Positions 1 to 64,000 of a DNA stretch of 64,000 bases are shown here, in pieces (position 1 is the first letter of the stretch; each line of letters starts with the position of its first letter). The DNA is from Jiangella alba (lineage in GTDB: Bacteria; Actinomycetota; Actinomycetes; Jiangellales; Jiangellaceae). The stretch is from contig NZ_FNUC01000004.1 in assembly GCF_900106035.1 (NCBI RefSeq), forward strand, positions 2,852,001-2,916,000, in the 5' to 3' direction. The position numbers and the translations under genes were made by a program. The notes beneath the pieces were generated by a model that was not told the DNA's origin, did not search any database, and was given only the letters and a program-made list of their open reading frames with translations.

Positions 1-694
1 AGTCGGGGTTGCCGGCGGTGCTGACGGCGGCCGCGCGGCCGTCGTGGTCGACGCCGAAGAACACGTGGCCGTGCGCCGCCGCCGTGCAGCCGTCGATGGC
101 CGCCTGGACGTCGCCGCTGGTGGCGTTCTTGAACCCGACCGGCATGGACAGGCCGGAGGCGAGCTGGCGGTGCACCTGGCTCTCCGGGGTGCGCGCGCCG
201 ATGGCGCCCCACGACACTGTGTCGGCGATGTACTGCGGGCTGATCGGCTCGAGGAACTCGCAGCCCACCGGCAGCCCGGCGCCGAGCACCTCGAACAGCA
301 GCTCGCGGGCGATGCGCAGCCCGCGCCGCACGTCGAACGTCTCGTCCAGTCCGGGGTCGTTGATCAGCCCCTTCCAGCCCACCGTCGTGCGCGGCTTCTC
401 GAAGTACACCCGCATGACGATGGCGAGGTCGTCGCGCAGCTCGTCGGCCACCGGCCGGAGCCGGTTCGCGTAGTCGAGCGCCGCCACCGGGTCGTGCACC
501 GAGCACGGCCCGACGACCACTAGCAGGCGGTCGTCCTCGCCGGCCATGATGCGCCGGACCTCGGCCCGGCTGTCGCGGACCAGCGCGGCGTGCTCTTCGT
601 CCATCGGCAACTCGGCCAGCATGCGTGCGGGCGGGACGAGCGGCTGGAACCCGGTGACGCGGAGATCACCGGTGGGGGACTGCGGCTCGGACAT
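1..694 (-). CDS. aroF: 3-deoxy-7-phosphoheptulonate (DAHP) synthase, class I (3' end outside window)
   Basis: Catalyses condensation of phosphoenolpyruvate and erythrose 4-phosphate, the first step of the shikimate pathway for aromatic amino acids. About 231 N-terminal residues of the usual ~350 are present. Family motifs are clear: GPCSVHDP near residue 65, a conserved R-x-Y-FEKPRT-x-GWKGL-x-DP stretch, EFL-PISPQYIAD-VSWGAIGART-ESQVHR and SGLS-PVGFKN. The ATG at 694 gives the expected N-terminus. The gene runs off the left edge, so the C-terminal third of the barrel is missing only because the window ends. A 120-base leader with hairpins and a short aromatic-codon ORF lies upstream, suggesting attenuation by Tyr/Phe supply. 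Confidence 0.93.
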   Translation of the reverse strand, partial: MSEPQSPTGDLRVTGFQPLVPPARMLAELPMDEEHAALVRDSRAEVRRIMAGEDDRLLVVVGPCSVHDPVAALDYANRLRPVADELRDDLAIVMRVYFEKPRTTVGWKGLINDPGLDETFDVRRGLRIARELLFEVLGAGLPVGCEFLEPISPQYIADTVSWGAIGARTPESQVHRQLASGLSMPVGFKNATSGDVQAAIDGCTAAAHGHVFFGVDHDGRAAAVSTAGNPD

Positions 695-768
695 GGGTAC
701 TACGTCTCCTCTGCGACGAGCGGGACGTCCCGTCGGATCACCACCGAGCCGGCCCGTCTCATGACGAA

Positions 769-851
769 GGGCAGAGACGAGACGTCTCTGCCCAGCTGGC
801 TCCGGGTGGTTCGTCGGTCAGCGCATGACACGCCCGGCTCCACCCGGAGCC
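769..851 (-). promoter_or_regulatory. putative attenuator hairpins in the aroF 5' UTR
   Basis: Three structures can form in the RNA. GGCTCC (851-846) pairs with GGAGCC (841-836) across a four-base loop. Alternatively GGCTCCGGGTGG (851-840) pairs with CCACCCGGAGCC (809-798), a perfect 12-bp stem that excludes the first one. A third perfect 11-bp hairpin, GGGCAGAGACG-AGA-CGTCTCTGCCC, spans 793-769, followed by only a short T-rich tail. Mutually exclusive stems next to an aromatic-codon leader ORF are the layout of a ribosome-mediated attenuator. Confidence 0.5.
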
Positions 852-886
852 TGCGCAAAATACGGATACCGACGGACCGTGATCAC
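818..886 (-). CDS. putative aromatic-codon leader peptide of aroF (22 aa)
   Basis: A 22-codon ORF starting GTG at 886 and ending TGA at 818, 123 bases upstream of the aroF start. Codons 7 to 10 read Tyr-Pro-Tyr-Phe with TAT, TAT and TTT, third-position-T codons that are rare in this GC-rich genome. The end of the ORF overlaps alternative hairpin arms. A TATAGT box ends seven bases before the GTG, so the transcript could begin at the GTG and be leaderless. Inferred role: sensing charged tRNA-Tyr/tRNA-Phe to attenuate aroF; Corynebacterium is known to place a leader peptide (aroR) before aroF. No Shine-Dalgarno is visible, which agrees with leaderless translation but lowers certainty. Confidence 0.55.
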   Translation of the reverse strand: MITVRRYPYFAQAPGGAGRVMR

Positions 887-922
887 GGATGCGACTATAG
901 CCGGAATGGGCCCGCACGTGCG
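887..922 (-). promoter_or_regulatory. putative promoter of the aroF leader
   Basis: On the minus strand TATAGT occupies 899 to 894, a near-consensus -10 box with CGCATCC between it and the GTG of the leader ORF. No good -35 is visible around 922 to 917. Confidence 0.45.
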
Positions 923-949
923 CTCGGGGCCGGTGAGAGTTGCCGAGGG

Positions 950-986
950 GGTGACGAGGCCGCCAACTGTTGGCGCTGGTGTCAAC
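950..986. repeat. nested palindrome, dispersed copy 1
   Basis: 37 bp with the form GGTGAC-N7-CCAAC-T-GTTGG-N7-GTCAAC. The last arm differs by one base from a perfect palindrome. The same element is at 1150, 13359 and in the array at 34368-35190. Confidence 0.85.
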
Positions 987-1149
987 GCATCCGGACGGTG
1001 CCAGGCAGCTGGGCAGCTGGGCAGCGGGGCAGCGGGGCAGCGGAGCCGCCGGGCAGCCGGGCAGCCGGGCAGCCGGCGACGGCCCTGCCGTGTCGGGCTG
1101 GTCAGGCGCGCAGGTTGATCAGCGTCGGGCCGGTGAGAGTTGCCGAGGG

Positions 1150-1186
1150 GGTGACGAGGCCGCCAACTGTTGGCGCTGGTGTCAAC
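1150..1186. repeat. nested palindrome, dispersed copy 2
   Basis: Identical to the copy at 950-986; it lies inside the second unit of the tandem duplication. Confidence 0.85.
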
Positions 1187-1261
1187 GCACCCGGACGGTG
1201 CCGGGCAGGGGGGCAGCCGGGCAGCGGGGCCGCCGGCGACGGCCCTGCGGTGTCGGCCTGG

Positions 1262-2863
1262 TCAGGCGCGCAGGTTGATCAGCGTCGGGCCGGTGCGGGT
1301 GCCGTCGGAGCGGGAGAGGGCGACGACGCAGTGGCCGGCGGGGATGCGGGTGACGATGTCGGAGACCGTCCACCGGGGCCGCTCGACCCGGCGCAGGTTG
1401 GTGCCCTTCGTGACGCCCCAGTTGCGGGTCTCGCCGTCGGAGCGGTTCCAGCCGCCGCGGCTGTCGCGGGAGCTGCCGCTGGTGCGGGCCAGACCGGTCG
1501 CCTCGCCCTGGCTGTAGCTGACCTCGGACACCCAGTGGTCGCCGAACCAGTCGGAGAACACCTTGGCGTCGACCGGGTCGATGCCGCCGAACACCGCCTT
1601 GCAGCCGACCGACCCGAACACCGTGGCCCGGACCTGCACCGGGAAGTCGCTGATGGTCTGCGCCAGCAGGATGAGCCCGGCGTTGTTGGAGCGCAGCTTC
1701 TGCACGCCACGCGCGACGTAGTCGTCGACGAAGCGGCCGGCTTCGTCGATGGCGAGCGCCTTGAAGATGCCGCGGTTGGTGTCGGGCGCGGACGTGACCT
1801 GCACGAACTGCGACACCACCAGCCGGGCCAGGATGCGGGTGGCGTCGGGGAACTCGGCCTCGGGCAGCGACACCCGCACCCGCAGCGGCTTGTTGATGTC
1901 GTGCATGCGGAAGGTCTTCTCGCGGTCGAACAACTCCATCAGCCGCGGCCGGGCCAGCAGCTGGAACCGTTCGACCAGCGACGCGGCGGGGTCGGCGTTG
2001 CGGGCCTGCTGGTCGCGGCGGCTGTCGAGCAGCGCCTTGGCCTCTTTGCCCTCGGACCCGCGCAGGTTCGCCTTCACCTGGTCGGTCATGCCCTGCTCGG
2101 AGCGCAGCAGCGCCAGCATCTCGCGGATCTTCGGCCACCGCCCGAACGCCAGGTGGAACGGCGCCAGGCACGCGTACAGCGCGTTGCGCGAGCCGTCCAT
2201 GAAGTACGCCATGTCGTCGGTGACGTACGGCGGCAGCATGGCGCTGGCCAGCCGGTCGGCCGCGGTGTCGGGGTGCTGGGTGCCGCCGTAGAGGTCGAAC
2301 CCGGTGGTGGGGTTGAGGGGGTCGATGGTGACGTCGAACCAGCCCTGGTGCGCGAAGTCGTCGCCTTTGGGGTCGACGACGACCACGCTGGACTGCCCGG
2401 CCAGCGCCGACAGCGACAGGTGCTCGACGATGGGCAGCGCGAAGCCGCGCGTCTTGCCCGACCCGGGCGGGCCGATGACCAGCAGCGACGTGCGCAACAC
2501 GTCGTGGTCGACGCCGAAGTCCTGGGCGATGACGGTGTCGGCGTGAGGGTCCTGGACGGTGCGGCCGAGCCGGACCTGGCCGAGCGCGAGGTTGTGCTTG
2601 GCCAGCCGCGGCACCGGGAGGTCGTGCAATGCCGAGGGGTGCGACAGCGCGGCCGGGCCGTACCGGACGATCTCGTCGGCCAGCTGCGCCAGCGCGCTGG
2701 CGTCGCCGGACCGGGCGTCGAGCGCGCCGGCGATGCGGGCGGTGTCGACGTCGGACAGCCGGCCGTCCTGCACCAGCCGGTCCATGGCCACGGCGGCGTC
2801 GGGATGGGCGTCGCGCAGCACGTCCCACGGGGTCTCGCCGCGGCGGCGTCGTCGGATCGGCAT
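1262..2863 (-). CDS. TraG/TraD-like type IV coupling-family ATPase
   Basis: A 533-residue protein of the conjugative-coupling (TraG/TraD/VirD4-like) P-loop ATPase family, common as chromosomal copies in actinobacteria. Walker A GPPGSGKT is near residue 130 and a Walker B-like ALAIDEAGRF near 370; VVVVDPKGDDFAH follows the first beta-strand as in VirD4 proteins. No transmembrane segments are evident, so it is probably cytoplasmic. GGGGAG precedes the ATG. It begins seven bases after the M48 protease stop, so the two form an operon. No relaxase or other transfer gene is nearby, so a conjugative role is not supported; the real role is unknown. The last codons are duplicated downstream at 1101-1130. 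Confidence 0.8.
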   Translation of the reverse strand: MPIRRRRRGETPWDVLRDAHPDAAVAMDRLVQDGRLSDVDTARIAGALDARSGDASALAQLADEIVRYGPAALSHPSALHDLPVPRLAKHNLALGQVRLGRTVQDPHADTVIAQDFGVDHDVLRTSLLVIGPPGSGKTRGFALPIVEHLSLSALAGQSSVVVVDPKGDDFAHQGWFDVTIDPLNPTTGFDLYGGTQHPDTAADRLASAMLPPYVTDDMAYFMDGSRNALYACLAPFHLAFGRWPKIREMLALLRSEQGMTDQVKANLRGSEGKEAKALLDSRRDQQARNADPAASLVERFQLLARPRLMELFDREKTFRMHDINKPLRVRVSLPEAEFPDATRILARLVVSQFVQVTSAPDTNRGIFKALAIDEAGRFVDDYVARGVQKLRSNNAGLILLAQTISDFPVQVRATVFGSVGCKAVFGGIDPVDAKVFSDWFGDHWVSEVSYSQGEATGLARTSGSSRDSRGGWNRSDGETRNWGVTKGTNLRRVERPRWTVSDIVTRIPAGHCVVALSRSDGTRTGPTLINLRA

Positions 2864-2870
2864 GGCTCCC

Positions 2871-3980
2871 CTAAGCGTTCTTCCGCAGGTAGGCGTCGAG
2901 CCGCTTGATGCGCGCGGCCAGCGCCGGGTGGGTGCTGAACAGCCGGGCCCGCAGCACGAAGGTGCGGCGGTCGTCGTCCATGCCCTGACGCAGCCAGTCT
3001 TCGAACACCTCGACCAGCGCGTGCCCGTAGCCGAGGTTGGCGGCGATGCGGTCGGCGCGGTATTCGCTGCGCCGGGCCAGCCAGGGCAGGATGAGCGGCG
3101 TCAGCACGATCAGCGCGACCGTCGGCGGCGCCCACACCTGCCCGGACCGCACCGCCGTGAGCATGAGCACCGTCACGAAGAACAGCACGAACAGCAGCAG
3201 CGACCACGTGATGACCTTCGCGACGAACGACGCCAGCCCGGGCATGCGGGCGACGACCGCGAACAGCATGGAGAACAGCGCGACCACCAGTCGCAGCACG
3301 AGTCGCAGCGCCCGGGTGAGCAGCCGCGCCGGCACGGAGTACCAGTACGCCAGCAGGTTGCTCCACGGGTGCCCGCCGAGGTGGTGGCCCAGCTCGTGCG
3401 CCAGCACCGCGGCGAGGTGGTGGTGCGGCATGGCCTCGAGCGTCTTGCGGGTGACGGTGACGATGTGCCCGGACGCCGCGTAGGCGTTGAGCGCGTCGCT
3501 GTCTTCGATGAACAGCTGGTACTTGCCGCCGTCGCGCCCGGCGGACTGGGTGACCTCGATCCAGGCGTGGTCCAGCCGCTCGCGCTCGCTGGGGGTGGGC
3601 CGGCGGGCGCGCAGGAAGAACCGGGCGACGCCGATCTCGACCGGCCGGTAGAAGATCAGCACGCCGCTGGCCAGCCACAACACCATGCAGAGGATGGGTA
3701 CGACGGTGGTGTTGCCCACCAGTGCGCCGATGCCCAGCCCGACCATGCCGACCACGGTGAGGCTGAACACGAACCACGGCAGCGCCAGCACCAGCGAGGC
3801 CAGCGTGGAGAGGTCGGCGCGGCGCCGGGTGCGCAGCGGCCGCGGCGTGGTGGCGCCGGACGGCGTGCCCAGGCGTTGCCGCAGTCCGGTGAGCCCGGTG
3901 GCTGCCGGTGGATCGGGGTCGTCGAAGCCGCCCGGGGGCCCGCTGGGCCGCACGCCGGACGTCCGGCCGTCGTCGCTCAT
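2871..3980 (-). CDS. M48-family membrane zinc metalloprotease (HtpX-like)
   Basis: A 369-residue integral membrane peptidase. It has about four hydrophobic segments and the zinc site HELGHH near residue 200, with the downstream E of SEYRADRIA as likely third ligand. HtpX/Ste24-type enzymes degrade or process membrane proteins. The start at 3980 (MSDDGRTS) was chosen because GGAGGCGGCG precedes it and the N-terminus is a soluble Pro-rich tail; in-frame starts further upstream would enter the divergent promoter region. It is transcribed with the ATPase downstream and divergently from the amidase gene. Confidence 0.85.
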   Translation of the reverse strand: MSDDGRTSGVRPSGPPGGFDDPDPPAATGLTGLRQRLGTPSGATTPRPLRTRRRADLSTLASLVLALPWFVFSLTVVGMVGLGIGALVGNTTVVPILCMVLWLASGVLIFYRPVEIGVARFFLRARRPTPSERERLDHAWIEVTQSAGRDGGKYQLFIEDSDALNAYAASGHIVTVTRKTLEAMPHHHLAAVLAHELGHHLGGHPWSNLLAYWYSVPARLLTRALRLVLRLVVALFSMLFAVVARMPGLASFVAKVITWSLLLFVLFFVTVLMLTAVRSGQVWAPPTVALIVLTPLILPWLARRSEYRADRIAANLGYGHALVEVFEDWLRQGMDDDRRTFVLRARLFSTHPALAARIKRLDAYLRKNA

Positions 3981-4098
3981 CGCCGCCTCCGATGAACTGG
4001 TTCCGTTGCTGGTTGTGAAAGTCACCATAACCGCTGGCTGTGACAACGTCAGGCAAGATCGTGAGCGCTGGACGTCCGGGCACCGTAGGGTCGAAGAC

Positions 4099-5532
4099 GT
4101 GAGCGAGATCCATGAGCTGACCGGGTTGGAGCTGGCCACAGCGGTTCGCAAGCGCGAGGTGTCGCCGTCCGAGGTGGCCGATCACGCGCTCGAACGGGCC
4201 GAACGGCTCGACCCGTCCATCGGCGCCTTCGTCACCCTGACCCCCGACCTCGCCCGCGAGCAGGCCGCCGAGGCCGAGATCCTGCTCCGCGAGTCCCGCT
4301 CCGGCGACGAGCTGCCGCCGTTCCTGGGCGTGCCGTGTCCCGTCAAGGACCTCGCGATGGTGGCCGGCGTGCCGTTCCGGTCCGGCAGCGCCGCCCTCGG
4401 CGACTTCGTGGCGCCCGCCGACGACGGCGTCGTCACGCTGTTGCGCCAGGCCGGCACGCTGATGCTCGGCAAGACGAACACCCCCGAGTTCGGCCTGCCG
4501 CCGTACACCGAGCCCGACATCGCGCCGCCGGCCCGCACGCCGTGGGACACCACGCGGTCGGCCGGCGGGTCCAGCGGCGGGTCGGCGGCGGCGGTCGCGG
4601 CCGGCATCGCGCCCATCGCCCACGGCAGCGACGGCGGCGGCTCCATCCGCATCCCGGCCAGCGCGTGCGGGCTGGTCGGCCTCAAGCCCACCCGCGGCCG
4701 CGTCAGCCCCGGCCCGTACCGCCCCGAGGGCGCCGGCCTGGCCTCCAACGGGGTGCTCACCCGCGACGTCCGCGACACCGCGGCGCTGCTCGACGTGCTG
4801 TCGCACCAGTGGCCGGGCGACCTCTTCGCGCTCGCGCCGCCGCGCACCACCTTCCTCGACGCCTGCGAGCGCGAGCCCGGGCAGTTGCGGGTCGGCCTGC
4901 TCACCACCCCGGTCATCGTCGACGACGCACCCGTCGACGACGCCTGCCTGGCCGCCGTCGTCCGCACCGCGCGGCTGCTGGAGGACCTCGGCCACCTGGT
5001 CGAGCCGGCGCCGGTGCCGTTCACGGCCGAGCGCTGGGACTCCTTCGAGGCCATCTGGTCGGTGCTGGCGCTGAGCGCGCCGGTGCCGCCCGAGCACGAG
5101 CACCTGCTGCTGCCGCTGACCCGCTGGCTGCGCGAGAAGGGCCGGTCGGTCAGCGGCATCGACTACGCGTCGGCGCTCGGGCTGATCCAGACGACGACGC
5201 GCGAGACGGCGGCCACCTGGGCGGCCTACGACGTCATCCTGAGCCCCACGCTGGCGCAGCTCCCGGCGCCGGTCGGCTCGCAGCGCGACGACGCCGACCC
5301 CGCCGCCGACTTCGCCGCGCAGATGGCGTTCACGCCGTGGACCAGCGTCTGGAACCTCACCGGCTGGCCGGCCGTCAGCGTCCCGCTCGAGACCGCTGAG
5401 GCCGACGGCGTCACGCTGCCGGTCGGCGTCATGCTCGGCGGCCGCCACGGCACGGAGGAGACGCTGTTGTCGCTGGCGGCGCAGCTGGAGGCGGCCCGTC
5501 CGTGGCGCGATCGGCGGCCGTCCACATGGTGA
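4099..5532 (+). CDS. amidase (amidase signature family)
   Basis: A 477-residue amidase-signature hydrolase that would cleave a carboxamide to acid and ammonia; the substrate is unknown. The Ser-cisSer-Lys triad is visible: Lys in PVKDLAMVAG near residue 82, GGSSGGSAAAVAAG near 155-168 and the nucleophile in GSDGGGSIRIPAS near 180. The GTG at 4099 opens straight into the conserved helical start (IHELTGLELATAVRKREVS). The next gene starts inside its last codons. It is not a GatA: no gatB or gatC is nearby and the C-terminal region is short. Confidence 0.85.
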   Translation: MSEIHELTGLELATAVRKREVSPSEVADHALERAERLDPSIGAFVTLTPDLAREQAAEAEILLRESRSGDELPPFLGVPCPVKDLAMVAGVPFRSGSAALGDFVAPADDGVVTLLRQAGTLMLGKTNTPEFGLPPYTEPDIAPPARTPWDTTRSAGGSSGGSAAAVAAGIAPIAHGSDGGGSIRIPASACGLVGLKPTRGRVSPGPYRPEGAGLASNGVLTRDVRDTAALLDVLSHQWPGDLFALAPPRTTFLDACEREPGQLRVGLLTTPVIVDDAPVDDACLAAVVRTARLLEDLGHLVEPAPVPFTAERWDSFEAIWSVLALSAPVPPEHEHLLLPLTRWLREKGRSVSGIDYASALGLIQTTTRETAATWAAYDVILSPTLAQLPAPVGSQRDDADPAADFAAQMAFTPWTSVWNLTGWPAVSVPLETAEADGVTLPVGVMLGGRHGTEETLLSLAAQLEAARPWRDRRPSTW

Positions 5533-6362
5533 GCTTCGGCTACTTTTTGGTGCCCGACGCGTCCCAGCCGCTGGTCGAGACCGCGCGGCTGGCCGAGTCG
5601 CTCGGGTTCGAGTATGTCGGCATCCAGGACCACCCGTACCAACGCCGCTTCGCCGACACCATCGCGTTGTCGAGCGCCGTGCTCACCGCCACGTCCACGC
5701 TGCGCGTCTTCCCCGACGTCGCCTGCCTGCCGCTGCGCCCGCCCGGCGTGCTGGCCAAGACGGCGGCGTCGCTGGACGTGCTGTCCGGCGGACGGTTCGA
5801 GCTGGGGCTGGGCGCGGGCGCGTTCTGGGACGCCATCGAGGGCTACGGGGGCGTGCGGCGGACGCCGGGGGAGGCGCTGGCGGCGCTCGGCGAGGCGATC
5901 GAGGTGATCCGGCTGCTGTGGAGCGGCGAGCGCGGGCTGCGGTTCGAGGGCGACCACTACCACCTGCGCGGCGTGCACTCCGGGCCGCTGCCGGCACACG
6001 ACATCGGCATCTGGGTCGGCGCGTACGGCCCGCGGGCGCTGGCCCTGACCGGCCGGCTGGCCGACGGCTGGGTCCCGTCCGTCAACGCCGACGTGCTGCG
6101 CCGGCTGCCCGAGCTCAACGATCGGGTCGACGCCGCCGCCGTCGCCGCCGGCCGCGACCCGTCCGCCGTCCGCCGCGTCTTCAACGTCGGCGGCGCCATC
6201 ACCGACGGCGTCTCCGAGGGTTACCTCGCCGGCCCGGTGTCGCAGTGGATCGACGAGCTGAGCGTGCTCGCCACCGAGCACCGTGCCGACGTCCTGGTGT
6301 TCGGCGGACCGCCCGACCAGCTGCGCACGTTCGCCGAGGAGGTCATGCCCGCGCTCCCGTGA
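5502..6362 (+). CDS. LLM-class (luciferase-like) flavin-dependent oxidoreductase
   Basis: A TIM-barrel flavin (FMN/F420) oxidoreductase of up to 286 residues with typical motifs: ARLAESLGFEYVGIQDHPYQ, a strand ending in PDVACLPLRPPGVLAKTAASLDVLSGGRFELGLGAGAFW and a GPLP-x-IGIWVGAYGPRALALTGRLADGWVPS segment. The GTG at 5502 has a GGAGG ten bases upstream; an ATG at 5526 (MVSFGYFLVP) is an alternative that fits the family N-terminus better. Either start lies within the amidase gene, so the two are probably co-translated. It ends directly against the convergent IclR gene, with no space for a terminator. Confidence 0.82.
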   Translation: MARSAAVHMVSFGYFLVPDASQPLVETARLAESLGFEYVGIQDHPYQRRFADTIALSSAVLTATSTLRVFPDVACLPLRPPGVLAKTAASLDVLSGGRFELGLGAGAFWDAIEGYGGVRRTPGEALAALGEAIEVIRLLWSGERGLRFEGDHYHLRGVHSGPLPAHDIGIWVGAYGPRALALTGRLADGWVPSVNADVLRRLPELNDRVDAAAVAAGRDPSAVRRVFNVGGAITDGVSEGYLAGPVSQWIDELSVLATEHRADVLVFGGPPDQLRTFAEEVMPALP

Positions 6363-7166
6363 TCAGGGCAGCGCGGTGACCGTGGCGTGGTAGCCGAGGT
6401 TGGACGAGATCTGGTCGGCGTGCTCGATGGCGATCATCGCCAGCTCGTCCTGCCGGGCCGGCAGGTTCATCGCCGACAGCGGTCCCGACACCGACAGCGC
6501 CGCGATGACCTGGCCGGACCGGTCGCGGATGGGCGCCGCCACGCAGGCCCGGCCGAACGCCAGCTCCTCCAGTTCGGTGGCGTAGCCGCGGGAGCGGACG
6601 TCCTGCAGCGCCGTGGCCAGCTCGTCGTAGGACGAGATGGTGTGCGGGGTGTAGCGGGGGTACTCGGAGCCGATCAGCTCGCGCAGCTCGTCGGGCGAGA
6701 GCTCGCTGCTCAGCGCCTTCCCCATGGCGGTGGCGTGCAGCGGGCCGCCGCGGCCGATCAGGGTCGACGGCCGCGGCGCGTTGGCGCCCTCGAAGTGGCA
6801 CAGGTAGAACAGGCTGGCGCCGTGGCGCTCGGCGACGTTGACGCCGAGGCCCAGCGTGGCGGCGAGGTTCTGCGCGAGCTGGCGCGACTGCTGGTGCACC
6901 GGCGACTGGTTCAGCCCGATGCCGGCCAGCGTGATGACCCGCGGTCCGACGCCGTACAGCCCGCTACGCCCGTGGTGCGTCAGGTACCCCAGGTTGACCA
7001 GCGCGCCGACCAGCCGCGACACCGTCGACTGGCCCAGCCCGGTGGCGGCCACCAGCTCGGAGATGCGCCGCTCGGGCTGCTCTTCGGTGAACGCGGACAG
7101 CAGCGAGAGCGCGCGCTCGACACTCTGGGTGCCGCCGGCGGACTCGCGGGCTGGTACTCGTGGCAC
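6363..7166 (-). CDS. IclR-family transcriptional regulator
   Basis: N-terminal winged helix-turn-helix (QSVERALSLLSAF then RISELVAATGLGQSTVSRLVGALVNLGYL) and C-terminal IclR effector domain (ATAMGKAL, RSRGYATELEELAFGRACVAAPIRDRSGQVIAALSVSGP). I chose the GTG at 7166 because GGGGGAG lies seven bases upstream; an in-frame ATG at 7199 sits inside the operator-like palindrome and has no Shine-Dalgarno. IclR proteins are effector-controlled dimers that often regulate neighbouring catabolic genes; the adjacent amidase/LLM pair is the obvious candidate, but this is inference. Confidence 0.88.
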   Translation of the reverse strand: MPRVPARESAGGTQSVERALSLLSAFTEEQPERRISELVAATGLGQSTVSRLVGALVNLGYLTHHGRSGLYGVGPRVITLAGIGLNQSPVHQQSRQLAQNLAATLGLGVNVAERHGASLFYLCHFEGANAPRPSTLIGRGGPLHATAMGKALSSELSPDELRELIGSEYPRYTPHTISSYDELATALQDVRSRGYATELEELAFGRACVAAPIRDRSGQVIAALSVSGPLSAMNLPARQDELAMIAIEHADQISSNLGYHATVTALP

Positions 7167-7195
7167 GTCGTTGCTCCCCCACCGTGTCGGAACCG

Positions 7196-7214
7196 TCATC
7201 TACATCGTAGATGA
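7196..7214. promoter_or_regulatory. operator-like palindrome upstream of the iclR gene
   Basis: TCATCTAC-ATC-GTAGATGA is a perfect inverted repeat with 8-bp arms, 30 bases before the chosen GTG and between it and the aminopeptidase stop. Its position suggests autoregulation. Confidence 0.55.
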
Positions 7215-7232
7215 GACCCCACACAGATCCCG

Positions 7233-9785
7233 TCAACCTGCCTGGCTGTCGCGGTCCTGCGCCCGAAGCGCGCGGTCGAGGTCGGCCAGGCCCTCGACGA
7301 CCAGCCGCCGGGCGGCGTCGGGCAGGTCGGCCGTCTCGAGCCAGCCGCGCACCGTCGTTGCCGTGGCGGCGTCGGCCAGCAGCCGCGGGAACAGCCCGAC
7401 GACGATGGCCTGCGCGCTCTCGTTGGTCCGCTCCGCCCACACCCGCGGGACGGCGTCGAGATACGGCTGGACGTACGCGCGCACCAGTTCGCGCTGCTCG
7501 GGGTGGGCGAAGCCGCGCACCGTCGCCGAGAGCAGCGCGTTCGGCAGCTCGTCGGACTCGACGACGGCCTGCCACGCGGCCGCCTTGGCGGCGTAGGACG
7601 GGACCGCCGCGCGGGCGTACGCGGCCTGCCGCTGCCCGGTGGCGGTGTTGTCGCGCTCGAGCTCGGCGTCGACGGCGTCGTCGCCGGCCGCGCCCAGCAC
7701 GACCAGCCGCTGCAGCAGCGTCCACCGCAGGTCGGTGTCGACGACCAGCCCCGGCAGCAGCTCTTCGTCGCCGTCGAGCAACGCCCTGATCTCCGCGACG
7801 TGCTCGTCGCTGGCCGCGGCCGACACCCAGGCGCGGGTGAAGGCCAGCTGGCGGTCGCTGCCGGCCTCGGCCGACCCGGCCGACTGCCGCAGCGCCGCCG
7901 CCCAGCGCGACGACAGCACCGTCCGGTTGGCCGGCCACGCGTACAGCTCGATGGCCGCCCGGGCGGAGGCGAGGACGTGCTGCACCACACCCATCGACGT
8001 CTCGCGCTCGATGCCGCCGAGCACCAGCTCGACGAACGAGCTGGCCGACATCTCGGCGTCGCGCAGCATGTCCGTCGCCGCCGTCCAGCACAGCGCCCGC
8101 GGCAGCGGGTCGAGCGACCCGATGGAGCGCACCACCGTGGCCAGCGAGCGGTCGTCGAGGCGCACCTTCGCGAACGTGAGGTCGTCGTCGTTGACCAGCA
8201 GGAGGTCGGGCTGGGTCTCGCCGCGCAGCTCGGCCACCTCGGTGCGCGGGCCGTCGACGTCCAGCTCGATGCGGCGCCGCCGCACCAGCACGCCGTCGTC
8301 GTCGTAGTCGTAGAGGCCGATGGCGGCCCGGTGCGACCGGATGGCCGGGTGTTCGGGCGCGGCGGTCTGCTCGACGGCCACCGAGGTGTAGGTGCCGGCG
8401 TTGTCGACGGTGACCACGGGGCGCAGCGTGTTGACGCCGGCCGTGCGCAGCCACTGCTCGTTCCACGCCGACAGGTCGCGGCCGCTGGTCTGCTCCAGGT
8501 GCCCGAAGAAGTCGGTGAGCGACGTGTTGCCCCACGCGTGCTCGGCGAAGTAGGCCCGTACGCCGGCCAGGAACTCATCGCGGCCGACCCAGGCGACCAG
8601 CTGCTTGAGCACGCTGGCGCCCTTGGCGTAGGTGATGCCGTCGAAGTTGACCTCGACGTCCTCGAGGTCGCGGATGTCGGCCGAGATCGGGTGCGTGGAC
8701 GGCAGCTGGTCCTGGCGCAGCGCCCACAGCTTCTCGGTGACGGCGAACGTCGTCCAGCCGTCGGTCCACCGGGTCGCCTCGGACAGCGACAGCACCGACG
8801 CCCACGTGGCGAACGACTCGTTCAGCCACAGGTCGTCCCACCAGTGCATGGTGACGAGATCGCCGAACCACATGTGCGCCATCTCGTGCAGGATCGTCTC
8901 GGCCCGGCGCTCGTAGGCGGCGTCGGTGACGCGGCTGCGGAAGACGTAGTCCTCGTGGTGGGTGACGGCGCCGGCGTTCTCCATGGCGCCCGCGTTGAAT
9001 TCCGGGACGAACAGCTGGTCGTACTTCGCGAACGGGTAGGCCAGCCCGAACACGTCCTCGAAGAACGCGAAGCCGCGGCTGGTGACGTCGAACAGCTCGT
9101 CGGCGTCGAGGTGCTCGGCGAGCGACTTGCGGCAGTACAACGCCAGCGGGATGGTCTTCTCCTTGCCGACGTGCTCGGACCGCTCGACGTGGTACGGACC
9201 TGCGACGATGGCCGTCACGTAGGTCGACAGCCGCGGCGTCGGCTCGAACGTCCACCGCTTCTTGCCGTGGCTGGCCTTGCCGGCCTTGCCCGGCGAGTTC
9301 GACACGACCTGCCAGCCCGAAGGCGCGTCGACCAGGAAGGTCACCTCGGCCTTGAGGTCGGGCTGCTCGAAGCAGGCGTAGACGCGGCGGGCGTCGGCCA
9401 CCTCGAACTGCGAGTAGAGGTACACCTCGTCGTCGACCGGGTCGACGAACCGGTGCAGCCCTTCGCCGGTGTGCATGTAGGCGGCGTCGGCGACGACCTT
9501 GACCTCGTTCTCGCTGGTCAGGCCGGTGAGCCGGACCCTGGCGCCGTCGTACACGTCGGCGGGGTCGAGCGCGGTGCCGTTGAGGACGACCTCGTGCACC
9601 GTGGGCGCGATGAGGTCGAGCCAGGTGTCGGCGCCCTCGGTGGCGGCGAACGTCGCCGTCGTCGTCGACCCGAAGGTGGTCTCACCGCGGGTGAGATCGA
9701 GTTCGACGGTGTAACGCACCGACGCGGGGTCGACGACGGATGCGCGGTCGCGTGCCTCGTCGCGGGTCAGGTTCGTGCCAGACAT
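7233..9785 (-). CDS. pepN: aminopeptidase N (M1 family zinc metallopeptidase)
   Basis: An 850-residue M1 aminopeptidase that removes N-terminal amino acids from peptides in the cytoplasm. The N-terminal beta domain is followed by the substrate-recognition motif GAMEN near residue 263, the zinc motif HEMAHMWFGD near 300 with the third ligand in LNESFATW, and the helical C-terminal domain typical of actinobacterial PepN. The start MSGTNLTRDEA at 9785 matches the family; the reading frame stays open upstream but with no recognisable family sequence. It is transcribed divergently from the DsbA-like gene. Confidence 0.93.
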   Translation of the reverse strand: MSGTNLTRDEARDRASVVDPASVRYTVELDLTRGETTFGSTTTATFAATEGADTWLDLIAPTVHEVVLNGTALDPADVYDGARVRLTGLTSENEVKVVADAAYMHTGEGLHRFVDPVDDEVYLYSQFEVADARRVYACFEQPDLKAEVTFLVDAPSGWQVVSNSPGKAGKASHGKKRWTFEPTPRLSTYVTAIVAGPYHVERSEHVGKEKTIPLALYCRKSLAEHLDADELFDVTSRGFAFFEDVFGLAYPFAKYDQLFVPEFNAGAMENAGAVTHHEDYVFRSRVTDAAYERRAETILHEMAHMWFGDLVTMHWWDDLWLNESFATWASVLSLSEATRWTDGWTTFAVTEKLWALRQDQLPSTHPISADIRDLEDVEVNFDGITYAKGASVLKQLVAWVGRDEFLAGVRAYFAEHAWGNTSLTDFFGHLEQTSGRDLSAWNEQWLRTAGVNTLRPVVTVDNAGTYTSVAVEQTAAPEHPAIRSHRAAIGLYDYDDDGVLVRRRRIELDVDGPRTEVAELRGETQPDLLLVNDDDLTFAKVRLDDRSLATVVRSIGSLDPLPRALCWTAATDMLRDAEMSASSFVELVLGGIERETSMGVVQHVLASARAAIELYAWPANRTVLSSRWAAALRQSAGSAEAGSDRQLAFTRAWVSAAASDEHVAEIRALLDGDEELLPGLVVDTDLRWTLLQRLVVLGAAGDDAVDAELERDNTATGQRQAAYARAAVPSYAAKAAAWQAVVESDELPNALLSATVRGFAHPEQRELVRAYVQPYLDAVPRVWAERTNESAQAIVVGLFPRLLADAATATTVRGWLETADLPDAARRLVVEGLADLDRALRAQDRDSQAG

Positions 9786-9910
9786 GGCCTCGATCCTGGC
9801 AGAACATCCGCCGCCGCGCTGGCTGTGGGCGCGGGGAATCGACCGCGTCGTCGCGCGGTTGGCCAGATCGAGACCTCTTTGACGCGTCAATTGTGATGAA
9901 GGGCAACAGA

Positions 9911-10519
9911 ATGAGCGAGACCACCCAGGTCGATTTCTGGTTCGACCCGATCTGCCCGTGGGCGTGGATGACGTCGCGCTGGATGATGGAGGTGGAGCGG
10001 GTCCGGCCGGTCGAGGTGACGTGGCACGTGATGTCGCTGTCGTACCTCAACGCGGGTCGTGACCTGGGGGAGTCGTACAACCGGCTGATGGCCGACAGCT
10101 GGGGTCCGGTGCGCGTCATCACGGCGGCGAAGGAGCTGCACGGCCAGCAGTGGGTGAAGCCGCTCTACGACGCCATGGGCACCCGGTTCCACCTCGGTGG
10201 GCAGAAGGACCGCTCGGTCGTCATCGCCGAGGCGCTGGCCGAGGTGGGCCTGCCGGCGTCGCTGGCCGAGTACGCCGGCTCCGACGAGTACGACGCCGCG
10301 CTGAAGGAGAGCCACCACGCCGGCATGGACCAGGTCGGCACCGAGGTCGGCACGCCCGTCCTCGCCGTCGAGGGCTACGCGTTCTTCGGCCCCGTCATGT
10401 CGCCCGCGCCGCGCGGCGACGAGGCCGGCCGCGTGTGGGACGGCGTGCGGGCGCTGGCCTCGTACGACGGCTTCTTCGAGCTCAAGCGGACGCGCACCCG
10501 CGAGCCCATCTTCGGCTGA
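9911..10519 (+). CDS. DsbA-family (mycothiol-dependent nitroreductase-like) protein
   Basis: A 202-residue thioredoxin-fold protein of the DsbA/Rv2466c group. The active-site motif is CPWA in FDPICPWAW near residue 14, so only one active-site cysteine is present, unlike the CPWC of mycobacterial mycothiol-dependent nitroreductase. GTEVGTPVLAV carries the conserved cis-Pro. The ATG at 9911 has AAGGG seven bases upstream; the ATG at 9896 has none. It acts in the cytoplasm, probably with mycothiol; the redox partner is unknown. It is followed 20 bases later by rpiB. Confidence 0.82.
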   Translation: MSETTQVDFWFDPICPWAWMTSRWMMEVERVRPVEVTWHVMSLSYLNAGRDLGESYNRLMADSWGPVRVITAAKELHGQQWVKPLYDAMGTRFHLGGQKDRSVVIAEALAEVGLPASLAEYAGSDEYDAALKESHHAGMDQVGTEVGTPVLAVEGYAFFGPVMSPAPRGDEAGRVWDGVRALASYDGFFELKRTRTREPIFG

Positions 10520-10539
10520 CGTACGGCAGACTGACGCCC

Positions 10540-11019
10540 ATGCGCGTCCACGTCGGCTCCGACCATGCTGGATACGAGGTCAAGAACCGCCTCGTCGAGT
10601 TGCTCCGCGACGGCGGCCACGAGGTCGTCGACCACGGCCCGTTCGTCTTCGACGAGCTCGACGACTACCCGACGTTCTGCCTGCGGGCGGGCGAGGGCGT
10701 GGCCGCCGACGACGGCAGCCTGGGCGTCGTCCTCGGTGGTTCCGGCAACGGCGAGCAGATGGCCGCGAACAAGGTCAAGGGCATCCGGTCGGCGCTGGCG
10801 TGGTCCGAGGAGACCGCCCGGCTGGCCCGCGAGCACAACGACGCCCGCGTGCTGGCCGTCGGCGCCCGCATGCACCCGTTCGACGACATCGCGACGTTCG
10901 TGCGGGCGTTCCTCGACACCCCGTTCTCCGGCAGCGAGCGGCACGCCCGCCGCATCGCCATGCTCAGCCGCTACGAGGCTGACGGCGAGCTTCCTCCGCT
11001 GCCGGCGCCGGCCGACTAG
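10540..11019 (+). CDS. rpiB: ribose-5-phosphate isomerase B
   Basis: A 159-residue RpiB/LacAB-family protein that interconverts ribose 5-phosphate and ribulose 5-phosphate in the pentose phosphate pathway. The N-terminal GSDHAGYEVK motif, GSGNGEQMAANKVKGIRSAL phosphate-binding loop and REHNDARVLAVGARM motif are all present. The length is usual for actinobacteria. The fpg-type gene follows on the same strand, with a small opposite-strand gene between them. Confidence 0.92.
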   Translation: MRVHVGSDHAGYEVKNRLVELLRDGGHEVVDHGPFVFDELDDYPTFCLRAGEGVAADDGSLGVVLGGSGNGEQMAANKVKGIRSALAWSEETARLAREHNDARVLAVGARMHPFDDIATFVRAFLDTPFSGSERHARRIAMLSRYEADGELPPLPAPAD

Positions 11020-11182
11020 ACCGCGGCGGCAGCGGAGACTTCCCGATGCGCTCCAGCGCGGCCTCGATGTCGCCGGGGGCCGGGCGCGACACGTCGCGGG
11101 CCCGCATGGCCCGCGACACGCCGACCTGGGAACGCCGGTCGACCTGGTCGAGCTTGCGGACGCCCTTCTCGCGATCGCTCAC
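10964..11182 (-). CDS. small conserved-looking hypothetical protein
   Basis: A 72-residue basic, unstructured protein starting GTG at 11182. It contains QVGVSRAMRARDVSRPAPGDIEAALERI. The first ~48 codons end almost only in G or C, a strong coding sign; the last 18 codons overlap the rpiB 3' end on the other strand and lose that bias, so the biologically important part is the N-terminal two thirds. It is divergent from the glycosylase gene with only 14 bases between starts and has no clear Shine-Dalgarno. No function is recognised. Confidence 0.5.
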   Translation of the reverse strand: MSDREKGVRKLDQVDRRSQVGVSRAMRARDVSRPAPGDIEAALERIGKSPLPPRSSRPAPAAEEARRQPRSG

Positions 11183-11196
11183 AGGAAGGACGGTAC

Positions 11197-12006
11197 GTGC
11201 CCGAGGGCCACACGATCCACCGTCTGGCGGGTGAACTGTCCCGCGCGTTCGGCGGACGGGTCGTCGGCGTGTCGAGTCCGCAGGGGCGGTTCGCGGCCGG
11301 CGCCGCCGTCGTCTCCGGGTCTGTGCTCGTGCGGGCGGAGGCGCATGGCAAGCACCTGTTCATCGGGTTCGCCGGGCGGCGGTGGGTGCACGTGCACCTC
11401 GGGCTCTACGGGAAGTTCGACGTCGTGTCCGGCGGCCCGCCGGCCGGGCCGGTCGTCGGTCAGGTGCGCATGCGGCTGGCGGCGGACGACGCCCACGCGG
11501 ATCTGCGCGGGCCGACCCGGTGCGAGGTCGTCGGTGACGCCGAGAAGGACGCCGTCGCCGCCCGGCTCGGGCCGGACCCGCTGCGCGGCGACGATCCCGG
11601 GCGGGCGCTGGAACGCATCGGGCGCAGCCGGGCGCCGATCGGCGTCCTGCTCATGGACCAGGCCGTCGTCGCCGGCGTCGGCAACGTGTACCGCGCGGAG
11701 GCGCTGTTCCGGGCCGGCCTCGACCCCGCTCGTCCCGGCGCGTCCGTGCCGGAGCCCGTCGTGCGCTCGATCTGGGCCGACCTCGTCGGGCTGATGTCGC
11801 AGGGCGTGCGGACCGGCCGCATCGACACCGTCCGGCCCGAGCACGAGCCCGAGGCGATGGGCCGTCCGCCGCGCGTCGACGACCACGGCGGTGAGGTGTA
11901 CGTCTACCGGCGCAACGGGCAGCCGTGCCTCGTCTGCGGCACGCCGGTCGCGGCCGGAAGAGCGGCGGCCCGGAACCTGTTCTGGTGCCCGAACTGCCAG
12001 CATTGA
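11197..12006 (+). CDS. Fpg/Nei-family DNA glycosylase-AP lyase
   Basis: A 269-residue base-excision repair enzyme. After removal of the initiator, Pro and Glu of the PEGHT N-terminus are the catalytic pair; the conserved Lys is in HGKHLFI. The H2TH region is LMDQAVVAGVGNVYRAEALF, and the C-terminal zinc finger is CLVCGTPV followed by FWCPNC. PEGHT rather than PELPE places it nearer Nei2/endonuclease VIII than classical MutM. The GTG start follows GGAAGGA. Confidence 0.92.
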   Translation: MPEGHTIHRLAGELSRAFGGRVVGVSSPQGRFAAGAAVVSGSVLVRAEAHGKHLFIGFAGRRWVHVHLGLYGKFDVVSGGPPAGPVVGQVRMRLAADDAHADLRGPTRCEVVGDAEKDAVAARLGPDPLRGDDPGRALERIGRSRAPIGVLLMDQAVVAGVGNVYRAEALFRAGLDPARPGASVPEPVVRSIWADLVGLMSQGVRTGRIDTVRPEHEPEAMGRPPRVDDHGGEVYVYRRNGQPCLVCGTPVAAGRAAARNLFWCPNCQH

Positions 12007-12071
12007 CGCGCCCTGACGGGCAATTCTGTGTGATCTTCCTCCCACGCTCTTTTTGCCGCTAGGGTCCTCGT

Positions 12072-13178
12072 GTGACGACCCGATCGGCTGGCGTGCTCGG
12101 GCTTGCCGGGGCGTTCTTCGGCGGGCGTCCGGCCAGCGCCTTGACGCGACGACTCCTCCGCGAGCCCGTCGTCATGGCCGTTCTGCTCGCCTCGACCCTG
12201 CTGCTCGGGCTGTCGATGGTGCAGTGGGAATCGATCGTCCCGGCCATCGCCCTGGTGCTGCCGCTGCTGTTCGGCGGGTTGTTCGTGCCGCCGCGGGCGC
12301 TGGCCTGGCTGGTGGGCGCCGTCGGGTTCTGCCTTATCGCCGGCGGGGTCGTCATCGGCGGCGGCCAGACCTTCCTCGCCGTCACCGTCGTCGTCGGCAT
12401 CACCGCCGTCGTCTCGCTCGGCCTGGCGCGGTCGCGGGCGCGGCTCGGCCTGCAGGGCACCATGGGCGAGTCGATGCTCGTCGACCTGCGTGACCGGCTG
12501 GCCGCCCAGGGCCGTATGCCGCAGCTCGGGCGCGGCTGGCAGATCGACCTCAAGCACCACGCCGCCGAACGCTCCAGCTTCTCCGGCGACTTCGCCGTCG
12601 CCTCCCGCTCCACCGACGGCCGCGTTCTCGAGCTGGCCCTCGTCGACGTGTCCGGCAAGGGGCACAACGCGGGCACCCGGGCGCTGCTGCTGTCGGGCGC
12701 GTTCGGCGGGCTGCTCGGCTCGCTGCCGCCCGACCAGTTCCTGCCCGCCGCCAACGCCTACCTGCTGCGGCAGCGCTGGCCCGAAGGCTTCGCCACCGCC
12801 GTCCACCTCGTCGTCGACCTCACCACCGGCGAGTACCAGGTCCGCTCGGCCGGCCATCCGCCCGCCATCCACTTCCACGCCGGCTCCGGTCGCTGGGCCA
12901 CCCTCGACACAGAGGGTGGCCTGCTCGGCGTCTACGAGCAGAAGCACTACGAGCCCGTCACCGGCCGTCTCCGCCCCGGCGACGCGCTCATGCTCTACAC
13001 CGACGGACTGGTCGAAGCGCCGCGGCGCGACCTCTCCGACGGCATCGACAAGCTCCAGGGCGAGGCCGAGCGCCTGGTGGCGCGCGGTTTCGACGGCGGC
13101 GCCCAGAAGCTCATCAACGCCGTCGCCTCCTCCGATGCGGACGATCGCGCCCTGCTGCTGTTGTGGCGCACGTTCTGA
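12072..13178 (+). CDS. membrane-anchored PP2C/SpoIIE-type serine phosphatase
   Basis: A 368-residue protein with several hydrophobic segments in residues 25-120 and a C-terminal SpoIIE/RsbU-like phosphatase domain. Metal-binding motifs are SGDFAVASR near 175, LVDVSGKGHNAGTRALL near 200, GDALMLYTDGLVEAPRR and a final DDRALLLLW. Such phosphatases dephosphorylate anti-anti-sigma factors in partner-switching systems; no anti-sigma or STAS gene is adjacent, so its target is unknown. The GTG start at 12072 has no strong ribosome-binding site. Confidence 0.85.
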   Translation: MTTRSAGVLGLAGAFFGGRPASALTRRLLREPVVMAVLLASTLLLGLSMVQWESIVPAIALVLPLLFGGLFVPPRALAWLVGAVGFCLIAGGVVIGGGQTFLAVTVVVGITAVVSLGLARSRARLGLQGTMGESMLVDLRDRLAAQGRMPQLGRGWQIDLKHHAAERSSFSGDFAVASRSTDGRVLELALVDVSGKGHNAGTRALLLSGAFGGLLGSLPPDQFLPAANAYLLRQRWPEGFATAVHLVVDLTTGEYQVRSAGHPPAIHFHAGSGRWATLDTEGGLLGVYEQKHYEPVTGRLRPGDALMLYTDGLVEAPRRDLSDGIDKLQGEAERLVARGFDGGAQKLINAVASSDADDRALLLLWRTF

Positions 13179-13571
13179 GCTGCTTCTGCGCCGAGGGGTG
13201 GGGCGGCCTCATGTGACGCCTTCGTCATCCGACGTGCCGCCACGTCGTCGCGGTGCTCGAGCGGGACTTCGGTTGACCTCGAGCCTGCCGCTGCCGCGGG
13301 GGCGCCGTGTTCCGGCCTGGCCGGACCGCCCGCAGGTCCGCGGTAGTGGTCTCCGCACCGTGACACCAGCGCCAACAAGTGCCGTCCTTGTCACCCGCCG
13401 GCGACAACGATCGGCCGCAGCCGACCCCGAGGCGGCGACCGTTGTCTCCGCACTCTCGGCCGTGAGCACAGTACGGCGTGTAGCCGTTGCCGACCATCAG
13501 GTACTCCAGCTCCGGTATCGGGATGCGGGCCAGCAGGGTCGGAGGTTTCTCGCGTCGGCCGGCCAGGCACC
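13179..13571. other. intergenic region without a supported gene
   Basis: About 390 bases between convergent genes. It holds one copy of the nested palindrome (13359-13395). A minus-strand 90-codon open frame (13497 to 13225) would give a Cys-rich peptide, but its third-position GC is mixed, there is no ribosome-binding site and it runs through the palindrome; I do not call it. Confidence 0.6.
13359..13395. repeat. nested palindrome, dispersed copy 3 (degenerate)
   Basis: On the minus strand it reads GGTGAC-N7-GCACT-T-GTTGG-N7-GTCACG: same length, centre and arm spacing as the other copies, with one inner half-site decayed. The downstream CGCTGGTGTCA is identical to the copies at 950 and 1150. 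Confidence 0.7.
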
Positions 13572-14174
13572 TCACCGCCCCGCCAGCGCGTCCCACCCCG
13601 CCATCGTCAGATCGACCGTCCGCAGCAGCGCCGCCCGGCCGGCCCCCTCCAACGCCCGTACCGCGAGCCCCTGCACGTGCGCGTCGTAGTACTGCGCCAG
13701 CGTGTCGACGTCGTCGGACGGCAACGGCTCGCCGTCGGCCGCGGCGGTCCGGAGTCTCGTCCTCAGCATCGCCAGCCGATCGCGCCGGCTGCGTTCGAGG
13801 TACGCGAGAACTGTCGAGTCGGTCGGCGGGCAGCTCAGCGTCGCCCGGGTGAGCAGGCAGCCGCGCGGCCCGCCGCGCCGGGTGAACAGCGTGACGTTCT
13901 CGCGTAGCAGCGCCTCGACACCGCCGCGCGCCGTCGGCGCCTCGGCCAGCGCCACGCCCGGCCGGCCACCGTCGCCGTCCTGGTAGCGGTCGGCCGCCGC
14001 GCAGAACAGCGACGCCTTGGAACCGAACGCGGCGTACAGGCTCGGCGAGCCGATGCCCAGCACGTCCGTGAGGTCGGCGATCGACGTGTCCTGGTAGCCG
14101 CGGGTCCAGAACAGCCGCATGGCGTCGTCGAGTGCCACGTCGCGGTCGAAGCTGCGTGGTCGCCCGCGTCCCAT
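13572..14174 (-). CDS. TetR/AcrR-family repressor
   Basis: A 200-residue TetR regulator. The N-terminal HTH reads GRPRSFDRDVALDDAMRLF then TSIADLTDVLGIGSPSLYAAFGSKASLF; the C-terminal half resembles the TetR_C domain with a Cys-containing GPRGCLLTRATLSCPP stretch. It is divergent from the small cupin gene with 98 bases between, and CACTACA boxes in that gap suggest it represses both genes. Confidence 0.9.
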   Translation of the reverse strand: MGRGRPRSFDRDVALDDAMRLFWTRGYQDTSIADLTDVLGIGSPSLYAAFGSKASLFCAAADRYQDGDGGRPGVALAEAPTARGGVEALLRENVTLFTRRGGPRGCLLTRATLSCPPTDSTVLAYLERSRRDRLAMLRTRLRTAAADGEPLPSDDVDTLAQYYDAHVQGLAVRALEGAGRAALLRTVDLTMAGWDALAGR

Positions 14175-14196
14175 CCAGTCTCCTTTCTGTGTCGAT

Positions 14197-14257
14197 CACT
14201 ACATTAACCACTTGACGCCACCCGCCGCCACTGTTTTATTGTGTAGCAACCACTACA
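14197..14257 (+). promoter_or_regulatory. divergent promoter/operator between tetR and the cupin gene
   Basis: CACTACA occurs twice (14197-14203 and 14251-14257); the second is half of the perfect inverted repeat TGTAG-N6-CTACA at 14242-14257. TTGACG at 14212-14217 with TTTTAT at 14234-14239 is a plausible -35/-10 for the cupin gene, so the operator overlaps the transcription start. The AT-rich core contrasts with its surroundings. Confidence 0.6.
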
Positions 14258-14272
14258 GAAAAGGAGCACGAC

Positions 14273-14668
14273 ATGTCCGGCGTGACGAAGGCGACCAGCG
14301 GCGACGACCTCGAATGGTTCCGCCGCCTCGATCAGAACCTGCAGCTGGCCGACGCGATCGACCAGCGCCACGATGCCGCGATGACCGTCGGCTTCGCCCG
14401 CTACGGCGCGGGCGAGTCGAATCCCTGGACCGTCTCGTACGACGAGGCGCTGGTCGTCACCCGCGGCCGGTTCAGCGTCGAGAGCGGCGGCACCGTCACC
14501 ACCGCGGTGGCCGGCGAGGTGATCTACCTGCGCGCCGGCACCGACCTCGTCTACCGCGCCGACGAGGAGAGCGAGGTGGTCTACGTCTCGCATCCGCACT
14601 GGCTCGCGGCCACCGAGAGTTCGCCCTACGCCGACCGCCTGGCCGACTTCCAGCCCGCGACGAGCTGA
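14273..14668 (+). CDS. cupin-domain protein (EutQ-like)
   Basis: A 131-residue single cupin similar to ethanolamine-utilisation EutQ cupins: DEALVVTRGRFSVESGG then AGEVIYLRAGTDLVYRADEESEVVYVSHPHW. AAAAGGAG precedes the ATG. It is the only gene divergent from the TetR regulator, so it is probably its target. No other eut gene is near; it may act in detoxification or small-molecule binding. Exact function unknown. Confidence 0.75.
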   Translation: MSGVTKATSGDDLEWFRRLDQNLQLADAIDQRHDAAMTVGFARYGAGESNPWTVSYDEALVVTRGRFSVESGGTVTTAVAGEVIYLRAGTDLVYRADEESEVVYVSHPHWLAATESSPYADRLADFQPATS

Positions 14669-14704
14669 CGGCGAGCCGGCGGTGAGCTGGCGGCGAGGCT
14701 TGTC

Positions 14705-14744
14705 GTGAACGCACGTTCACGCTACGGTGTGAACAACCGTTCAC
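14705..14744 (+). promoter_or_regulatory. double operator upstream of the ABM/TetR pair
   Basis: Two inverted repeats of the same half-site: GTGAACG-CA-CGTTCAC at 14705-14720 and GTGAAC-AACC-GTTCAC at 14729-14744, centres 24 bases apart. GTGAACG-type palindromes are usual TetR sites, and a tetR gene is second in the operon. Confidence 0.7.
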
Positions 14745-14765
14745 GATAGCTTCGGGAGGTCGGCC

Positions 14766-15152
14766 ATGTCCGAGCCGTTCATCTTCGTCTCCAACCACCG
14801 TGTCAAGGAGGGCCGACTCGAGGAACTGTGCCGGCTCTGCCGCGAGTACGCCGACTTCGTCGAGGCGAACGAACCGCGTGCCATGGGGTTCCGGCTGTCC
14901 ATCGACGACGACGGGCCGCGGCTGAGCCACATCATCGTCCAGCCCGATGCCGCGGCGATGGACGAGCACCTGAAGATGGCGCACGAGCGCATCGGCGCCG
15001 CCCTCGAACTCGTCGACACCACCAGCGTCGAGGTGTACGGCCAGCCGGGCCCGCTGCTGGCCGAGGCGCTGCGGCACAATGCCGACATGGGCGTCCCCGT
15101 GGCCATCGCGTCGGAGCGGCTCGGCGGGTTCGCCCGGCCGGTCGCCGCCTGA
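14766..15152 (+). CDS. ABM-like (antibiotic biosynthesis monooxygenase fold) small protein
   Basis: A 128-residue protein with a ferredoxin-like dimeric alpha-beta barrel pattern: FIFVSNHRVKEGRLEELCRLCREYADFVEANEPRAMGFRL then a HIIVQPDAAAMDEHLKMAHERIGAALE region. The strand-helix order fits ABM/YgiN-type quinol monooxygenases or related domains; substrate unknown. GGGAGG precedes the ATG. It is co-transcribed with the following tetR gene. Confidence 0.65.
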   Translation: MSEPFIFVSNHRVKEGRLEELCRLCREYADFVEANEPRAMGFRLSIDDDGPRLSHIIVQPDAAAMDEHLKMAHERIGAALELVDTTSVEVYGQPGPLLAEALRHNADMGVPVAIASERLGGFARPVAA

Positions 15153-15171
15153 CGGCAGGCTGGGAGCGAGC

Positions 15172-15771
15172 ATGCCGGTCCGGCGCAGCGCGGAGGCACG
15201 GCTGGAGCTGCGCGCGTCGCTGCTCGATCACGCCCGCAGGCTGATCGAGCGCGACGGCGCCGCCGCCCTGACCATGCGGGCGCTGGCGGCCGAGGCCGGA
15301 TGTGCCGTCGGGCTGCCATACAAGGTGTTCGGCGGGCGCGAGGACATCGCGGCGGAGCTGGTGGGCACGGAGTTCCGGCGGCTGCGTCACGAGTTCGACG
15401 CCTGGGTGGCGACGGCCGGCACCGGTACGGTCGGCGAGAACCTGGCTCGCTATGCCCGCCTCTTCATCGAGGCGGACACACCGGTGTTCCGGCTGGTCGG
15501 CGAGGGTGGCGACACGGCGTTCGACTCCGCCGTCGGCACCGTGGCCGAGTCGTCCGGCCTGCTCGAGTCGTTCGGCAGCACGGTCGCCGACTACCTGGCG
15601 GCGGAGAAGCGGCTGGGCAGGGTCGCCGCCGACGTCGACGAGCACGCCTTCGGCTTCGTCGTCACCGGCGCCGTCCACAACCTCGCCTCGGCGGGCGACG
15701 GCTACCCGCGGCCCGCCCTCGACACCATCGAGCGGTACCTCCACGCCGTGGCGGCTCGCATCGTCACGTAG
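15172..15771 (+). CDS. TetR/AcrR-family regulator
   Basis: A 199-residue TetR protein: RLIERDGAAALTMRALAAEAGCAVGLPYKVFGGREDIAAELV is the HTH. The ATG at 15172 follows GGGAGCGAG and lies 19 bases after the ABM gene. It probably binds the GTGAAC palindromes upstream of the pair and represses its own operon. Confidence 0.88.
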   Translation: MPVRRSAEARLELRASLLDHARRLIERDGAAALTMRALAAEAGCAVGLPYKVFGGREDIAAELVGTEFRRLRHEFDAWVATAGTGTVGENLARYARLFIEADTPVFRLVGEGGDTAFDSAVGTVAESSGLLESFGSTVADYLAAEKRLGRVAADVDEHAFGFVVTGAVHNLASAGDGYPRPALDTIERYLHAVAARIVT

Positions 15772-15860
15772 CGGGTGTTGTATATGAGGGCAGTCGCCGT
15801 TCGTCGTCATGGTGAGGGCGGCACCGGGCCGCCCGCGACGACCCTCGAAGGGGGACCGAG

Positions 15861-16214
15861 ATGCAGTACCTGCTGCTGATCTACAGCGAGCCGGCCACCG
15901 AGGCGCCGGCCCAGAGTCAGATCGACGCCGAGATGGCCGAGTGGTTCGCGTACGACGAGGCCATCCGCAAGTCCGGCGTCTATGTCGACGGCAACGCGCT
16001 CGAGCCGACGACCACGGCCACCACGCTGCGGCTGAAGGACGGCGAGCGGGTGGTCACCGACGGGCCGTTCGCGGAGACCCGCGAGGTGCTCGGCGGCTAT
16101 TACCTGGTCGACGTGCCCGATCTCGACACCGCGCTCGACTGGGCCGCCAAGTGCCCCGGGTCGCGGTACGGCTCCATGGAGATCCGCCCGATCACGGTGT
16201 TCGACCAGGGCTGA
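15861..16214 (+). CDS. YciI/DGPF-domain protein
   Basis: A 117-residue protein with the DGPFAE signature (ERVVTDGPFAETREVLGGYYLVDV). DGPF proteins are almost always encoded beside a long ECF sigma factor, as here: the sigma gene starts two bases after this stop. GGGGGACCGAG precedes the ATG. A GC-rich hairpin (15816-15834) sits in the leader, and TATATG at 15781 could be the -10 box. Role: partner of the sigma factor, biochemistry unknown. Confidence 0.88.
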   Translation: MQYLLLIYSEPATEAPAQSQIDAEMAEWFAYDEAIRKSGVYVDGNALEPTTTATTLRLKDGERVVTDGPFAETREVLGGYYLVDVPDLDTALDWAAKCPGSRYGSMEIRPITVFDQG

Positions 16215-16216
16215 CG

Positions 16217-17500
16217 GTGAACGGGTGGGCGGCCGACCCCGCCGAGGCGGTCTTCCGCGAGGAGTGGGGCCGGCTGCTCGCCACGCTCGTCCGCTGGGTC
16301 GGCGACTTCGACCTGGCCGAGGAGGTCGCGGCTGACGCCATCGCGGCGGCGGTCGAGCGCTGGCCGGTCGACGGCGTGCCGGACCGGCCGGGTGCGTGGT
16401 TGCTGACGACGGCGCGGCGGCGGGCGGTCGATGTCCTGCGGCGGCGGCAGAACTACGCGGCCAAGCTGGCGGTGCTGAAGGTCGAGGCCGAGCGCGACGA
16501 GCTGGCCCGGCTCTCGGAACCGGCCGACGACGCCGGGCCCGACGTCATCGGCGACGACCGGCTGCGGCTGTTCTTCACCTGCTGCCATCCCGCGCTGGCC
16601 GTCGAGGCGCGGGTCGCGTTGACGCTGCGCTACCTCGCCGGGCTGTCGACGGCACAGGTGGCGCGGGCGTTCCTGGTGCCCGAGGGGACCATGGCGCAGC
16701 GGCTGGTGCGGGCGAAGCAGAAGATCGGCGCGGCCGGCATCCCGTACCGCGTGCCGTCGGCGACCGAGCTGCCCGGGCGCCTCCCCGCCGTGCTCAGCGT
16801 CGTGTACGTCGTGTTCACCGAGGCGTACACGGCCAGCAACGGCGCCGCGCTGCAGCGGCCCGAGCTGGCCGACGAGGCCATCCGGCTGGCCCGCATCCTG
16901 CAACGGCTGCTCCCGGCCGAACCGGAGGTCACGGGGTTGCTGGCGCTGCTCCTCCTGGTCGACGCCCGCCGCGATGCTCGCGTCGACGACGCCGGCGACC
17001 TCGTGCTGCTCGACGACCAGGACCGATCCCGCTGGGACCGCGCCAAGATCGCCGAAGGCCAGGCGCTGGTGCTCGACGCGCTGCGGCACCGGCCGCCCGG
17101 GCCGTACGCGCTGCAGGCCGCCATCGCCGCCGTCCACGACGAGGCCCCGACGGCCGCCGCCACCGACTGGCCGCAGATCGTCGGCCTGTACGACGTCCTC
17201 CGCGCCACCGCTCCCTCCCCGGTCGTCGACCTCAACCGAGCGGTCGCCGTCGCGATGGCCCACGGCCCGGCGGCGGGGCTCGACCTGCTGGACGAACTGG
17301 CGGCGGGCGGCGCGCTGGATCGCTTCCATCCGCTGCACGCCGCCCGCGCCCGGCTGCTGGACCGGCTCGACCGCCCGGCCGACGCGGTCGTGGCCTACCG
17401 GCGCGCGGTCGAGCTGTGCGGGAACGACGCCGAGCGCGCGTTTCTCCTGCGCTGCCTCGCCGCCGCCGAGTCGCGCGCCACACCACCCGGCGCTCCCTGA
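16217..17500 (+). CDS. ECF-type RNA polymerase sigma factor, DGPF-partner (ECF42-like) group
   Basis: A 427-residue sigma factor, twice the usual ECF length. Sigma-70 region 2 (AVFREEWGRLLATLVRWVGDFDLAEEVAADA, then RPGAWLLTTARRRAVDVLRRR) and region 4 (ARVALTLRYLAGLSTAQVARAFLVPEGTMAQRLVRAK) are followed by a C-terminal TPR-like extension of about 200 residues (MAHGPAAGLDLLDELA, HAARARLLDRLDRPADAVVAYRRAVEL). No anti-sigma gene is adjacent; in this group the extension is thought to regulate activity. The GTG at 16217 is the only start that gives complete region 2 without overlapping the YciI gene. Confidence 0.9.
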   Translation: MNGWAADPAEAVFREEWGRLLATLVRWVGDFDLAEEVAADAIAAAVERWPVDGVPDRPGAWLLTTARRRAVDVLRRRQNYAAKLAVLKVEAERDELARLSEPADDAGPDVIGDDRLRLFFTCCHPALAVEARVALTLRYLAGLSTAQVARAFLVPEGTMAQRLVRAKQKIGAAGIPYRVPSATELPGRLPAVLSVVYVVFTEAYTASNGAALQRPELADEAIRLARILQRLLPAEPEVTGLLALLLLVDARRDARVDDAGDLVLLDDQDRSRWDRAKIAEGQALVLDALRHRPPGPYALQAAIAAVHDEAPTAAATDWPQIVGLYDVLRATAPSPVVDLNRAVAVAMAHGPAAGLDLLDELAAGGALDRFHPLHAARARLLDRLDRPADAVVAYRRAVELCGNDAERAFLLRCLAAAESRATPPGAP

Positions 17501-17518
17501 CCGGCCCGCTTCGGGCTG
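17500..17518 (+). terminator. possible terminator after the ECF gene
   Basis: CCGGCCCG-CTT-CGGGCTGG forms an 8-bp hairpin (one G-U pair) right at the stop codon. It has no T-run; a weak call. Confidence 0.3.
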
Positions 17519-17634
17519 GACTGACGGACGACGCGGGCTGGCGGCCGCCCGGCCGGCCGTGAGAGACCGACGGGCCGGCGCGCGCCCGGGCTGGGGCCGC
17601 GGGCCCTGTGCTCGACGCCCCGACGGTGGGCTCG

Positions 17635-18342
17635 TCAGGCCGAGGGGCCGGGGGCGTCGACCAGCTGCCAGCGATCGCCGTCCGCGCCACGGCGCCGGCG
17701 CAGCCACCGGTCGCCGAGGACGCCCACCAGAATCCCGCCGGCCACCGCGGGCAGCGCCCACGTCGCCGCGTCCAGCGCACCGTCCGCCGAACCCCCGGCA
17801 CCGGCCGCACCGCCCGGCGGCGCCTCGGCCCCGGAACCGCCCGCGCCCGCGGCGTCCACGGCGGCACCGTCGGGGTCCTCCTCCGCCGGCCGCTGCCGGG
17901 TCCGTCCCATCATCCCGAGGTCGGTCAGGAGTTCGTCGAGCACGTCGACGTCGGCGGGCCGGTGCCAGATCCCGTCGCCGTCCCACTCGATCGGTCCGCC
18001 GCCCATGGACTGGGACGTGTGGATCCACTCGGGCCTGCCGTCGTCGTCGAAGGTGATGCGGTCGATGCGCCACGGCTGCACGTCGTGGATCATCCAGGTG
18101 ACGACGATCTGGTCGCCGCCGATGCCGGGTGGCGCGACGTCGGGCCTCGCCGCGACCGGCTCGGATCCGAGCTGCGACATCAGCGTCGTGTACGCCGAGT
18201 TCGTCGTGTGCAGCGATGCGGTGCGGCCGGTGGACGGCGACACCAGCAGCACGCTGGTCGGCCCGCCGGCCGGCGCGGGGGCGGCGGCGAACAGGAGGGC
18301 GCCGAGTGCGAGGAGAACGGCGGCCGGACGGGCGAGACGCAT
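17635..18342 (-). CDS. secreted, C-terminally membrane-anchored hypothetical protein
   Basis: A 235-residue protein with an N-terminal signal peptide (MRLARPAAVLLALGALLFAAAPAPAGG), a globular domain rich in Asp and Trp (VTWMIHDVQPWRIDRITFDDDGRPEWIHTS), a Gly/Ala/Glu-rich linker and a C-terminal hydrophobic segment (ATWALPAVAGGILVGVLGDRWLRRRR) ending in a basic tail. It is therefore exported and held in the membrane. It lies just downstream of the sigma/anti-sigma pair on the same strand. No family recognised. Confidence 0.65.
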   Translation of the reverse strand: MRLARPAAVLLALGALLFAAAPAPAGGPTSVLLVSPSTGRTASLHTTNSAYTTLMSQLGSEPVAARPDVAPPGIGGDQIVVTWMIHDVQPWRIDRITFDDDGRPEWIHTSQSMGGGPIEWDGDGIWHRPADVDVLDELLTDLGMMGRTRQRPAEEDPDGAAVDAAGAGGSGAEAPPGGAAGAGGSADGALDAATWALPAVAGGILVGVLGDRWLRRRRGADGDRWQLVDAPGPSA

Positions 18343-18390
18343 GACGGCTCCAGGTGGTCGGGGTCGTTGCCTCGACTACACCGGCCGGGT

Positions 18391-19233
18391 TCAGCCGGTT
18401 CCCAGCGCCGACGCGGCGATCTCGACGGCGCGGCCGCGGTCGCCGGCGCCCTCGAGCCGGAACGTCACGCCGTCGTCGACCCAGACGAGGGTCGGGCCGG
18501 CGACGCGCGCCGACTCGGTCCGCTCGCGGCCGTCCGGCGCCAGCAGGACGAGGTCGTGCGGCACGCCGAACCACCACGCGTCCCGGCCGGCCACCGTGAG
18601 CGTGGTCGCCGTCGAACCGAGCACCGCCGTCTTGAGATACACCGGCGACAGCGGGTCGGCGACCTGATCGAGCCGGACGGTGCCGGGGCCGGAGCCCCAG
18701 CTCAGCGACAGCACACGGTCGTCGGCCGACACCTCGACGCCGTCGGGCGCGCCGAGGACCGGCGGCACGACCGGGGTGAGCCCGGTCCGCTCCGCCGCGG
18801 CGTCCAGCGAGAGCCCTGCCGGCGCTGGCTGCGGGGCCGACGCGGACGGCTGCGACGGGCCGGGCCGGACAGCGACCGCGCCGATCCCGAGCCACTCGCC
18901 GACGGCGGCCCGCACCGGCGCCGTCAGCCCCAGCGCCACCAGCACCGCGACGGCGACGACCGCGAGCCGGCGCCCCGGGCCGGCGCCCCACGACCACTGC
19001 GCGATGCGGCCGGCGGCCAGCCGCAACCGCGTGACCTGGCCGGCGGCCCATGGCCACCGCGCGGCCGGGTCCGGCGTCCGCCGCCACCATGCGGCCCGGG
19101 CCGGCGCGGGGGAGGTGTCGAGGCGGTTCAGGACGGACGTGGCCACCTCGGCCGGCGCCGGCCCGGCGTCGTCGATGGCCGTGGCGGCCGAGCGGCCGAG
19201 GGCGCGCAGCTCGCGCTCGAGGGCGTCATCCAT
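18391..19233 (-). CDS. anti-sigma-factor-like single-pass membrane protein
   Basis: A 280-residue protein: acidic/Ala-rich cytoplasmic N-terminus, one transmembrane segment near residues 90-110 (RRLAVVAVAVLVALGLTAPV) and an extracytoplasmic domain with LSLSWGSGPGTVRLDQV and VAGRDAWWFGVPHDLVLL, similar in layout to DUF4367-type sensors. AGGAGG lies six bases before the ATG at 19233, inside the sigma-gene end; the genes overlap by eight bases. Adjacent to an ECF sigma factor it is most simply its anti-sigma factor, but no HXXXCXXC zinc motif is present. Confidence 0.68.
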   Translation of the reverse strand: MDDALERELRALGRSAATAIDDAGPAPAEVATSVLNRLDTSPAPARAAWWRRTPDPAARWPWAAGQVTRLRLAAGRIAQWSWGAGPGRRLAVVAVAVLVALGLTAPVRAAVGEWLGIGAVAVRPGPSQPSASAPQPAPAGLSLDAAAERTGLTPVVPPVLGAPDGVEVSADDRVLSLSWGSGPGTVRLDQVADPLSPVYLKTAVLGSTATTLTVAGRDAWWFGVPHDLVLLAPDGRERTESARVAGPTLVWVDDGVTFRLEGAGDRGRAVEIAASALGTG

Positions 19234-19810
19234 GGTCAACCTCCTGGGCGGGCGTGGCGGCCGCGGGCGCCAGCTCGGTCCGCAACCGGCGCAGCGCCCG
19301 GTGCAGCCGCGACTTCACCGTGCCGCGCGGCCAGCCGAGCACCGTCGCCGTCTCCTCCTCGTCCAGGTCGAGCAGGTACCGGCAGGCGACGACCTGACGT
19401 TGCGGCTCGGGCAGCGACCGCAGCGCCGTCATCAGCACCGCGCGCCGCTCGCCCGTCAGCGCCGTCGCCGCGGGGTCGTCGACGGCCATGTCGGCGCCGG
19501 CGGCGTCGAGCAGGAAGGATCGGTCCGCCGCCGCGCGGTACCGGCGGGCCGCCCGCGCGTTGTTGCGGGTCTCGTTGAGCACGATCCGCAGCAGCCACGG
19601 CCGGAACGGTGCGCCGTCGCGGAAGCTGCCGATGGTGCGGTAGGCCTTGACGAACGCCACCTGGACGACGTCGTCGGCGTCCGGGCCGGCGCCCGCCACC
19701 ACCGCGAGCCGGCGCGCGTCGGCGGCGTGCCGGCGCACGAGGACGGCGTACGCGTCGGCGTCTCCGGCGCGTACGCGGGCGATGGCGGCCTGCTCGGTCT
19801 CGTCGGCGAT
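19226..19810 (-). CDS. ECF RNA polymerase sigma factor with non-standard start
   Basis: Region 2 (AGDADAYAVLVRRHA, DADDVVQVAFVKAYRTIGSF, RPWLLRIVLNETRN) and region 4 (LPEPQRQVVACRYLLDLDEEETATVLGWPRGTVKSRLHRALRRL) are complete only if translation begins about 24 codons before the first standard start (GTG at 19738). The in-frame upstream stretch has perfect family sequence but no ATG, GTG or TTG before an in-frame TGA. GAGGA lies seven bases before an ATC at 19810, which I take as the probable start. Alternative: GTG at 19738, losing the first helix of region 2. It is overlapped by the anti-sigma-like gene. Confidence 0.75.
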   Translation of the reverse strand: MADETEQAAIARVRAGDADAYAVLVRRHAADARRLAVVAGAGPDADDVVQVAFVKAYRTIGSFRDGAPFRPWLLRIVLNETRNNARAARRYRAAADRSFLLDAAGADMAVDDPAATALTGERRAVLMTALRSLPEPQRQVVACRYLLDLDEEETATVLGWPRGTVKSRLHRALRRLRTELAPAAATPAQEVDHG

Positions 19811-19890
19811 GGTTCGGTCCTCGTGTCGTCGTTCTGCCGTTCATACACCGCGCGGGCCGCCGCGGTTCCCCGCTGTGCTAGAACGGCGCC

Positions 19891-20733
19891 GTGCAGCTTC
19901 TTCACAAGGGCAAGGTCCGCGACGTCTACTCCGACCGGCCGGGCGAGGTGATCCTCGTGGCGTCGGACCGCGTCTCGGTCTACGACGTCGTGCTGCCGAC
20001 GCCGATCCCCGACAAGGGGAAGGTGCTGACGTCGCTCTCGCTCTGGTGGTTCGACCAGCTCGCCGACGTCGTCGCGAACCACGTCATCTCCGCCGACGAC
20101 GTGCCGGACGAGTGGCGCGGCCGGGCCATCCGCTGCCGCCAGGTCGAGATCGTCCCGGTGGAGTGCGTCGCGCGCGGCTACCTCGCCGGCTCCGGCTGGA
20201 CGTCGTACCAGGAGACCGGCGCGGTGTCCGGGGTGCCGCTGCCGCCCGGCCTGGTCGAGGGTGACCGCCTCCCGGAGCCGATCTTCACGCCGACGACGAA
20301 GACGCCGCCCGAGCTGGGCCACGACGAGCCCATGACGTACGCGGAGGTCGAGGCGCAGGTCGGCGCGCCGGTGGCGGCGCAGCTGCGCGACCTCACCCTG
20401 ACGCTGTACCGGCGGGCGGCGGAGCTGATGGAGCGGCGCGGCATCCTGCTCGTCGACACCAAGGTCGAGTTCGGCCTGGCTCCCGACGAAAGCTTGCTGC
20501 TGGCCGACGAGGTCATCACGCCCGACTCGTCCCGGTTCTGGGCGGCGTCGCAGTGGGCGCCGGGGCGGCGTCAGGTCTCCTACGACAAGCAGGTCGTGCG
20601 CGACTGGGCGCAGGACCTCGGCACCTGGGACAAGACCCCGCCCGGACCGGCCGTCCCGGACGAGATCGTCGAGAAGACCCGCGCCGTCTACATCGAGATG
20701 TACGAGCGCATCACCGGCCGGACGTGGTCCTAG
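19891..20733 (+). CDS. purC: phosphoribosylaminoimidazole-succinocarboxamide synthase
   Basis: A 280-residue SAICAR synthetase: ligates aspartate to CAIR with ATP in purine biosynthesis. It opens with LLHKGKVRDVY and contains ASDRVSVYDVVLPTPIPDKGKVLT, VECVARGYLAGSGW, TPTTK and DTKVEFG, all family signatures. The GTG at 19891 is the only plausible start. The 3' end overlaps the opposite-strand DNA alkylation repair gene by 23 bases. Confidence 0.95.
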   Translation: MQLLHKGKVRDVYSDRPGEVILVASDRVSVYDVVLPTPIPDKGKVLTSLSLWWFDQLADVVANHVISADDVPDEWRGRAIRCRQVEIVPVECVARGYLAGSGWTSYQETGAVSGVPLPPGLVEGDRLPEPIFTPTTKTPPELGHDEPMTYAEVEAQVGAPVAAQLRDLTLTLYRRAAELMERRGILLVDTKVEFGLAPDESLLLADEVITPDSSRFWAASQWAPGRRQVSYDKQVVRDWAQDLGTWDKTPPGPAVPDEIVEKTRAVYIEMYERITGRTWS

Positions 20734-21427
20734 CCGCCCGGTAGTGCTCGCGCTGCGCCGGCTCGAGGTGCTCCATGGCGTAGCGCAGCATGACCCGCGG
20801 CATCGTCGCGGCGTGCCGGTCGAGGAAGGCGAGCAACCGGTCGCGGTCGTGGTCGCCGGCCGCGCGCAGCCAGCCGCCGGTCGCCTTGTGCACGAGGTCC
20901 TCGGGATCGTCCAGCAGCAGTTCGGCGATCGCGAACGTGTCGCCGACGTCGCCGGCCCTGATGAAGTACGCCGTCGCGGTGATGGCCGTGCGGCGCTCCC
21001 ACCGGTTCGGCGACCGGGCCAGCTCGTAGAGCACGTCACGCGGCTCGTCGGCCAGGTACCCGCCGACGACGTACGGGGCGGCGAGGTCGACGAGGTCCCA
21101 GTTGTCGATGCGATCGTGCCGGCGCAGGTAGAGCTCGTACAGCTCGCGGCGGCGGTCCGGTGACGTCCGCTTGCGGCGGGCCTGCTTGTCCATGACGCTC
21201 AGCGCGCCGGCCCGCACCTCGTGGACGTCGGACTCCAGCAGCCGCTCCAGCTCGGCCGGCGGCAGCTCGATGAACTCCTTGGCCAGTGCGAACACCGTCC
21301 CCATGCGCACGCCGAGGAAGACGCCGCTGGTGCCGTCCTTGAAGTAGCGCTAGATCTTGCGCAGCTCGTCGTCGGACTGGTGCTCGCGGAGCCGTCGTTC
21401 GAACTCCGCGGCGTCGAGGTCGGCCAT
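20711..21427 (-). pseudogene. DNA alkylation repair (AlkD-like) gene interrupted by an in-frame TAG
   Basis: Reading from ATG at 21427, the family sequence runs LDAAEFERRLREHQSDDELRKI, hits TAG at complement 21350-21352, then continues in the same frame as RYFKDGTSGVFLGVRMGTVFALAKEFI through VMDKQARRK, RHDRIDNWDLVDLAAPYVVGGYL and SPNRWERRTAITATAYFIR. TAG in place of CAG (Gln) is the simplest change. AlkD-type HEAT-repeat glycosylases remove alkylated bases and are about 230 residues, which matches the full span (238 codons). A restart at GTG 21310 or ATG 21304 would give ~197 residues without the first helices. Inactivation, restart or a sequencing error cannot be separated here. Confidence 0.8.
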
Positions 21428-21513
21428 ACCGGATCGTAGCGATTCCCGTCGGGCAACCGTTTCGGTGCCGGCTGAGCCCGGTCGGGCTAACTTCCGGGCT
21501 AACCCCTTCCGGC

Positions 21514-21545
21514 AGAGTGCAGGAGTTCTAGAACCCTGATACTCT
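21514..21545 (+). promoter_or_regulatory. nested palindromic operator of the toxin-antitoxin operon
   Basis: AGAGT-N6-GTTCTAGAAC-N6-ACTCT, a 32-bp symmetric element ending just before GGAGG of the toxin gene. A GGGCTAAC direct repeat lies upstream (21484, 21496). Position and symmetry fit binding by the XRE antitoxin. Confidence 0.6.
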
Positions 21546-21559
21546 ACGGAGGCGCGGTT

Positions 21560-21919
21560 GTGGCATGGGAGGTCTACGTACTCGACGACGTCGAGCAATG
21601 GATGTTCGGACTCGACAAACGGGCATTCAACCGAATTCAGCAAGCGATCGATCAGCTGGAGAGCGTCGGCCCGGGGTTGGGGCGTCCCACGGTCGACACG
21701 ATCAAAGGCAGCCGGCATCCGAACCTGAAGGAGCTGCGGGCCGGAACGGTCCGCATCCTGTTCGCGTTCGACCCCGTCCGCAGGGCGGTGTTGCTGGTGG
21801 CCGGCGACAAACTGGGACTCTGGTCGCGGTGGTACAAGGTGGCGGTGCCGCTGGCCGAGCGCAGGTTCGACGACTGGCTGGCGGAGCTGGCCGGGGAGAG
21901 GAGCGACGATGGCCGATAA
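21560..21919 (+). CDS. RelE/HigB-like toxin (phage Gp49-like family)
   Basis: A 119-residue basic protein with the HigB/Gp49 pattern: WEVYVLDDVEQWMFGLDKRAFNRIQQAIDQLESVGPGLGRPTVDTIKGSRHPNLKELRAG then VRILFAFDPVRRAVLLVAGDKLG and a WYKVAVPLAERRFDDWL C-terminus. Such toxins are mRNA interferases acting on ribosomes. GGAGG is seven bases before the GTG. Toxin-first order and an 11-base overlap with the antitoxin are typical of higBA. Confidence 0.85.
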   Translation: MAWEVYVLDDVEQWMFGLDKRAFNRIQQAIDQLESVGPGLGRPTVDTIKGSRHPNLKELRAGTVRILFAFDPVRRAVLLVAGDKLGLWSRWYKVAVPLAERRFDDWLAELAGERSDDGR

Positions 21920-22229
21920 GCCGAAGTGGGTGCGCTGGGAGGACGTCAAGGCCAAGCGGCCCACCACACCGGAGGAGCGCGAGGAGGCACGCCGGGCCAA
22001 CGAGGCCGAGGTCGCGGCCTGGCGGCTGGCGGAGATCCGCCGCGAGCAGCGCCGGACGCAGGCACAGATCGCCGAGGCCATGGGCGTCGGGCAGCGGCGG
22101 GTGTCCGACATCGAGTCGGCGGCGCTGCTCCGCACCGAGGTGTCGACCATCGACTCCTACGTCGCGGCACTCGGCGGCCGGCTGCGCCTCATCGCGGAGT
22201 TCGGCGATCAGGTCATCCCGCTGCGCTGA
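21909..22229 (+). CDS. XRE-family antitoxin (HigA-like)
   Basis: A 106-residue protein with a charged N-terminus and a helix-turn-helix (RREQRRTQAQIAEAMGVGQRRVSDIESAA) followed by SYVAALGGRLRLIAEFGDQVI. It would neutralise the HigB-like toxin and repress the operon through the palindrome at 21514. GGGGAGAGGAG precedes the ATG inside the toxin gene. Confidence 0.87.
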   Translation: MADKPKWVRWEDVKAKRPTTPEEREEARRANEAEVAAWRLAEIRREQRRTQAQIAEAMGVGQRRVSDIESAALLRTEVSTIDSYVAALGGRLRLIAEFGDQVIPLR

Positions 22230-22239
22230 CGCAGGTCGG

Positions 22240-23268
22240 TCAGCCCAGCGCCGCGGGGTTCACCAGGCCGGGCGGCCGGTCGCCGGCCAGGAAGGCGGCC
22301 ACCGCGGCGGCGCCCAGCTCGGCGGCGCGGTGTGCGGTCTGACGGGTCGCGCCGGCGAGATGGGGCGTCATCACGACGCGGTCCGACCGCAGCAGCGGCC
22401 AGTCCGCGGGCGGCGGCTCGGCCGGGAAGACGTCGAAGCCGGCGCCGGCCACGTGGCCGCTGTCCAGCGCCGCCGCGAGCGCGTCGTAGTCGACGAGGCC
22501 GCCGCGGGCGGAGTTGACGACGTAGCCGCCCGGCCGCATCGCCGCCAGCGCGGCCGCGTCGATCATCCCGGCGGTCTCCGGGGTGAGCCGCGCGTGCAGG
22601 CTGACGACGTCGCTGCGCGACAGCAGCTCGTCCAGGCCGACCAGCGCGACACCGCCGGGCAGCGAGTCGGCCGCGACGAACGGGTCGGCCACCAGCACCT
22701 GGGCATCGAACGCCAGCAGCATGCGGGCCACCCGCGACCCGATCGCGCCGTACCCGACCAGCCCCACCGTCGACCCGCCCAGCTCCAGCCCGCACTCGTC
22801 GTAGGCGTACAGGTCGCTGCGCCACTCGCCGGCGGCGACGGTGCCGTGGATGCGCGGGATCGCCCGCACCGTGCTCAGGATCAGCGTCAGCGCGTGCTCG
22901 GCCGCCGCGACGGCGTTCCGGCCCGGCGTGTTGCACACCAGCACGCCGCGCTCGGTGCACGCGTCGACGTTGACGTTGACGGGGCCGCCGCGGGTGCACA
23001 CGACCAGCCGCAGCGACGGCGCCGCCGCCAGCACGCGTTTGGTGACCGGCGCCATCTGGGTGACGATCACCTCGGCGTCGCCGGCCAGATCGGACAGTTC
23101 GTCCTCGACGTCGGAGGCCTCGTCGACCTCCGCGACCCGGCCGAACGGGACGAGCGGCCAGGGCAGCTCGAGCGTCCGCAGGTCGTGCTCGCCGGCCGCC
23201 GCGCGCAGGCGGTCGGCCAGCAGGTCGTTCCGGACGAAGTGGTCCCCGGCCAGCAGGATCCGGTTCAT
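22240..23268 (-). CDS. D-2-hydroxyacid dehydrogenase (phosphoglycerate dehydrogenase-like)
   Basis: A 342-residue NAD-dependent dehydrogenase. The Rossmann motif is VGLVGYGAIGSRVARML near residue 170; the catalytic Arg is in NSARGGLVDYDALAAAL, and TPHLAG carries the catalytic His. It starts four bases inside the upstream FGGY kinase gene (ATGA overlap) and is the last gene of a five-gene operon. SerA-like neighbours of FGGY kinases often oxidise or reduce sugar-acid intermediates; here the substrate is unknown, and the lack of ACT domains argues against serine biosynthesis. Confidence 0.83.
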   Translation of the reverse strand: MNRILLAGDHFVRNDLLADRLRAAAGEHDLRTLELPWPLVPFGRVAEVDEASDVEDELSDLAGDAEVIVTQMAPVTKRVLAAAPSLRLVVCTRGGPVNVNVDACTERGVLVCNTPGRNAVAAAEHALTLILSTVRAIPRIHGTVAAGEWRSDLYAYDECGLELGGSTVGLVGYGAIGSRVARMLLAFDAQVLVADPFVAADSLPGGVALVGLDELLSRSDVVSLHARLTPETAGMIDAAALAAMRPGGYVVNSARGGLVDYDALAAALDSGHVAGAGFDVFPAEPPPADWPLLRSDRVVMTPHLAGATRQTAHRAAELGAAAVAAFLAGDRPPGLVNPAALG

Positions 23269-24719
23269 GCGTTCCCTTCCGATGCGTGCGACCAGGTCTC
23301 CCGCGCGGCGGCGACCCGGTCGAGGTAGGCGGCGAATCCGTCGTCGTAGTGCGCGCGATGAGTGGTGGACGGCTCGATGGTGTGTGCGGGGACCGGCCAG
23401 CCGGGCGTCTCGCCGCGGGCCTCCAGCGCCGACAGCACCGTGCCGTACGCACCGGCCTGCGGCACGTCGACGACGTCCAGCGGGCGGCCGAGCACGTCGG
23501 CGAAGAGCTGCGTCCACGCCGCGCTCTGCGCGCCGCCGCCGCAGACGGCCAGTCGCCCGGTCAGCCCGGCCGCGTCGAAGCAGTGCCGCGCCGCGTACGC
23601 GAGACCCTCGCAGAGGGCGCGGACGAGATCGGCCCGCGACGTCGCGAGGTGCAGGCCGTCGAACCGGCCGCGCGCGGACGCCTCGACGAACGGCGCGCGC
23701 TCGCCCGACGCGGACCAGTACGGCAGCACCGTCACCCCGCGGGCGCCCGGCGGCGACTCGGCCAGCAGCCCGGCCAGCGCCGACACCGGCGCCCCGATCA
23801 GCTGCAGCAGCCAGTCCAGTGACGCGGTGCCGACCATCGCCGGCATCGCCCGGATCCACCGCTCCGGCTGCCACGTCGCCAGCAGCAGCCCGGCACGGTG
23901 CGGGATCGGACCGGGGTCCGCCGTCATGACCTGGCAGGCCAGCGTGGTCCCGACGATCAGCAGGCCGTCGCCGGGCGCGACCGTGCCGCTGCCGCGGGCC
24001 GACGCGAGCAGGTCGTACGGCCCGGCGCTCACCGTCGTCCCGGCGGGCAGCCCGAGCGCGCCCGCCGCACCGTCCGCCAGCCCCGCCGCCGGACCGCCCG
24101 GCCCGACGACCGGCGGCAGCAGCTCGCGCCGGTGCTCCAGCCCGGTGAGCCGCAGGACGTCGTCGGACCAGTCGCGCGTCCGCGGGTCGAGGAACGGGTA
24201 CGACGCGTCGGACAGGTCGACGGCGCGCACGCCGGTGAGCCGCCGGAACACGGTGCCGACGCAGTGCGTGGCGGTGGCGGCGCGGTCGAGGACACCGGGG
24301 TCGTCGCGGTCGAGGGCGGCCAGGATCGCCGCCGACGCGCCGGGGAAGATCATGCCGCCGTTCTGGGCGAGAACGGCGTCGGCGGTGCCGTCGCGGTCCC
24401 ACCGGCGGACGACGTCGGCGGCGCGGCCGTCCAGCCAGGACGCGGCCGGCCGCACCGGGGCGCCGTCGGCGTCGGACAGCCAGCAGCCGTCGCCCTGGCC
24501 GGTGAGCGCGACCAGCTCGGGCCGGCCGGGCAGCTCGTCCGCGACGGCCCGGATCACGCTGGTCACCGAGCTGACGACGGCGTCGGCGTCCTGCTCGACG
24601 CGGCCGCCGTCGCCGTGGGTCAGCTCGGTCGGGACGCTGTGCACGCACAGCTCGGCGCCGTCGTCTCCGTAACCGACGGCCTTGGTCAGCGTGGTGCCGA
24701 TGTCGACGCCGATGTACAT
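23265..24719 (-). CDS. FGGY-family carbohydrate kinase (1)
   Basis: A 484-residue two-domain sugar/polyol kinase. N-terminal phosphate motif GVDIGTTLTKAVGY, ALTGQGDGCWL in domain I, and in domain II VGTTLACQVMT and the adenosine-binding VCGGGAQSAAWTQLFADVLGRPLDVV. It lies 15 bases downstream of the DeoR gene in the same operon. FGGY kinases phosphorylate pentuloses, polyols or glycerol; the sequence does not settle which. Confidence 0.87.
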   Translation of the reverse strand: MYIGVDIGTTLTKAVGYGDDGAELCVHSVPTELTHGDGGRVEQDADAVVSSVTSVIRAVADELPGRPELVALTGQGDGCWLSDADGAPVRPAASWLDGRAADVVRRWDRDGTADAVLAQNGGMIFPGASAAILAALDRDDPGVLDRAATATHCVGTVFRRLTGVRAVDLSDASYPFLDPRTRDWSDDVLRLTGLEHRRELLPPVVGPGGPAAGLADGAAGALGLPAGTTVSAGPYDLLASARGSGTVAPGDGLLIVGTTLACQVMTADPGPIPHRAGLLLATWQPERWIRAMPAMVGTASLDWLLQLIGAPVSALAGLLAESPPGARGVTVLPYWSASGERAPFVEASARGRFDGLHLATSRADLVRALCEGLAYAARHCFDAAGLTGRLAVCGGGAQSAAWTQLFADVLGRPLDVVDVPQAGAYGTVLSALEARGETPGWPVPAHTIEPSTTHRAHYDDGFAAYLDRVAAARETWSHASEGNA

Positions 24720-24734
24720 GCCGCCTCCTCGCGG

Positions 24735-25517
24735 TCAGGGGGTGTCGAGTGGTGCGACGTGGACGTTCACGCGGCGGTCGCGCAGCGCCCGGACGACGTC
24801 CGCGGGCGTGCCGCCGTCGACCACGACGTCGTCGAAGTCGGTGAGCGGCGCCAGTTGGTGCAGCGCGGTGCCGCCGAGTTTGGTGTGGTCCATGAGCAGC
24901 ACCTTGCGGGTCGCCGAGCGCATCATGGCCCGCTTGACCAGCACGATCTCCTGCTCCTGGTGGTAGGTCAGCCCGCCCGACGCCGCCGACGTCGAGGTCA
25001 GCAGCACGTCGGCGCGCAGCGACTCGATCGCCTCGATGCACGGCACGCCCAGGAACGAGTCGTGCGTCGGGTAGTACTCGCCGCCCAGCGAGATCAGCCG
25101 GACCCGGTCGGCGCGGCTCATGGCGTTGATGACCTGCAGGAAGTTCGTGATGACGGTGAGCGGTGCGGCGTCGGTGAGCAGTTCCGCGACCCCGAGCGTC
25201 GTCGTCGAGTCGTCCAGCATGACCGCCATGCCCGGCTCGATCAGTGTGCGCGCGAACCGGGCGATCGCCGCCTTCTCGGCGCGCGCGGTGCGCAACCGGT
25301 AGGCGACGTTGCTCTCGAACACGCTGGACGGCTGGGCGCTGACGCCGCCGTGGAACTTGCGGACGACGCCTTGGCGCTCGAGCTCGTCGAGGTCGCGGTG
25401 GACGGTCATGAGGCTGACGCTGAAGGTCTCGGCCAGCTGGCTCGCGGTGACGGAGCCCTCGCGCAGCACGTGGTCGGCGATGCGGTCCTGGCGGACGCTG
25501 CGGCTGGTCTGCGTCAT
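24735..25517 (-). CDS. DeoR/GlpR-family regulator (1)
   Basis: A 260-residue repressor: N-terminal DeoR HTH (QDRIADHVLREGSVTASQLAETFSVSLMTVHRDLDELERQGVVRKFHGG) and C-terminal phosphosugar sensor domain (GMAVMLDDSTTTL, LLMDHTKLGGTALHQLAPL). It shares RKFHGGVSAQPS-VFES and YHQE-EIV-VKRAMM blocks with the second DeoR protein at 27838, so the two are paralogues. The start overlaps the phosphatase stop by four bases. Confidence 0.9.
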   Translation of the reverse strand: MTQTSRSVRQDRIADHVLREGSVTASQLAETFSVSLMTVHRDLDELERQGVVRKFHGGVSAQPSSVFESNVAYRLRTARAEKAAIARFARTLIEPGMAVMLDDSTTTLGVAELLTDAAPLTVITNFLQVINAMSRADRVRLISLGGEYYPTHDSFLGVPCIEAIESLRADVLLTSTSAASGGLTYHQEQEIVLVKRAMMRSATRKVLLMDHTKLGGTALHQLAPLTDFDDVVVDGGTPADVVRALRDRRVNVHVAPLDTP

Positions 25518-26125
25518 CGTCGCGGCGCTTGGTTGTAGTGGTCGAGCATGACGGCCGCGCCGGTGAAGCTGAGCTGCGTCGTCGCCGTCGGGTCCGGGCC
25601 GCGCAGGACGGTGCGGTAAGCGCGCAGCGGGATGCCGGTGAGCCGGCAGACGACCAGCCGCATCAGCGTGTTGTGGCAGACGATGAGGACGTGCTGGTCC
25701 GGGTGGCGGGCGGCGATCTCGCGCAGCGCCTGCTCCGCGCGGTCCGCGGCGGCCTCCGGGTGCTCGCCGCCGGGCAGGTGGTGGGTGACCGGGTCGCGGA
25801 CGAACGCGGCGGCGGCCTCGGGGTCGTCGGCGCGCACCTCGGCGAGCGTGCGGCCCTCGGCGTGGCCGAAGTCCAGCTCGCGCAGCCGCGGGTCGACCTC
25901 GACCTCCAGCCCGGTGACGTCGGCGACGGCGGCCGCGGTCTGGCGGGAGCGGAGCAGGTCGGACGCGTAGAGGGCGGCGGGCGCGTGCTCCTTCGCGTGG
26001 GCGGCGAGCACCTCGGCCTGCGCCCGGCCGACGTCGTCGATGCCGATGTCGCTGGAGCCGGTGTACCGGTTGCCCTCGTGCCAGGGTGTGCGGCCGTGCC
26101 GGGCCAGCGTGATGGTGGTCGTCAT
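25514..26125 (-). CDS. histidine phosphatase family protein (phosphoglycerate mutase-like)
   Basis: A 203-residue branch-1 histidine phosphatase. The catalytic RHG is in TLARHGRTPWHEGNRYTGSSD, the acid in LRELDFGHAEG, and the second His in VLIVCHNTLMRLVVCRLTGIPL. It lies between a kinase and a regulator of a sugar operon, so it probably removes phosphate from a pathway intermediate. It overlaps both neighbours by four bases. Confidence 0.88.
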   Translation of the reverse strand: MTTTITLARHGRTPWHEGNRYTGSSDIGIDDVGRAQAEVLAAHAKEHAPAALYASDLLRSRQTAAAVADVTGLEVEVDPRLRELDFGHAEGRTLAEVRADDPEAAAAFVRDPVTHHLPGGEHPEAAADRAEQALREIAARHPDQHVLIVCHNTLMRLVVCRLTGIPLRAYRTVLRGPDPTATTQLSFTGAAVMLDHYNQAPRR

Positions 26126-27723
26126 GGGGCGTACCTGCCGCTCAGCCGCTGCGCGGCGGTCGATGTGGTGGCCTGAGGGTCGCCGGGGCCGTCGCCGTGG
26201 CCGTCGTCGTCGACGGGGCGGGCGGCGTCGAGGTGACCGCGCCGGGTGAGCTCGGCGACCAGGCGGTCGTAGCCCTCGGTGAGCCGTTCGTGCGCGACGG
26301 CGCGGGGCTCGACGACCGCGCGGCGCCCGACCATCACGGCGGCGCGGTCGGTGACCGTCGCCTTCGCGTCGGCGTGGTGACCGGAGGCGGAGGCGAGCAC
26401 AGCCATGCCGTACGCCGGCTCCGGCGTGCGCGGGATGACCAGCGGACGTCCGAGCACGTCGGCGCGCAACTGGTTCCAGTAGTCGCTGCGCGTACCACCA
26501 CCGGTGATACGGATATCACCGTCGGTGGGAGCCCCGAGCGCGGCGAGCCGCTCGAAGCAGAGCCGCTCGACGTAGGCGACGCCCTGGACGACGGCGGCGT
26601 AGCGCTCGGCCCGGGACGACGTGGCGCCGAGCTCGAAGCGGGTCGCGTCGGGGCGGACGAACGGGAACCGCTCGCCGCGCGCCGTCAGCGGGTAGATGAC
26701 GGCACCGGCCGGCTCGAAGCGGCGGCCGGCCTCGGCGGCGAGCGCGTCGAGGTCGTCGTCGGCGAACTCGCCCGCGACGGCGCCCGCCCCGACGTTGGAC
26801 GCGCCGCCGGGCAGCCAACCGCCGTCGGGGTGGCGGTGGCTGTAGACGGCGCCCGCGGGATCGTCGATGAGCGTGGCCGAGACGCCCTTGAGCACCAGCG
26901 TCGTGCCGAGGACGGAGTTCCAGGAGCCGACGGTCAGGGCGCCGGCCGCGATCTGTGCCGCGCACCCGTCCGTCATGCCCGCGACGACCGGGGTGCCGGC
27001 CGGGATGCCGGTGTGCTCGGCAGCCGCCGCCGTGACGGTGCCCAGCGTGCTGCCCGGCGGCACGACGGCCGGCAGTGTCGCCGGGTCGACGTCGGCGGCC
27101 GCGAGGAGCGCCGCGTCCCACCGTCCGGCCACGACGTCGTAGCCGGATTTCAGCGCGTGGCTGCTGTCGGTGTCGACCCGGTGCCCGACCAGCGCCGCCG
27201 CGATGACGTCGGCGCTGTGCAGGACGTGGCGGCCGGACAGCCCGGTGGTCGTATGGTGCCGGAACAGCCAGTCGATCTTCGGCAGCGCCCACGACAGCTG
27301 CACGGCGGCACGGGTGACGCCCAGGCGTGCGTTCAGGCGCGCCAGCTCGTCGACCGCGCGAGCGTCGTCGTACATGAGGGCGGGGGTGAGGGGTGCGCCG
27401 TTGTCGTCGCCGAGGAGGACGGTGCCCGAGGTGCTGCAGATGGCGACCGCGCCGACGACGACCGCGCCGCCCGTACCGGCCACGCCCGGCCGTTGCGCCG
27501 GCGGCAACGCGCCGAACGCCTGCCGCGACGCCTCGCCGACGGCCTCCCACCACTGGTGCGGGTCCTGCTCGTGCCGCCGGTCGCCGTCGCTGCGCCGGTG
27601 GCTGGTGAGCCGGGCCGACCCGAGCGCGAGCACCCGCCCGGCGTCGTCCGCGAGGAGGACGCGCACGCTCTGGGTCCCGAGGTCGATGCCCACCCGGATG
27701 ACGTCAGCCGGCCTCGGATCCAT
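26122..27723 (-). CDS. FGGY-family carbohydrate kinase (2), xylulokinase-like
   Basis: A 533-residue FGGY kinase, first gene of the operon. GIDLGTQSVRVLLADDAGRVLALGS opens domain I; GTTLVLKGVSATL and ITGGGTRSDYWNQLRADVLGRPLVIPRTPEPAYGMAVLAS close domain II. A longer C-terminal tail (about 50 residues, acidic) is unusual. ATG at 27723 is chosen with GGGG six bases upstream. Operators of GTTA half-sites lie just upstream, between it and the divergent DeoR gene. Confidence 0.87.
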   Translation of the reverse strand: MDPRPADVIRVGIDLGTQSVRVLLADDAGRVLALGSARLTSHRRSDGDRRHEQDPHQWWEAVGEASRQAFGALPPAQRPGVAGTGGAVVVGAVAICSTSGTVLLGDDNGAPLTPALMYDDARAVDELARLNARLGVTRAAVQLSWALPKIDWLFRHHTTTGLSGRHVLHSADVIAAALVGHRVDTDSSHALKSGYDVVAGRWDAALLAAADVDPATLPAVVPPGSTLGTVTAAAAEHTGIPAGTPVVAGMTDGCAAQIAAGALTVGSWNSVLGTTLVLKGVSATLIDDPAGAVYSHRHPDGGWLPGGASNVGAGAVAGEFADDDLDALAAEAGRRFEPAGAVIYPLTARGERFPFVRPDATRFELGATSSRAERYAAVVQGVAYVERLCFERLAALGAPTDGDIRITGGGTRSDYWNQLRADVLGRPLVIPRTPEPAYGMAVLASASGHHADAKATVTDRAAVMVGRRAVVEPRAVAHERLTEGYDRLVAELTRRGHLDAARPVDDDGHGDGPGDPQATTSTAAQRLSGRYAP

Positions 27724-27765
27724 ATGCACCCCGTCGCCTCGATGTCTGCGCGTGTCAGCCAGCAC

Positions 27766-27804
27766 GTTATCGCATAGATAACACGTCTGGATGTTAAAGA
27801 TAAC
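27766..27804. promoter_or_regulatory. operators between the FGGY operon and the divergent deoR gene
   Basis: GTTATC-N5-GATAAC (27766-27782) and GTTA-AAGA-TAAC (27793-27804) are inverted repeats with a common GTTA/TAAC half-site in an AT-rich patch. They are well placed for a DeoR protein to control both directions. Confidence 0.65.
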
Positions 27805-27837
27805 CCATCTGGCGGTGGAACGAAGTGGTGCGCGCCA

Positions 27838-28677
27838 ATGACCGGACACTGCGCCAGACTGTTCCGCATGAAGCCGCCCACCCGTCCCGCCGACGCGCCG
27901 TCGCGGCGCACGCTCGCCCGTGAGGCGCGGCAGCAGGCGATCGTGTCGCACGTGGTCGCTCACGGCGTCGCCTCGGTCTCGGAGCTGACCGAGCTGACCG
28001 GGGCCAGCGTCATGACGGTCCACCGCGACCTCGACGAGCTGGCCCGCCGCGGCGTCGTGCGGAAGTTCCACGGCGGCGTCTCCGCGCAGCCGTCGACGGT
28101 GTTCGAGAGCAGCTCCGAGTACCGGCTCCGGGTGCAGGTCAAGGAGAAGGAGGCGCTGGCGTCGGCGGCGCTGGGCATGATCGAGCCGGGCATGTCGATC
28201 ATGCTCGACACCTCCACCACCAACCTCTTCGTCGCCCGCAGCCTCGGCGACCTGCGGCTCGGCCCGCTGACGGTCGTGACGAACTACCTGCCGATCATGC
28301 AGGTGCTGAAGACGACGCCGGACATCCACCTGATCGGCGTCGGCGGCGACTACAACGCCACCCACGACGCGTTCCTGGGGCTCAGCGCCATCGAGGCGAT
28401 CGGCGCTCTCACCACCGACATCGTCTTCCTCAGCACGTCTGCCATGACGATGTCGACCACCTATCACCAGGAACCTGAGATCGTTACCGTCAAGCGCGCG
28501 ATGATGGCGGCCGGCCGGCGGCGCATCCTGTTGATGGATCCCACGAAGCTCAACCGCACCGCGCTGCACCGACTGGCTCCGACGTCGGAGTTCAACGCCG
28601 TGGTCGTGAACTCCGCGGTGGGTGAACGCGCGCTGGCTGAACTGCGCGATCACACCATCGTGGTGGCGGTCTCCTGA
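27838..28677 (+). CDS. DeoR/GlpR-family regulator (2)
   Basis: A 279-residue repressor, paralogue of the one at 24735. HTH: QQAIVSHVVAHGVASVSELTELTGASVMTVHRDLDELARRGVVRKFHGG; sensor domain with GMSIMLDTSTTNLFVARSL and LLMDPTKLNRTALHRLAP. Start ATG 27838 is used; ATG 27868 would also give an intact HTH, and neither has a strong ribosome-binding site. It is divergent from the FGGY operon and upstream of the ABC-transporter operon, whose promoter carries similar GTTAA repeats. Confidence 0.88.
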   Translation: MTGHCARLFRMKPPTRPADAPSRRTLAREARQQAIVSHVVAHGVASVSELTELTGASVMTVHRDLDELARRGVVRKFHGGVSAQPSTVFESSSEYRLRVQVKEKEALASAALGMIEPGMSIMLDTSTTNLFVARSLGDLRLGPLTVVTNYLPIMQVLKTTPDIHLIGVGGDYNATHDAFLGLSAIEAIGALTTDIVFLSTSAMTMSTTYHQEPEIVTVKRAMMAAGRRRILLMDPTKLNRTALHRLAPTSEFNAVVVNSAVGERALAELRDHTIVVAVS

Positions 28678-28812
28678 GCGTTCGCGGCGCGTGCTGCCAC
28701 AGCCACGCTCACGCCACAGCTGTCCCGCGGGCCACGGCGGCGCCCGGTGCCGCACTCGCACGCGGTGTCGCTGCCGTACGCGGCGCAGCGCCCGTGAGCG
28801 CCACAGTGGCCG

Positions 28813-28974
28813 GTGTCGCGCCTGGATGCGGCGGGGCAGTCGCGCGCCGCGTCGAGGTTGGGTGCCGTGTCGCGCCTGGATGCGGCGGGGCAGTCGCACG
28901 CCGCGTCGAGGTTGGGTACCGTGTCGCGCCTGGGCGCGGCGGGGCAGTCGCGCGCCGCGCCGTAGCTGGCCGCC
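28813..28974. repeat. three 54-bp tandem repeats plus a decayed fourth
   Basis: Units start at 28813, 28867 and 28921 with GTGTCGCGCCTGG and contain CGGCGGGGCAGTCGC; a diverged fourth begins at 28975 (GTGTGGCACC). The first two units differ at only a few positions. Confidence 0.85.
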
Positions 28975-29181
28975 GTGTGGCACCTCGCGGCGCCGCCGCA
29001 GCCGCGCTGGCCGGGGCCGGTATCGGCGATGACCCGCGGCTCGCCGCCGCACTCAGCGCGATGGCCGCAGCCGCTGGCGCAACCCCGCCGACCCGGCCGG
29101 ATGAGGCCCGAAGCGACCGTGATCCGGCCTGGTCGCGGGCCGGTCGCCGGGTGGCTGCTTGCCGTTCATCTCTTCGTGGAA

Positions 29182-29211
29182 GTTAAGTCTATCGTTCTTT
29201 GTGTTAAGTCT
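29182..29211 (+). promoter_or_regulatory. direct-repeat operator/promoter of the ABC-transporter operon
   Basis: GTTAAGTCT occurs at 29182-29190 and 29203-29211, 21 bases apart (two helical turns), in an AT-rich block 63 bases before the GTG of the first permease. It shares GTTAA with the DeoR operators at 27766-27804. Confidence 0.55.
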
Positions 29212-29273
29212 GTTACGGTCCCTCTCACACCACATCCATCGGCCGACTGCGACCGTCACGTCGGGAGGCGTTC

Positions 29274-30254
29274 GTGACCACCACCACCGCCGATCGGCAG
29301 AGCCAGGCCGACGGCGCGAGCACGGGCGGCGGCGCCGTTCCGACGGCGCGCGGCCGCCGCCGGGAGCGGCACCACTGGCGCCGTCGCCGCAAGGAGTACG
29401 CGCTCTTCCTGCTGATGATCTCGCCGAACCTGCTGATCATCGGCACCTTCGACTACTGGCCCGTCATCTACAACGCGTGGCTGAGCCTGACCCGCTGGAA
29501 CATGCTGTCCGGCACGCCGCGGTACGTGGGCCTGCAGAACTACGAGAACCTGTTCAGCAGCTCCAGCTTCCACGGGATCCTGTGGAACACCCTGACGTTC
29601 AGCGCGGCGATCGTGATCGGCAGCGTCATCCTCGGCCTCGCCGTCGCGCTGCTGTTCGACCAGAAGCTGCGCGGCCGGGGCATCGTCCGGACCGCCGCGT
29701 TCGCTCCGCACATCGTCAGCGGCGCCGCCGTCGCGACGCTGTGGCTGTTCATCTTCGACCCGGCCTACGGGCTGACGCGGGTGGTGCTCGACCCGTTCGG
29801 GGTGGCGTCGCCGAGATGGGTGAACGACGCGGACTGGGCGATGATCGCGCTGATCATCGCGTACCTGTGGAAGGGCCTCGGGTTCGTCGCGATCGTGTAC
29901 CTCGCCGGGCTGCAGAACCTCCCAGAAGAACTGTACGAGGCGGCCAAGCTCGACGGCGCCGGCACGTGGACGACGTTCCGGCGGATCACGCTGCCGCTGT
30001 TGTCGCCGGTGACGTTCTTCGTGCTGGTCACGTCGATCATCGGCACGTTCCAGGCGTACGACATGATCGCCGTCCTCACCGGTGGAGGACCGGGCGACGC
30101 CACGACCACCTTGTCGTGGTACGTCTACCAGCAGGGCTTCCGCGCCTCTGACGCCGGCACCGCCGCCGCGGCCGCCATGCTGCTGTTCTTCATCCTCCTC
30201 ATCGTCACGGGCCTGCAGACCAGGTTCGTCCAGCGCAAGGTGCACTACACATGA
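29274..30254 (+). CDS. carbohydrate ABC transporter permease (UgpA/MalF type)
   Basis: A 326-residue inner-membrane permease with about six transmembrane segments after a basic cytoplasmic N-terminus. The EAA loop is LPEELYEAAKLDGAGTWTTFRRITLPLLSP near residue 225. It starts GTG after GGGAGG and overlaps the next permease by four bases. With the partner permease and the binding protein it forms a CUT1-type importer; no ATPase gene is in the operon. Confidence 0.9.
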   Translation: MTTTTADRQSQADGASTGGGAVPTARGRRRERHHWRRRRKEYALFLLMISPNLLIIGTFDYWPVIYNAWLSLTRWNMLSGTPRYVGLQNYENLFSSSSFHGILWNTLTFSAAIVIGSVILGLAVALLFDQKLRGRGIVRTAAFAPHIVSGAAVATLWLFIFDPAYGLTRVVLDPFGVASPRWVNDADWAMIALIIAYLWKGLGFVAIVYLAGLQNLPEELYEAAKLDGAGTWTTFRRITLPLLSPVTFFVLVTSIIGTFQAYDMIAVLTGGGPGDATTTLSWYVYQQGFRASDAGTAAAAAMLLFFILLIVTGLQTRFVQRKVHYT

Positions 30255-31075
30255 CCGCCGCACGGTTGCGACGGGTGCTGCTGTACGCCGGCCTGGTGGC
30301 CGTCGGGCTGCTGTTCATCGGCCCGATGTACTGGCTGTTCTCGTCGGCTCTCAAAGAATCTGGCGACATCTACCAGTTCCCGCCCCGCTGGCTGCCCGGC
30401 TGGCACTTCGAGAACTTCGCCGAGGCGTGGCGGGCCGCCCCGTTCGGCGACTTCTTCGTCAACTCCGTCATCGTCACCGCGGGCGGCGCCACCATCAAGC
30501 TGGTCAACGCGACGCTCACGGCGTACGCGTTCGTGTTCCTGCGGTTCCCCTACAAGAACGTGATCTTCCTGGTGATGCTCGGCGCGCTGATGGTGCCGAA
30601 CAACGTCACGTTGATCGTCAACTACATCACCGTGTCGAACCTCGGCTGGATCAACACCTACCTGGGGCTGATCGTGCCCAGCGCCGGCTCGGTGTTCGGC
30701 ATGTTCCTGCTGCGCCAGTACATGCTCACGCTGCCCGGCGACATCGTCGAGGCGGCGCGGGTGGACGGCGCGGGGCACCTGCGCATCATGTGGCAGGTCG
30801 TGCTGCCGATGTGCAAGCCGATGCTGGTCACGGTCGGCATCATCGCCGTCGTCGACATGTGGAACGACTTCATCTGGCCGCTGATCGTCACCAACACCGT
30901 CGAGATGCGGACGCTGCCCATCGGACTGCTCTACCTGCGCTCCAACGAGGGCTACGCGAACTGGGGCGCGATCATGGCCGGCACGGTGATGGTCGCACTC
31001 CCGATGCTCATCCTCTTCCTCCTCGCCCAGCGGCAGATCACCCGCGGGCTGACCGGCGGGGCCGTCAAGGGCTGA
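30251..31075 (+). CDS. carbohydrate ABC transporter permease (UgpE/MalG type)
   Basis: A 274-residue permease: N-terminal segment LLYAGLVAVGLLFIGPMYWLFSSALK, EAA loop LPGDIVEAARVDGAGHLRIMWQVVLPMCKP near residue 170 and the C-terminal ...LLAQRQITRGLTGGAVKG typical of MalG/UgpE. Heterodimer partner of the preceding permease. Confidence 0.92.
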   Translation: MTAARLRRVLLYAGLVAVGLLFIGPMYWLFSSALKESGDIYQFPPRWLPGWHFENFAEAWRAAPFGDFFVNSVIVTAGGATIKLVNATLTAYAFVFLRFPYKNVIFLVMLGALMVPNNVTLIVNYITVSNLGWINTYLGLIVPSAGSVFGMFLLRQYMLTLPGDIVEAARVDGAGHLRIMWQVVLPMCKPMLVTVGIIAVVDMWNDFIWPLIVTNTVEMRTLPIGLLYLRSNEGYANWGAIMAGTVMVALPMLILFLLAQRQITRGLTGGAVKG

Positions 31076-31110
31076 CCCCCGCCTGCTCGTCACGAAAGGA
31101 CGCACCCCCC

Positions 31111-32517
31111 ATGCGACACCGCACCGTACTGCGACCCTCCCAGCCGAGCCGACGCGACTTCCTCGCCATGGCGGCGGCCGCCGGCGTCGCCGTCCCGCTG
31201 CTCGGCTGCGCGGGCGGCGTCACCGACGACGGCGGCAGCGACGACGGCACCGGCGACCCCGGCGGCAATCTCGACCAGGTCGACATCAGCCCGCCGTCGC
31301 AGTACGCCGGCCGCGTCAACGTCGCCATGTGGAGCGCGATGAGCGGCGTCAACGGCGAGGCGCTGGCCGCGCTGGTGGAGAGCTTCAACCAGTCGCAGGA
31401 GGACATCTACGCCGAGGTCCAGTTCCAGGGCGCGTACCCGGAGTCGGCGTCGAAACTCACCGCCGCGCTGCGGGCCGGCGCCGTCCCTGACGTCATGATG
31501 CTCGCCGACACGTTCTGGGGCCGCTTCCTCATCAATGACGCGCTGGAGCCGCTGAACGGCTACTTCGGCGACGACTTCGGCCGCGACGACTACGTCGAGG
31601 CCCTCTACGACGAGGGGCTGGTCGGCGACGAGCTGTACTGGCTGTCGTTCGGTCGCAGCACGCCGCTGTTCTACTACAACAAGACGGTGTTCCAGCAGCT
31701 CGGCCTGCCCGACCGCGGTCCCGAGACGTGGACGGAGCTACGCGAGTGGTCGGCGGAGATCTCGCAGCTCAGCGTCAACGGCCAGCCGCTGAAGGCGCAC
31801 GCGTTCACCGGTGACGACGACTGGCAGTTCATGGCCGCGACCTGGCAGTTCGGCGGCAAGCTGTCCGAGGGCCTGGACGTCACCATCGACTCCGGCGGCG
31901 CCGTCGACGCGGCCCGCTGGCACCAGGAGTACATCTTCCAGGACAACTACGGCTACCTCGCGCAGGCGGCCGGCACCGACTTCGGCACCGGCGTCGTCGC
32001 CACCGCGATCACGTCGACCGGCGGGCTGCGCGGCATCTACGAGGCGTCCGCCAGCGCCGGGTTCGAGGTCGGCACCGCGTTCCTGCCGAAGGAGGTGGAC
32101 AGCGGCGTGCCGACCGGCGGCATGGGGTTCTCGCTGCTCAAGGGTGCCGCGAAGGAGCGGAAGGACGCCGCGTTCGAGCTGCTGAAGTTCCTCGGCCAGC
32201 CCGAGAACGCCGCCGAGTGGACGCTCGCGACCGGCTACCTGCCGATCGTCAAGGCCTCGATGGACGTCCCCGATCTCGCGGACACCCTGGCCAGCGACCC
32301 GAACTTCAACGTCGCCGTCGAGCAGCTGCCCGAGGCGAAGGGCAGCGACGCGATCCGGTCCTACCTGCCCAACGGCACCGACCTCATCATCAGCGGCCTG
32401 CAGCGCATCTACAGCGACGGCAGCGAGGACCCGCAGGACGTGTTCGACGAGGTCGCCGAGCAGCTGCGGCAGGGCGTCGAGGACATCCGGCCCGCCTACG
32501 AGGAGTACTTCGGCTGA
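31111..32517 (+). CDS. Tat-type lipoprotein solute-binding protein (family 1, UgpB-like)
   Basis: A 468-residue extracellular binding protein. The N-terminus has a twin-arginine motif (SRRDFLAMAAAAGVAVPLLGC) ending in a lipobox Cys near residue 34, so it is exported folded and lipid-anchored. The family-1 hallmarks are VNVAMWSAMSGVNGEALAALVESFNQSQ, AGAVPDVMMLADTFW, LYWLSFGRSTPLFYYNK and a GGMGFSLLKGAAKERKDAAFELLKFLGQPENAAEW segment. The adjacent glycerophosphodiesterase suggests a glycerophosphodiester-type or teichoic-acid-derived ligand. Confidence 0.9.
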   Translation: MRHRTVLRPSQPSRRDFLAMAAAAGVAVPLLGCAGGVTDDGGSDDGTGDPGGNLDQVDISPPSQYAGRVNVAMWSAMSGVNGEALAALVESFNQSQEDIYAEVQFQGAYPESASKLTAALRAGAVPDVMMLADTFWGRFLINDALEPLNGYFGDDFGRDDYVEALYDEGLVGDELYWLSFGRSTPLFYYNKTVFQQLGLPDRGPETWTELREWSAEISQLSVNGQPLKAHAFTGDDDWQFMAATWQFGGKLSEGLDVTIDSGGAVDAARWHQEYIFQDNYGYLAQAAGTDFGTGVVATAITSTGGLRGIYEASASAGFEVGTAFLPKEVDSGVPTGGMGFSLLKGAAKERKDAAFELLKFLGQPENAAEWTLATGYLPIVKASMDVPDLADTLASDPNFNVAVEQLPEAKGSDAIRSYLPNGTDLIISGLQRIYSDGSEDPQDVFDEVAEQLRQGVEDIRPAYEEYFG

Positions 32518-33218
32518 TGACGCTGAGCGTGTGCGCGCACCGCGGGTCGCCGTCGGTGCTGCCGGAGAACACCGTCGGGTCGTTCCTGCAGGCGGTCGAG
32601 GAGGGCGCCGACGAGATCGAGCTGGACCTGCGGCTGTCGGCCGACGGGCGGCTGGTCGTCATGCACGACGCGACGGTCGACCGGACGACGGACGGCACCG
32701 GCGCCGTCGCGGAGCTGACGCTGCGGCAGCTCCAGGCGCTCGACGCCGGCGGCGGCGCGTGGATCCCGTCGTTCGAGGAGGTGCTGGACGGCGTCGGCGC
32801 GCGGCTGCAGGTGGAGATCAAGGCGCCGGAGGCGGCCGGCCCGCTCGCCGAGCTGCTGCGTGACCGTCCCGACGACCTCGCCCGCATCTCGCCGTGCTGC
32901 TTCGACCCGGACGTCGTCGCCGAACTGGTGCGGCTGTTCCCGGACGCGCCGGTCGGGCTGATCGCGTCCGGCGGGTCCGCCGAGTCGCTCGATCGCGCCG
33001 TCGAGCTGGGTGCGTCGCGTGTGTTGTTCGGCTGGGCCGGCACCGACCGCGCGCTGGTCGAGAAGGCGCAGGCCCACGGCCTGGAGTTCAGCGTCTGGCT
33101 GGTCAACACGCCGGAGCAGCTGCGCGACGCGCAGGCCCTCGGCGTCGACGGGTTCACCACCGACGAGACGGCCGTCATCGCGGCCGAGCTCGCACGGATC
33201 GAGGAGGCGGCATCATGA
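32517..33218 (+). CDS. glycerophosphodiester phosphodiesterase (UgpQ-like)
   Basis: A 233-residue cytoplasmic GDPD TIM barrel: CAHRGSPSVLPENTVGSFLQA and ADEIELDLRLSADGRLVVMHDATVDRTTDGTG hold the catalytic His, Glu and Asp residues; LQVEIKAP is the metal-binding strand. It hydrolyses glycerophosphodiesters to glycerol 3-phosphate and an alcohol. The ATG shares one base with the TGA of the binding-protein gene, and the next gene starts four bases before its end, so it is translationally coupled. No signal peptide, so it acts on imported substrate. Confidence 0.92.
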   Translation: MTLSVCAHRGSPSVLPENTVGSFLQAVEEGADEIELDLRLSADGRLVVMHDATVDRTTDGTGAVAELTLRQLQALDAGGGAWIPSFEEVLDGVGARLQVEIKAPEAAGPLAELLRDRPDDLARISPCCFDPDVVAELVRLFPDAPVGLIASGGSAESLDRAVELGASRVLFGWAGTDRALVEKAQAHGLEFSVWLVNTPEQLRDAQALGVDGFTTDETAVIAAELARIEEAAS

Positions 33219-34318
33219 CGGAACTTTCGCGGCGGGCGTTCGTGCGGCTCGGCGGTGCGGCGGCGGGTGCCGGCGCGCTGGCGGCGGCGGGGACGACGGC
33301 AGCGGCGGCGGCCGGGCGGGGCGCGGCAGCGTCGGCCGAGCGCACTGCGGCGTCGGCCGGGCTGCCCGGACGGGCCCGTCCGTTCGACCTGACCACGCCG
33401 GCCGAGCCGTTCCTCGTCAACGTCGGCCTGCACGACCAGCGGACGATCATGCAGTCGTTCGCCGTCGACAGTCCCGGCGGGCACGTCTACGTCGTGCAGA
33501 TCACCCAGGGCGGGACCGTCCTCCCCGGCGACGCACCCGGCGACGAGGCGTACGCGCGCCGGGTCGCTCGCGGTGACCTCACGCTGTCCAAGCTCGACCT
33601 CGCCGGGAACCTGCTCGGGCACATGTATCTCAAGCGGTTCGGGCACGGCGTCGCGATCGGTGTGGAAAGGTCCGGCCGCGACGTCCACCTGTGGACAGAG
33701 GTCGACGCCGTCACCGAGGGCACGAGCGGGTGGGGGACGCGGCTGCTGCGGTTCCCGTTCGCCGACGGCACGGTCATCGACGCCGACGCGACGCCGGGCC
33801 TGCAACGGCGCGAACTGCTGCCCGGCGTCGACCGCACCACCTGCAACGTCGACCCCGTCCACCGCACGCTGGTCATGCGGTACCGCCGCGACGGCGCGTT
33901 CCGATACGCGCTCTTCGACCTCGACGACGTGCGGCGCGAGCAGCCGGCGTACGTGCCGGTCGCCGACGTCGCGCAGCCGGACGTGCTCAGCGGCGGCCCG
34001 GTCTTCCAGGGCTACGCGACGTACGGGCGCGACCTCTATCTCTACGACGGGCAGATCTACAGCGACACCAATCCGCCGTCGGGGCAGGGCAACGCGCACC
34101 TGACCCGGGTCGACTGGCGCACCGGCGCCGTCGCGGAACGGATCCGCACGACCGACGGGCACGAACTGCACCGGCGCGAACCCGAAGGCCTCGGCGTCTG
34201 GCTCGCCTCGCCGGGACGGCGGCCGACGGCGCGGCTCGGGTTCGCGTTCGGCACCAGCGTGACCGCCAACCCGGACGACGACCGCCTCTGCACGATCCTG
34301 ACGAAGCGGCTCGGCTGA
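33215..34318 (+). CDS. Tat-exported TagC/P68 RBP-like beta-propeller protein
   Basis: A 367-residue protein with a twin-arginine signal (LSRRAFVRLGGAAAGAGALAAAG) and an Ala-rich mature start. The body reads like the phage receptor-binding/TagC beta-propeller seen in actinobacterial teichoic-acid biosynthesis protein C: TIMQSFAVDSPGGHVYVVQI, LSKLDLAGNLLGHMYLKRFGHGVAIGVE, HLWTEVDAV and GNAHLTRVDWRTGAVAERI. It probably binds or cleaves wall teichoic acid outside the cell. Last gene of the operon. Confidence 0.75.
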   Translation: MTELSRRAFVRLGGAAAGAGALAAAGTTAAAAAGRGAAASAERTAASAGLPGRARPFDLTTPAEPFLVNVGLHDQRTIMQSFAVDSPGGHVYVVQITQGGTVLPGDAPGDEAYARRVARGDLTLSKLDLAGNLLGHMYLKRFGHGVAIGVERSGRDVHLWTEVDAVTEGTSGWGTRLLRFPFADGTVIDADATPGLQRRELLPGVDRTTCNVDPVHRTLVMRYRRDGAFRYALFDLDDVRREQPAYVPVADVAQPDVLSGGPVFQGYATYGRDLYLYDGQIYSDTNPPSGQGNAHLTRVDWRTGAVAERIRTTDGHELHRREPEGLGVWLASPGRRPTARLGFAFGTSVTANPDDDRLCTILTKRLG

Positions 34319-34367
34319 GGACGTGAGCCGGTGACCCCCGGGGTAGGGGCGGGGTGGTGTCGGGTGA

Positions 34368-35190
34368 GGTGACGTAGGTGCCAACTGTTGGCTCTCAGGT
34401 CACCCTCTCCGCACGCACCTCGTCCTGGCCGCGGACGTCGACGGAGCCCGGGGCTGGGGGCTGGGGTGGTGTCGGGGGAGGTGACGTGGGCGCCAACTGG
34501 TGGCGCTCAGGTCACCCTCCCCGCACGCACCTCGTCCTGGCCGCGGACGTCGACGGAGCCAGGGGCTGGGGCTGGGGCGGGGGCTGGGTGAGGTGACGTG
34601 GGCGCCAACTGTTGGCGCTCAGGTCACCCTCTCCGCACGCGCCTCGTCCTGGCCGCGGACGTCGACGGGGGCTGGGGGCTGGGGGTGGTGTCGGGGGAGG
34701 TGACGTAGGTGCCAATTGTTGGCGCTCAGGTCGCCCTCTCCGCACGCACCTCGTCCTGGCCGCGGACGTCGACGGGGGCTGGGGGCTGGGGGTGGTGTCG
34801 GGGGAGGTGACGTAGGTGCCAATTGTTGGCGCTCAGGTCGCCCTCTCCGCACGCACCTCGTCCTGGCCGCGGACGTCGACGGGGGCTGGGGGCCAGGGGT
34901 GGTGTCGGGGGAGGTGACGTAGGTGCCAATTGTTGGCGCTCAGGTCACTCTCCCCGTACACACCTCGTCCTGGCCGCGGACGTCGACGGGGGCTGGGGGC
35001 CAGGGGTGGTGTCGGGGGAGGTGACGTAGGTGCCAATTGTTGGCGCTCAGGTCACTCTCCCCGCACGCACGTCGTCCTGGCCGCGGACGTCGACGGGGCC
35101 AGGGGCTGGGTGAGGTGACGTAGGCGCCAACTGTTGGCGCTCAGGTCGCCCTCTCCGCACGCACCTCGTCCTGGCCGCGGACGTCGACGG
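34368..35190. repeat. eight-copy tandem array of the nested palindrome
   Basis: Palindrome starts: 34368, 34480, 34592, 34699, 34806, 34913, 35020 and 35114 (spacings 112, 112, 107, 107, 107, 107, 94). Each has GGTGAC-N7-CCAAC/T-T or G-N-TGG-N7-GTC, followed by a conserved spacer beginning CTCTCCGCACGCACCTCG and a Gly-rich CTGGGG tract of variable length. Copies 4-7 have CCAAT and lose symmetry in the last arm (GTCGCC or GTCACT). Region 34319-35213 has no supported gene; all frames in it only translate the repeat. Confidence 0.92.
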
Positions 35191-35213
35191 AGGACGCGCG
35201 GGCCCGCCGTCGG

Positions 35214-35624
35214 TCAGGGCAGGACGGCGGTCGCCTCGATCTCGATCAGCTGCCCGGGAAACGCCAGCGCCGCCACGCCGACCAGCGTGGCCGCGGGCGG
35301 GCCGTCGGGGCGGACGGCGACGTCGGAGGCGGCGACCAGGCCGGCGTGGACCTGCTCGAGGCTGTGCTCGTCGTAGCCGGCGACGAAGATGCCGAGCCGG
35401 ACGACGTCGGCGAAGGTGGCGCCGGCCGCCGCGAGCGCCGTGGCGACGTTGCGCAGCGTCTGCTCGGTCTGCGCGGCGAGGTCGCCCGCGCCCACCAGCG
35501 CGCCGGTGGCGTCGCACGGCACCTGGCCCGCGACGACGACCTGACGCGAGCCGGTGGCGACGACGACCTGGGAATAGGTGGGCGGCTGGGGGAGCCCGGG
35601 CGGGTTGATCAACTGCATCGGCAT
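35214..35624 (-). CDS. RidA family (YjgF/YER057c/UK114) protein
   Basis: A 136-residue RidA-fold protein: [68 protein letters not shown]. RidA proteins hydrolyse reactive enamine/imine intermediates; the conserved Arg of the RidA subfamily near residue 105 is not evident, so it may belong to another Rid group. It ends 23 bases from the palindrome array. Confidence 0.87.
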
Positions 35625-35684
35625 GGCGGCAGCCTACGTGCGGCCACCGACAAGGTCGGCGGGCCGGCTCCTAGGGTGGCCGCC

Positions 35685-36020
35685 ATGACTGTCGCCCGTT
35701 CCATCGCCCTGTTCCTGCTGGCCGCCGTCGCCGAGATCGGCGGCGCGTGGCTGGTCTGGCAGGGCGTGCGCGAGCACCGCGGCCTGCTCTGGACCGGCTT
35801 CGGCGTCATCGCGCTCGGCCTCTACGGGTTCGTCGCGACGCTGCAGCCCGACGCGCACTTCGGCCGGGTGCTGGCCGCGTACGGCGGCGTGTTCGTGGCC
35901 GGCTCGCTGGCCTGGGCGATGGTGGCCGACGGGTTCCGGCCGGACCGCTACGACGTGATCGGCGCGGCGATCTGCATCGTCGGCGTCGCGATCATCATGT
36001 ACGCGCCTCGTCACTCGTGA
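35685..36020 (+). CDS. YnfA/UPF0060 small membrane protein
   Basis: A 111-residue protein with four transmembrane segments: [72 protein letters not shown] and [31 protein letters not shown] and AYGGVF are the family signatures. SMR-like fold; a transport role is suspected. It overlaps the convergent GNAT gene by 26 bases. Confidence 0.9.
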
Positions 36021-36537
36021 TCTCGTAGATCGTCTCGAGGCCGTCCTCGGGGTCCAGCTGCTCGCCGACCTGGACGAACCCGTACTGCCCCACGAGATTG
36101 CGCGAGGCCAGGTTCGTCGGGCTGACGGTGGCCCGGACGATGCGCACCTGCGGGTCGTGGGCGGCGCGGTCGAGCATCAGCTCCAACGCGGCCCGGGCAT
36201 ACCCGCGGCGACGGTGGGCGGGGTCGATCGCGTAGCCGACCTCGACCCGCCCGTCGCCGTCCGGCGGTCCGTGGAAGCCGGCCCGCCCCACGGCCAGCTG
36301 GCGATCGTCGTCCCAGACGATGCCGGTGATCCAGGCGGCGCTGGCGGGGTCGGTGGCGACCTGCTCGCTGCGCATGCGCCACACGCTGCTCCAGTGCGGG
36401 CCGGCACAGTACGGCGTCAGCCGGATCGGCGACTCCTGGTTGGCCGCGACGAGATCGCCCGCGGCGAGGGCCGTCAACGCGGCCTTGTTCAACTGCACGA
36501 TGCTGACGTGCTTCGGCTCGGTCATCACTTCGGTCAT
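35995..36537 (-). CDS. GNAT-family N-acetyltransferase
   Basis: A 180-residue RimJ/RimL-like acetyltransferase: [43 protein letters not shown] holds the acetyl-CoA loop (RRRGYA), and [29 protein letters not shown] is the C-terminal motif. Substrate unknown. An alternative start a few codons later (second Met, MTEPKH) is possible. Confidence 0.85.
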
Positions 36538-36602
36538 CGGGGCACATCGTGCTCGCCGCGGCGCCGGAACACAAGACGGCGCGGTGCGGCGCCGTCATCG
36601 GG

Positions 36603-37397
36603 TCAGGTGCCGGACGGCAGCGGCTCGCCGGTCTCCATCAGCGTCTTCAGGCTGGCGATGAGCTCCGGCCAGCCGCCGCTGATGTCCTGCAGGACCTGGC
36701 TGCCCGGCTCGAAGCCGTCGTGGATCACCGTCAGCCGAACCAGGTCGCCCCGCTGCTCGAGGTCGAACGTGACCTTGGAGCGCGGCTCCTTCGCCATCGC
36801 GGCGACCTTGTCCGGGTCCAGCCCGTGGGCGGCGGCGAACTCGGGCGTGAACGTGTGCCACGTGTAGGACAGCCGCCGGAAGGGGTCGGCCTCGAGCACG
36901 CGCTGCTCGTCGTCGGCGATCGTCGCGCCGGCCTCGTGCCAGACCATCGGCGAGCCGGCCTGCCAGTCGGTGTCGAAGGTGGCGCCCCAGTAGCGGCTGG
37001 TGAACGCCTTGTCGGTGAGTGCCTGCCAGAGCTGCTCCGGCGTCGTGCGGATGAACGTGGTGTAGGTGAACTGGGTGTCGCTCACGGGAGTGGCCTCCAA
37101 TGCGGTCTTGAGGTCGGCGAGTGCCTGGACGCGCCCGCGGTGGTACCGGCTGATCCACCGGTCCGCGATGGCGTTGATCGGCTCGGCGTTGAGGAAGTGG
37201 TGCTTCTCACGGCCGCGCCTCTCGGTGGTGACGAGGCCGGCGGCCTCGAGGACGGCGAGGTGCTTGCTGACCGACTGACGGGCCATGTCGAGGCCCGCGC
37301 AGAGCTGACGCAGCGTCTGGCCGTTGTCGCGGTTCAGGCTGTCCAGCAGCGCCCGGCGACTCGGGTCGCCCAGCGCCCGGAACACGTCGTCGTCCAT
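36603..37397 (-). CDS. ArsR HTH - SRPBCC/AHSA1 fusion regulator
   Basis: A 264-residue two-domain protein. Residues 1-85: ArsR-type winged helix (FRALGDPSRRALLDSLNRDNGQTLRQLCAGLDMARQSVSKHLAVLEAAGLVTTERRGREKHHFLN). Residues 110-260: AHSA1/SRPBCC ligand-binding domain (YTTFIRTTPEQLWQALTDKAFTSRYW, VTFDLEQRGDLVRLTVIHDGF). The fusion is known in actinobacteria; the AHSA1 domain probably binds a hydrophobic effector. Two tandem operator palindromes lie directly upstream. Confidence 0.88.
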   Translation of the reverse strand: MDDDVFRALGDPSRRALLDSLNRDNGQTLRQLCAGLDMARQSVSKHLAVLEAAGLVTTERRGREKHHFLNAEPINAIADRWISRYHRGRVQALADLKTALEATPVSDTQFTYTTFIRTTPEQLWQALTDKAFTSRYWGATFDTDWQAGSPMVWHEAGATIADDEQRVLEADPFRRLSYTWHTFTPEFAAAHGLDPDKVAAMAKEPRSKVTFDLEQRGDLVRLTVIHDGFEPGSQVLQDISGGWPELIASLKTLMETGEPLPSGT

Positions 37398-37417
37398 GTC
37401 GTCCTCTTCGCCAAATG

Positions 37418-37464
37418 GGCAGCTGTTTGGCTGCCTTTTAAGGATAGGCAGCCGCCTGGCTGCC
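37418..37464. promoter_or_regulatory. two tandem palindromic operators upstream of the ArsR-AHSA1 gene
   Basis: GGCAGC-N6-GCTGCC at 37418-37435 and GGCAGCC-GCCT-GGCTGCC at 37447-37464, 29 bases apart, in the gap between this gene and the divergent kinase gene. Likely autoregulatory, possibly also controlling the kinase. Confidence 0.7.
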
Positions 37465-37517
37465 TGTCAAGGAAACTCGGATGCGGCGCCGCAGGCCGGG
37501 CGGCAGGATGGGCCGGG

Positions 37518-38075
37518 ATGGCTGCTGCGCTGCTGGACCCGCCCCGGGGTGTGCTGATCGTCACCGGACTGCCGGGCGCCGGCAAGACGACGGTGACGCG
37601 GCTGGTCGCCGCCCGGTACGCGCGCTCCGCCCGCCTCGACGGCGACGTCATGGCCGACCTCGTCGTCAACGGGCGCGTCAGCGTGATCGGCGAGCCGCGC
37701 GACGAGTCACGGCGGCAGTTGATGCTGCGGGCGCGGAACCTGTGCTCGCTGGCCGGCAACTTCGCCGCCGCCGGGTTCCTGCCCGTCATCGACCACGTCG
37801 TGCCGAACCGGGACGTGCTCGACGCGATGACCGCGTGGCTCGCGCCGCTCCCCGTCCGCTTCGTCGTCCTCGCGCCGTCGCTCGACGTCTGCCGCCGGCG
37901 CAACGCCGCCCGTGCGCCCGAGGAGCAGGTCCATTACGACTACAGCGGCCTCGCCGCCGAGATGGACCACTCCCTCGCCGGGGCCGGCTGGTGGCTCGAC
38001 TCCTCGGCCCAGACCCCCGACGAGACCGCCGCCGACATCGTCAGGCATGCCGCCGCGAAGGCCGTCGTCGCCTGA
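37518..38075 (+). CDS. P-loop kinase-like ATPase (AAA/Zeta-type small kinase)
   Basis: A 185-residue protein with Walker A GLPGAGKTTVTRLVAAR near residue 20, an ARLDGDVMADLV substrate-binding stretch, GFLPVIDHVVPNRDVLDAMTAWL and a lid-like VCRRRNAARAPEEQVHYDYSGL region. It resembles shikimate/gluconate/chloramphenicol-phosphotransferase-like kinases. Substrate unknown. Starts ATG 37518; its stop is one base before the convergent UTRA gene. Confidence 0.75.
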   Translation: MAAALLDPPRGVLIVTGLPGAGKTTVTRLVAARYARSARLDGDVMADLVVNGRVSVIGEPRDESRRQLMLRARNLCSLAGNFAAAGFLPVIDHVVPNRDVLDAMTAWLAPLPVRFVVLAPSLDVCRRRNAARAPEEQVHYDYSGLAAEMDHSLAGAGWWLDSSAQTPDETAADIVRHAAAKAVVA

Positions 38076-38076
38076 C

Positions 38077-38613
38077 TCAGGCGTCGAACTCGTACCTGAG
38101 CACGTACGCCGACGCGTCGAGCGTCATCTCGTTCACCTCGACGGCGCGACGGGCGGCGGTGAACGCGACGCGGACGACGACGAACAGCGGCGCGCCGGCG
38201 TCGACGTCCAGTGCGTCGGCGTCGTCGCTACGGGGCATCCGGGCCCGGACGTCCTCGGTGAAATGCGCCGGCTCGTGCCCGAGCTCGGCCAGCCGCGCAT
38301 AGACGCCGCCCGGGCCGGTGTCCTCGTTGGCGATCGCGGTGCCGCGGGCGAGCTCGGCGGGGAAGGACGAGGTCGCGACCATGACCGGCCGGCCGTCGAG
38401 GAGGTAGCGGCGGCGCCGCACGAGCACGGTGCCGCCGTCGTCGAGGCCGAGGGCGACCGCGACCGGTCCGCCGGCCTCTTCCTCGGTGACGGTGACGTTG
38501 TCGACGGTGAGCGTGCGCTGCTCGCTCTCGGCGTCCCAGATGCCCCGGCCGCTGCCCCACGTGTCCTTGGAGAGCCGGGTGATCCCGGACCGCACGATCG
38601 GCCGGTCCCTCAT
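38077..38613 (-). CDS. UTRA-domain protein lacking a GntR DNA-binding domain
   Basis: A 178-residue protein covering only the effector-binding UTRA domain of GntR/HutC regulators: ESEQRTLTVDNVTVTEEEAGGPVAVALGLDDGGTVLVRRRRYLLDGRPVMVATSSFPAELARGT, then VYARLAELGHEPAHFTEDVRARMP and VVVRVAFTAARRAVEVNEMTLDASAYVLRYEF. No helix-turn-helix is encoded upstream in frame; the sequence there belongs to the zinc-ribbon gene in another frame, overlapping by four bases (ATGA). The pair probably works together. Confidence 0.78.
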   Translation of the reverse strand: MRDRPIVRSGITRLSKDTWGSGRGIWDAESEQRTLTVDNVTVTEEEAGGPVAVALGLDDGGTVLVRRRRYLLDGRPVMVATSSFPAELARGTAIANEDTGPGGVYARLAELGHEPAHFTEDVRARMPRSDDADALDVDAGAPLFVVVRVAFTAARRAVEVNEMTLDASAYVLRYEFDA

Positions 38614-39044
38614 GGGTGTGGTGCTCCCCTCAGGTGCTCGGCGATGACGGTGTTGGTGGAGAGGACGTGCTGGACCAGCTCGCGGAAGTCGTCCAGGCGG
38701 GGGTGGCCGGCGGCCTCGTCGGTGGTGAGGCGGCGGCCGAACAGCGGCGCCGGGTCGAACGAGGCGGCCGCGGGCATGAGCTGGACCGCCGGGCCGGGCT
38801 GGCCGGGCACCGGGCCGATGCGGCAGCCGAACGTGACGTGGTCGGAGTGGTCGTCGCGGTCCCAGGTACCGAAGACGGCGTCGAGGAGGACGTCGTTGCC
38901 GTCGTGGTGGTGGCAGCTGGCGTAGAAGACGGCGTAGGGGGCGTCGTCGCGGTGGACGAAGCCGGTGATGCGGCGGAACGGCTGGGCGCAGTCGGGGCAG
39001 CGGTGCTCGGCGATCTGCAGGTTCGGGGCGGTCGTCAGAGTCAC
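38610..39044 (-). CDS. zinc-ribbon hypothetical protein
   Basis: A 144-residue protein starting GTG at 39044 after GGATG. It has CPDCAQPFRRITGFVHRDDAPYAVFYASCHHHDG (likely zinc-binding Cys/His), then DAVFGTWDRDDHSDHVTFGCRIGPVPGQPGPAVQLM and a C-terminal TTDEAAGHPRLDDFRELVQHVLSTNTVIAEHL. It precedes and overlaps the UTRA-domain gene; a helper of transcriptional regulation is possible but not shown. No family name recognised. Confidence 0.68.
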   Translation of the reverse strand: MTLTTAPNLQIAEHRCPDCAQPFRRITGFVHRDDAPYAVFYASCHHHDGNDVLLDAVFGTWDRDDHSDHVTFGCRIGPVPGQPGPAVQLMPAAASFDPAPLFGRRLTTDEAAGHPRLDDFRELVQHVLSTNTVIAEHLRGAPHP

Positions 39045-39151
39045 CGGTGCATCCTCCCACCGCCGGGCGAACGCCCGGCGTCGATGCGTGCGGCGATGAT
39101 CGACCAGCACGCGTCAGGTGGCAAGAACCCCGCTGAGCTGCGGGGGAGAAG

Positions 39152-39225
39152 TGGAGCGGGTGACGGGAATCGAACCCGCATGACCAGCTTGGAAGGCTGG
39201 GGCTCTGCCATTGAGCTACACCCGC
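39152..39225 (-). tRNA. tRNA-Gly (TCC)
   Basis: Cloverleaf on the minus strand: acceptor GCGGGTG pairs with CACCCGC, D-arm GCTCAATGGCAGAGC, anticodon arm CCAGCCTTCCAAGCTGG with anticodon TCC, T-arm GCGGGTTCGATTCCCGT. The discriminator is T and CCA is encoded. Confidence 0.95.
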
Positions 39226-39288
39226 GCAGGGCGACGAGCCCCGTGGGACAGAGTACCCTGTGATCTGGCCTAGACTTGTCCGGGCACC

Positions 39289-39364
39289 CGGGGCGTAGCG
39301 TAGTGGCTAGCGCGCCTGCTTTGGGAGCAGGAGATCGCAGGTTCGAGTCCTGTCGCCCCGACCA
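39289..39364 (+). tRNA. tRNA-Pro (TGG)
   Basis: Acceptor CGGGGCG pairs with CGCCCCG; D-arm GCGTAGTGGCTAGCGC; anticodon stem CTGCTTTGGGAGCAG with TGG; T-arm CAGGTTCGAGTCCTG; discriminator A and encoded CCA. It lies 76 bases upstream of tig, the usual order in actinobacteria. Confidence 0.96.
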
Positions 39365-39440
39365 GCCCGCGTACGCAACCACCAGCAGCACGAACGGTTG
39401 CGTACGTGCCCGCACACCACCACACAGGAGACACGAAAGC

Positions 39441-40886
39441 GTGAAGAGCGTCGTCGAGACCCTCAACCCGACCAGGGTCCGGCTCGCGGTCGAGGTTCCC
39501 TTCGCCGAGCTTGAGTCGAACATCCAGTCCGCTTACAAGCGCATCGCCGCCCAGGTGACGGTGCCGGGCTTCCGCAAGGGCAAGGTCCCGCCGATGGTCA
39601 TCGACCAGCGCATCGGGCGGCCGGTGGTGCTGGAGGAGGCCGTCAACGAGGCCATCCCGCAGATCTACCAGGACGCCATGCGCGAGAACGAGTTGACGCC
39701 GCTGGCGCAGCCCGAGATCGACCAGCCGCAGTTCGGCGAGGGCGAGGACCTCAAGTTCACCGCCGAGGTCACGGTCAAGCCGAAGATCGAGCTGCCCGAG
39801 TGGGAAGGCCTGGAGGTCCAGGTCGACGACATCGCGGCGAGCGACGACGACATCAGCGAGCGGCTCGACGTGCTGCGGGCGCGGTTCGGCACGCTGGTGA
39901 CGGTCGAGCGGGCGGCGGCGAACGACGACTTCGTCCAGATCGACCTCAACGCCACCAGCGACGGCGAGCCGGTCGAGGGCGGGCAGGCCAGCGGCGTCTC
40001 GTACCAGATCGGCCGCGGCGGCATGATCGAAGGCCTGGACGAGGCCCTGGCCGGCCTCACGGCGGGCGAGACCAAGAGCTTCCGCACCACGCTCGTCGGC
40101 ACCCACGAGGGCGAAGAGGTCGACGTCGAGGTGACGGTGAACGCCGTCAAGGAGCAGCAGCTGCCCGAGCTGGACGACGAGTTCGCCCAGCTGGCCAGCG
40201 AGTTCGACACCCTCGACGAGCTGCGCGACGACATCCGCGAGCAGGCGCTGAACAGCAAGCGCATCGAGCAGGCCATGGCGGCCCGCGACAAGGTGCTCGA
40301 GCAGCTCATCGGCAACGCCGGCGACATCCCGCTGCCCGAGGAGCTCATCACCCAGCAGGTCGAGGACCACCTCGCCGACGGCCACGGCGACGACGACCAC
40401 CGGGCCGAGTTCGAGCAGAACCTGCGCGGCAACCTCACCCAGCAGTTCGTCCTCGACGAGCTGGTGAAGGCCGAGAGCATCGAGGTCTCGCAGGACGAGC
40501 TCAGCTCGTACATCATCCAGCAGGCCATGCGCTCGCGCATCGACCCCAACCAGCTCGCCCAGCAGCTGGTCGACCAGGGCAACCTCCCCTCCGTCGTCGC
40601 CGACGTGGCGCGCGGCAAGGCGCTGGCCCTCGCGGTCGAGAAGGCCAACGTCACCGACGCCTCCGGCAACGCCGTCGAGCTGAACCGGCTGCGCGAGGAC
40701 GGCACCCTGGCCGAGCCCGGCGAGGTCGAGGGCGTCGCCGCCCCGGCGGTCGACGGCTCGTTCGAGTTCGCCGAGCTGGACGCGGACCAGGACGCCGAGG
40801 CGGCGGACGCCGCCGACGCGGCTGAGGAGGCCGAGGCCGGCGACGCCGAAGCGGCCGACGCCGACGAGGCCGACAAGAAGGACTGA
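39441..40886 (+). CDS. tig: trigger factor (ribosome-associated chaperone, FKBP-type PPIase)
   Basis: A 481-residue trigger factor. N-terminal ribosome-binding domain with the GFRKGKVP signature near residue 45; FKBP-like PPIase domain ([46 protein letters not shown]) near 160-240; helical C-terminal arms; and a long acidic Ala/Asp/Glu tail from ~430, typical of actinobacteria. It starts GTG after AGGAGACACGAAAGC. A strong hairpin follows the stop. Confidence 0.97.
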
Positions 40887-40908
40887 CGGCCGGACCGCAG
40901 CAGCGACC

Positions 40909-40952
40909 ACGCGATCAGGTGACCACCCCACGGGCTGGTCACCTGATCGCGT
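40909..40952 (+). terminator. intrinsic terminator of tig
   Basis: A perfect 17-bp stem, ACGCGATCAGGTGACCA with its complement, across a 10-base loop, followed by TT. It starts 22 bases after the stop codon. Confidence 0.88.
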
Positions 40953-41112
40953 TTGCGCACCATATGGCCTCGCCGCGCACGCCGTCAGCGAACACCGGCC
41001 ATGCGGCGGATGGTCGCCGCGGCCTTTGTGGTTACTGTCGTTGACACAACGAAGAAGACACACACGAACCAACGGTCTCGACGACCAGTCAGCAAGCCCC
41101 AAGGAGATCACG

Positions 41113-41754
41113 GTGAGCACACGCCCCGAGACGTCGGGCCCGTCCCTGATTCAGGCCCACGCCCCCGCGCCCGGCATCGGTGGTGGTCTTGACGACCACA
41201 TCTACAACCGGCTGCTGCGAGAGCGCATCATCTTCCTCGGCTCCGAGGTCCGCGACGAGAACGCCAACGCCATCTGTGCGCAGCTGCTGCTGCTGGCGGC
41301 CGAGGACCCCGACCGCGACATCAACCTGTACATCAACTCGCCGGGTGGCTCGGTGTCGGCCGGCATGGCCATCTACGACACCATGCAGTACGTGAAGCCC
41401 GACGTGGTGACGCTGGCGATGGGCTTCGCGGCCTCCATGGGCCAGTTCCTGCTGACGGCGGGGGCGCCGGGCAAGCGCTACGCGCTGCCGCACGCCCGCA
41501 TCCTCATGCACCAGCCGTCCGGCGGCATGGGCGGGTCGGCCAGCGACATCCGCATCCAGGCCGAGGCGATGCTGCGCACCAAGAAGGAGATGGCCCAGCT
41601 GATCGCGCACCACACCGGCCAGCCGGTCGAGCGCATCGAGGCCGACTCCGACCGCGACCGCTACTTCACGCCGCAGGAGGCGCTCGAGTACGGCTTCGTC
41701 GACCACGTGGTCGCGAGCGCCTCGCAGGTCTCCGACGGCGGCGGCACGGCCTGA
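41113..41754 (+). CDS. clpP1: ATP-dependent Clp protease proteolytic subunit 1
   Basis: A 213-residue serine protease subunit. Catalytic Ser in [11 protein letters not shown], His in [10 protein letters not shown] and Asp in the [20 protein letters not shown] region; [17 protein letters not shown] is the oxyanion-hole region. GGAGATCACG precedes the GTG. In actinobacteria ClpP1 and ClpP2 form mixed two-ring particles with ClpX or ClpC1; the clpP2 and clpX genes follow. Confidence 0.95.
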
Positions 41755-41803
41755 CGCCGCCACCGCCAACGACACGAGCGACCACAGCGACAGAGGAGAC
41801 CCA

Positions 41804-42409
41804 GTGAACTACTACATCCCGCAGTGGGAGGAGCGCACGTCCTACGGCTTCCGGCGGATCGACCCGTACGGCAAGCTGTTCGAGGAGCGCATCATCTTCC
41901 TCGGCACGCCCATCACCGACGACGTCGCGAACGCCGTCATGGCGCAGCTGATCTGCCTGGAGTCGATGGAGCCCGACCGCGACATCGAGATCTACATCAA
42001 CTCGCCCGGTGGCTCGTTCACCGCGATGACGACCATCTACGACACCATGCAGTTCATCAAGCCGGACGTCCGGACGGTGTGCATGGGTCAGGCGGCGTCG
42101 GCGGCGGCCGTGCTGCTGGCGGCCGGGGCCCCCGGCAAGCGGCTGGCGGTGCCGAACGCGCGCATCCTCATCCACCAGCCCTACACCGAGGGCACCTACG
42201 GCCAGGCCAGCGACATCGAGATCCAGGCCAACGAGATCCTGCGCATGCGGGCGCTGCTGGAGAAGATGCTCTCCGACCACTCCGGCCGCAGCATCGACCA
42301 GGTGCGCACCGACATCGAGCGCGACAAGATCCTGACCACCCAGGAGGCCATCGACTACGGCCTCGTCGACAACTTCACCGCCTCTCGCAAGGCCAGCCTC
42401 GTCGGCTGA
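41804..42409 (+). CDS. clpP2: ATP-dependent Clp protease proteolytic subunit 2
   Basis: A 201-residue ClpP: catalytic Ser in [12 protein letters not shown], His in [18 protein letters not shown], and Asp within [20 protein letters not shown]. The N-terminus [14 protein letters not shown] is typical of ClpP2. GGAGA precedes the GTG 49 bases after clpP1. A hairpin follows. Confidence 0.95.
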
Positions 42410-42418
42410 CCTCGCACC

Positions 42419-42451
42419 ATCGGGCCCGGTGCGCGACGCGCCGGGCCCGAT
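42419..42451 (+). terminator. hairpin between clpP2 and clpX
   Basis: ATCGGGCCCGG pairs perfectly with CCGGGCCCGAT across an 11-base loop, nine bases after the clpP2 stop. No strong T-run follows, so it may attenuate rather than fully stop transcription. Confidence 0.6.
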
Positions 42452-42480
42452 CCGGTCTCCGGGTGCCCGTTTGTCCATCG

Positions 42481-42494
42481 GACGTTGTAACGTC
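42481..42494. promoter_or_regulatory. palindrome upstream of clpX
   Basis: GACGTT-GT-AACGTC, perfect, in the 146-base clpP2-clpX gap and 61 bases before the clpX GTG. A possible operator; the binding protein is unknown. Confidence 0.35.
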
Positions 42495-42555
42495 GAAGGC
42501 ACGCAGGGCTCGCGAGGGCCGGCAAGACGCTCGACGTCGAGGAAGGACGTACCGC

Positions 42556-43851
42556 GTGGCACGCATCGGCGACGCTGACCACCTGCTCAAGTGCTCGTTC
42601 TGCGGTAAGAGCCAGAAGCAGGTGAAGAAGCTCATCGCAGGCCCTGGCGTGTACATCTGCGACGAGTGCATCGATCTCTGCAACGAGATCATCGAGGAAG
42701 AGCTGAGCGAGACCGCTGAGGCGGGCGGCCTCTCCGAGCTGCCGAAGCCGCGCGAGATCTACGAGTTCCTCGAGCAGTACGTCATCGGCCAGGACGTCGC
42801 CAAGAAGGCGCTCTCCGTCGCCGTCTACAACCACTACAAGCGGGTCCAGGCGCGCCAGACCGCCGCCGCCCGCGGCCACGGCAAGGACGACACCGTCGAG
42901 CTGTCGAAGAGCAACATCCTGCTCATCGGCCCGACGGGGTGTGGCAAGACCTACCTCGCGCAGACGCTGGCGAAGATGCTGAACGTGCCGTTCGCCATCG
43001 CCGACGCCACCGCGCTGACGGAGGCGGGCTACGTCGGCGAGGACGTCGAGAACATCCTGCTGAAGCTGATCCAGGCCGCCGACTACGACGTCAAGAAGGC
43101 CGAGACCGGCATCATCTACATCGACGAGGTCGACAAGATCGCCCGCAAGAGCGAGAACCCGTCGATCACCCGCGACGTCTCCGGCGAGGGCGTGCAGCAG
43201 GCGCTGCTGAAGATCCTCGAGGGGACGACGGCCAGCGTCCCGCCGCAGGGTGGGCGCAAGCACCCGCACCAGGAGTTCATCCAGATCGACACCACGAACG
43301 TGCTGTTCATCGTGGGTGGCGCGTTCGCCGGCCTGGACGACATCATCCAGGGCCGCATCGGCAAGCGCGGCCTGGGCTTCGGCGCGCAGATCCAGTCCAA
43401 GTCCGAGCGCGAGGCGGTGAACACCTTCGGCGAGGTGATGCCGGAGGACCTGCTGAAGTTCGGGCTGATCCCCGAGTTCATCGGCCGGCTGCCGGTCATC
43501 ACGACGGTGTCGCCGCTCGACCGCGCCGCGCTCATCCGCATCCTGTCCGAGCCGCGCAACGCGCTGGTGAAGCAGTACATGCGGCTGTTCGAGATCGACC
43601 ACGTCGAGCTCGAGTTCACCGACGACGCGGTCGAGGCGGTCGCCGACCTCGCGCTGCTGCGCGGCACCGGCGCCCGCGGCCTGCGGGCCATCATCGAAGA
43701 GGTGCTGCTGCACGCCATGTACGAGGTGCCGTCGCGCGACGACGTCGCCCGCGTGGTCATCACCCGCGAGGTGGTCGACGCCAACGTGCTGCCCACCCTG
43801 GTGCCGCGCGAGGGCCCGCGCAAGCGCGAGCGCCGCGAGAAGTCCGCCTGA
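42556..43851 (+). CDS. clpX: ATP-dependent Clp protease ATP-binding subunit ClpX
   Basis: A 431-residue AAA+ unfoldase. N-terminal zinc-binding domain CSFCGKS...CDEC near residues 13-40; Walker A GPTGCGKT near 125; Walker [17 protein letters not shown] near 185; RKH loop GGRKHPHQ; ClpP-docking loop [11 protein letters not shown]-terminal [27 protein letters not shown] precedes the GTG. Confidence 0.97.
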
Positions 43852-43904
43852 CCTTTGGTCGATCCGACGAACACGGCGGCCGCGGCCTGCGGTTGAATCC
43901 GGGC

Positions 43905-45476
43905 ATGAGCGAGACACTCGTCCTGCGTGGCGGCACCGTGTTCGACGGTCTGGGTTCGCCCGGCCTCCAGGCCGACGTGGTGGTGGCCGACGGCGTCGTG
44001 CGCGCGGTCGCGCCCGGTGCGGGCGCCGCCGAGACCGGCGCCCGCGTCCTCGACTGCACGGGCCTGCACGTCGCGCCTGGTTTCGTCGACGCCCACTCGC
44101 ACAGCGACATGGTGCCGCTGATGGACGACGCGCAGCCGTTCAAGCTGCTGCAGGGCGTGACGACCGAGGTGGCCGGCAACTGCGGGTTCAGCTTCGCCCC
44201 GCTGGACGAGGCGTCGGCGGCCGTCGTGCGGGAGATGTACGGCGAGCTCGGCTGCGACATCCCGCCGCCGCCCGGCTCGTTCGCCGACTTCCTCGACCTC
44301 GTCGAGCGGCACGGCCCCACCAACCACCTGGCCTACCTCGTCGGCCACCACACGCTGCGGCTCACCGCCAACGGCGCCGGCGACGAGCTGCGCCCGGGCG
44401 CCGTCGAGCAGATGCGGCGGCTGGCCGCCGAGGCGTTCGAGGCCGGCGCGGTCGGCTTCTCCACCGGCCTGATCTACCCGCCCGGCTGTTTCGCCGACCA
44501 GGCCGAGCTGGAGGCGATCGCCCGGGTCGCGGGCGCCTACGGCCGCACCTACGCCACCCACATGCGCGACGAGGGCCGCTTCGTCGAGGACGCCATCGAC
44601 GAGGCGGTCGCGGTCGCCAGGGCCGGCGGCGTGCGGCTGCAGATCTCGCACTGCAAGGCGGCCGGGCGGGCGGCGCACGGCAAGAGCACCGCCCTGCTGG
44701 AACGCATCCAGGCGGCCCGGCTGGCCGGCGTCGACGCGATGGGCGACCAGTACCCGTACCTCGCCGGCGGGACGGTGCTGCTCGCGCTGCTGCCCAACCG
44801 CGCGGCCGAGGGCGGGGCGGCGGCCATGACGGCGCGGCTGGCCGACCCCGCGTACCGGGTCGGGCTGCGCGCCGACGCCGAGCGCGGCGACCCCGGCGAC
44901 GGCATGTGGGCCAACACGACGGCGGCGCAGGTCATCGTCACCGGCCACCGCGACGCCACCGTCGTCGGCCGCACCGTGGCCGACCTCGCGGCCCAGCGCG
45001 GCACCGACGGCTTCGACACCCTCTGCGACCTCGTCGGCGAGGACCCCGCCGCGATGATCGTCGTCGAGATGATGGCCGAGCCGGACGTGCGGACCATCAT
45101 GGCCAGCCCGCTGGTCGGCATCGGCTCGGACAACGGCCCGCCCATGGGCCTGCAGCACCCGCGCACGTACGGCTGCTTCCCGCGGCTGCTGGGCACGTAC
45201 GTCCGCGACCAGAACGTGCTGACCTGGGAGGAGGCCATCCGCAAGGCGACGTCGCTGATCGCCCGCCAGTTCGGGCTGGCCGGCCGCGGCGTCCTGCTGC
45301 CAGGTGTGCACGCCGACGTCACCGTCTTCGACCCGGCCCGCATCGGCCACGCCGGCAGCTACACCGACCCGGCCGTCACCCCCGACGGCGTCGAGACGGT
45401 CGTGCTGGGCGGCCGGGTGGTCGTCGACGGCGGCGGCTTCACCGGCGAGCGGGCCGGCCGGGTGCTGCGCGCCTGA
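43905..45476 (+). CDS. N-acyl-D-amino-acid deacylase (D-aminoacylase family)
   Basis: A 523-residue amidohydrolase of the D-aminoacylase family, which removes acyl groups from N-acyl-D-amino acids. Metal motif [12 protein letters not shown] near residue 65, [14 protein letters not shown] near 95, [29 protein letters not shown] and [13 protein letters not shown]; the C-terminal strand reads [19 protein letters not shown] 43905 lies 53 bases after clpX. The peptide-transporter operon begins 114 bases downstream, so the deacylase belongs functionally with it. Confidence 0.88.
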
Positions 45477-45530
45477 CGTTCGGTGCGGACGACGACTTCC
45501 GCGTCGCGGGGTCGTCGGATCGGACAAAGA

Positions 45531-45546
45531 CGTGACCCGGGTCACG
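45531..45546. promoter_or_regulatory. palindrome upstream of the peptide-transporter operon
   Basis: CGTGACCC-GGGTCACG, a perfect 16-bp palindrome in the 114-base gap before the binding-protein gene. Candidate operator for the operon, perhaps for the PucR protein encoded at 58728. Confidence 0.5.
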
Positions 45547-45590
45547 GGGCCACGCTGTGCGGACCAGCTGCGCTCTGCGAAGGAGTCGTC

Positions 45591-47195
45591 ATGCGCACAC
45601 GCCGGAAGGTCACCGTCGTCGCGGCCCTCACCCTGATCCTCGCGGCCTGCGGCGGGGACGGTGGCGGGGACGGTCCCAGTGAGGCGGGCGGCGCGGCCGA
45701 ACCCGTCGTGGACGGGACGTTCAACACGGCGGTCAGCGCGGACCCGGGCAACCTGCACCCGCACCTGACGGTGCTCGCGGCGACCCGCGCCGTCGCCAAC
45801 TACATGTACGACAAGCTGGTCTACTTCACCACCGACGGCGAGGAGCTGCCGTGGCTGGCGGAGTCGTGGGAGGCCACCGCGACCACCGTCACGTACACCC
45901 TGCGCGACGGCGTGACCTGTTCCGACGGCACCCCGCTGACGGCGACCGACGTGGCGGCGAACTTCGAGTTCGTGGTCGACGAGGCCAACGTGTCGCCGCT
46001 GCGCGGCGTGCTGGTCCCGGCCGAGATGACCACGACCGCCGACGACGCGGCCCGCACCGTCACCATCACCGTGCCGGCGCCGGACCCGTTCCTGCTGCAG
46101 AGCACCGGTGACATGTTCATCGCCTGCAAGGCCGGCCTGGACGACCCGGCGCTGCTGGAGGAGGCCGGCATCGGCACCGGGATGTTCGAGCTGACCGAGG
46201 CGGTCCGTGACGACCACTACACGTTCCAGCGCCGCGACGACTACGCATGGGGCCCGGACGGCGCGGCCGCGGCCGACGAGGGCACACCGGCGTCGGTGAA
46301 CCTGCGGGTCATCGCGAACGAGTCGACGGCGGCGAACCTGCTGCTCTCGGGTGAGCTGAACGCCGTCCAGGTGGTCGGGCCGGACCGGCAGCGGCTGGAG
46401 CAGAGCTACGAGAACGTCACACTGCGAGCGGTGGTCGGCGAGCTGTTCCTCAACCAGGCCGCGGGCAACCCCGGCGCCGACGACGCCGTCCGGTCCGCGC
46501 TGGCCCAGGCGCTGGACTACGAGGAGCTGATGTCGGTGATCACCGGCGGCTTCGGGCAGCGGTCCGAGGCGCTCGCCGTCGTCGACCCGGTCGCCTGCCG
46601 CTACGACGCCGTCGACGGCCACCTGCCGGCCCAGGACGCCGAGGCGGCCGCCGCGGCCCTCGACGGCGCCGGGTGGACGGCCGGTTCGGACGGTGTGCGC
46701 GCCAAGGACGGCGCCCGGCTGGAGCTGGAGCTGATCTACAACAGCACCCGCGGCGACACCACCGCCGCGGCGGCCGAGCTGATCGCGTCGACGTGGACGG
46801 AGCTCGGCGTCGCCGTCACCACCCGCGGCCTGCCGCCGACGGAGTACAACGAGGTGATCTTCGGCACCGGGTCGTGGGGCGCCGCGCTGCTGCCGGTGAA
46901 CCTGCGGCTGCCCAACGGGATGGTGCCGTTCCTGTCCGGCCCGGCGCCGGCCGACGGCGGGGTCAACCTCGCCTCGATCGAGAACCCCGAGTACGCCGCC
47001 GCCGTCGCCGAGGCGATGACGCTGCCCGGCCAGGAGGGCTGCGACAAGTGGCAGGAGGCGGAGCAGGCGCTGTTCGAGCAGAACGACGTGCAGCTCTTCG
47101 CCGACGAGATCATCCCGATCTTCCTCGACGGCGCCACCCTGGAGCTCGGCGGCGACGGCCCGATCCCGGCGACGATCCGGCTGACGGCCTCGTGA
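45591..47195 (+). CDS. peptide ABC transporter lipoprotein binding protein (family 5)
   Basis: A 534-residue binding protein of the DppA/OppA type. Signal with lipobox ([13 protein letters not shown], Cys near 21) followed by a Gly-rich linker; [63 protein letters not shown] are family hallmarks. Delivers peptides or acylated amino acids to the permeases encoded next. AAGGAG lies six bases before the ATG. The stop overlaps the permease GTG by four bases. Confidence 0.92.
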
Positions 47196-48172
47196 CGGCT
47201 CTGGTCGCCGCCCGGCCCGGCGTCGGCAACCCGTGGGCCGCCTTCCTGGTCCGCCGGCTGGGGCGGCTGCTGGTGTCGCTCGCGGTGCTGGTCACGCTCG
47301 CGTTCGGGATGATCCACCTGATTCCCGGCGACCCGGTCCGGGCGGCGCTCGGCGTGACGGCGCCGCCGGAGCTGGTGGACGCGCGGCGCGAGGCGCTCGG
47401 CCTGAACGACCCGCTCGGCACGCAGTTCGTGAACTACCTGCGGGCGCTGTTCTCCGGTGATCTCGGCATCTCGATGTCGTCCGGGGTGCCGGTGTCGGAG
47501 ACGATCGGCCAGCGGCTGCCGGCCACCGCGAGCCTGGCGATCGCCGCGTTCGTCGTGGTGATGCTGATCGCGGTCCCGCTCGGGCTGGGCATGGCGGTGC
47601 TGACGCGGGGCGGCCGGCGCCGCGGCAGCGAGCTCGGCTTCACCTCCACCAGCGCGATGATCGCGGCGATCCCGGAGTTCCTGCTCGCGGTCGGGCTGGT
47701 GTTCGTGTTCGGTGTCTCGCTGGGCTGGTTCCCGGTGGCGGGGCGCGGCGGGGCGTCGTCGTACGTGCTGCCGGTGCTGGCGCTGTCGCTCGGCCCGGCG
47801 CTGCTGCTGGCGCGCATGGTCCGGGTCGAGGCGCTGGCGGTGCTGGACCAGGACTTCGTCCGCACCGCCCGGGCCAAACGGCTGCCGCCGCTGCGGGTGT
47901 ACCTGCGCCACGTCTTCCCGAACGCGCTGACCTCGACGCTCACCATCGGCGGCCTGCTGCTCAGCGGCATGATCGTCGGCACCGTGCTGGTCGAGAACGT
48001 GTTCGCGTGGCCGGGCATGGGGATGACGATCGTCTCCTCGATCCTGGCCAAGGACTACCCGGTCGTGCAGGGCATCGTGCTGGTCTACGGCGCCGCGGTG
48101 CTGCTGGTGAACCTCGTCGTCGACGTGCTGCTGGCGGTCGCCGACCCGCGCTCGACCATCAGGGAGGGCTGA
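47192..48172 (+). CDS. peptide ABC transporter permease (DppB/OppB type)
   Basis: A 326-residue permease with six membrane segments. [32 protein letters not shown] is the DppB N-terminal signature; the EAA loop is [27 protein letters not shown] near 225-255. Translationally coupled to both neighbours (GTGA and TGATG). Confidence 0.93.
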
Positions 48173-50067
48173 TGGGACGCGAACAGTGGAAGGCGGCGCT
48201 GCGCAACCCGGTCGGCTCCGTCGCCGCGGGCCTGCTCGTGGCGCTGGGCGTGCTGGCCGTCGTCGCGCCGATGATCTGGGGCGACGCCGCGGAAGAGACC
48301 GACCCGGCGGCGCTGTCGCAGGGCTCGACGTCCGAGCACCCGCTCGGCACCGACGCGCTCGGCCGCGACATCCTGCTGCGGGTCCTGGTCGCGACCCGGT
48401 ACTCGCTCGGCCTCGCGCTGCTGGCCACCGCGATCTGCGTCGTCGTCGGGGTGGTCCTGGGCGTGCTGCCGGCGGTGCTCGGACGGCGGACCGGCCGGCT
48501 GGTGACGGCGGCGGTGAACCTGGCTGTCGCGTTCCCCGGGCTGTTGCTGGCGCTGTTCTTCGCGGTGATCTTCGGGGTCGGCGCGCGCGGCGCCGTGCTG
48601 GCGATCGGGCTGGCCGGCGCTCCGTCGTTCGCCCGGCTGGTGCAGACGAACGTGGCCGCGGTGTCCGGACGGGACTACGTGGCGGCCGCGCGGGTGGCCG
48701 GGGTGGGCCGGTTCCGGCTGATCACCCGGCACCTGCTGCCGAACGTCGGCGAGCCGCTGGTGGTGAACGCGACGGTGCTGGCCGGCGGCGCGCTGCTGGC
48801 CTTCGCCGGGCTGTCCTTCCTGGGCCTGGGCGTGCAGCCGCCGGCCTACGACTGGGGCCGGTTGCTCGGCGAGGGACTCGACCGCATCTACATCAACCCG
48901 GCCGCGGCGCTCGCTCCCGGCGTCGCCGTCGTGGTCGCCGGGCTGGCGTTCACGCTGCTCGGCGAGTCGATCGCGCAGGTGGTCGGGGTGCGGGCGGTGC
49001 GCCGGAGGCGCGAGCCAGTGGCCGAGCCGGCGCCGGACGTGGCCGCCGAGGCCGAGGCGGACGCCGTCCTCACCGCCGACGACCTGCGCGTGGGCTTCCC
49101 CGCGCCCGGTGGCGGCTGGACCCACCCCGTCGACGGCGTCGCGCTCACCGTCCGCCGTGGCGAGACCGTCGGCATCGTGGGGGAGTCCGGCTCCGGCAAG
49201 AGCCTCACCGCCCTCGCCGTCGCCCAGCTCGCCCCGGACGCCGCGCACGTCACGGCCGGACGGCTCGAGGTGGCCGGAGTCGCCCCGCTCGGCCGCACCG
49301 ACGCCGAGGTCCGCGACCTGCTCGGCACGAAGGTCGCGATGGTCTTCCAGGACCCGATGACCTCGTTCAACCCGTCGATGCGGGTCGGGCGGCAGCTGGC
49401 CGAGGTGACGCAGGTGCACGAGCGGCAGGGCACGCGCGCCGCCCTGGCCCGCGCCGTCGACCGGCTGCGCACCGTCCGCGTCCCCGCGCCGGACCGGCGG
49501 GCGCACCAGTACCCGCACGAGTTCTCCGGCGGCATGCGGCAGCGGGCGATGATCGCGATGGGCCTGATGAGCACGCCGGAGCTGATCATCGCCGACGAGC
49601 CGACCACCGCGCTCGACGTCACGGTGCAGCGGCAGGTGCTGCGGCTGCTCAAGGACGTGCAGGCCGAGACCGGCGCGGCGGTCGTGCTCATCTCGCACGA
49701 CATCGCCGTCGTCGCGCAGCTGTGCGAACGGGTCGTCGTCATGTACGCCGGCCGCGTGGTCGAGGAGCTGCCGGTGGACCGGCTCGGCGCCGCCGCGCAC
49801 CCGTACACCCGCGCGCTGCTGGCGTCCGTCCCGGACCTCGCGACCGACCGGGAGCGGCCGCTGGCCACCATCCCCGGCCGGCCGCCGGACCCGTCCGACC
49901 GGCCCGAGGGCTGCGCGTTCGCGCCGCGCTGCGCGTTCGCCGACGACGCCTGCCGGGTGCGGCCCGGCCTCGCCGCCGTCGCGCCGCACCAGCGGGCCGC
50001 CTGCTGGCACCCGCGCACGCGGCCGCTGGACCTGACGCTGGACGCCGTCACGGGAGGCCAGGCATGA
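48172..50067 (+). CDS. fused peptide ABC permease (DppC) - ATPase (DppD)
   Basis: A 631-residue fusion. Residues 1-285: DppC-type permease (LGTDALGRDILLRVL, EAA loop GRDYVAAARVAGVGRFRLITRHLLPN). Residues ~300-620: OppD/DppD-type ATPase with Walker A GESGSGKS, Q-loop VFQDPMTSFNPSMRVG, signature FSGGMRQRAMIAMGL, Walker B LIIADEPTTALDV and the C-terminal oligopeptide-transporter motif HPYTRALLASVP, CAFAPRCAFA with Fe-S-like cysteines. The linker is an acidic AEPAPDVAAEAEADA stretch. The fusion is known in actinobacteria. Confidence 0.92.
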   Translation: MGREQWKAALRNPVGSVAAGLLVALGVLAVVAPMIWGDAAEETDPAALSQGSTSEHPLGTDALGRDILLRVLVATRYSLGLALLATAICVVVGVVLGVLPAVLGRRTGRLVTAAVNLAVAFPGLLLALFFAVIFGVGARGAVLAIGLAGAPSFARLVQTNVAAVSGRDYVAAARVAGVGRFRLITRHLLPNVGEPLVVNATVLAGGALLAFAGLSFLGLGVQPPAYDWGRLLGEGLDRIYINPAAALAPGVAVVVAGLAFTLLGESIAQVVGVRAVRRRREPVAEPAPDVAAEAEADAVLTADDLRVGFPAPGGGWTHPVDGVALTVRRGETVGIVGESGSGKSLTALAVAQLAPDAAHVTAGRLEVAGVAPLGRTDAEVRDLLGTKVAMVFQDPMTSFNPSMRVGRQLAEVTQVHERQGTRAALARAVDRLRTVRVPAPDRRAHQYPHEFSGGMRQRAMIAMGLMSTPELIIADEPTTALDVTVQRQVLRLLKDVQAETGAAVVLISHDIAVVAQLCERVVVMYAGRVVEELPVDRLGAAAHPYTRALLASVPDLATDRERPLATIPGRPPDPSDRPEGCAFAPRCAFADDACRVRPGLAAVAPHQRAACWHPRTRPLDLTLDAVTGGQA

Positions 50068-51035
50068 GGGAGCTGTCGTTCGAGGGCACGACGGTCCGGT
50101 TCGGGACCGGCCGCTCCGCGCTGACCGCCGTCGACGGGGTCGACCTCGTCGTGCCGCAGGGCCAGGTGGTCGGGCTGGTGGGCGAGTCCGGGTCGGGCAA
50201 GTCGACGCTGGCCAAGGCCGCGGTCGGGCTGGTCCCGACGAGCGGCGGCGAGGTGCGGCTGGACGGCACGCCGCTGCGCACCCGCCGCGACCGGCGCAAG
50301 CTGCAGATGGTGTTCCAGGACCCGCACGCGTCGCTGGACCCGCGGATGACCATCGGCGAGTCGATCGCCGAGGCGCTGCCCGGCCGGCGCCGCCGCGCCG
50401 CCCGGTCGGCCGAGGTGGCCCGGCTGCTGGAGCTGGTCGGCCTGGACCCGGCGAGGGCGCGGTCGCTGCCGTCGGGGATGTCCGGCGGGCAGCGGCAGCG
50501 GGTCGCGCTGGCCCGCGCGCTGGCCGCCGAGCCCGAGGTGGTGCTGGCCGACGAGATCACCTCCGCGCTCGACGTGTCGGTGCAGGGGTCGGTGCTCAAC
50601 CTGGTCCGCGACCTGCAGCGCGAGCTCGGCCTGACCATCCTGTTCATCTCGCACAACCTGTCCGTGGTGCGCTACGTCAGCGACGTCATCGCCGTCATGT
50701 ACCTGGGCCGCATCGTCGAGGCCGGCCCGGCCGACGCCGTGCTGTCGGCGCCGAAGCACCCCTACACCCGCACGCTGCTGGACGCCGCACCGGCGTTCGG
50801 CGTCGCGCTGGACGACCCCGTCCCCGCCGACGACGCCCGCCTCGACACCGAGGCGCCGTCGCCGCACGACCCGCCGCCGGGCTGCCGGTTCCACCGTCGC
50901 TGCCCGATCGGCCCGCTGACCCGGCCGGAGCGCACGATCTGCGCCGAGACCGACCCGCAGCCCGGCGCGGCGGACCGGCCGCACCGGGCCGCCTGCCATT
51001 TCGCCGCGGAGATCCTGGAGGTGCCGGCCCGATGA
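50064..51035 (+). CDS. peptide ABC transporter ATPase (DppF/OppF type)
   Basis: A 323-residue ATPase: Walker A GESGSGKSTLAKA near 43, Q-loop VFQDPHASLDPRMTIGE, signature [15 protein letters not shown], Walker B VVLADEITSALDVSVQ, H-loop LFISHNLSVVRYVSD, and the C-terminal HPYTRTLLDAAP...CRFHRRCPIG motif. ATGA overlaps at both ends. Pairs with the DppD half of the fusion. Confidence 0.94.
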   Translation: MRELSFEGTTVRFGTGRSALTAVDGVDLVVPQGQVVGLVGESGSGKSTLAKAAVGLVPTSGGEVRLDGTPLRTRRDRRKLQMVFQDPHASLDPRMTIGESIAEALPGRRRRAARSAEVARLLELVGLDPARARSLPSGMSGGQRQRVALARALAAEPEVVLADEITSALDVSVQGSVLNLVRDLQRELGLTILFISHNLSVVRYVSDVIAVMYLGRIVEAGPADAVLSAPKHPYTRTLLDAAPAFGVALDDPVPADDARLDTEAPSPHDPPPGCRFHRRCPIGPLTRPERTICAETDPQPGAADRPHRAACHFAAEILEVPAR

Positions 51036-54000
51036 CCCCTGACGATGTGCTCGCCCTGACCGTTCCCGCCGAACCCGCACTGTCGCCGGACGGCGCCCGC
51101 GTCGCGTACGTCCTGAAGGGCAGCGACGGCGAGGCGGACGAGAACGTCTCGTCGCTGTGGCTGGCCGAGGCCGGCGCCGAGCCGCGCCGGCTCACCCACG
51201 GGCGGGCCGACGCGTCGCCCGCGTGGTCGCCGGACGGCACCCGGCTGGCCTTCCTGCGCGCCGTGGACGGGCCGCCGCAGCTGTGGCTGCTGCCGATGTC
51301 CGGCGGCGGCGAGCCGGTGGCGCTGACCGACCTGCCGAAGGGCGCCGGCGCGCCGGTGTGGAGCCCGGACGGCGCGCGCATCGCGTTCGCCGCCGCCGTC
51401 GACACCACGGGCCAGAAGGACACCGACCCGATCGTGCTGGACCGGCTCGGCTACAAGGCCGACGGCGCCGGGCTGCTGCGTGGCCTGCGCCAGCACGTGC
51501 ACGTCGTGGACGTCGCGACCGGCGACGTCACCCAGCTGACCGACGGCGACTGGAACGCCGGTGCGCCGGCGTGGTCGCCGGACGGCACCCGGCTGGCCTT
51601 CCCGGCGGTGACCTCGGCGGACGCCGACCTCACCATGGAGTCGTCGGTCTACGTGTTGCCGGCGGACGGCGGGCCGCTGGGCGAGCCCGCCGGCGAGCTG
51701 CGCGCCGCCGGCCCGGTGACGTGGACCCGGGACGGCGGCGCGCTGCTGGTCGTCGGGCAGCGCGAGCCCGCGGTGGCGCACCAGCGGCTGTTCCGCGTCC
51801 CGCTGGACGGCGGCCCGGCCGTCGACCTCACCGCCGACCTGGACCGCAACGTCATGGCCGGCGGACCCGGCTACCCCGGCGGGCTGCCGCAGCTCGCGGG
51901 CGCCGGAGATACCGTCGTGTTCTGCGCCCGGGACCGCGGCTGCACGCACGTGTACACCGTGGACGAGGGGCCGGTGCGGCCGCTTCTCGGCGGCGCCGGC
52001 CGGGTGGTGTCCGGGCTGTCCGTCGCCGGCGGCCGCGCCGCCGTCGTCGTCTCCGGGCACGGCTCGTACGGCGAGGTGGTGCTCGTCGACGTCGGCACCG
52101 GGGCCGAGACGACGCTGACCGCGCACTCGCCCGCGGACCTGGATCTGCCGGTCGCCGAGGAGCGGGTGTTCACCATCTCCGACGGCACCGAGGTGCACGG
52201 CTGGCTGCACCGCCCGGCCGGGGCGGCCGGCGCCACGCCGCTGCTGCTGGACATCCACGGCGGCCCGCACAACGCGTGGAGCCCGGTGCCCGACGTCGGC
52301 CACTCGTACCACCAGCTGCTGGTGGAGCAGGGGTGGTCGGTGCTGCTGCTCAACCCGCGGGCCAGCGACGGCTACGGCGAGGCGTTCTTCTCCGCCGCCG
52401 CCGGGCAGTGGGGGCGGGGCGACGAGCGCGACTTCCTGGAGCCGCTGGACCAGCTGGTCGCCGAGGGCGTCGCCGACCCCGACCGGCTGGCCGTCACCGG
52501 GTACAGCTACGGCGGCTACATGACCTGCTGGCTGACCGGGCGCACCGACCGCTTCGCCGCCGCGATCCCGGGCGGCTCGCTGACCGACATCACCAGCTTC
52601 GCCGGCACCTCCGACGCCGGGCACTACCTGGCCGCGTTCGAGACCGCCGTCCCGTTCACCGACCCCGAGGGCGCCGCCGCGCAGTCGCCGTACACGAACG
52701 TCGCGAACGTGACGACGCCGACGCTGCTGCTGCACGGCCTGAACGACGACCGCTGCCCGCCGGAGCAGGCCGAGCAGTGGTTCGCCGCCCTTCGCGCCCT
52801 CGGCGTCCCCGCCCGGCTGGTGCTCTACCCGGGCGCGTCGCACCTGTTCATCCTGGCCGGGCGCCCGTCGCACCGGCTCGACTACGCCCGCCGCATCGTC
52901 GACTGGGTCACGCAGCACACGTCGAAGAAGGAGAGCCCGATGACGACCACCACATCCTCCCTGGACGCCGCCCACTGGCAGCAGCGGCTGGACGAGCTGG
53001 CCGAGCGCTACCGCGTCCCCGGCGCCACGCTGGGCATCGCCCGCGGCGACGAGACCCTGGAGCTGGCCTTCGGCGTCACCAACGTCGACACCGGCGTCGA
53101 GGTCACCACCGACACGTTGTTCCAGATCGGCTCGATCACCAAGGTGTGGACGGCGACGGTCGTCATGGCGCTGGCCGACGCCGGCAAGCTGGACCTCGAC
53201 GAGCCGGTCGTCACGTACCTGCCGGAGCTGCGGCTGGCCGACGACGACGCCACCGCGCGGGTCACCATGCGGCACCTGCTGACGCACACCAGCGGCATCG
53301 ACGGCGACTTCTTCCTCGACACCGGCCGCGGCGACGACTGCCTGGAGAAGTACGTCGCGGCGCTGGCCGGGCTGCCACTCAACCACCCGCTCGGCGCCAC
53401 GTGGTCGTACTGCAACTCCGGGTTCACCACCGCCGGCCGGGTCATCGAGAAGCTCACCGGGCAGACCTGGGACACCGCGATGCGCGAGCTGCTGTACACG
53501 CCGCTCGGGCTGACCCACACGGTGACGCTGCCCGACGACGCGCTGCTCTACCGGACCGCCGTCGGCCACGTGCACGAGGAGGACGAGCCGTACCGCCGCG
53601 CCCCGGTCTGGGTGCTGCCCCGCTCGGCCGGTCCGGCCGGGCTGATCGCCGCCACCGTCGCCGACGTGCTCGCGTTCGCCCGCATGCACCTGGCCGGCGG
53701 GGTCGCCGCCGACGGCACCCGCGTGCTGGCCGAGGGCACCGCCGCGGCCATGCGCGAGGAGCGGGTCCGGCTGCCCGACCCGTACACGCTGGCCGACTCG
53801 TGGGGGCTCGGCTGGTTCCGGCTGGACTGGAACGGCACCCGGCTGTTCGGCCACGACGGCAACACCATCGGGCAGTCCGCGTTCCTGCGGGTGCTGCCCG
53901 ACCAGGACGTCGCCGTCACCCTGCTCACCAACGGCGGGCACACCCGCGACCTCTACGAGACGCTGATCCGGGAGATCTGCCGCGACGTCGCCGGCGTCGA

Positions 54001-54319
54001 GATGACCACCCCGCTGGCCCCGCCGGCCGAGCCGGTCGAGGCCGACATCGCCCCGTACGTGGGCACCTACGAGCGCACCAGCGTGCGGCTCGACGTCTGG
54101 CAGGGCGAGACCGGGCCGAAGTTGCGGCTGACGACGACCAGCGAGCTGGCCGGCATGGACGAGGAGCCCAAGGAGCTGGACCTCGTGCCGGTGCGCGACG
54201 GCCTGTACGTGACCCTGCTGCCCGGCAACGAGACCTGGATGCCGGTGACGTTCTACCAGCTCGCCGACGGGACGCCGTACCTGCACCTCGGGGTCCGTGC
54301 GACGCCGAAGGTCTCCTGA
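51032..54319 (+). CDS. S9 prolyl-oligopeptidase fused to class-C beta-lactamase-like (D-peptidase) domain
   Basis: A 1095-residue open frame. Residues 1-400: WD40/PD40-like propeller (LSPDGARVAYV, PAWSPDGTRLAFL). Residues ~400-630: alpha/beta-hydrolase peptidase, nucleophile in GYSYGGYMT near 491, Asp in LNDDRCPPEQ near 572, His in GASHLF near 603. Residues ~640-1010: class-C serine hydrolase with S-x-x-K in IGSITKVWTA near 700, YCN near 791 and HDG near 939, then a C-terminal lipocalin-like domain. The second domain resembles D-stereospecific peptidases/DD-peptidases. No signal peptide. An ATG at 52940 (MTTTTSS) has AAGGAG six bases upstream, so the hydrolase may also be made alone. Confidence 0.85.
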   Translation: MTPDDVLALTVPAEPALSPDGARVAYVLKGSDGEADENVSSLWLAEAGAEPRRLTHGRADASPAWSPDGTRLAFLRAVDGPPQLWLLPMSGGGEPVALTDLPKGAGAPVWSPDGARIAFAAAVDTTGQKDTDPIVLDRLGYKADGAGLLRGLRQHVHVVDVATGDVTQLTDGDWNAGAPAWSPDGTRLAFPAVTSADADLTMESSVYVLPADGGPLGEPAGELRAAGPVTWTRDGGALLVVGQREPAVAHQRLFRVPLDGGPAVDLTADLDRNVMAGGPGYPGGLPQLAGAGDTVVFCARDRGCTHVYTVDEGPVRPLLGGAGRVVSGLSVAGGRAAVVVSGHGSYGEVVLVDVGTGAETTLTAHSPADLDLPVAEERVFTISDGTEVHGWLHRPAGAAGATPLLLDIHGGPHNAWSPVPDVGHSYHQLLVEQGWSVLLLNPRASDGYGEAFFSAAAGQWGRGDERDFLEPLDQLVAEGVADPDRLAVTGYSYGGYMTCWLTGRTDRFAAAIPGGSLTDITSFAGTSDAGHYLAAFETAVPFTDPEGAAAQSPYTNVANVTTPTLLLHGLNDDRCPPEQAEQWFAALRALGVPARLVLYPGASHLFILAGRPSHRLDYARRIVDWVTQHTSKKESPMTTTTSSLDAAHWQQRLDELAERYRVPGATLGIARGDETLELAFGVTNVDTGVEVTTDTLFQIGSITKVWTATVVMALADAGKLDLDEPVVTYLPELRLADDDATARVTMRHLLTHTSGIDGDFFLDTGRGDDCLEKYVAALAGLPLNHPLGATWSYCNSGFTTAGRVIEKLTGQTWDTAMRELLYTPLGLTHTVTLPDDALLYRTAVGHVHEEDEPYRRAPVWVLPRSAGPAGLIAATVADVLAFARMHLAGGVAADGTRVLAEGTAAAMREERVRLPDPYTLADSWGLGWFRLDWNGTRLFGHDGNTIGQSAFLRVLPDQDVAVTLLTNGGHTRDLYETLIREICRDVAGVEMTTPLAPPAEPVEADIAPYVGTYERTSVRLDVWQGETGPKLRLTTTSELAGMDEEPKELDLVPVRDGLYVTLLPGNETWMPVTFYQLADGTPYLHLGVRATPKVS

Positions 54320-54323
54320 CGTC

Positions 54324-55154
54324 GTGGGGGAGGTCGAGGGGGAGCTGAAGGACGCGTTCGCAGCGGCCGGCGTGACCGGGTTCCTGCACGCGGCCGACGT
54401 CGGCTCCGGCGCCGAGGTGGGCGTCGAGCCGGACGCGCCGGTCGTCACCGCGAGCGTGTTCAAGATCCCGGTGCTGGTGGAGCTGTGCCGCCAGTTCGCG
54501 ACGGGTGAGCGCGCGCCCGCCGACCGGCTGCGGGTGCCGGCCGGCGGGCGGACGCTCGGCCCGACCGGGCTGTCGGTGATGCTGGACGACGCGGACCTGT
54601 CGCTGCGCGACGTCGCGTACCTGATGATGAGCGTCAGCGACAACCACGCGACGGACGCGCTGATGGCGCTGCTCGGCCGGGAGAAGATCAACGCCGGGAC
54701 GGCCGCGCTCGGGCTGACCGGGACGGTGCTGGAGGAGGACTGCGCCGGGCTGTTCCGGCTCATCGAGTCCGACGGCCTCGACGCCGTCCTCGACGCCAGG
54801 ACGACCAACCGCAGCACGCCGCGCGAGACCACGACGCTGCTGCGGCGCGTCTGGACCGCCGACGGGCTGCCGGCGGCCGCCTGCGACGAGATCCGCCGGA
54901 TCCTGGCACTTCAGGTGTGGCCACACCGGCTCACCTCGGGTTTTCCGGACGATGATGTACGGGTGAGCGGCAAAACCGGCACGTTGTCGCACGTGCGCAA
55001 CGAGGTGGGCGTCGTCGAGTACCCCGACGGCGGCACGTACGCGGTCGCCGTGTTCCTGCGGTTGCCTGGCGCTGAGTTCCGCAACCCGGCCGCCGACGCC
55101 GTCATCGGCACGGCCGCGCGGATCGCCGTCGACCACCTCCGGGCGGCCGCATGA
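54324..55154 (+). CDS. cytoplasmic class-A beta-lactamase-like serine hydrolase
   Basis: A 276-residue PBP-fold protein: S-x-x-K as Ser44-Val-Phe-Lys47, SDN at 105-107, KTG at 217-219. The omega-loop region reads DARTTNRSTPRETT, where class A enzymes have a Glu (E166), so deacylation of beta-lactams is not expected. No signal peptide, so it acts in the cytoplasm on imported substrate. The GTG at 54324 comes four bases after the previous stop; it overlaps the M20 gene by four bases. Peptidase or amidase acting on D-residue peptides is my inference. Confidence 0.8.
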   Translation: MGEVEGELKDAFAAAGVTGFLHAADVGSGAEVGVEPDAPVVTASVFKIPVLVELCRQFATGERAPADRLRVPAGGRTLGPTGLSVMLDDADLSLRDVAYLMMSVSDNHATDALMALLGREKINAGTAALGLTGTVLEEDCAGLFRLIESDGLDAVLDARTTNRSTPRETTTLLRRVWTADGLPAAACDEIRRILALQVWPHRLTSGFPDDDVRVSGKTGTLSHVRNEVGVVEYPDGGTYAVAVFLRLPGAEFRNPAADAVIGTAARIAVDHLRAAA

Positions 55155-56284
55155 GCAGCGTCGCCGCGATGACCGAGGACCTGCGCACGCTGGTCGAGTG
55201 CGAGTCGCCGTCGTCGTCGCTCGCCGCCGTCGCGGCGTCGGCCGAGGTCGTCGCCGCGCTGGGCGCGCGCCTCACCGGCGCCGAGCCGGAGCGGCTGGTC
55301 GTCGACGGGCGCACCCACCTGCGCTGGCGATTCGGGCCGCCCGGCGTGCTGCTGCTCGGCCACCACGACACCGTCTGGCCGGTCGGGTCGCTGATCGAGC
55401 ACCCGTGGCGCGTCGCCGACGGCCGGGCGTACGGTCCCGGCTGCTTCGACATGAAGGCCGGCCTGGTGCAGCTGTTCCACGCCCTCGCCGGGCTGTCGTC
55501 GCTGGACGGCATCACCGTGCTGGTCACCGGCGACGAGGAGCTGGGCGCGCTGACGTCGCGGCCGCTGCTGCACGAGGAGGCGGCCCGGGCGTCGGCCGCG
55601 TTCGTCCTCGAGGCGTCGGCCGACGGCGGCGCGCTGAAGACCGCGCGCAAGGGCGTCGCCTGGTACGAGGTGAAGGTCACCGGCCGGGCGGCGCACGCCG
55701 GGCTGGAGCCGTGGAACGGCGTGAACGCGGCGGTCGAGCTGGCGCACCAGATCCACGCCATCGCCGCGCTCGACCGCGGGCCCGCCGGCGCCACCGTCAC
55801 CCCGACCCTCACCACCGCCGGCACCACGGCGAACACCGTCCCGGCGACGGCGACGGTGCACGTGGACGCCCGGGTGCCGACGGCGGCCGAGGCGCGCCGG
55901 GTCGACGACGGGCTGGCCGCGCTGCGTCCGGTGCTGGACGGCGCGCGGGTCGAGGTGGTGCCCGGGCCGCGGCACCCGCCGTTCGAGCCGTCGTCGTCGG
56001 CGTCGCTGTTCGCGCTGGCCGTGACGGTGGCCGACGGGCTCGGGCTGGGGCCGCTGGCGTCGGCGCACGTGGGCGGCGCGTCCGACGGCAACATCGTCGC
56101 CGGCGACGGCACGCCGACGCTGGACGGGCTGGGCGCCGTAGGGGCCGGGGCGCACGCGCCCGGCGAGTACGTCCTCGTCGACGAGCTGCCGCGGCGGGCC
56201 GCGCTGCTGGCCGGGCTGGTCGACGCGGTGCGCTCGTCGAGCTGGACGAACGCGGCCGCCGCGGATCGGGCCGGACGACCATGA
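55151..56284 (+). CDS. M20-family zinc metallopeptidase / N-acyl-L-amino-acid deacylase-like
   Basis: A 377-residue M20 protein: metal ligands in LLLGHHDTVWP near 78, GPGCFDMKAG near 98 and VTGDEELGALTS near 130; dimerisation lid with VKVTGRAAHAGLEPWNGVNAAVELAHQIHAI; DARVPTAAEARRVDDGL; GGASDGNIVA near the end. In the D-to-L amino acid pathway an M20 enzyme hydrolyses the N-succinyl-L-amino acid, and the two following genes encode the other two activities. It overlaps both neighbours by four bases. Confidence 0.9.
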   Translation: MSSVAAMTEDLRTLVECESPSSSLAAVAASAEVVAALGARLTGAEPERLVVDGRTHLRWRFGPPGVLLLGHHDTVWPVGSLIEHPWRVADGRAYGPGCFDMKAGLVQLFHALAGLSSLDGITVLVTGDEELGALTSRPLLHEEAARASAAFVLEASADGGALKTARKGVAWYEVKVTGRAAHAGLEPWNGVNAAVELAHQIHAIAALDRGPAGATVTPTLTTAGTTANTVPATATVHVDARVPTAAEARRVDDGLAALRPVLDGARVEVVPGPRHPPFEPSSSASLFALAVTVADGLGLGPLASAHVGGASDGNIVAGDGTPTLDGLGAVGAGAHAPGEYVLVDELPRRAALLAGLVDAVRSSSWTNAAAADRAGRP

Positions 56285-57147
56285 CCGGCCTGCCGGAGCG
56301 GAGGATCATCGACGACATGGCAGCTCAGCCCGCCACCGTCGCCCGTCCGACCATCCGCGAACTGGCCGCGCTCGGCGACCTCGAGGAGGTCTACGCGCTG
56401 TTCGACCGGATCTGGCAGCCGGACCGGTCGAACCCGCCCGTCACCGTCGAGCACCTGCGCGCGCTCACCCACGCCGGCAACTACGTCGCCGGCGCCTACG
56501 ACGGCGACGAGCTGATCGGCGCCTGCGTCGGGTTCTTCGCCGCACCGCCGGGCCGGTCGATGCACTCGCACGTCGCGGGCGTCTCGTCCGCCGCGCGCGG
56601 CCGGCACGTCGGGTTCGCGCTGAAGGCGCACCAGCGCGACTGGGCGCTGGAGCGCGGGCTCAGCGAGATCACCTGGACGTTCGACCCGCTGGTGCGCCGC
56701 AACGCCTACTTCAACCTGGCCAAGCTGCAGGCCCGGCCGGGCGACTACCTCGTCGACTTCTACGGCGACATGGACGACGCGATCAACGGCGGGCAGGGCA
56801 GCGACCGGCTGCTGATGCGCTGGCGGCTGGACGCGCCGGAGGTGGTGGCGGCCGTCGCGGCCGGCGGCGGGACCGGCGCGGTGGTGCCTTCCGACGCCGT
56901 CGCGGCGCTGGCCGAGTCGCCGTCTGGCCGCGCGCTGGCCGCGCCCCGGTCGTCGTGGGCGCGGGCGGCGCGGGTGACGGTCGCGACCCCGCCGGACATC
57001 GAGGCGCTGCGCGCCGCCGACCCGGCCGCGGCCCGGCAGTGGCGCGGCGCGATGCGCGACGTGCTCGGCGAGCTGATCGGTGACGGGGCGCGGGTGAGCG
57101 GGTTCACCCGGTCCGGAACGTACGTGGTGGAGAGGACGGACACGTGA
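56281..57147 (+). CDS. GNAT acyltransferase (COG3375-like; candidate D-amino acid N-succinyltransferase)
   Basis: A 288-residue GNAT protein longer than usual: IRELAALGDLEEVYALFDRIWQPD, NYVAGAYDGDELIGACVGFFAAPPG, HSHVAGVSSAARGRHVGFALKAHQRDWALERGLSEITWTFDPLVRRNAYFNLAKLQARPGDYLVDFYG. This pattern matches the COG3375 group found next to NSAR genes, in which a member transfers succinyl from succinyl-CoA to D-amino acids. It lies between the M20 and the racemase genes with four-base overlaps. A second start (MAAQPATV, 36 bases later) is possible. Confidence 0.85.
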   Translation: MTGLPERRIIDDMAAQPATVARPTIRELAALGDLEEVYALFDRIWQPDRSNPPVTVEHLRALTHAGNYVAGAYDGDELIGACVGFFAAPPGRSMHSHVAGVSSAARGRHVGFALKAHQRDWALERGLSEITWTFDPLVRRNAYFNLAKLQARPGDYLVDFYGDMDDAINGGQGSDRLLMRWRLDAPEVVAAVAAGGGTGAVVPSDAVAALAESPSGRALAAPRSSWARAARVTVATPPDIEALRAADPAAARQWRGAMRDVLGELIGDGARVSGFTRSGTYVVERTDT

Positions 57148-58253
57148 AGATCACCGGGTTCGAGCTGCGCCGGATCGCAATGCCGCTGGTAGCGCCGTTC
57201 CGGACGTCGTTCGGCGTCGAGACCGAGCGGGACGTGCTGCTGATCCGCGCCGCGACCCCCGACGGCGACGGCTGGGGCGAGTGCGTCGCGATGAGCGAGC
57301 CGCTGTACTCGCCCGAGTTCGCCGACGGGGCCGCGCAGGTGATCGAGCGGTTCCTCGCGCCCCGGCTGTTCGCCGCCGGCGACCTCGGGCCGCTGGACGT
57401 CGCGCGGCTGCTCGAGCCCGTCCGCGGGCACCGGATGGCGAAGGCGGCGCTGGAGACGGCGGTCCTGGACGCGTGGCTGCGGGCGCGCGGCGAGTCGTTC
57501 GGGTCCTACCTCGGCGCCGTGCGCGACCGCGTGCCGGCCGGCGTCTCCGTCGGGATCATGGACTCGATCCCCGCCCTGCTGGACGCCGTCGCCGGGTATC
57601 TCGACCAGGGCTACCTGCGGATCAAGCTGAAGATCGAGCCCGGCTGGGACGTCGCGCCGGTGCGGGCGGTGCGGCAGCGCTTCGGTGACGACCTGTTGCT
57701 GCAGGTCGACGCGAACGCCGCCTACACGCTGGCCGACGCCCGGACGCTGGCCGCCCTCGACGCGTTCGGGCTGCTGCTGATCGAGCAGCCGCTGGCCGAG
57801 GACGACCTGCGCCAGCACGCCGTCCTGGCGCGGCTCCTCAGCACCCCGATCTGCCTCGACGAGTCGATCGAGTCGGCCAAGGACGCCGCCGACGCGCTGC
57901 TGCTCGGCGCCTGCTCGATCATCAACGTCAAGCCGGGCCGGGTCGGGGGCTACCTGGGGGCGCGGCGCATCCACGACCTCGCGGTGGCGCACGGCGCGGC
58001 GGTCTGGTGCGGCGGCATGCTGGAGACCGGCCTCGGCCGCGCGGCCAACATCGCGCTGGCGGCGCTGCCCGGCTTCACCCTCCCCGGCGACACGTCGGCG
58101 TCGGACCGCTACTTCGCCCAGGACGTGACGGCCCCCTTCGTGTTGGACGGCGGCCACGTGGCGGTGCCATCCGGCCCCGGCCTCGGCGTCGAGCCGCTGC
58201 CCGACGTCCTGGCCGCCCTGACCACCTCGACCAGCTGGCTCCCGGCCGCCTGA
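57144..58253 (+). CDS. OSBS/NSAR-like enolase-superfamily enzyme (N-succinylamino acid racemase candidate)
   Basis: A 369-residue muconate-lactonising-subgroup enolase protein. Acid/base KxK in RIKLKIEPG near 160; metal ligands Asp of VDANAAY (~189), Glu of LIEQPL (~213) and Asp of CLDES (~238); opposite Lys in NVKPGRVGG (~262). Members with this sequence type are o-succinylbenzoate synthase and/or N-succinylamino acid racemase. No men genes are present, and the GNAT and M20 neighbours point to NSAR function. Starts GTG, overlapping the GNAT stop. Its own stop TGA is the first codon of a 26-bp tandem repeat. Confidence 0.9.
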   Translation: MKITGFELRRIAMPLVAPFRTSFGVETERDVLLIRAATPDGDGWGECVAMSEPLYSPEFADGAAQVIERFLAPRLFAAGDLGPLDVARLLEPVRGHRMAKAALETAVLDAWLRARGESFGSYLGAVRDRVPAGVSVGIMDSIPALLDAVAGYLDQGYLRIKLKIEPGWDVAPVRAVRQRFGDDLLLQVDANAAYTLADARTLAALDAFGLLLIEQPLAEDDLRQHAVLARLLSTPICLDESIESAKDAADALLLGACSIINVKPGRVGGYLGARRIHDLAVAHGAAVWCGGMLETGLGRAANIALAALPGFTLPGDTSASDRYFAQDVTAPFVLDGGHVAVPSGPGLGVEPLPDVLAALTTSTSWLPAA

Positions 58254-58406
58254 CGAGAGGGGGTCGCTCGGCCGCCTGACGAGAGGGGGTCGCTCGGCCG
58301 CCTGACGAGAGGGGGTCGCTCGGCCGCCTGACGAGAGGGGGTCGCTCGGCCGCCTGACGAGAGGGGGTCGCTCGGCCGCCTGACGAGAGGGGGTCGCTCG
58401 GCCGCC
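58251..58406. repeat. six identical 26-bp tandem repeats
   Basis: Units start at 58251, 58277, 58303, 58329, 58355 and 58381; each opens TGACGAGAGGGGG and closes CGGCCGCC. All six are identical. The first T is the stop codon of the preceding gene. Being 26 bp, each unit shifts frame. Confidence 0.97.
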
Positions 58407-58457
58407 TTTGCAATGAGCACCCATACGCACCGGTGCGTATGGGTGCTCATTGCAAAG
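58406..58457. terminator. perfect 52-bp palindrome
   Basis: Two 26-bp arms meet at CACC|GGTG with no spacer; the left arm opens CTTTGCAATGAGCACC, the right arm is its exact complement. As RNA it makes a very stable hairpin, so it is a likely terminator of the operon in either direction, but symmetry this long could also be a recombination or protein-binding site. Confidence 0.8.
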
Positions 58458-58727
58458 CGCGCTGGACCGGCGCCTCGGCGGCCGCGGATGATCTCGACGA
58501 CGTCGGCGATGGCGTCCTTGGACAGCAGCATGCCGCCCAGCACCGACTGCTCGGCGGCGACGTCCTGCGGTGGCTCAGTGACGCTCACGCACACCGCTTC
58601 GGCACCGGATGGCGCACACATAGGGTCCAACGGCATTCGTGTCCGCGCACGAAGCGGGCAGCGCGGATTGTAGAGTTCGACGAACTCCTGCCGGTCGTCC
58701 GCGTGTTTGGCTTCAGAGGTGTTGCGC
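58458..58727. other. region between the palindrome and the pucR gene
   Basis: Apart from the dnaB fragment, 58589-58727 has no gene. It is less GC-rich than its neighbours, has ACATAGGGTCC near 58618 and AGAGG ten bases before the pucR ATG, so it contains the regulator's promoter; no clear boxes can be named. Confidence 0.45.
58481..58588 (-). pseudogene. truncated 5' fragment of a replicative helicase gene (dnaB)
   Basis: On the minus strand a GTG at 58588 opens MSVTEPPQDVAAEQSVLGG and then MLLSKDAIADVVEIIRG, the well-known N-terminus of actinobacterial DnaB. Homology stops after about 36 codons (~58481), 24 bases before the 52-bp palindrome. The frame then runs on through palindrome and repeats with no DnaB sequence. 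The functional gene must lie elsewhere (normally beside rplI). A relic of rearrangement. Confidence 0.75.
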
Positions 58728-60350
58728 ATGACCCTGCGACCGAGGGCCACGCTCGGCCGTGTCCTCGACGATCTCGGGTCGACGCTGCTCGAGGTGGTGG
58801 CCGGGCGGGTCGAGCCGGGCCGCTCGGTGGGCGGGGTGGTCATCCACGACCCGCTGGACCCGCCGTCGATGCCGGCCGACGCGCTGGTGCTGGGGGTGGG
58901 GCTGGCGTCGTCGGGCGAGATCGCGGAGGTGGTGCGGTCGGTCGCCGCCGAGGGCGCGGTCGGGCTGGTGCTGCGGGTCCCGGTCGACATCGACGAGGAC
59001 GTGCGGCGGGCGGTCGCGGACGAGGGCCTGGTGCTGTTCGGCCTGACCCGCGGCGCCTCGTGGGCGCAGGTCGCGGCCATGCTGCGCAGCCTGCTGGCGC
59101 TGGACGACCTCGGCGGGGTCGACGACCAGACGCTGGCGGGCGCCGGCGCGGGCGACCTGTTCGCGCTGGCCGGCGCGGTGTCGGCGCTGCTGGACGCCCC
59201 GCTGACGATCGAGGACCTGAACTCGCGCATCCTCGCGTTCTCCGCCGACCAGGACCGCGCCGACGAGGGGCGCAAGGAGACCGTGCTCGGCCGCCAGGTG
59301 CCCGAACGCTACCTGCGCGAGCTGGAGCGGCAGGGCGCCTTCCGTGCGCTGTACGCGTCCGACCAGCCGGTATACCTGCCGGAGATCGAGGGCACCGGGC
59401 TGCCGCGGGTGGCGATCCGGGTGCGTGCGGGCGACGAGATCCTGGGCTCCATGTGGGCGGCCGTCCGGGAGCCGCTGAGCGCCGAGCGCGAGCAGGCCTT
59501 CGTCGACGCGGCGAAGCTGGTCGCGCTGCACATGCTGCGGCACCGCGCCGGTGCGGACGTCGAGCGGCGGCTGCGGGCGGAGCTGGTCGCGACGGTGGTC
59601 GAGGGCGGCCCGGCGGCCGGAGACGCCGCCAGCCGGCTGGGCCTGGCCGGCGGTCCGGCCTGCGTGCTGGCGCTGGCCGTGCCCGGCGAGGCCGAGCCGT
59701 CCTCCGTCGAGGCCGACCTCCAGCGGGTCGCGGGGGCGTTCGCGCTGCACCTGGCCGCCGTCCACCCGCGGTCGGCGGTGGCGCTGGTCGGCGGCGTCGT
59801 CTACGGCGTCATCCCGCTGGCCGGTGACGGGCCGGACGCCGACCTGCGCGCGGTCGCCGTCGCCGAGGAGTTCCTCAGCCGCATCGGCGCGCGCAGCCGC
59901 GTCGTCGTCGGCATCGGCGGGGTCGCGGCCGGGCCGGCCGGGCTGCCGCAGTCGCGCGCCGACGCCGACCGCGCGGTGCGGGTGCTGCGGACCCGCCCGG
60001 CCGGCGCCCGCGTCGCCCGGCTCATCGACGTGCAGATCTCCGCCTTCCTGCTGGAGCTGGGCAGCGCGATGGCGGCCGAGCGGCAGGTTCCGTCCGGCCC
60101 GGTGGCCCGGCTGGCCGCCTACGACCGCCGGCACCGCGCGCAGATGGTCCCGACGCTGCGCGCCTGGCTCGACGCGTTCGGCGACGTGACGGCGGCCGCG
60201 GCGGCCACGCACGTGCACGTCAACACGTTCCGGTACCGGCTGCGGCGGGTCGGCGAGATCGGCGGGCTGGACCTCGCCGACCCCGACGCGCGGTTCGCGG
60301 CCATGCTCGAACTACGGCTGCGCGCGATGGTTGATCACCCCACGGCCTGA
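58728..60350 (+). CDS. PucR-family transcriptional regulator
   Basis: A 540-residue regulator. N-terminal PucR-type sensor (LDDLGSTLLEVVAGRVEPGRSVGGVVIHDPLDPPSMPADALVLGVG), a central GAF/GGDEF-like part and the C-terminal PucR HTH (LRAWLDAFGDVTAAAAATHVHVNTFRYRLRRVGEIGGLDLADPDARFAAMLELRL). ATG at 58728 is preferred to a TTG at 58707 because AGAGG lies nine bases upstream. PucR regulators control purine or amino acid catabolism; here the operon upstream is the likely target. Confidence 0.9.
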   Translation: MTLRPRATLGRVLDDLGSTLLEVVAGRVEPGRSVGGVVIHDPLDPPSMPADALVLGVGLASSGEIAEVVRSVAAEGAVGLVLRVPVDIDEDVRRAVADEGLVLFGLTRGASWAQVAAMLRSLLALDDLGGVDDQTLAGAGAGDLFALAGAVSALLDAPLTIEDLNSRILAFSADQDRADEGRKETVLGRQVPERYLRELERQGAFRALYASDQPVYLPEIEGTGLPRVAIRVRAGDEILGSMWAAVREPLSAEREQAFVDAAKLVALHMLRHRAGADVERRLRAELVATVVEGGPAAGDAASRLGLAGGPACVLALAVPGEAEPSSVEADLQRVAGAFALHLAAVHPRSAVALVGGVVYGVIPLAGDGPDADLRAVAVAEEFLSRIGARSRVVVGIGGVAAGPAGLPQSRADADRAVRVLRTRPAGARVARLIDVQISAFLLELGSAMAAERQVPSGPVARLAAYDRRHRAQMVPTLRAWLDAFGDVTAAAAATHVHVNTFRYRLRRVGEIGGLDLADPDARFAAMLELRLRAMVDHPTA

Positions 60351-60367
60351 CCGTAGGGTGACCAACC

Positions 60368-62050
60368 ATGCCCGCACCCGCGCCTCGGCCGCGCGACCTC
60401 AGCCCGGCGGAGACCGGGTTCGTGCGGCAGCGCCCGGTGCCCTGGCTGAACCCCGGCCTGCTCGCCGGCACCGCCGTCCGCGTCCTGCTCGCGTACCTGT
60501 TCGGCGGCTACCTCGACAAACGCGAGCTGCAGGCGGCGCTGCCCGACCGCGCCTACGACCACTCCGCCGCCGACGAGCTGTGGTTCGACTACACCGCCGA
60601 CGTCGGTGACGGCTTCGACGCCACCTACTCGGTCGCGTCGCTGCTGGCCCGGCCGGAGCTCATGCTCGACGACGGCCGGCTGCTGCCGCGCGGCGCGCTG
60701 CTCGTGCTCGGCGGCGACCAGGTGTACCCGACGGCGTCCAGCCCGGCCTACGAGAACCGCTGGAAGGGCCCGTACCGCGCCGCCCTGCCCGACCTCGCCG
60801 CCGAGACGCCGTCGCTGTACGCGCTGCCCGGCAACCACGACTGGTACGACGGCCTGACGGCGTTCCTGCGGCTGTTCGCGCAGGGCGACGAGATCGGCGG
60901 CTGGCGCACCCGGCAGGGACGCAGCTACTTCGCGCTGGAGCTGCCGCACGGGTGGTGGCTGTTCGCCGTCGACATCCAGCTGTCCTCGTACATCGACGAG
61001 CCGCAGCTGGACTACTTCCGCCGCGTCGCCGAGCGCCTGTCGCCGGAGAGCCGGATCATTCTCGCGCCGGCCCAGCCGTCGTGGGTCAAGACGCACGAGC
61101 GGCCCGACGCCTACGACAGCCTCGACTACTTCATCCGCACGATCATCGAGCCCACCGGCGCCCGCATCCCGCTGCTGCTCTCCGGCGACATGCACCACTA
61201 CGCGCGTTACGCCGGCGACGGGCCGGACGGGCGCGGCCGCCAGCTGGTGACCTGCGGCGGAGGCGGCGCCTACCTCGTCGGCACCGACCACCTGCCCGAA
61301 TCCGTCGACGTCCCGCCGGAACAGACCATCACCCGGCGGCGCAGCACCCCGCAACGCTACGAGCTGGCCGCGGCGTACCCGTCGCAGCCGGCGTCGCGGC
61401 GGCTGGGGTGGCAGGTGTTCGCCCGGCTGCCGCGGCGCAACCCCGGCTTCGTCGGGCTGCTCGGGGTCATGCAGACGCTGCTCATGCTGGCCTTCGTCAC
61501 GTCGCCGGACCATTTCATCACGCCCGCGACGGTCACCGGGGTGGCCGCCGTACTGGTCGGGACCGCGGTGTTCACGCTGGTCCTGGGCGTGCGGACGCGC
61601 AAGCACATCGCCGCGGCGGTGCTCCATGCGGTGCCGCACGTGGCGCTGGCGCTCGGGGGAGCGGCGGCGTGGTCGGCGCTGCCGCTGTCGGACCTGCCGA
61701 ACCCCTGGGCGACGCTGCTGACGTTCGCCGTCTACGGGCCGGTCGCCGGGCTGCTCGACACCTGGGTCGTCGGTGCGTACCTGCTGGTCGCGCGGTACTT
61801 CGACGTCAACGTCAACGAGCTGTACGCGGGCCTGGGCATCGAGGACCACAAGAGCTTCCTGCGCTTCCACATCGGCCGCGACGGGTCGCTGACGCTGTAC
61901 CCCGTGACGGTCGAACGGGTGGCGCACGCCTGGCGGGCCGACCCGGGCGGCGCGCCGGGCACGCCGTGGATCGTCCCCGCCGAGCCGCTGCACGCCACGC
62001 TGGCCGAGCCGCCGGTACTGCTCGACGGGCCGCGGAGCGGCGCCGGATAG
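60368..62050 (+). CDS. membrane-anchored calcineurin-like metallophosphoesterase
   Basis: A 560-residue protein. The N-terminal phosphoesterase domain has GGDQVYP near residue 117, GNHDWYDGL near 156 and LLLSGDMHHYAR near 275; the expected first DxH motif appears as DYTADVGDGFDATY near 77. Three to five hydrophobic segments follow (LGVMQTLLMLAFVTS, VTGVAAVLVGTAVFTLVLGV, HAVPHVALALGGAAAWSAL, FAVYGPVAGLLDTWVVGAYLLVA) and a C-terminal soluble tail. Substrate unknown. It starts 17 bases after pucR. Confidence 0.82.
   Translation: MPAPAPRPRDLSPAETGFVRQRPVPWLNPGLLAGTAVRVLLAYLFGGYLDKRELQAALPDRAYDHSAADELWFDYTADVGDGFDATYSVASLLARPELMLDDGRLLPRGALLVLGGDQVYPTASSPAYENRWKGPYRAALPDLAAETPSLYALPGNHDWYDGLTAFLRLFAQGDEIGGWRTRQGRSYFALELPHGWWLFAVDIQLSSYIDEPQLDYFRRVAERLSPESRIILAPAQPSWVKTHERPDAYDSLDYFIRTIIEPTGARIPLLLSGDMHHYARYAGDGPDGRGRQLVTCGGGGAYLVGTDHLPESVDVPPEQTITRRRSTPQRYELAAAYPSQPASRRLGWQVFARLPRRNPGFVGLLGVMQTLLMLAFVTSPDHFITPATVTGVAAVLVGTAVFTLVLGVRTRKHIAAAVLHAVPHVALALGGAAAWSALPLSDLPNPWATLLTFAVYGPVAGLLDTWVVGAYLLVARYFDVNVNELYAGLGIEDHKSFLRFHIGRDGSLTLYPVTVERVAHAWRADPGGAPGTPWIVPAEPLHATLAEPPVLLDGPRSGAG

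Positions 62051-64000
<1,950 letters not shown>

Follow-up and report, generated by a model that had tools for sequence, protein, structure and literature searches.

We assign the palindromic array in the window (the whole stretch analysed, 64,000 nt of Jiangella alba, positions 2,852,001 to 2,916,000 of contig NZ_FNUC01000004.1) to a family of dispersed palindromic elements that sit at gene ends and carry a conserved DNA dyad. We put the probability of this classification at about 0.85. The best-described palindromic intergenic repeats are those of proteobacteria, and such repeats are usually viewed as RNA hairpins or as RAYT products. The family described here is a palindromic gene-end repeat of high-GC actinobacteria without a Y1 transposase partner in the genome. 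No paper was found in a literature search for the letters of the core, and the literature searched contained no comparable family in high-GC actinobacteria.

The array occupies positions 34351–35190 of the window, between two convergent genes. It comprises eight cores on the forward strand, each with zero to two mismatches to the pattern GGTGAC-N7-CCAAC-N-GTTGG-N7-GTCACC. The cores lie at 34368–34404, 34480–34516, 34592–34628, 34699–34735, 34806–34842, 34913–34949, 35020–35056 and 35114–35150; the first and the third match perfectly. Start-to-start steps are 112, 112, 107, 107, 107, 107 and 94 bp. Tandem Repeats Finder called a single array over the same interval, with a period of 107 bp, 7.9 copies and 90% matches, whereas dinucleotide shuffles of the window yielded 0 core matches. 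The eight-copy array of the initial annotation was borne out by both pattern search and tandem repeat calling, with all eight cores at the place it had given. Both flanking genes point their 3' ends towards the array. The right one (35214–35624, reverse strand) belongs to the RidA/L-PSP family (PF01042). The left one (33242–34318, forward strand) is beta-propeller-like, with a match to a phage receptor-binding beta-propeller platform domain (Pfam PF21311, E 7e-14), and most genomes of the genus carry a homologue with high DNA identity.

The initial annotation had also listed single copies at 950, 1150 and 13359. The first two (950–986 and 1150–1186, forward strand) are genuine, with one mismatch each; the pair lies in a gap between tandem genes (<<) and represents a direct duplication of 200 bp. 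The third (13359–13395, forward strand, in a convergent gap) is real but off-type, its inner right arm reading AGTGC instead of GTTGG. The corresponding gap holds three intact copies in a sister species, and in the sister genome G010 two loci (5013614 and 5705099) look, by eye, like the 13359 variant, which could represent a minor subfamily instead of simple decay.

Next, we searched the window's own genome (G000; 7.68 Mb, four contigs, GC-rich) for the pattern. Within three mismatches, 93 matches were found, compared with 0 for the pattern read backwards. A symmetric weight matrix was then scanned over 735 kb of this genome, covering the surroundings of the copies and contiguous stretches. 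It recovered 93 copies, distributed over 53 loci; the weakest of them scored 33 bits, and no site fell between 8 and 33 bits. In the 678 kb scanned of the sister genome, no site scored between 0 and 25 bits. Because these score intervals are empty, cores can be said to be either intact or absent. An off-spacing control, in which each arm had N9 in place of N8, gave one match in 257 Gb, a rough gauge of chance matching. The proposed constant geometry therefore holds genome-wide, as does the description of a chromosome-wide element with local amplification. About 20 multi-core arrays were present in the genome, of which that in the window is the largest.

The anatomy of the core was derived from these copies. 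Two conserved blocks, GKTGAC and GCCAAC, stand on the left and are mirrored on the right about one central base; in 82% of symmetrised columns this base is A or T. The flanks (TTCCGGCGT / ACGCCGGAA) show weak symmetric conservation that extends to ~17 bp on each side and falls to background beyond ~18 bp, giving the consensus TTCCGGCG[T/C]-core-ACGCCGGAA. The five arm bases between the blocks vary across elements. The two arms of one element nevertheless pair above permutation (141 vs 105.7 +/- 8.1 of 265 pairs), with fully paired arms at 12 loci vs 1.9 in permuted data. Subfamilies have ~120–145 bp in common. Of the 37-bp unit first described, the core and its geometry stood; weak conservation widens the unit by ~17 bp to the left and to the right, and gains and losses involve ~110–170 bp at a time. 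Likewise, tandem duplication of the entire unit explains the conserved spacer of the window array, but spacers differ between loci.

The position of the loci relative to genes was assessed with gene calls from our own codon-usage model rather than curated annotation. Background gaps were drawn from the same fetched regions as the loci, so that the comparison is local. Convergent gaps contained 29 of 52 loci vs 23% of intergenic bases (p = 3e-7), and divergent gaps contained only one of 52 vs 26% of intergenic bases (p = 4e-6). The other loci were in tandem gaps, mostly on the side of the upstream gene's 3' end. The suggested siting between genes and near gene ends was confirmed in a more specific form: the family is extragenic, clustered, and located at gene 3' ends. 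A bias towards 3' ends and convergent gaps is already known for stem-loop repeats generally (PMC1590033, PMC3733652). Arrays of at least two cores made up 13 of the 22 loci in tandem gaps, a larger share than the 6 of 29 in convergent gaps (Fisher p = 0.008). The GC skew of the fetched pieces was noisy, and the G010 contig does not start at dnaA.

We examined gain and loss by comparison with close relatives. Flanks at element loci are ~93–98% identical between G010 and G000, and ~20 of the 29 G010 loci are common to both genomes. About a dozen G000 loci are syntenic in G010 but lack the element. At single-copy loci, clean presence/absence differences amounted to 113–173 bp, and in most of these sites the insert reached ~40–55 bp on either side of the core. 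At locus C3:1760204, a 138-bp insert occurs in G000 only, and four relatives (G010, G009, G004 and G008) have a common uninterrupted junction at which two stop codons touch. This locus was interpreted as a gain in G000 because all four relatives keep that junction. No target-site duplication was evident at this clean insertion, and boundaries were ambiguous at the other sites. The conserved part of the inserts is the centre, their ends being without evident conservation. Several orthologous empty sites have nearly touching gene ends and no terminator-like substitute, which implies that the element is dispensable for viability there.

The array locus itself differs between relatives, with eight cores in G000, two in G010 and none in G007, G008 and G009. 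The G007 locus is empty, that of G008 holds a different hairpin, and that of G009 another gene. As the sister lacks many copies at matching loci and a 138-bp gain was seen, the element is a gained dispersed unit of the ERIC/REP kind that has also been amplified in tandem. This presence/absence between close relatives supports the idea, raised in the initial annotation, of a non-autonomous repeat family. The series of zero, two and eight copies between the same gene pair in sister species makes both the effect of the palindrome and the choice between DNA and RNA directly testable.

Comparison with known repeat families revealed both likenesses and differences. ERIC sequences (intergenic repeat units) are ~127 bp long and occur in enterobacteria and vibrios (PMC10969869, PMC2267715). 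They are small non-coding intergenic palindromic units of ~100–170 bp with tens to hundreds of copies, they vary in presence between strains, and they are sited at 3' ends (PMC10969869, PMC2267715), much as the Jiangella units with their 113–173 bp differences. The Jiangella element belongs to another phylum and has no apparent sequence relation to ERIC. Moreover, ERIC is predicted to form one long stem-loop and to act at the RNA level (PMC2267715); in the Jiangella element, by contrast, it is the dyad sequence and not the fold that is conserved. The REP, PU-BIME and REPIN families resemble the element in being palindromes of 20–40 bp that prefer convergent and unidirectional gaps and form big clusters via tandem reiteration that includes flanking DNA (PMC3733652). 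REPs have a variable loop, in contrast to the conserved centre of the Jiangella element. The association with Y1 (RAYT) transposases is limited to the GTAG superfamily of REPs (PMC3733652). No GTAG or CGTC tag was present at the palindrome end in the consensus flanks, and the Y1 transposase profile PF01797 had 0 matches in G000, compared with positive results in 5 of 14 control genomes; a REP/RAYT identity was ruled out on both counts. MITEs are similar as non-autonomous, discrete intergenic inserts, but the terminal inverted repeats are not conserved in the element, the centre being conserved instead, and a standard MITE was rejected for this reason.

Several other identities were also discarded. 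The GC stem has no following U tract and 0 terminator-like sites were found at 34200–35300, which rules out an intrinsic terminator. Rfam covariance models matched only two tRNAs in the window. The spacers of the window array are homologous, excluding CRISPR, and GTTGGCR misfits GTTRRRY, the attC core consensus, which speaks against an integron attC site. A phage or plasmid origin was dismissed since viral contigs held no exact match and plasmids no full match.

The element is restricted to one bacterial family among the sampled genomes. Of the genomes sampled in its own family, 10 of 22 contained the exact pattern, compared with 0 of 372 genomes from 47 other families of the same class. Within the genus, copy number ranged from 0 to about 90 per genome, and the core was absent or nearly so in three members (G004, G011 and G001). 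In more distant genera, the 37-bp spacing was kept with altered inner arms, e.g., GGCAAC-N-GTTGAC. In another genome, G006, most of the sampled copies were embedded in a dispersed non-coding repeat of ~400–500 bp.

The initial annotation had left the selected feature as either DNA binding or RNA structure. We compared orthologous loci, finding that the 24 dyad positions of the cores differed by 2.8% at single-copy loci and 4.2% at array loci. The corresponding values were 16.7% and 34% for the variable arms and centre, and 23% and 40% for the adjacent 17-bp flanks. The comparison was ungapped, which makes the flank values somewhat high; the low dyad divergence is partly ascertained, since loci were found via the motif; and the array figures depend on the choice of the best copy. 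Among single changes, 37 were pair-breaking and 34 pair-making, and compensatory changes numbered only five. Sequence identity, rather than pairing, is conserved in the dyad.

An RNA hairpin at mRNA 3' ends, either a terminator without a U tract or an mRNA-stabilising stem like enterobacterial REPs, would agree with the placement of the loci at 3' ends and in convergent gaps. It would also predict the palindromy of the five-base arms, which was found above permuted levels, and a stable stem is seen in many copies (folding z -3.5), with five of the eight tested units reaching z below -5. Against such a hairpin, folding of the remaining three units is no stronger than that of shuffled sequence, the array has neither a U tract nor a terminator-like site, and complementarity of the flanks is no higher than in permuted data. 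Tandem loci read in the transcribed orientation exhibited no preference for G-U over A-C (19 vs 17, a test of modest power), and it is base identity that is kept instead of pairing. We consider an RNA hairpin quite improbable. As the RNA-hairpin tests were negative, the core resembles a DNA site recognised by a protein, and symmetric sequence-specific DNA recognition would fit better than RNA structure. Hence, the DNA half of the earlier proposal gained support from the constraint on the dyad, and the RNA half did not.

What the element does can be proposed from its sequence and distribution. The 37-bp core would be a symmetric DNA recognition site, with half-sites GKTGAC and GCCAAC mirrored about a central A/T, bound by a putative dimeric or dimer-of-dimers protein. 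A discrete unit of ~110–170 bp enters intergenic 3' ends, its spread possibly aided by a putative enzyme, and once resident multiplies or shrinks locally via tandem duplication. Once bound, the site would separate neighbouring gene ends as a boundary. Most likely it would be a roadblock halting RNA polymerase that arrives from either direction; a topoisomerase or nucleoid-protein site relieving convergent supercoiling is the less likely form. A bidirectional roadblock or boundary fits the location and symmetry of the element and would explain why copies are intact. We give an even chance to the core being a DNA site of relevance to the host, and hold a role as roadblock or boundary at gene ends as a tentative, somewhat doubtful suggestion. 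Still more speculative, and on balance unlikely, is a mobile protein-bound boundary system at gene ends, in which a family-specific protein would recognise at least four half-sites in the nested dyad and the copies would act as roadblocks or supercoil sinks with a strength tuned by tandem copy number.

The main rival to a host-relevant site is a purely selfish MITE-like or REP-like repeat with no host function, the 3'-end bias of which would reflect tolerance of insertions. Recent gains and copy-number changes speak for it, as do the patchy occurrence within the genus, the length common to subfamilies, and the embedding of the G006 copies in a longer dispersed repeat. Yet the dyad is near-intact at shared loci while neighbouring bases diverge, decayed relics are almost lacking, G000 has no Y1 transposase, and the inserts are conserved at the centre rather than the ends, with no evident target-site duplication. 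Overall, a selfish repeat seems rather unlikely to us. The initial annotation offered, among other readings, a nucleoid, partition or replication-linked site; the distribution of such a site would be tied to oriC or ter. A symmetric, strictly spaced DNA site found throughout the chromosome speaks for such a role. Against it stands the (near) absence of the core in three genomes of the same genus and from many syntenic loci of close relatives. Within its own family, 12 of 22 sampled genomes also lack the exact pattern, as do all 372 from the other 47 families; a general core role of this kind is not supported, and we regard any such site as very improbable.

Several unrelated palindromes use the same 3' slots as the element. 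In the gap of locus C3:909333, other species carry other palindromes; the G009 ortholog (L254), for example, has three tandem copies of a different one, approximately TCACCTGATCGT...ACGATCAGGTGA, in the same gap. Hairpins built on ATGATCATGG / TTGATCATGGAGAAGG were observed in gene-end gaps of G008 (L136) and G006 (L093–L112). One of them fills the gap of the array locus, and those of G006 share the dispersed repeat with the 37-bp core. The window contains two further tandem repeats. A 54-bp unit is repeated 2.7 times (94% matches) at 28813–28959, in the gap past gene 27868–28677. A perfect array of the 26-bp unit CGGCCGCCTGACGAGAGGGGGTCGCT (58243–58407; 6.3 copies, 100% matches) begins at the end of gene 57144–58253 and extends into the next gap.
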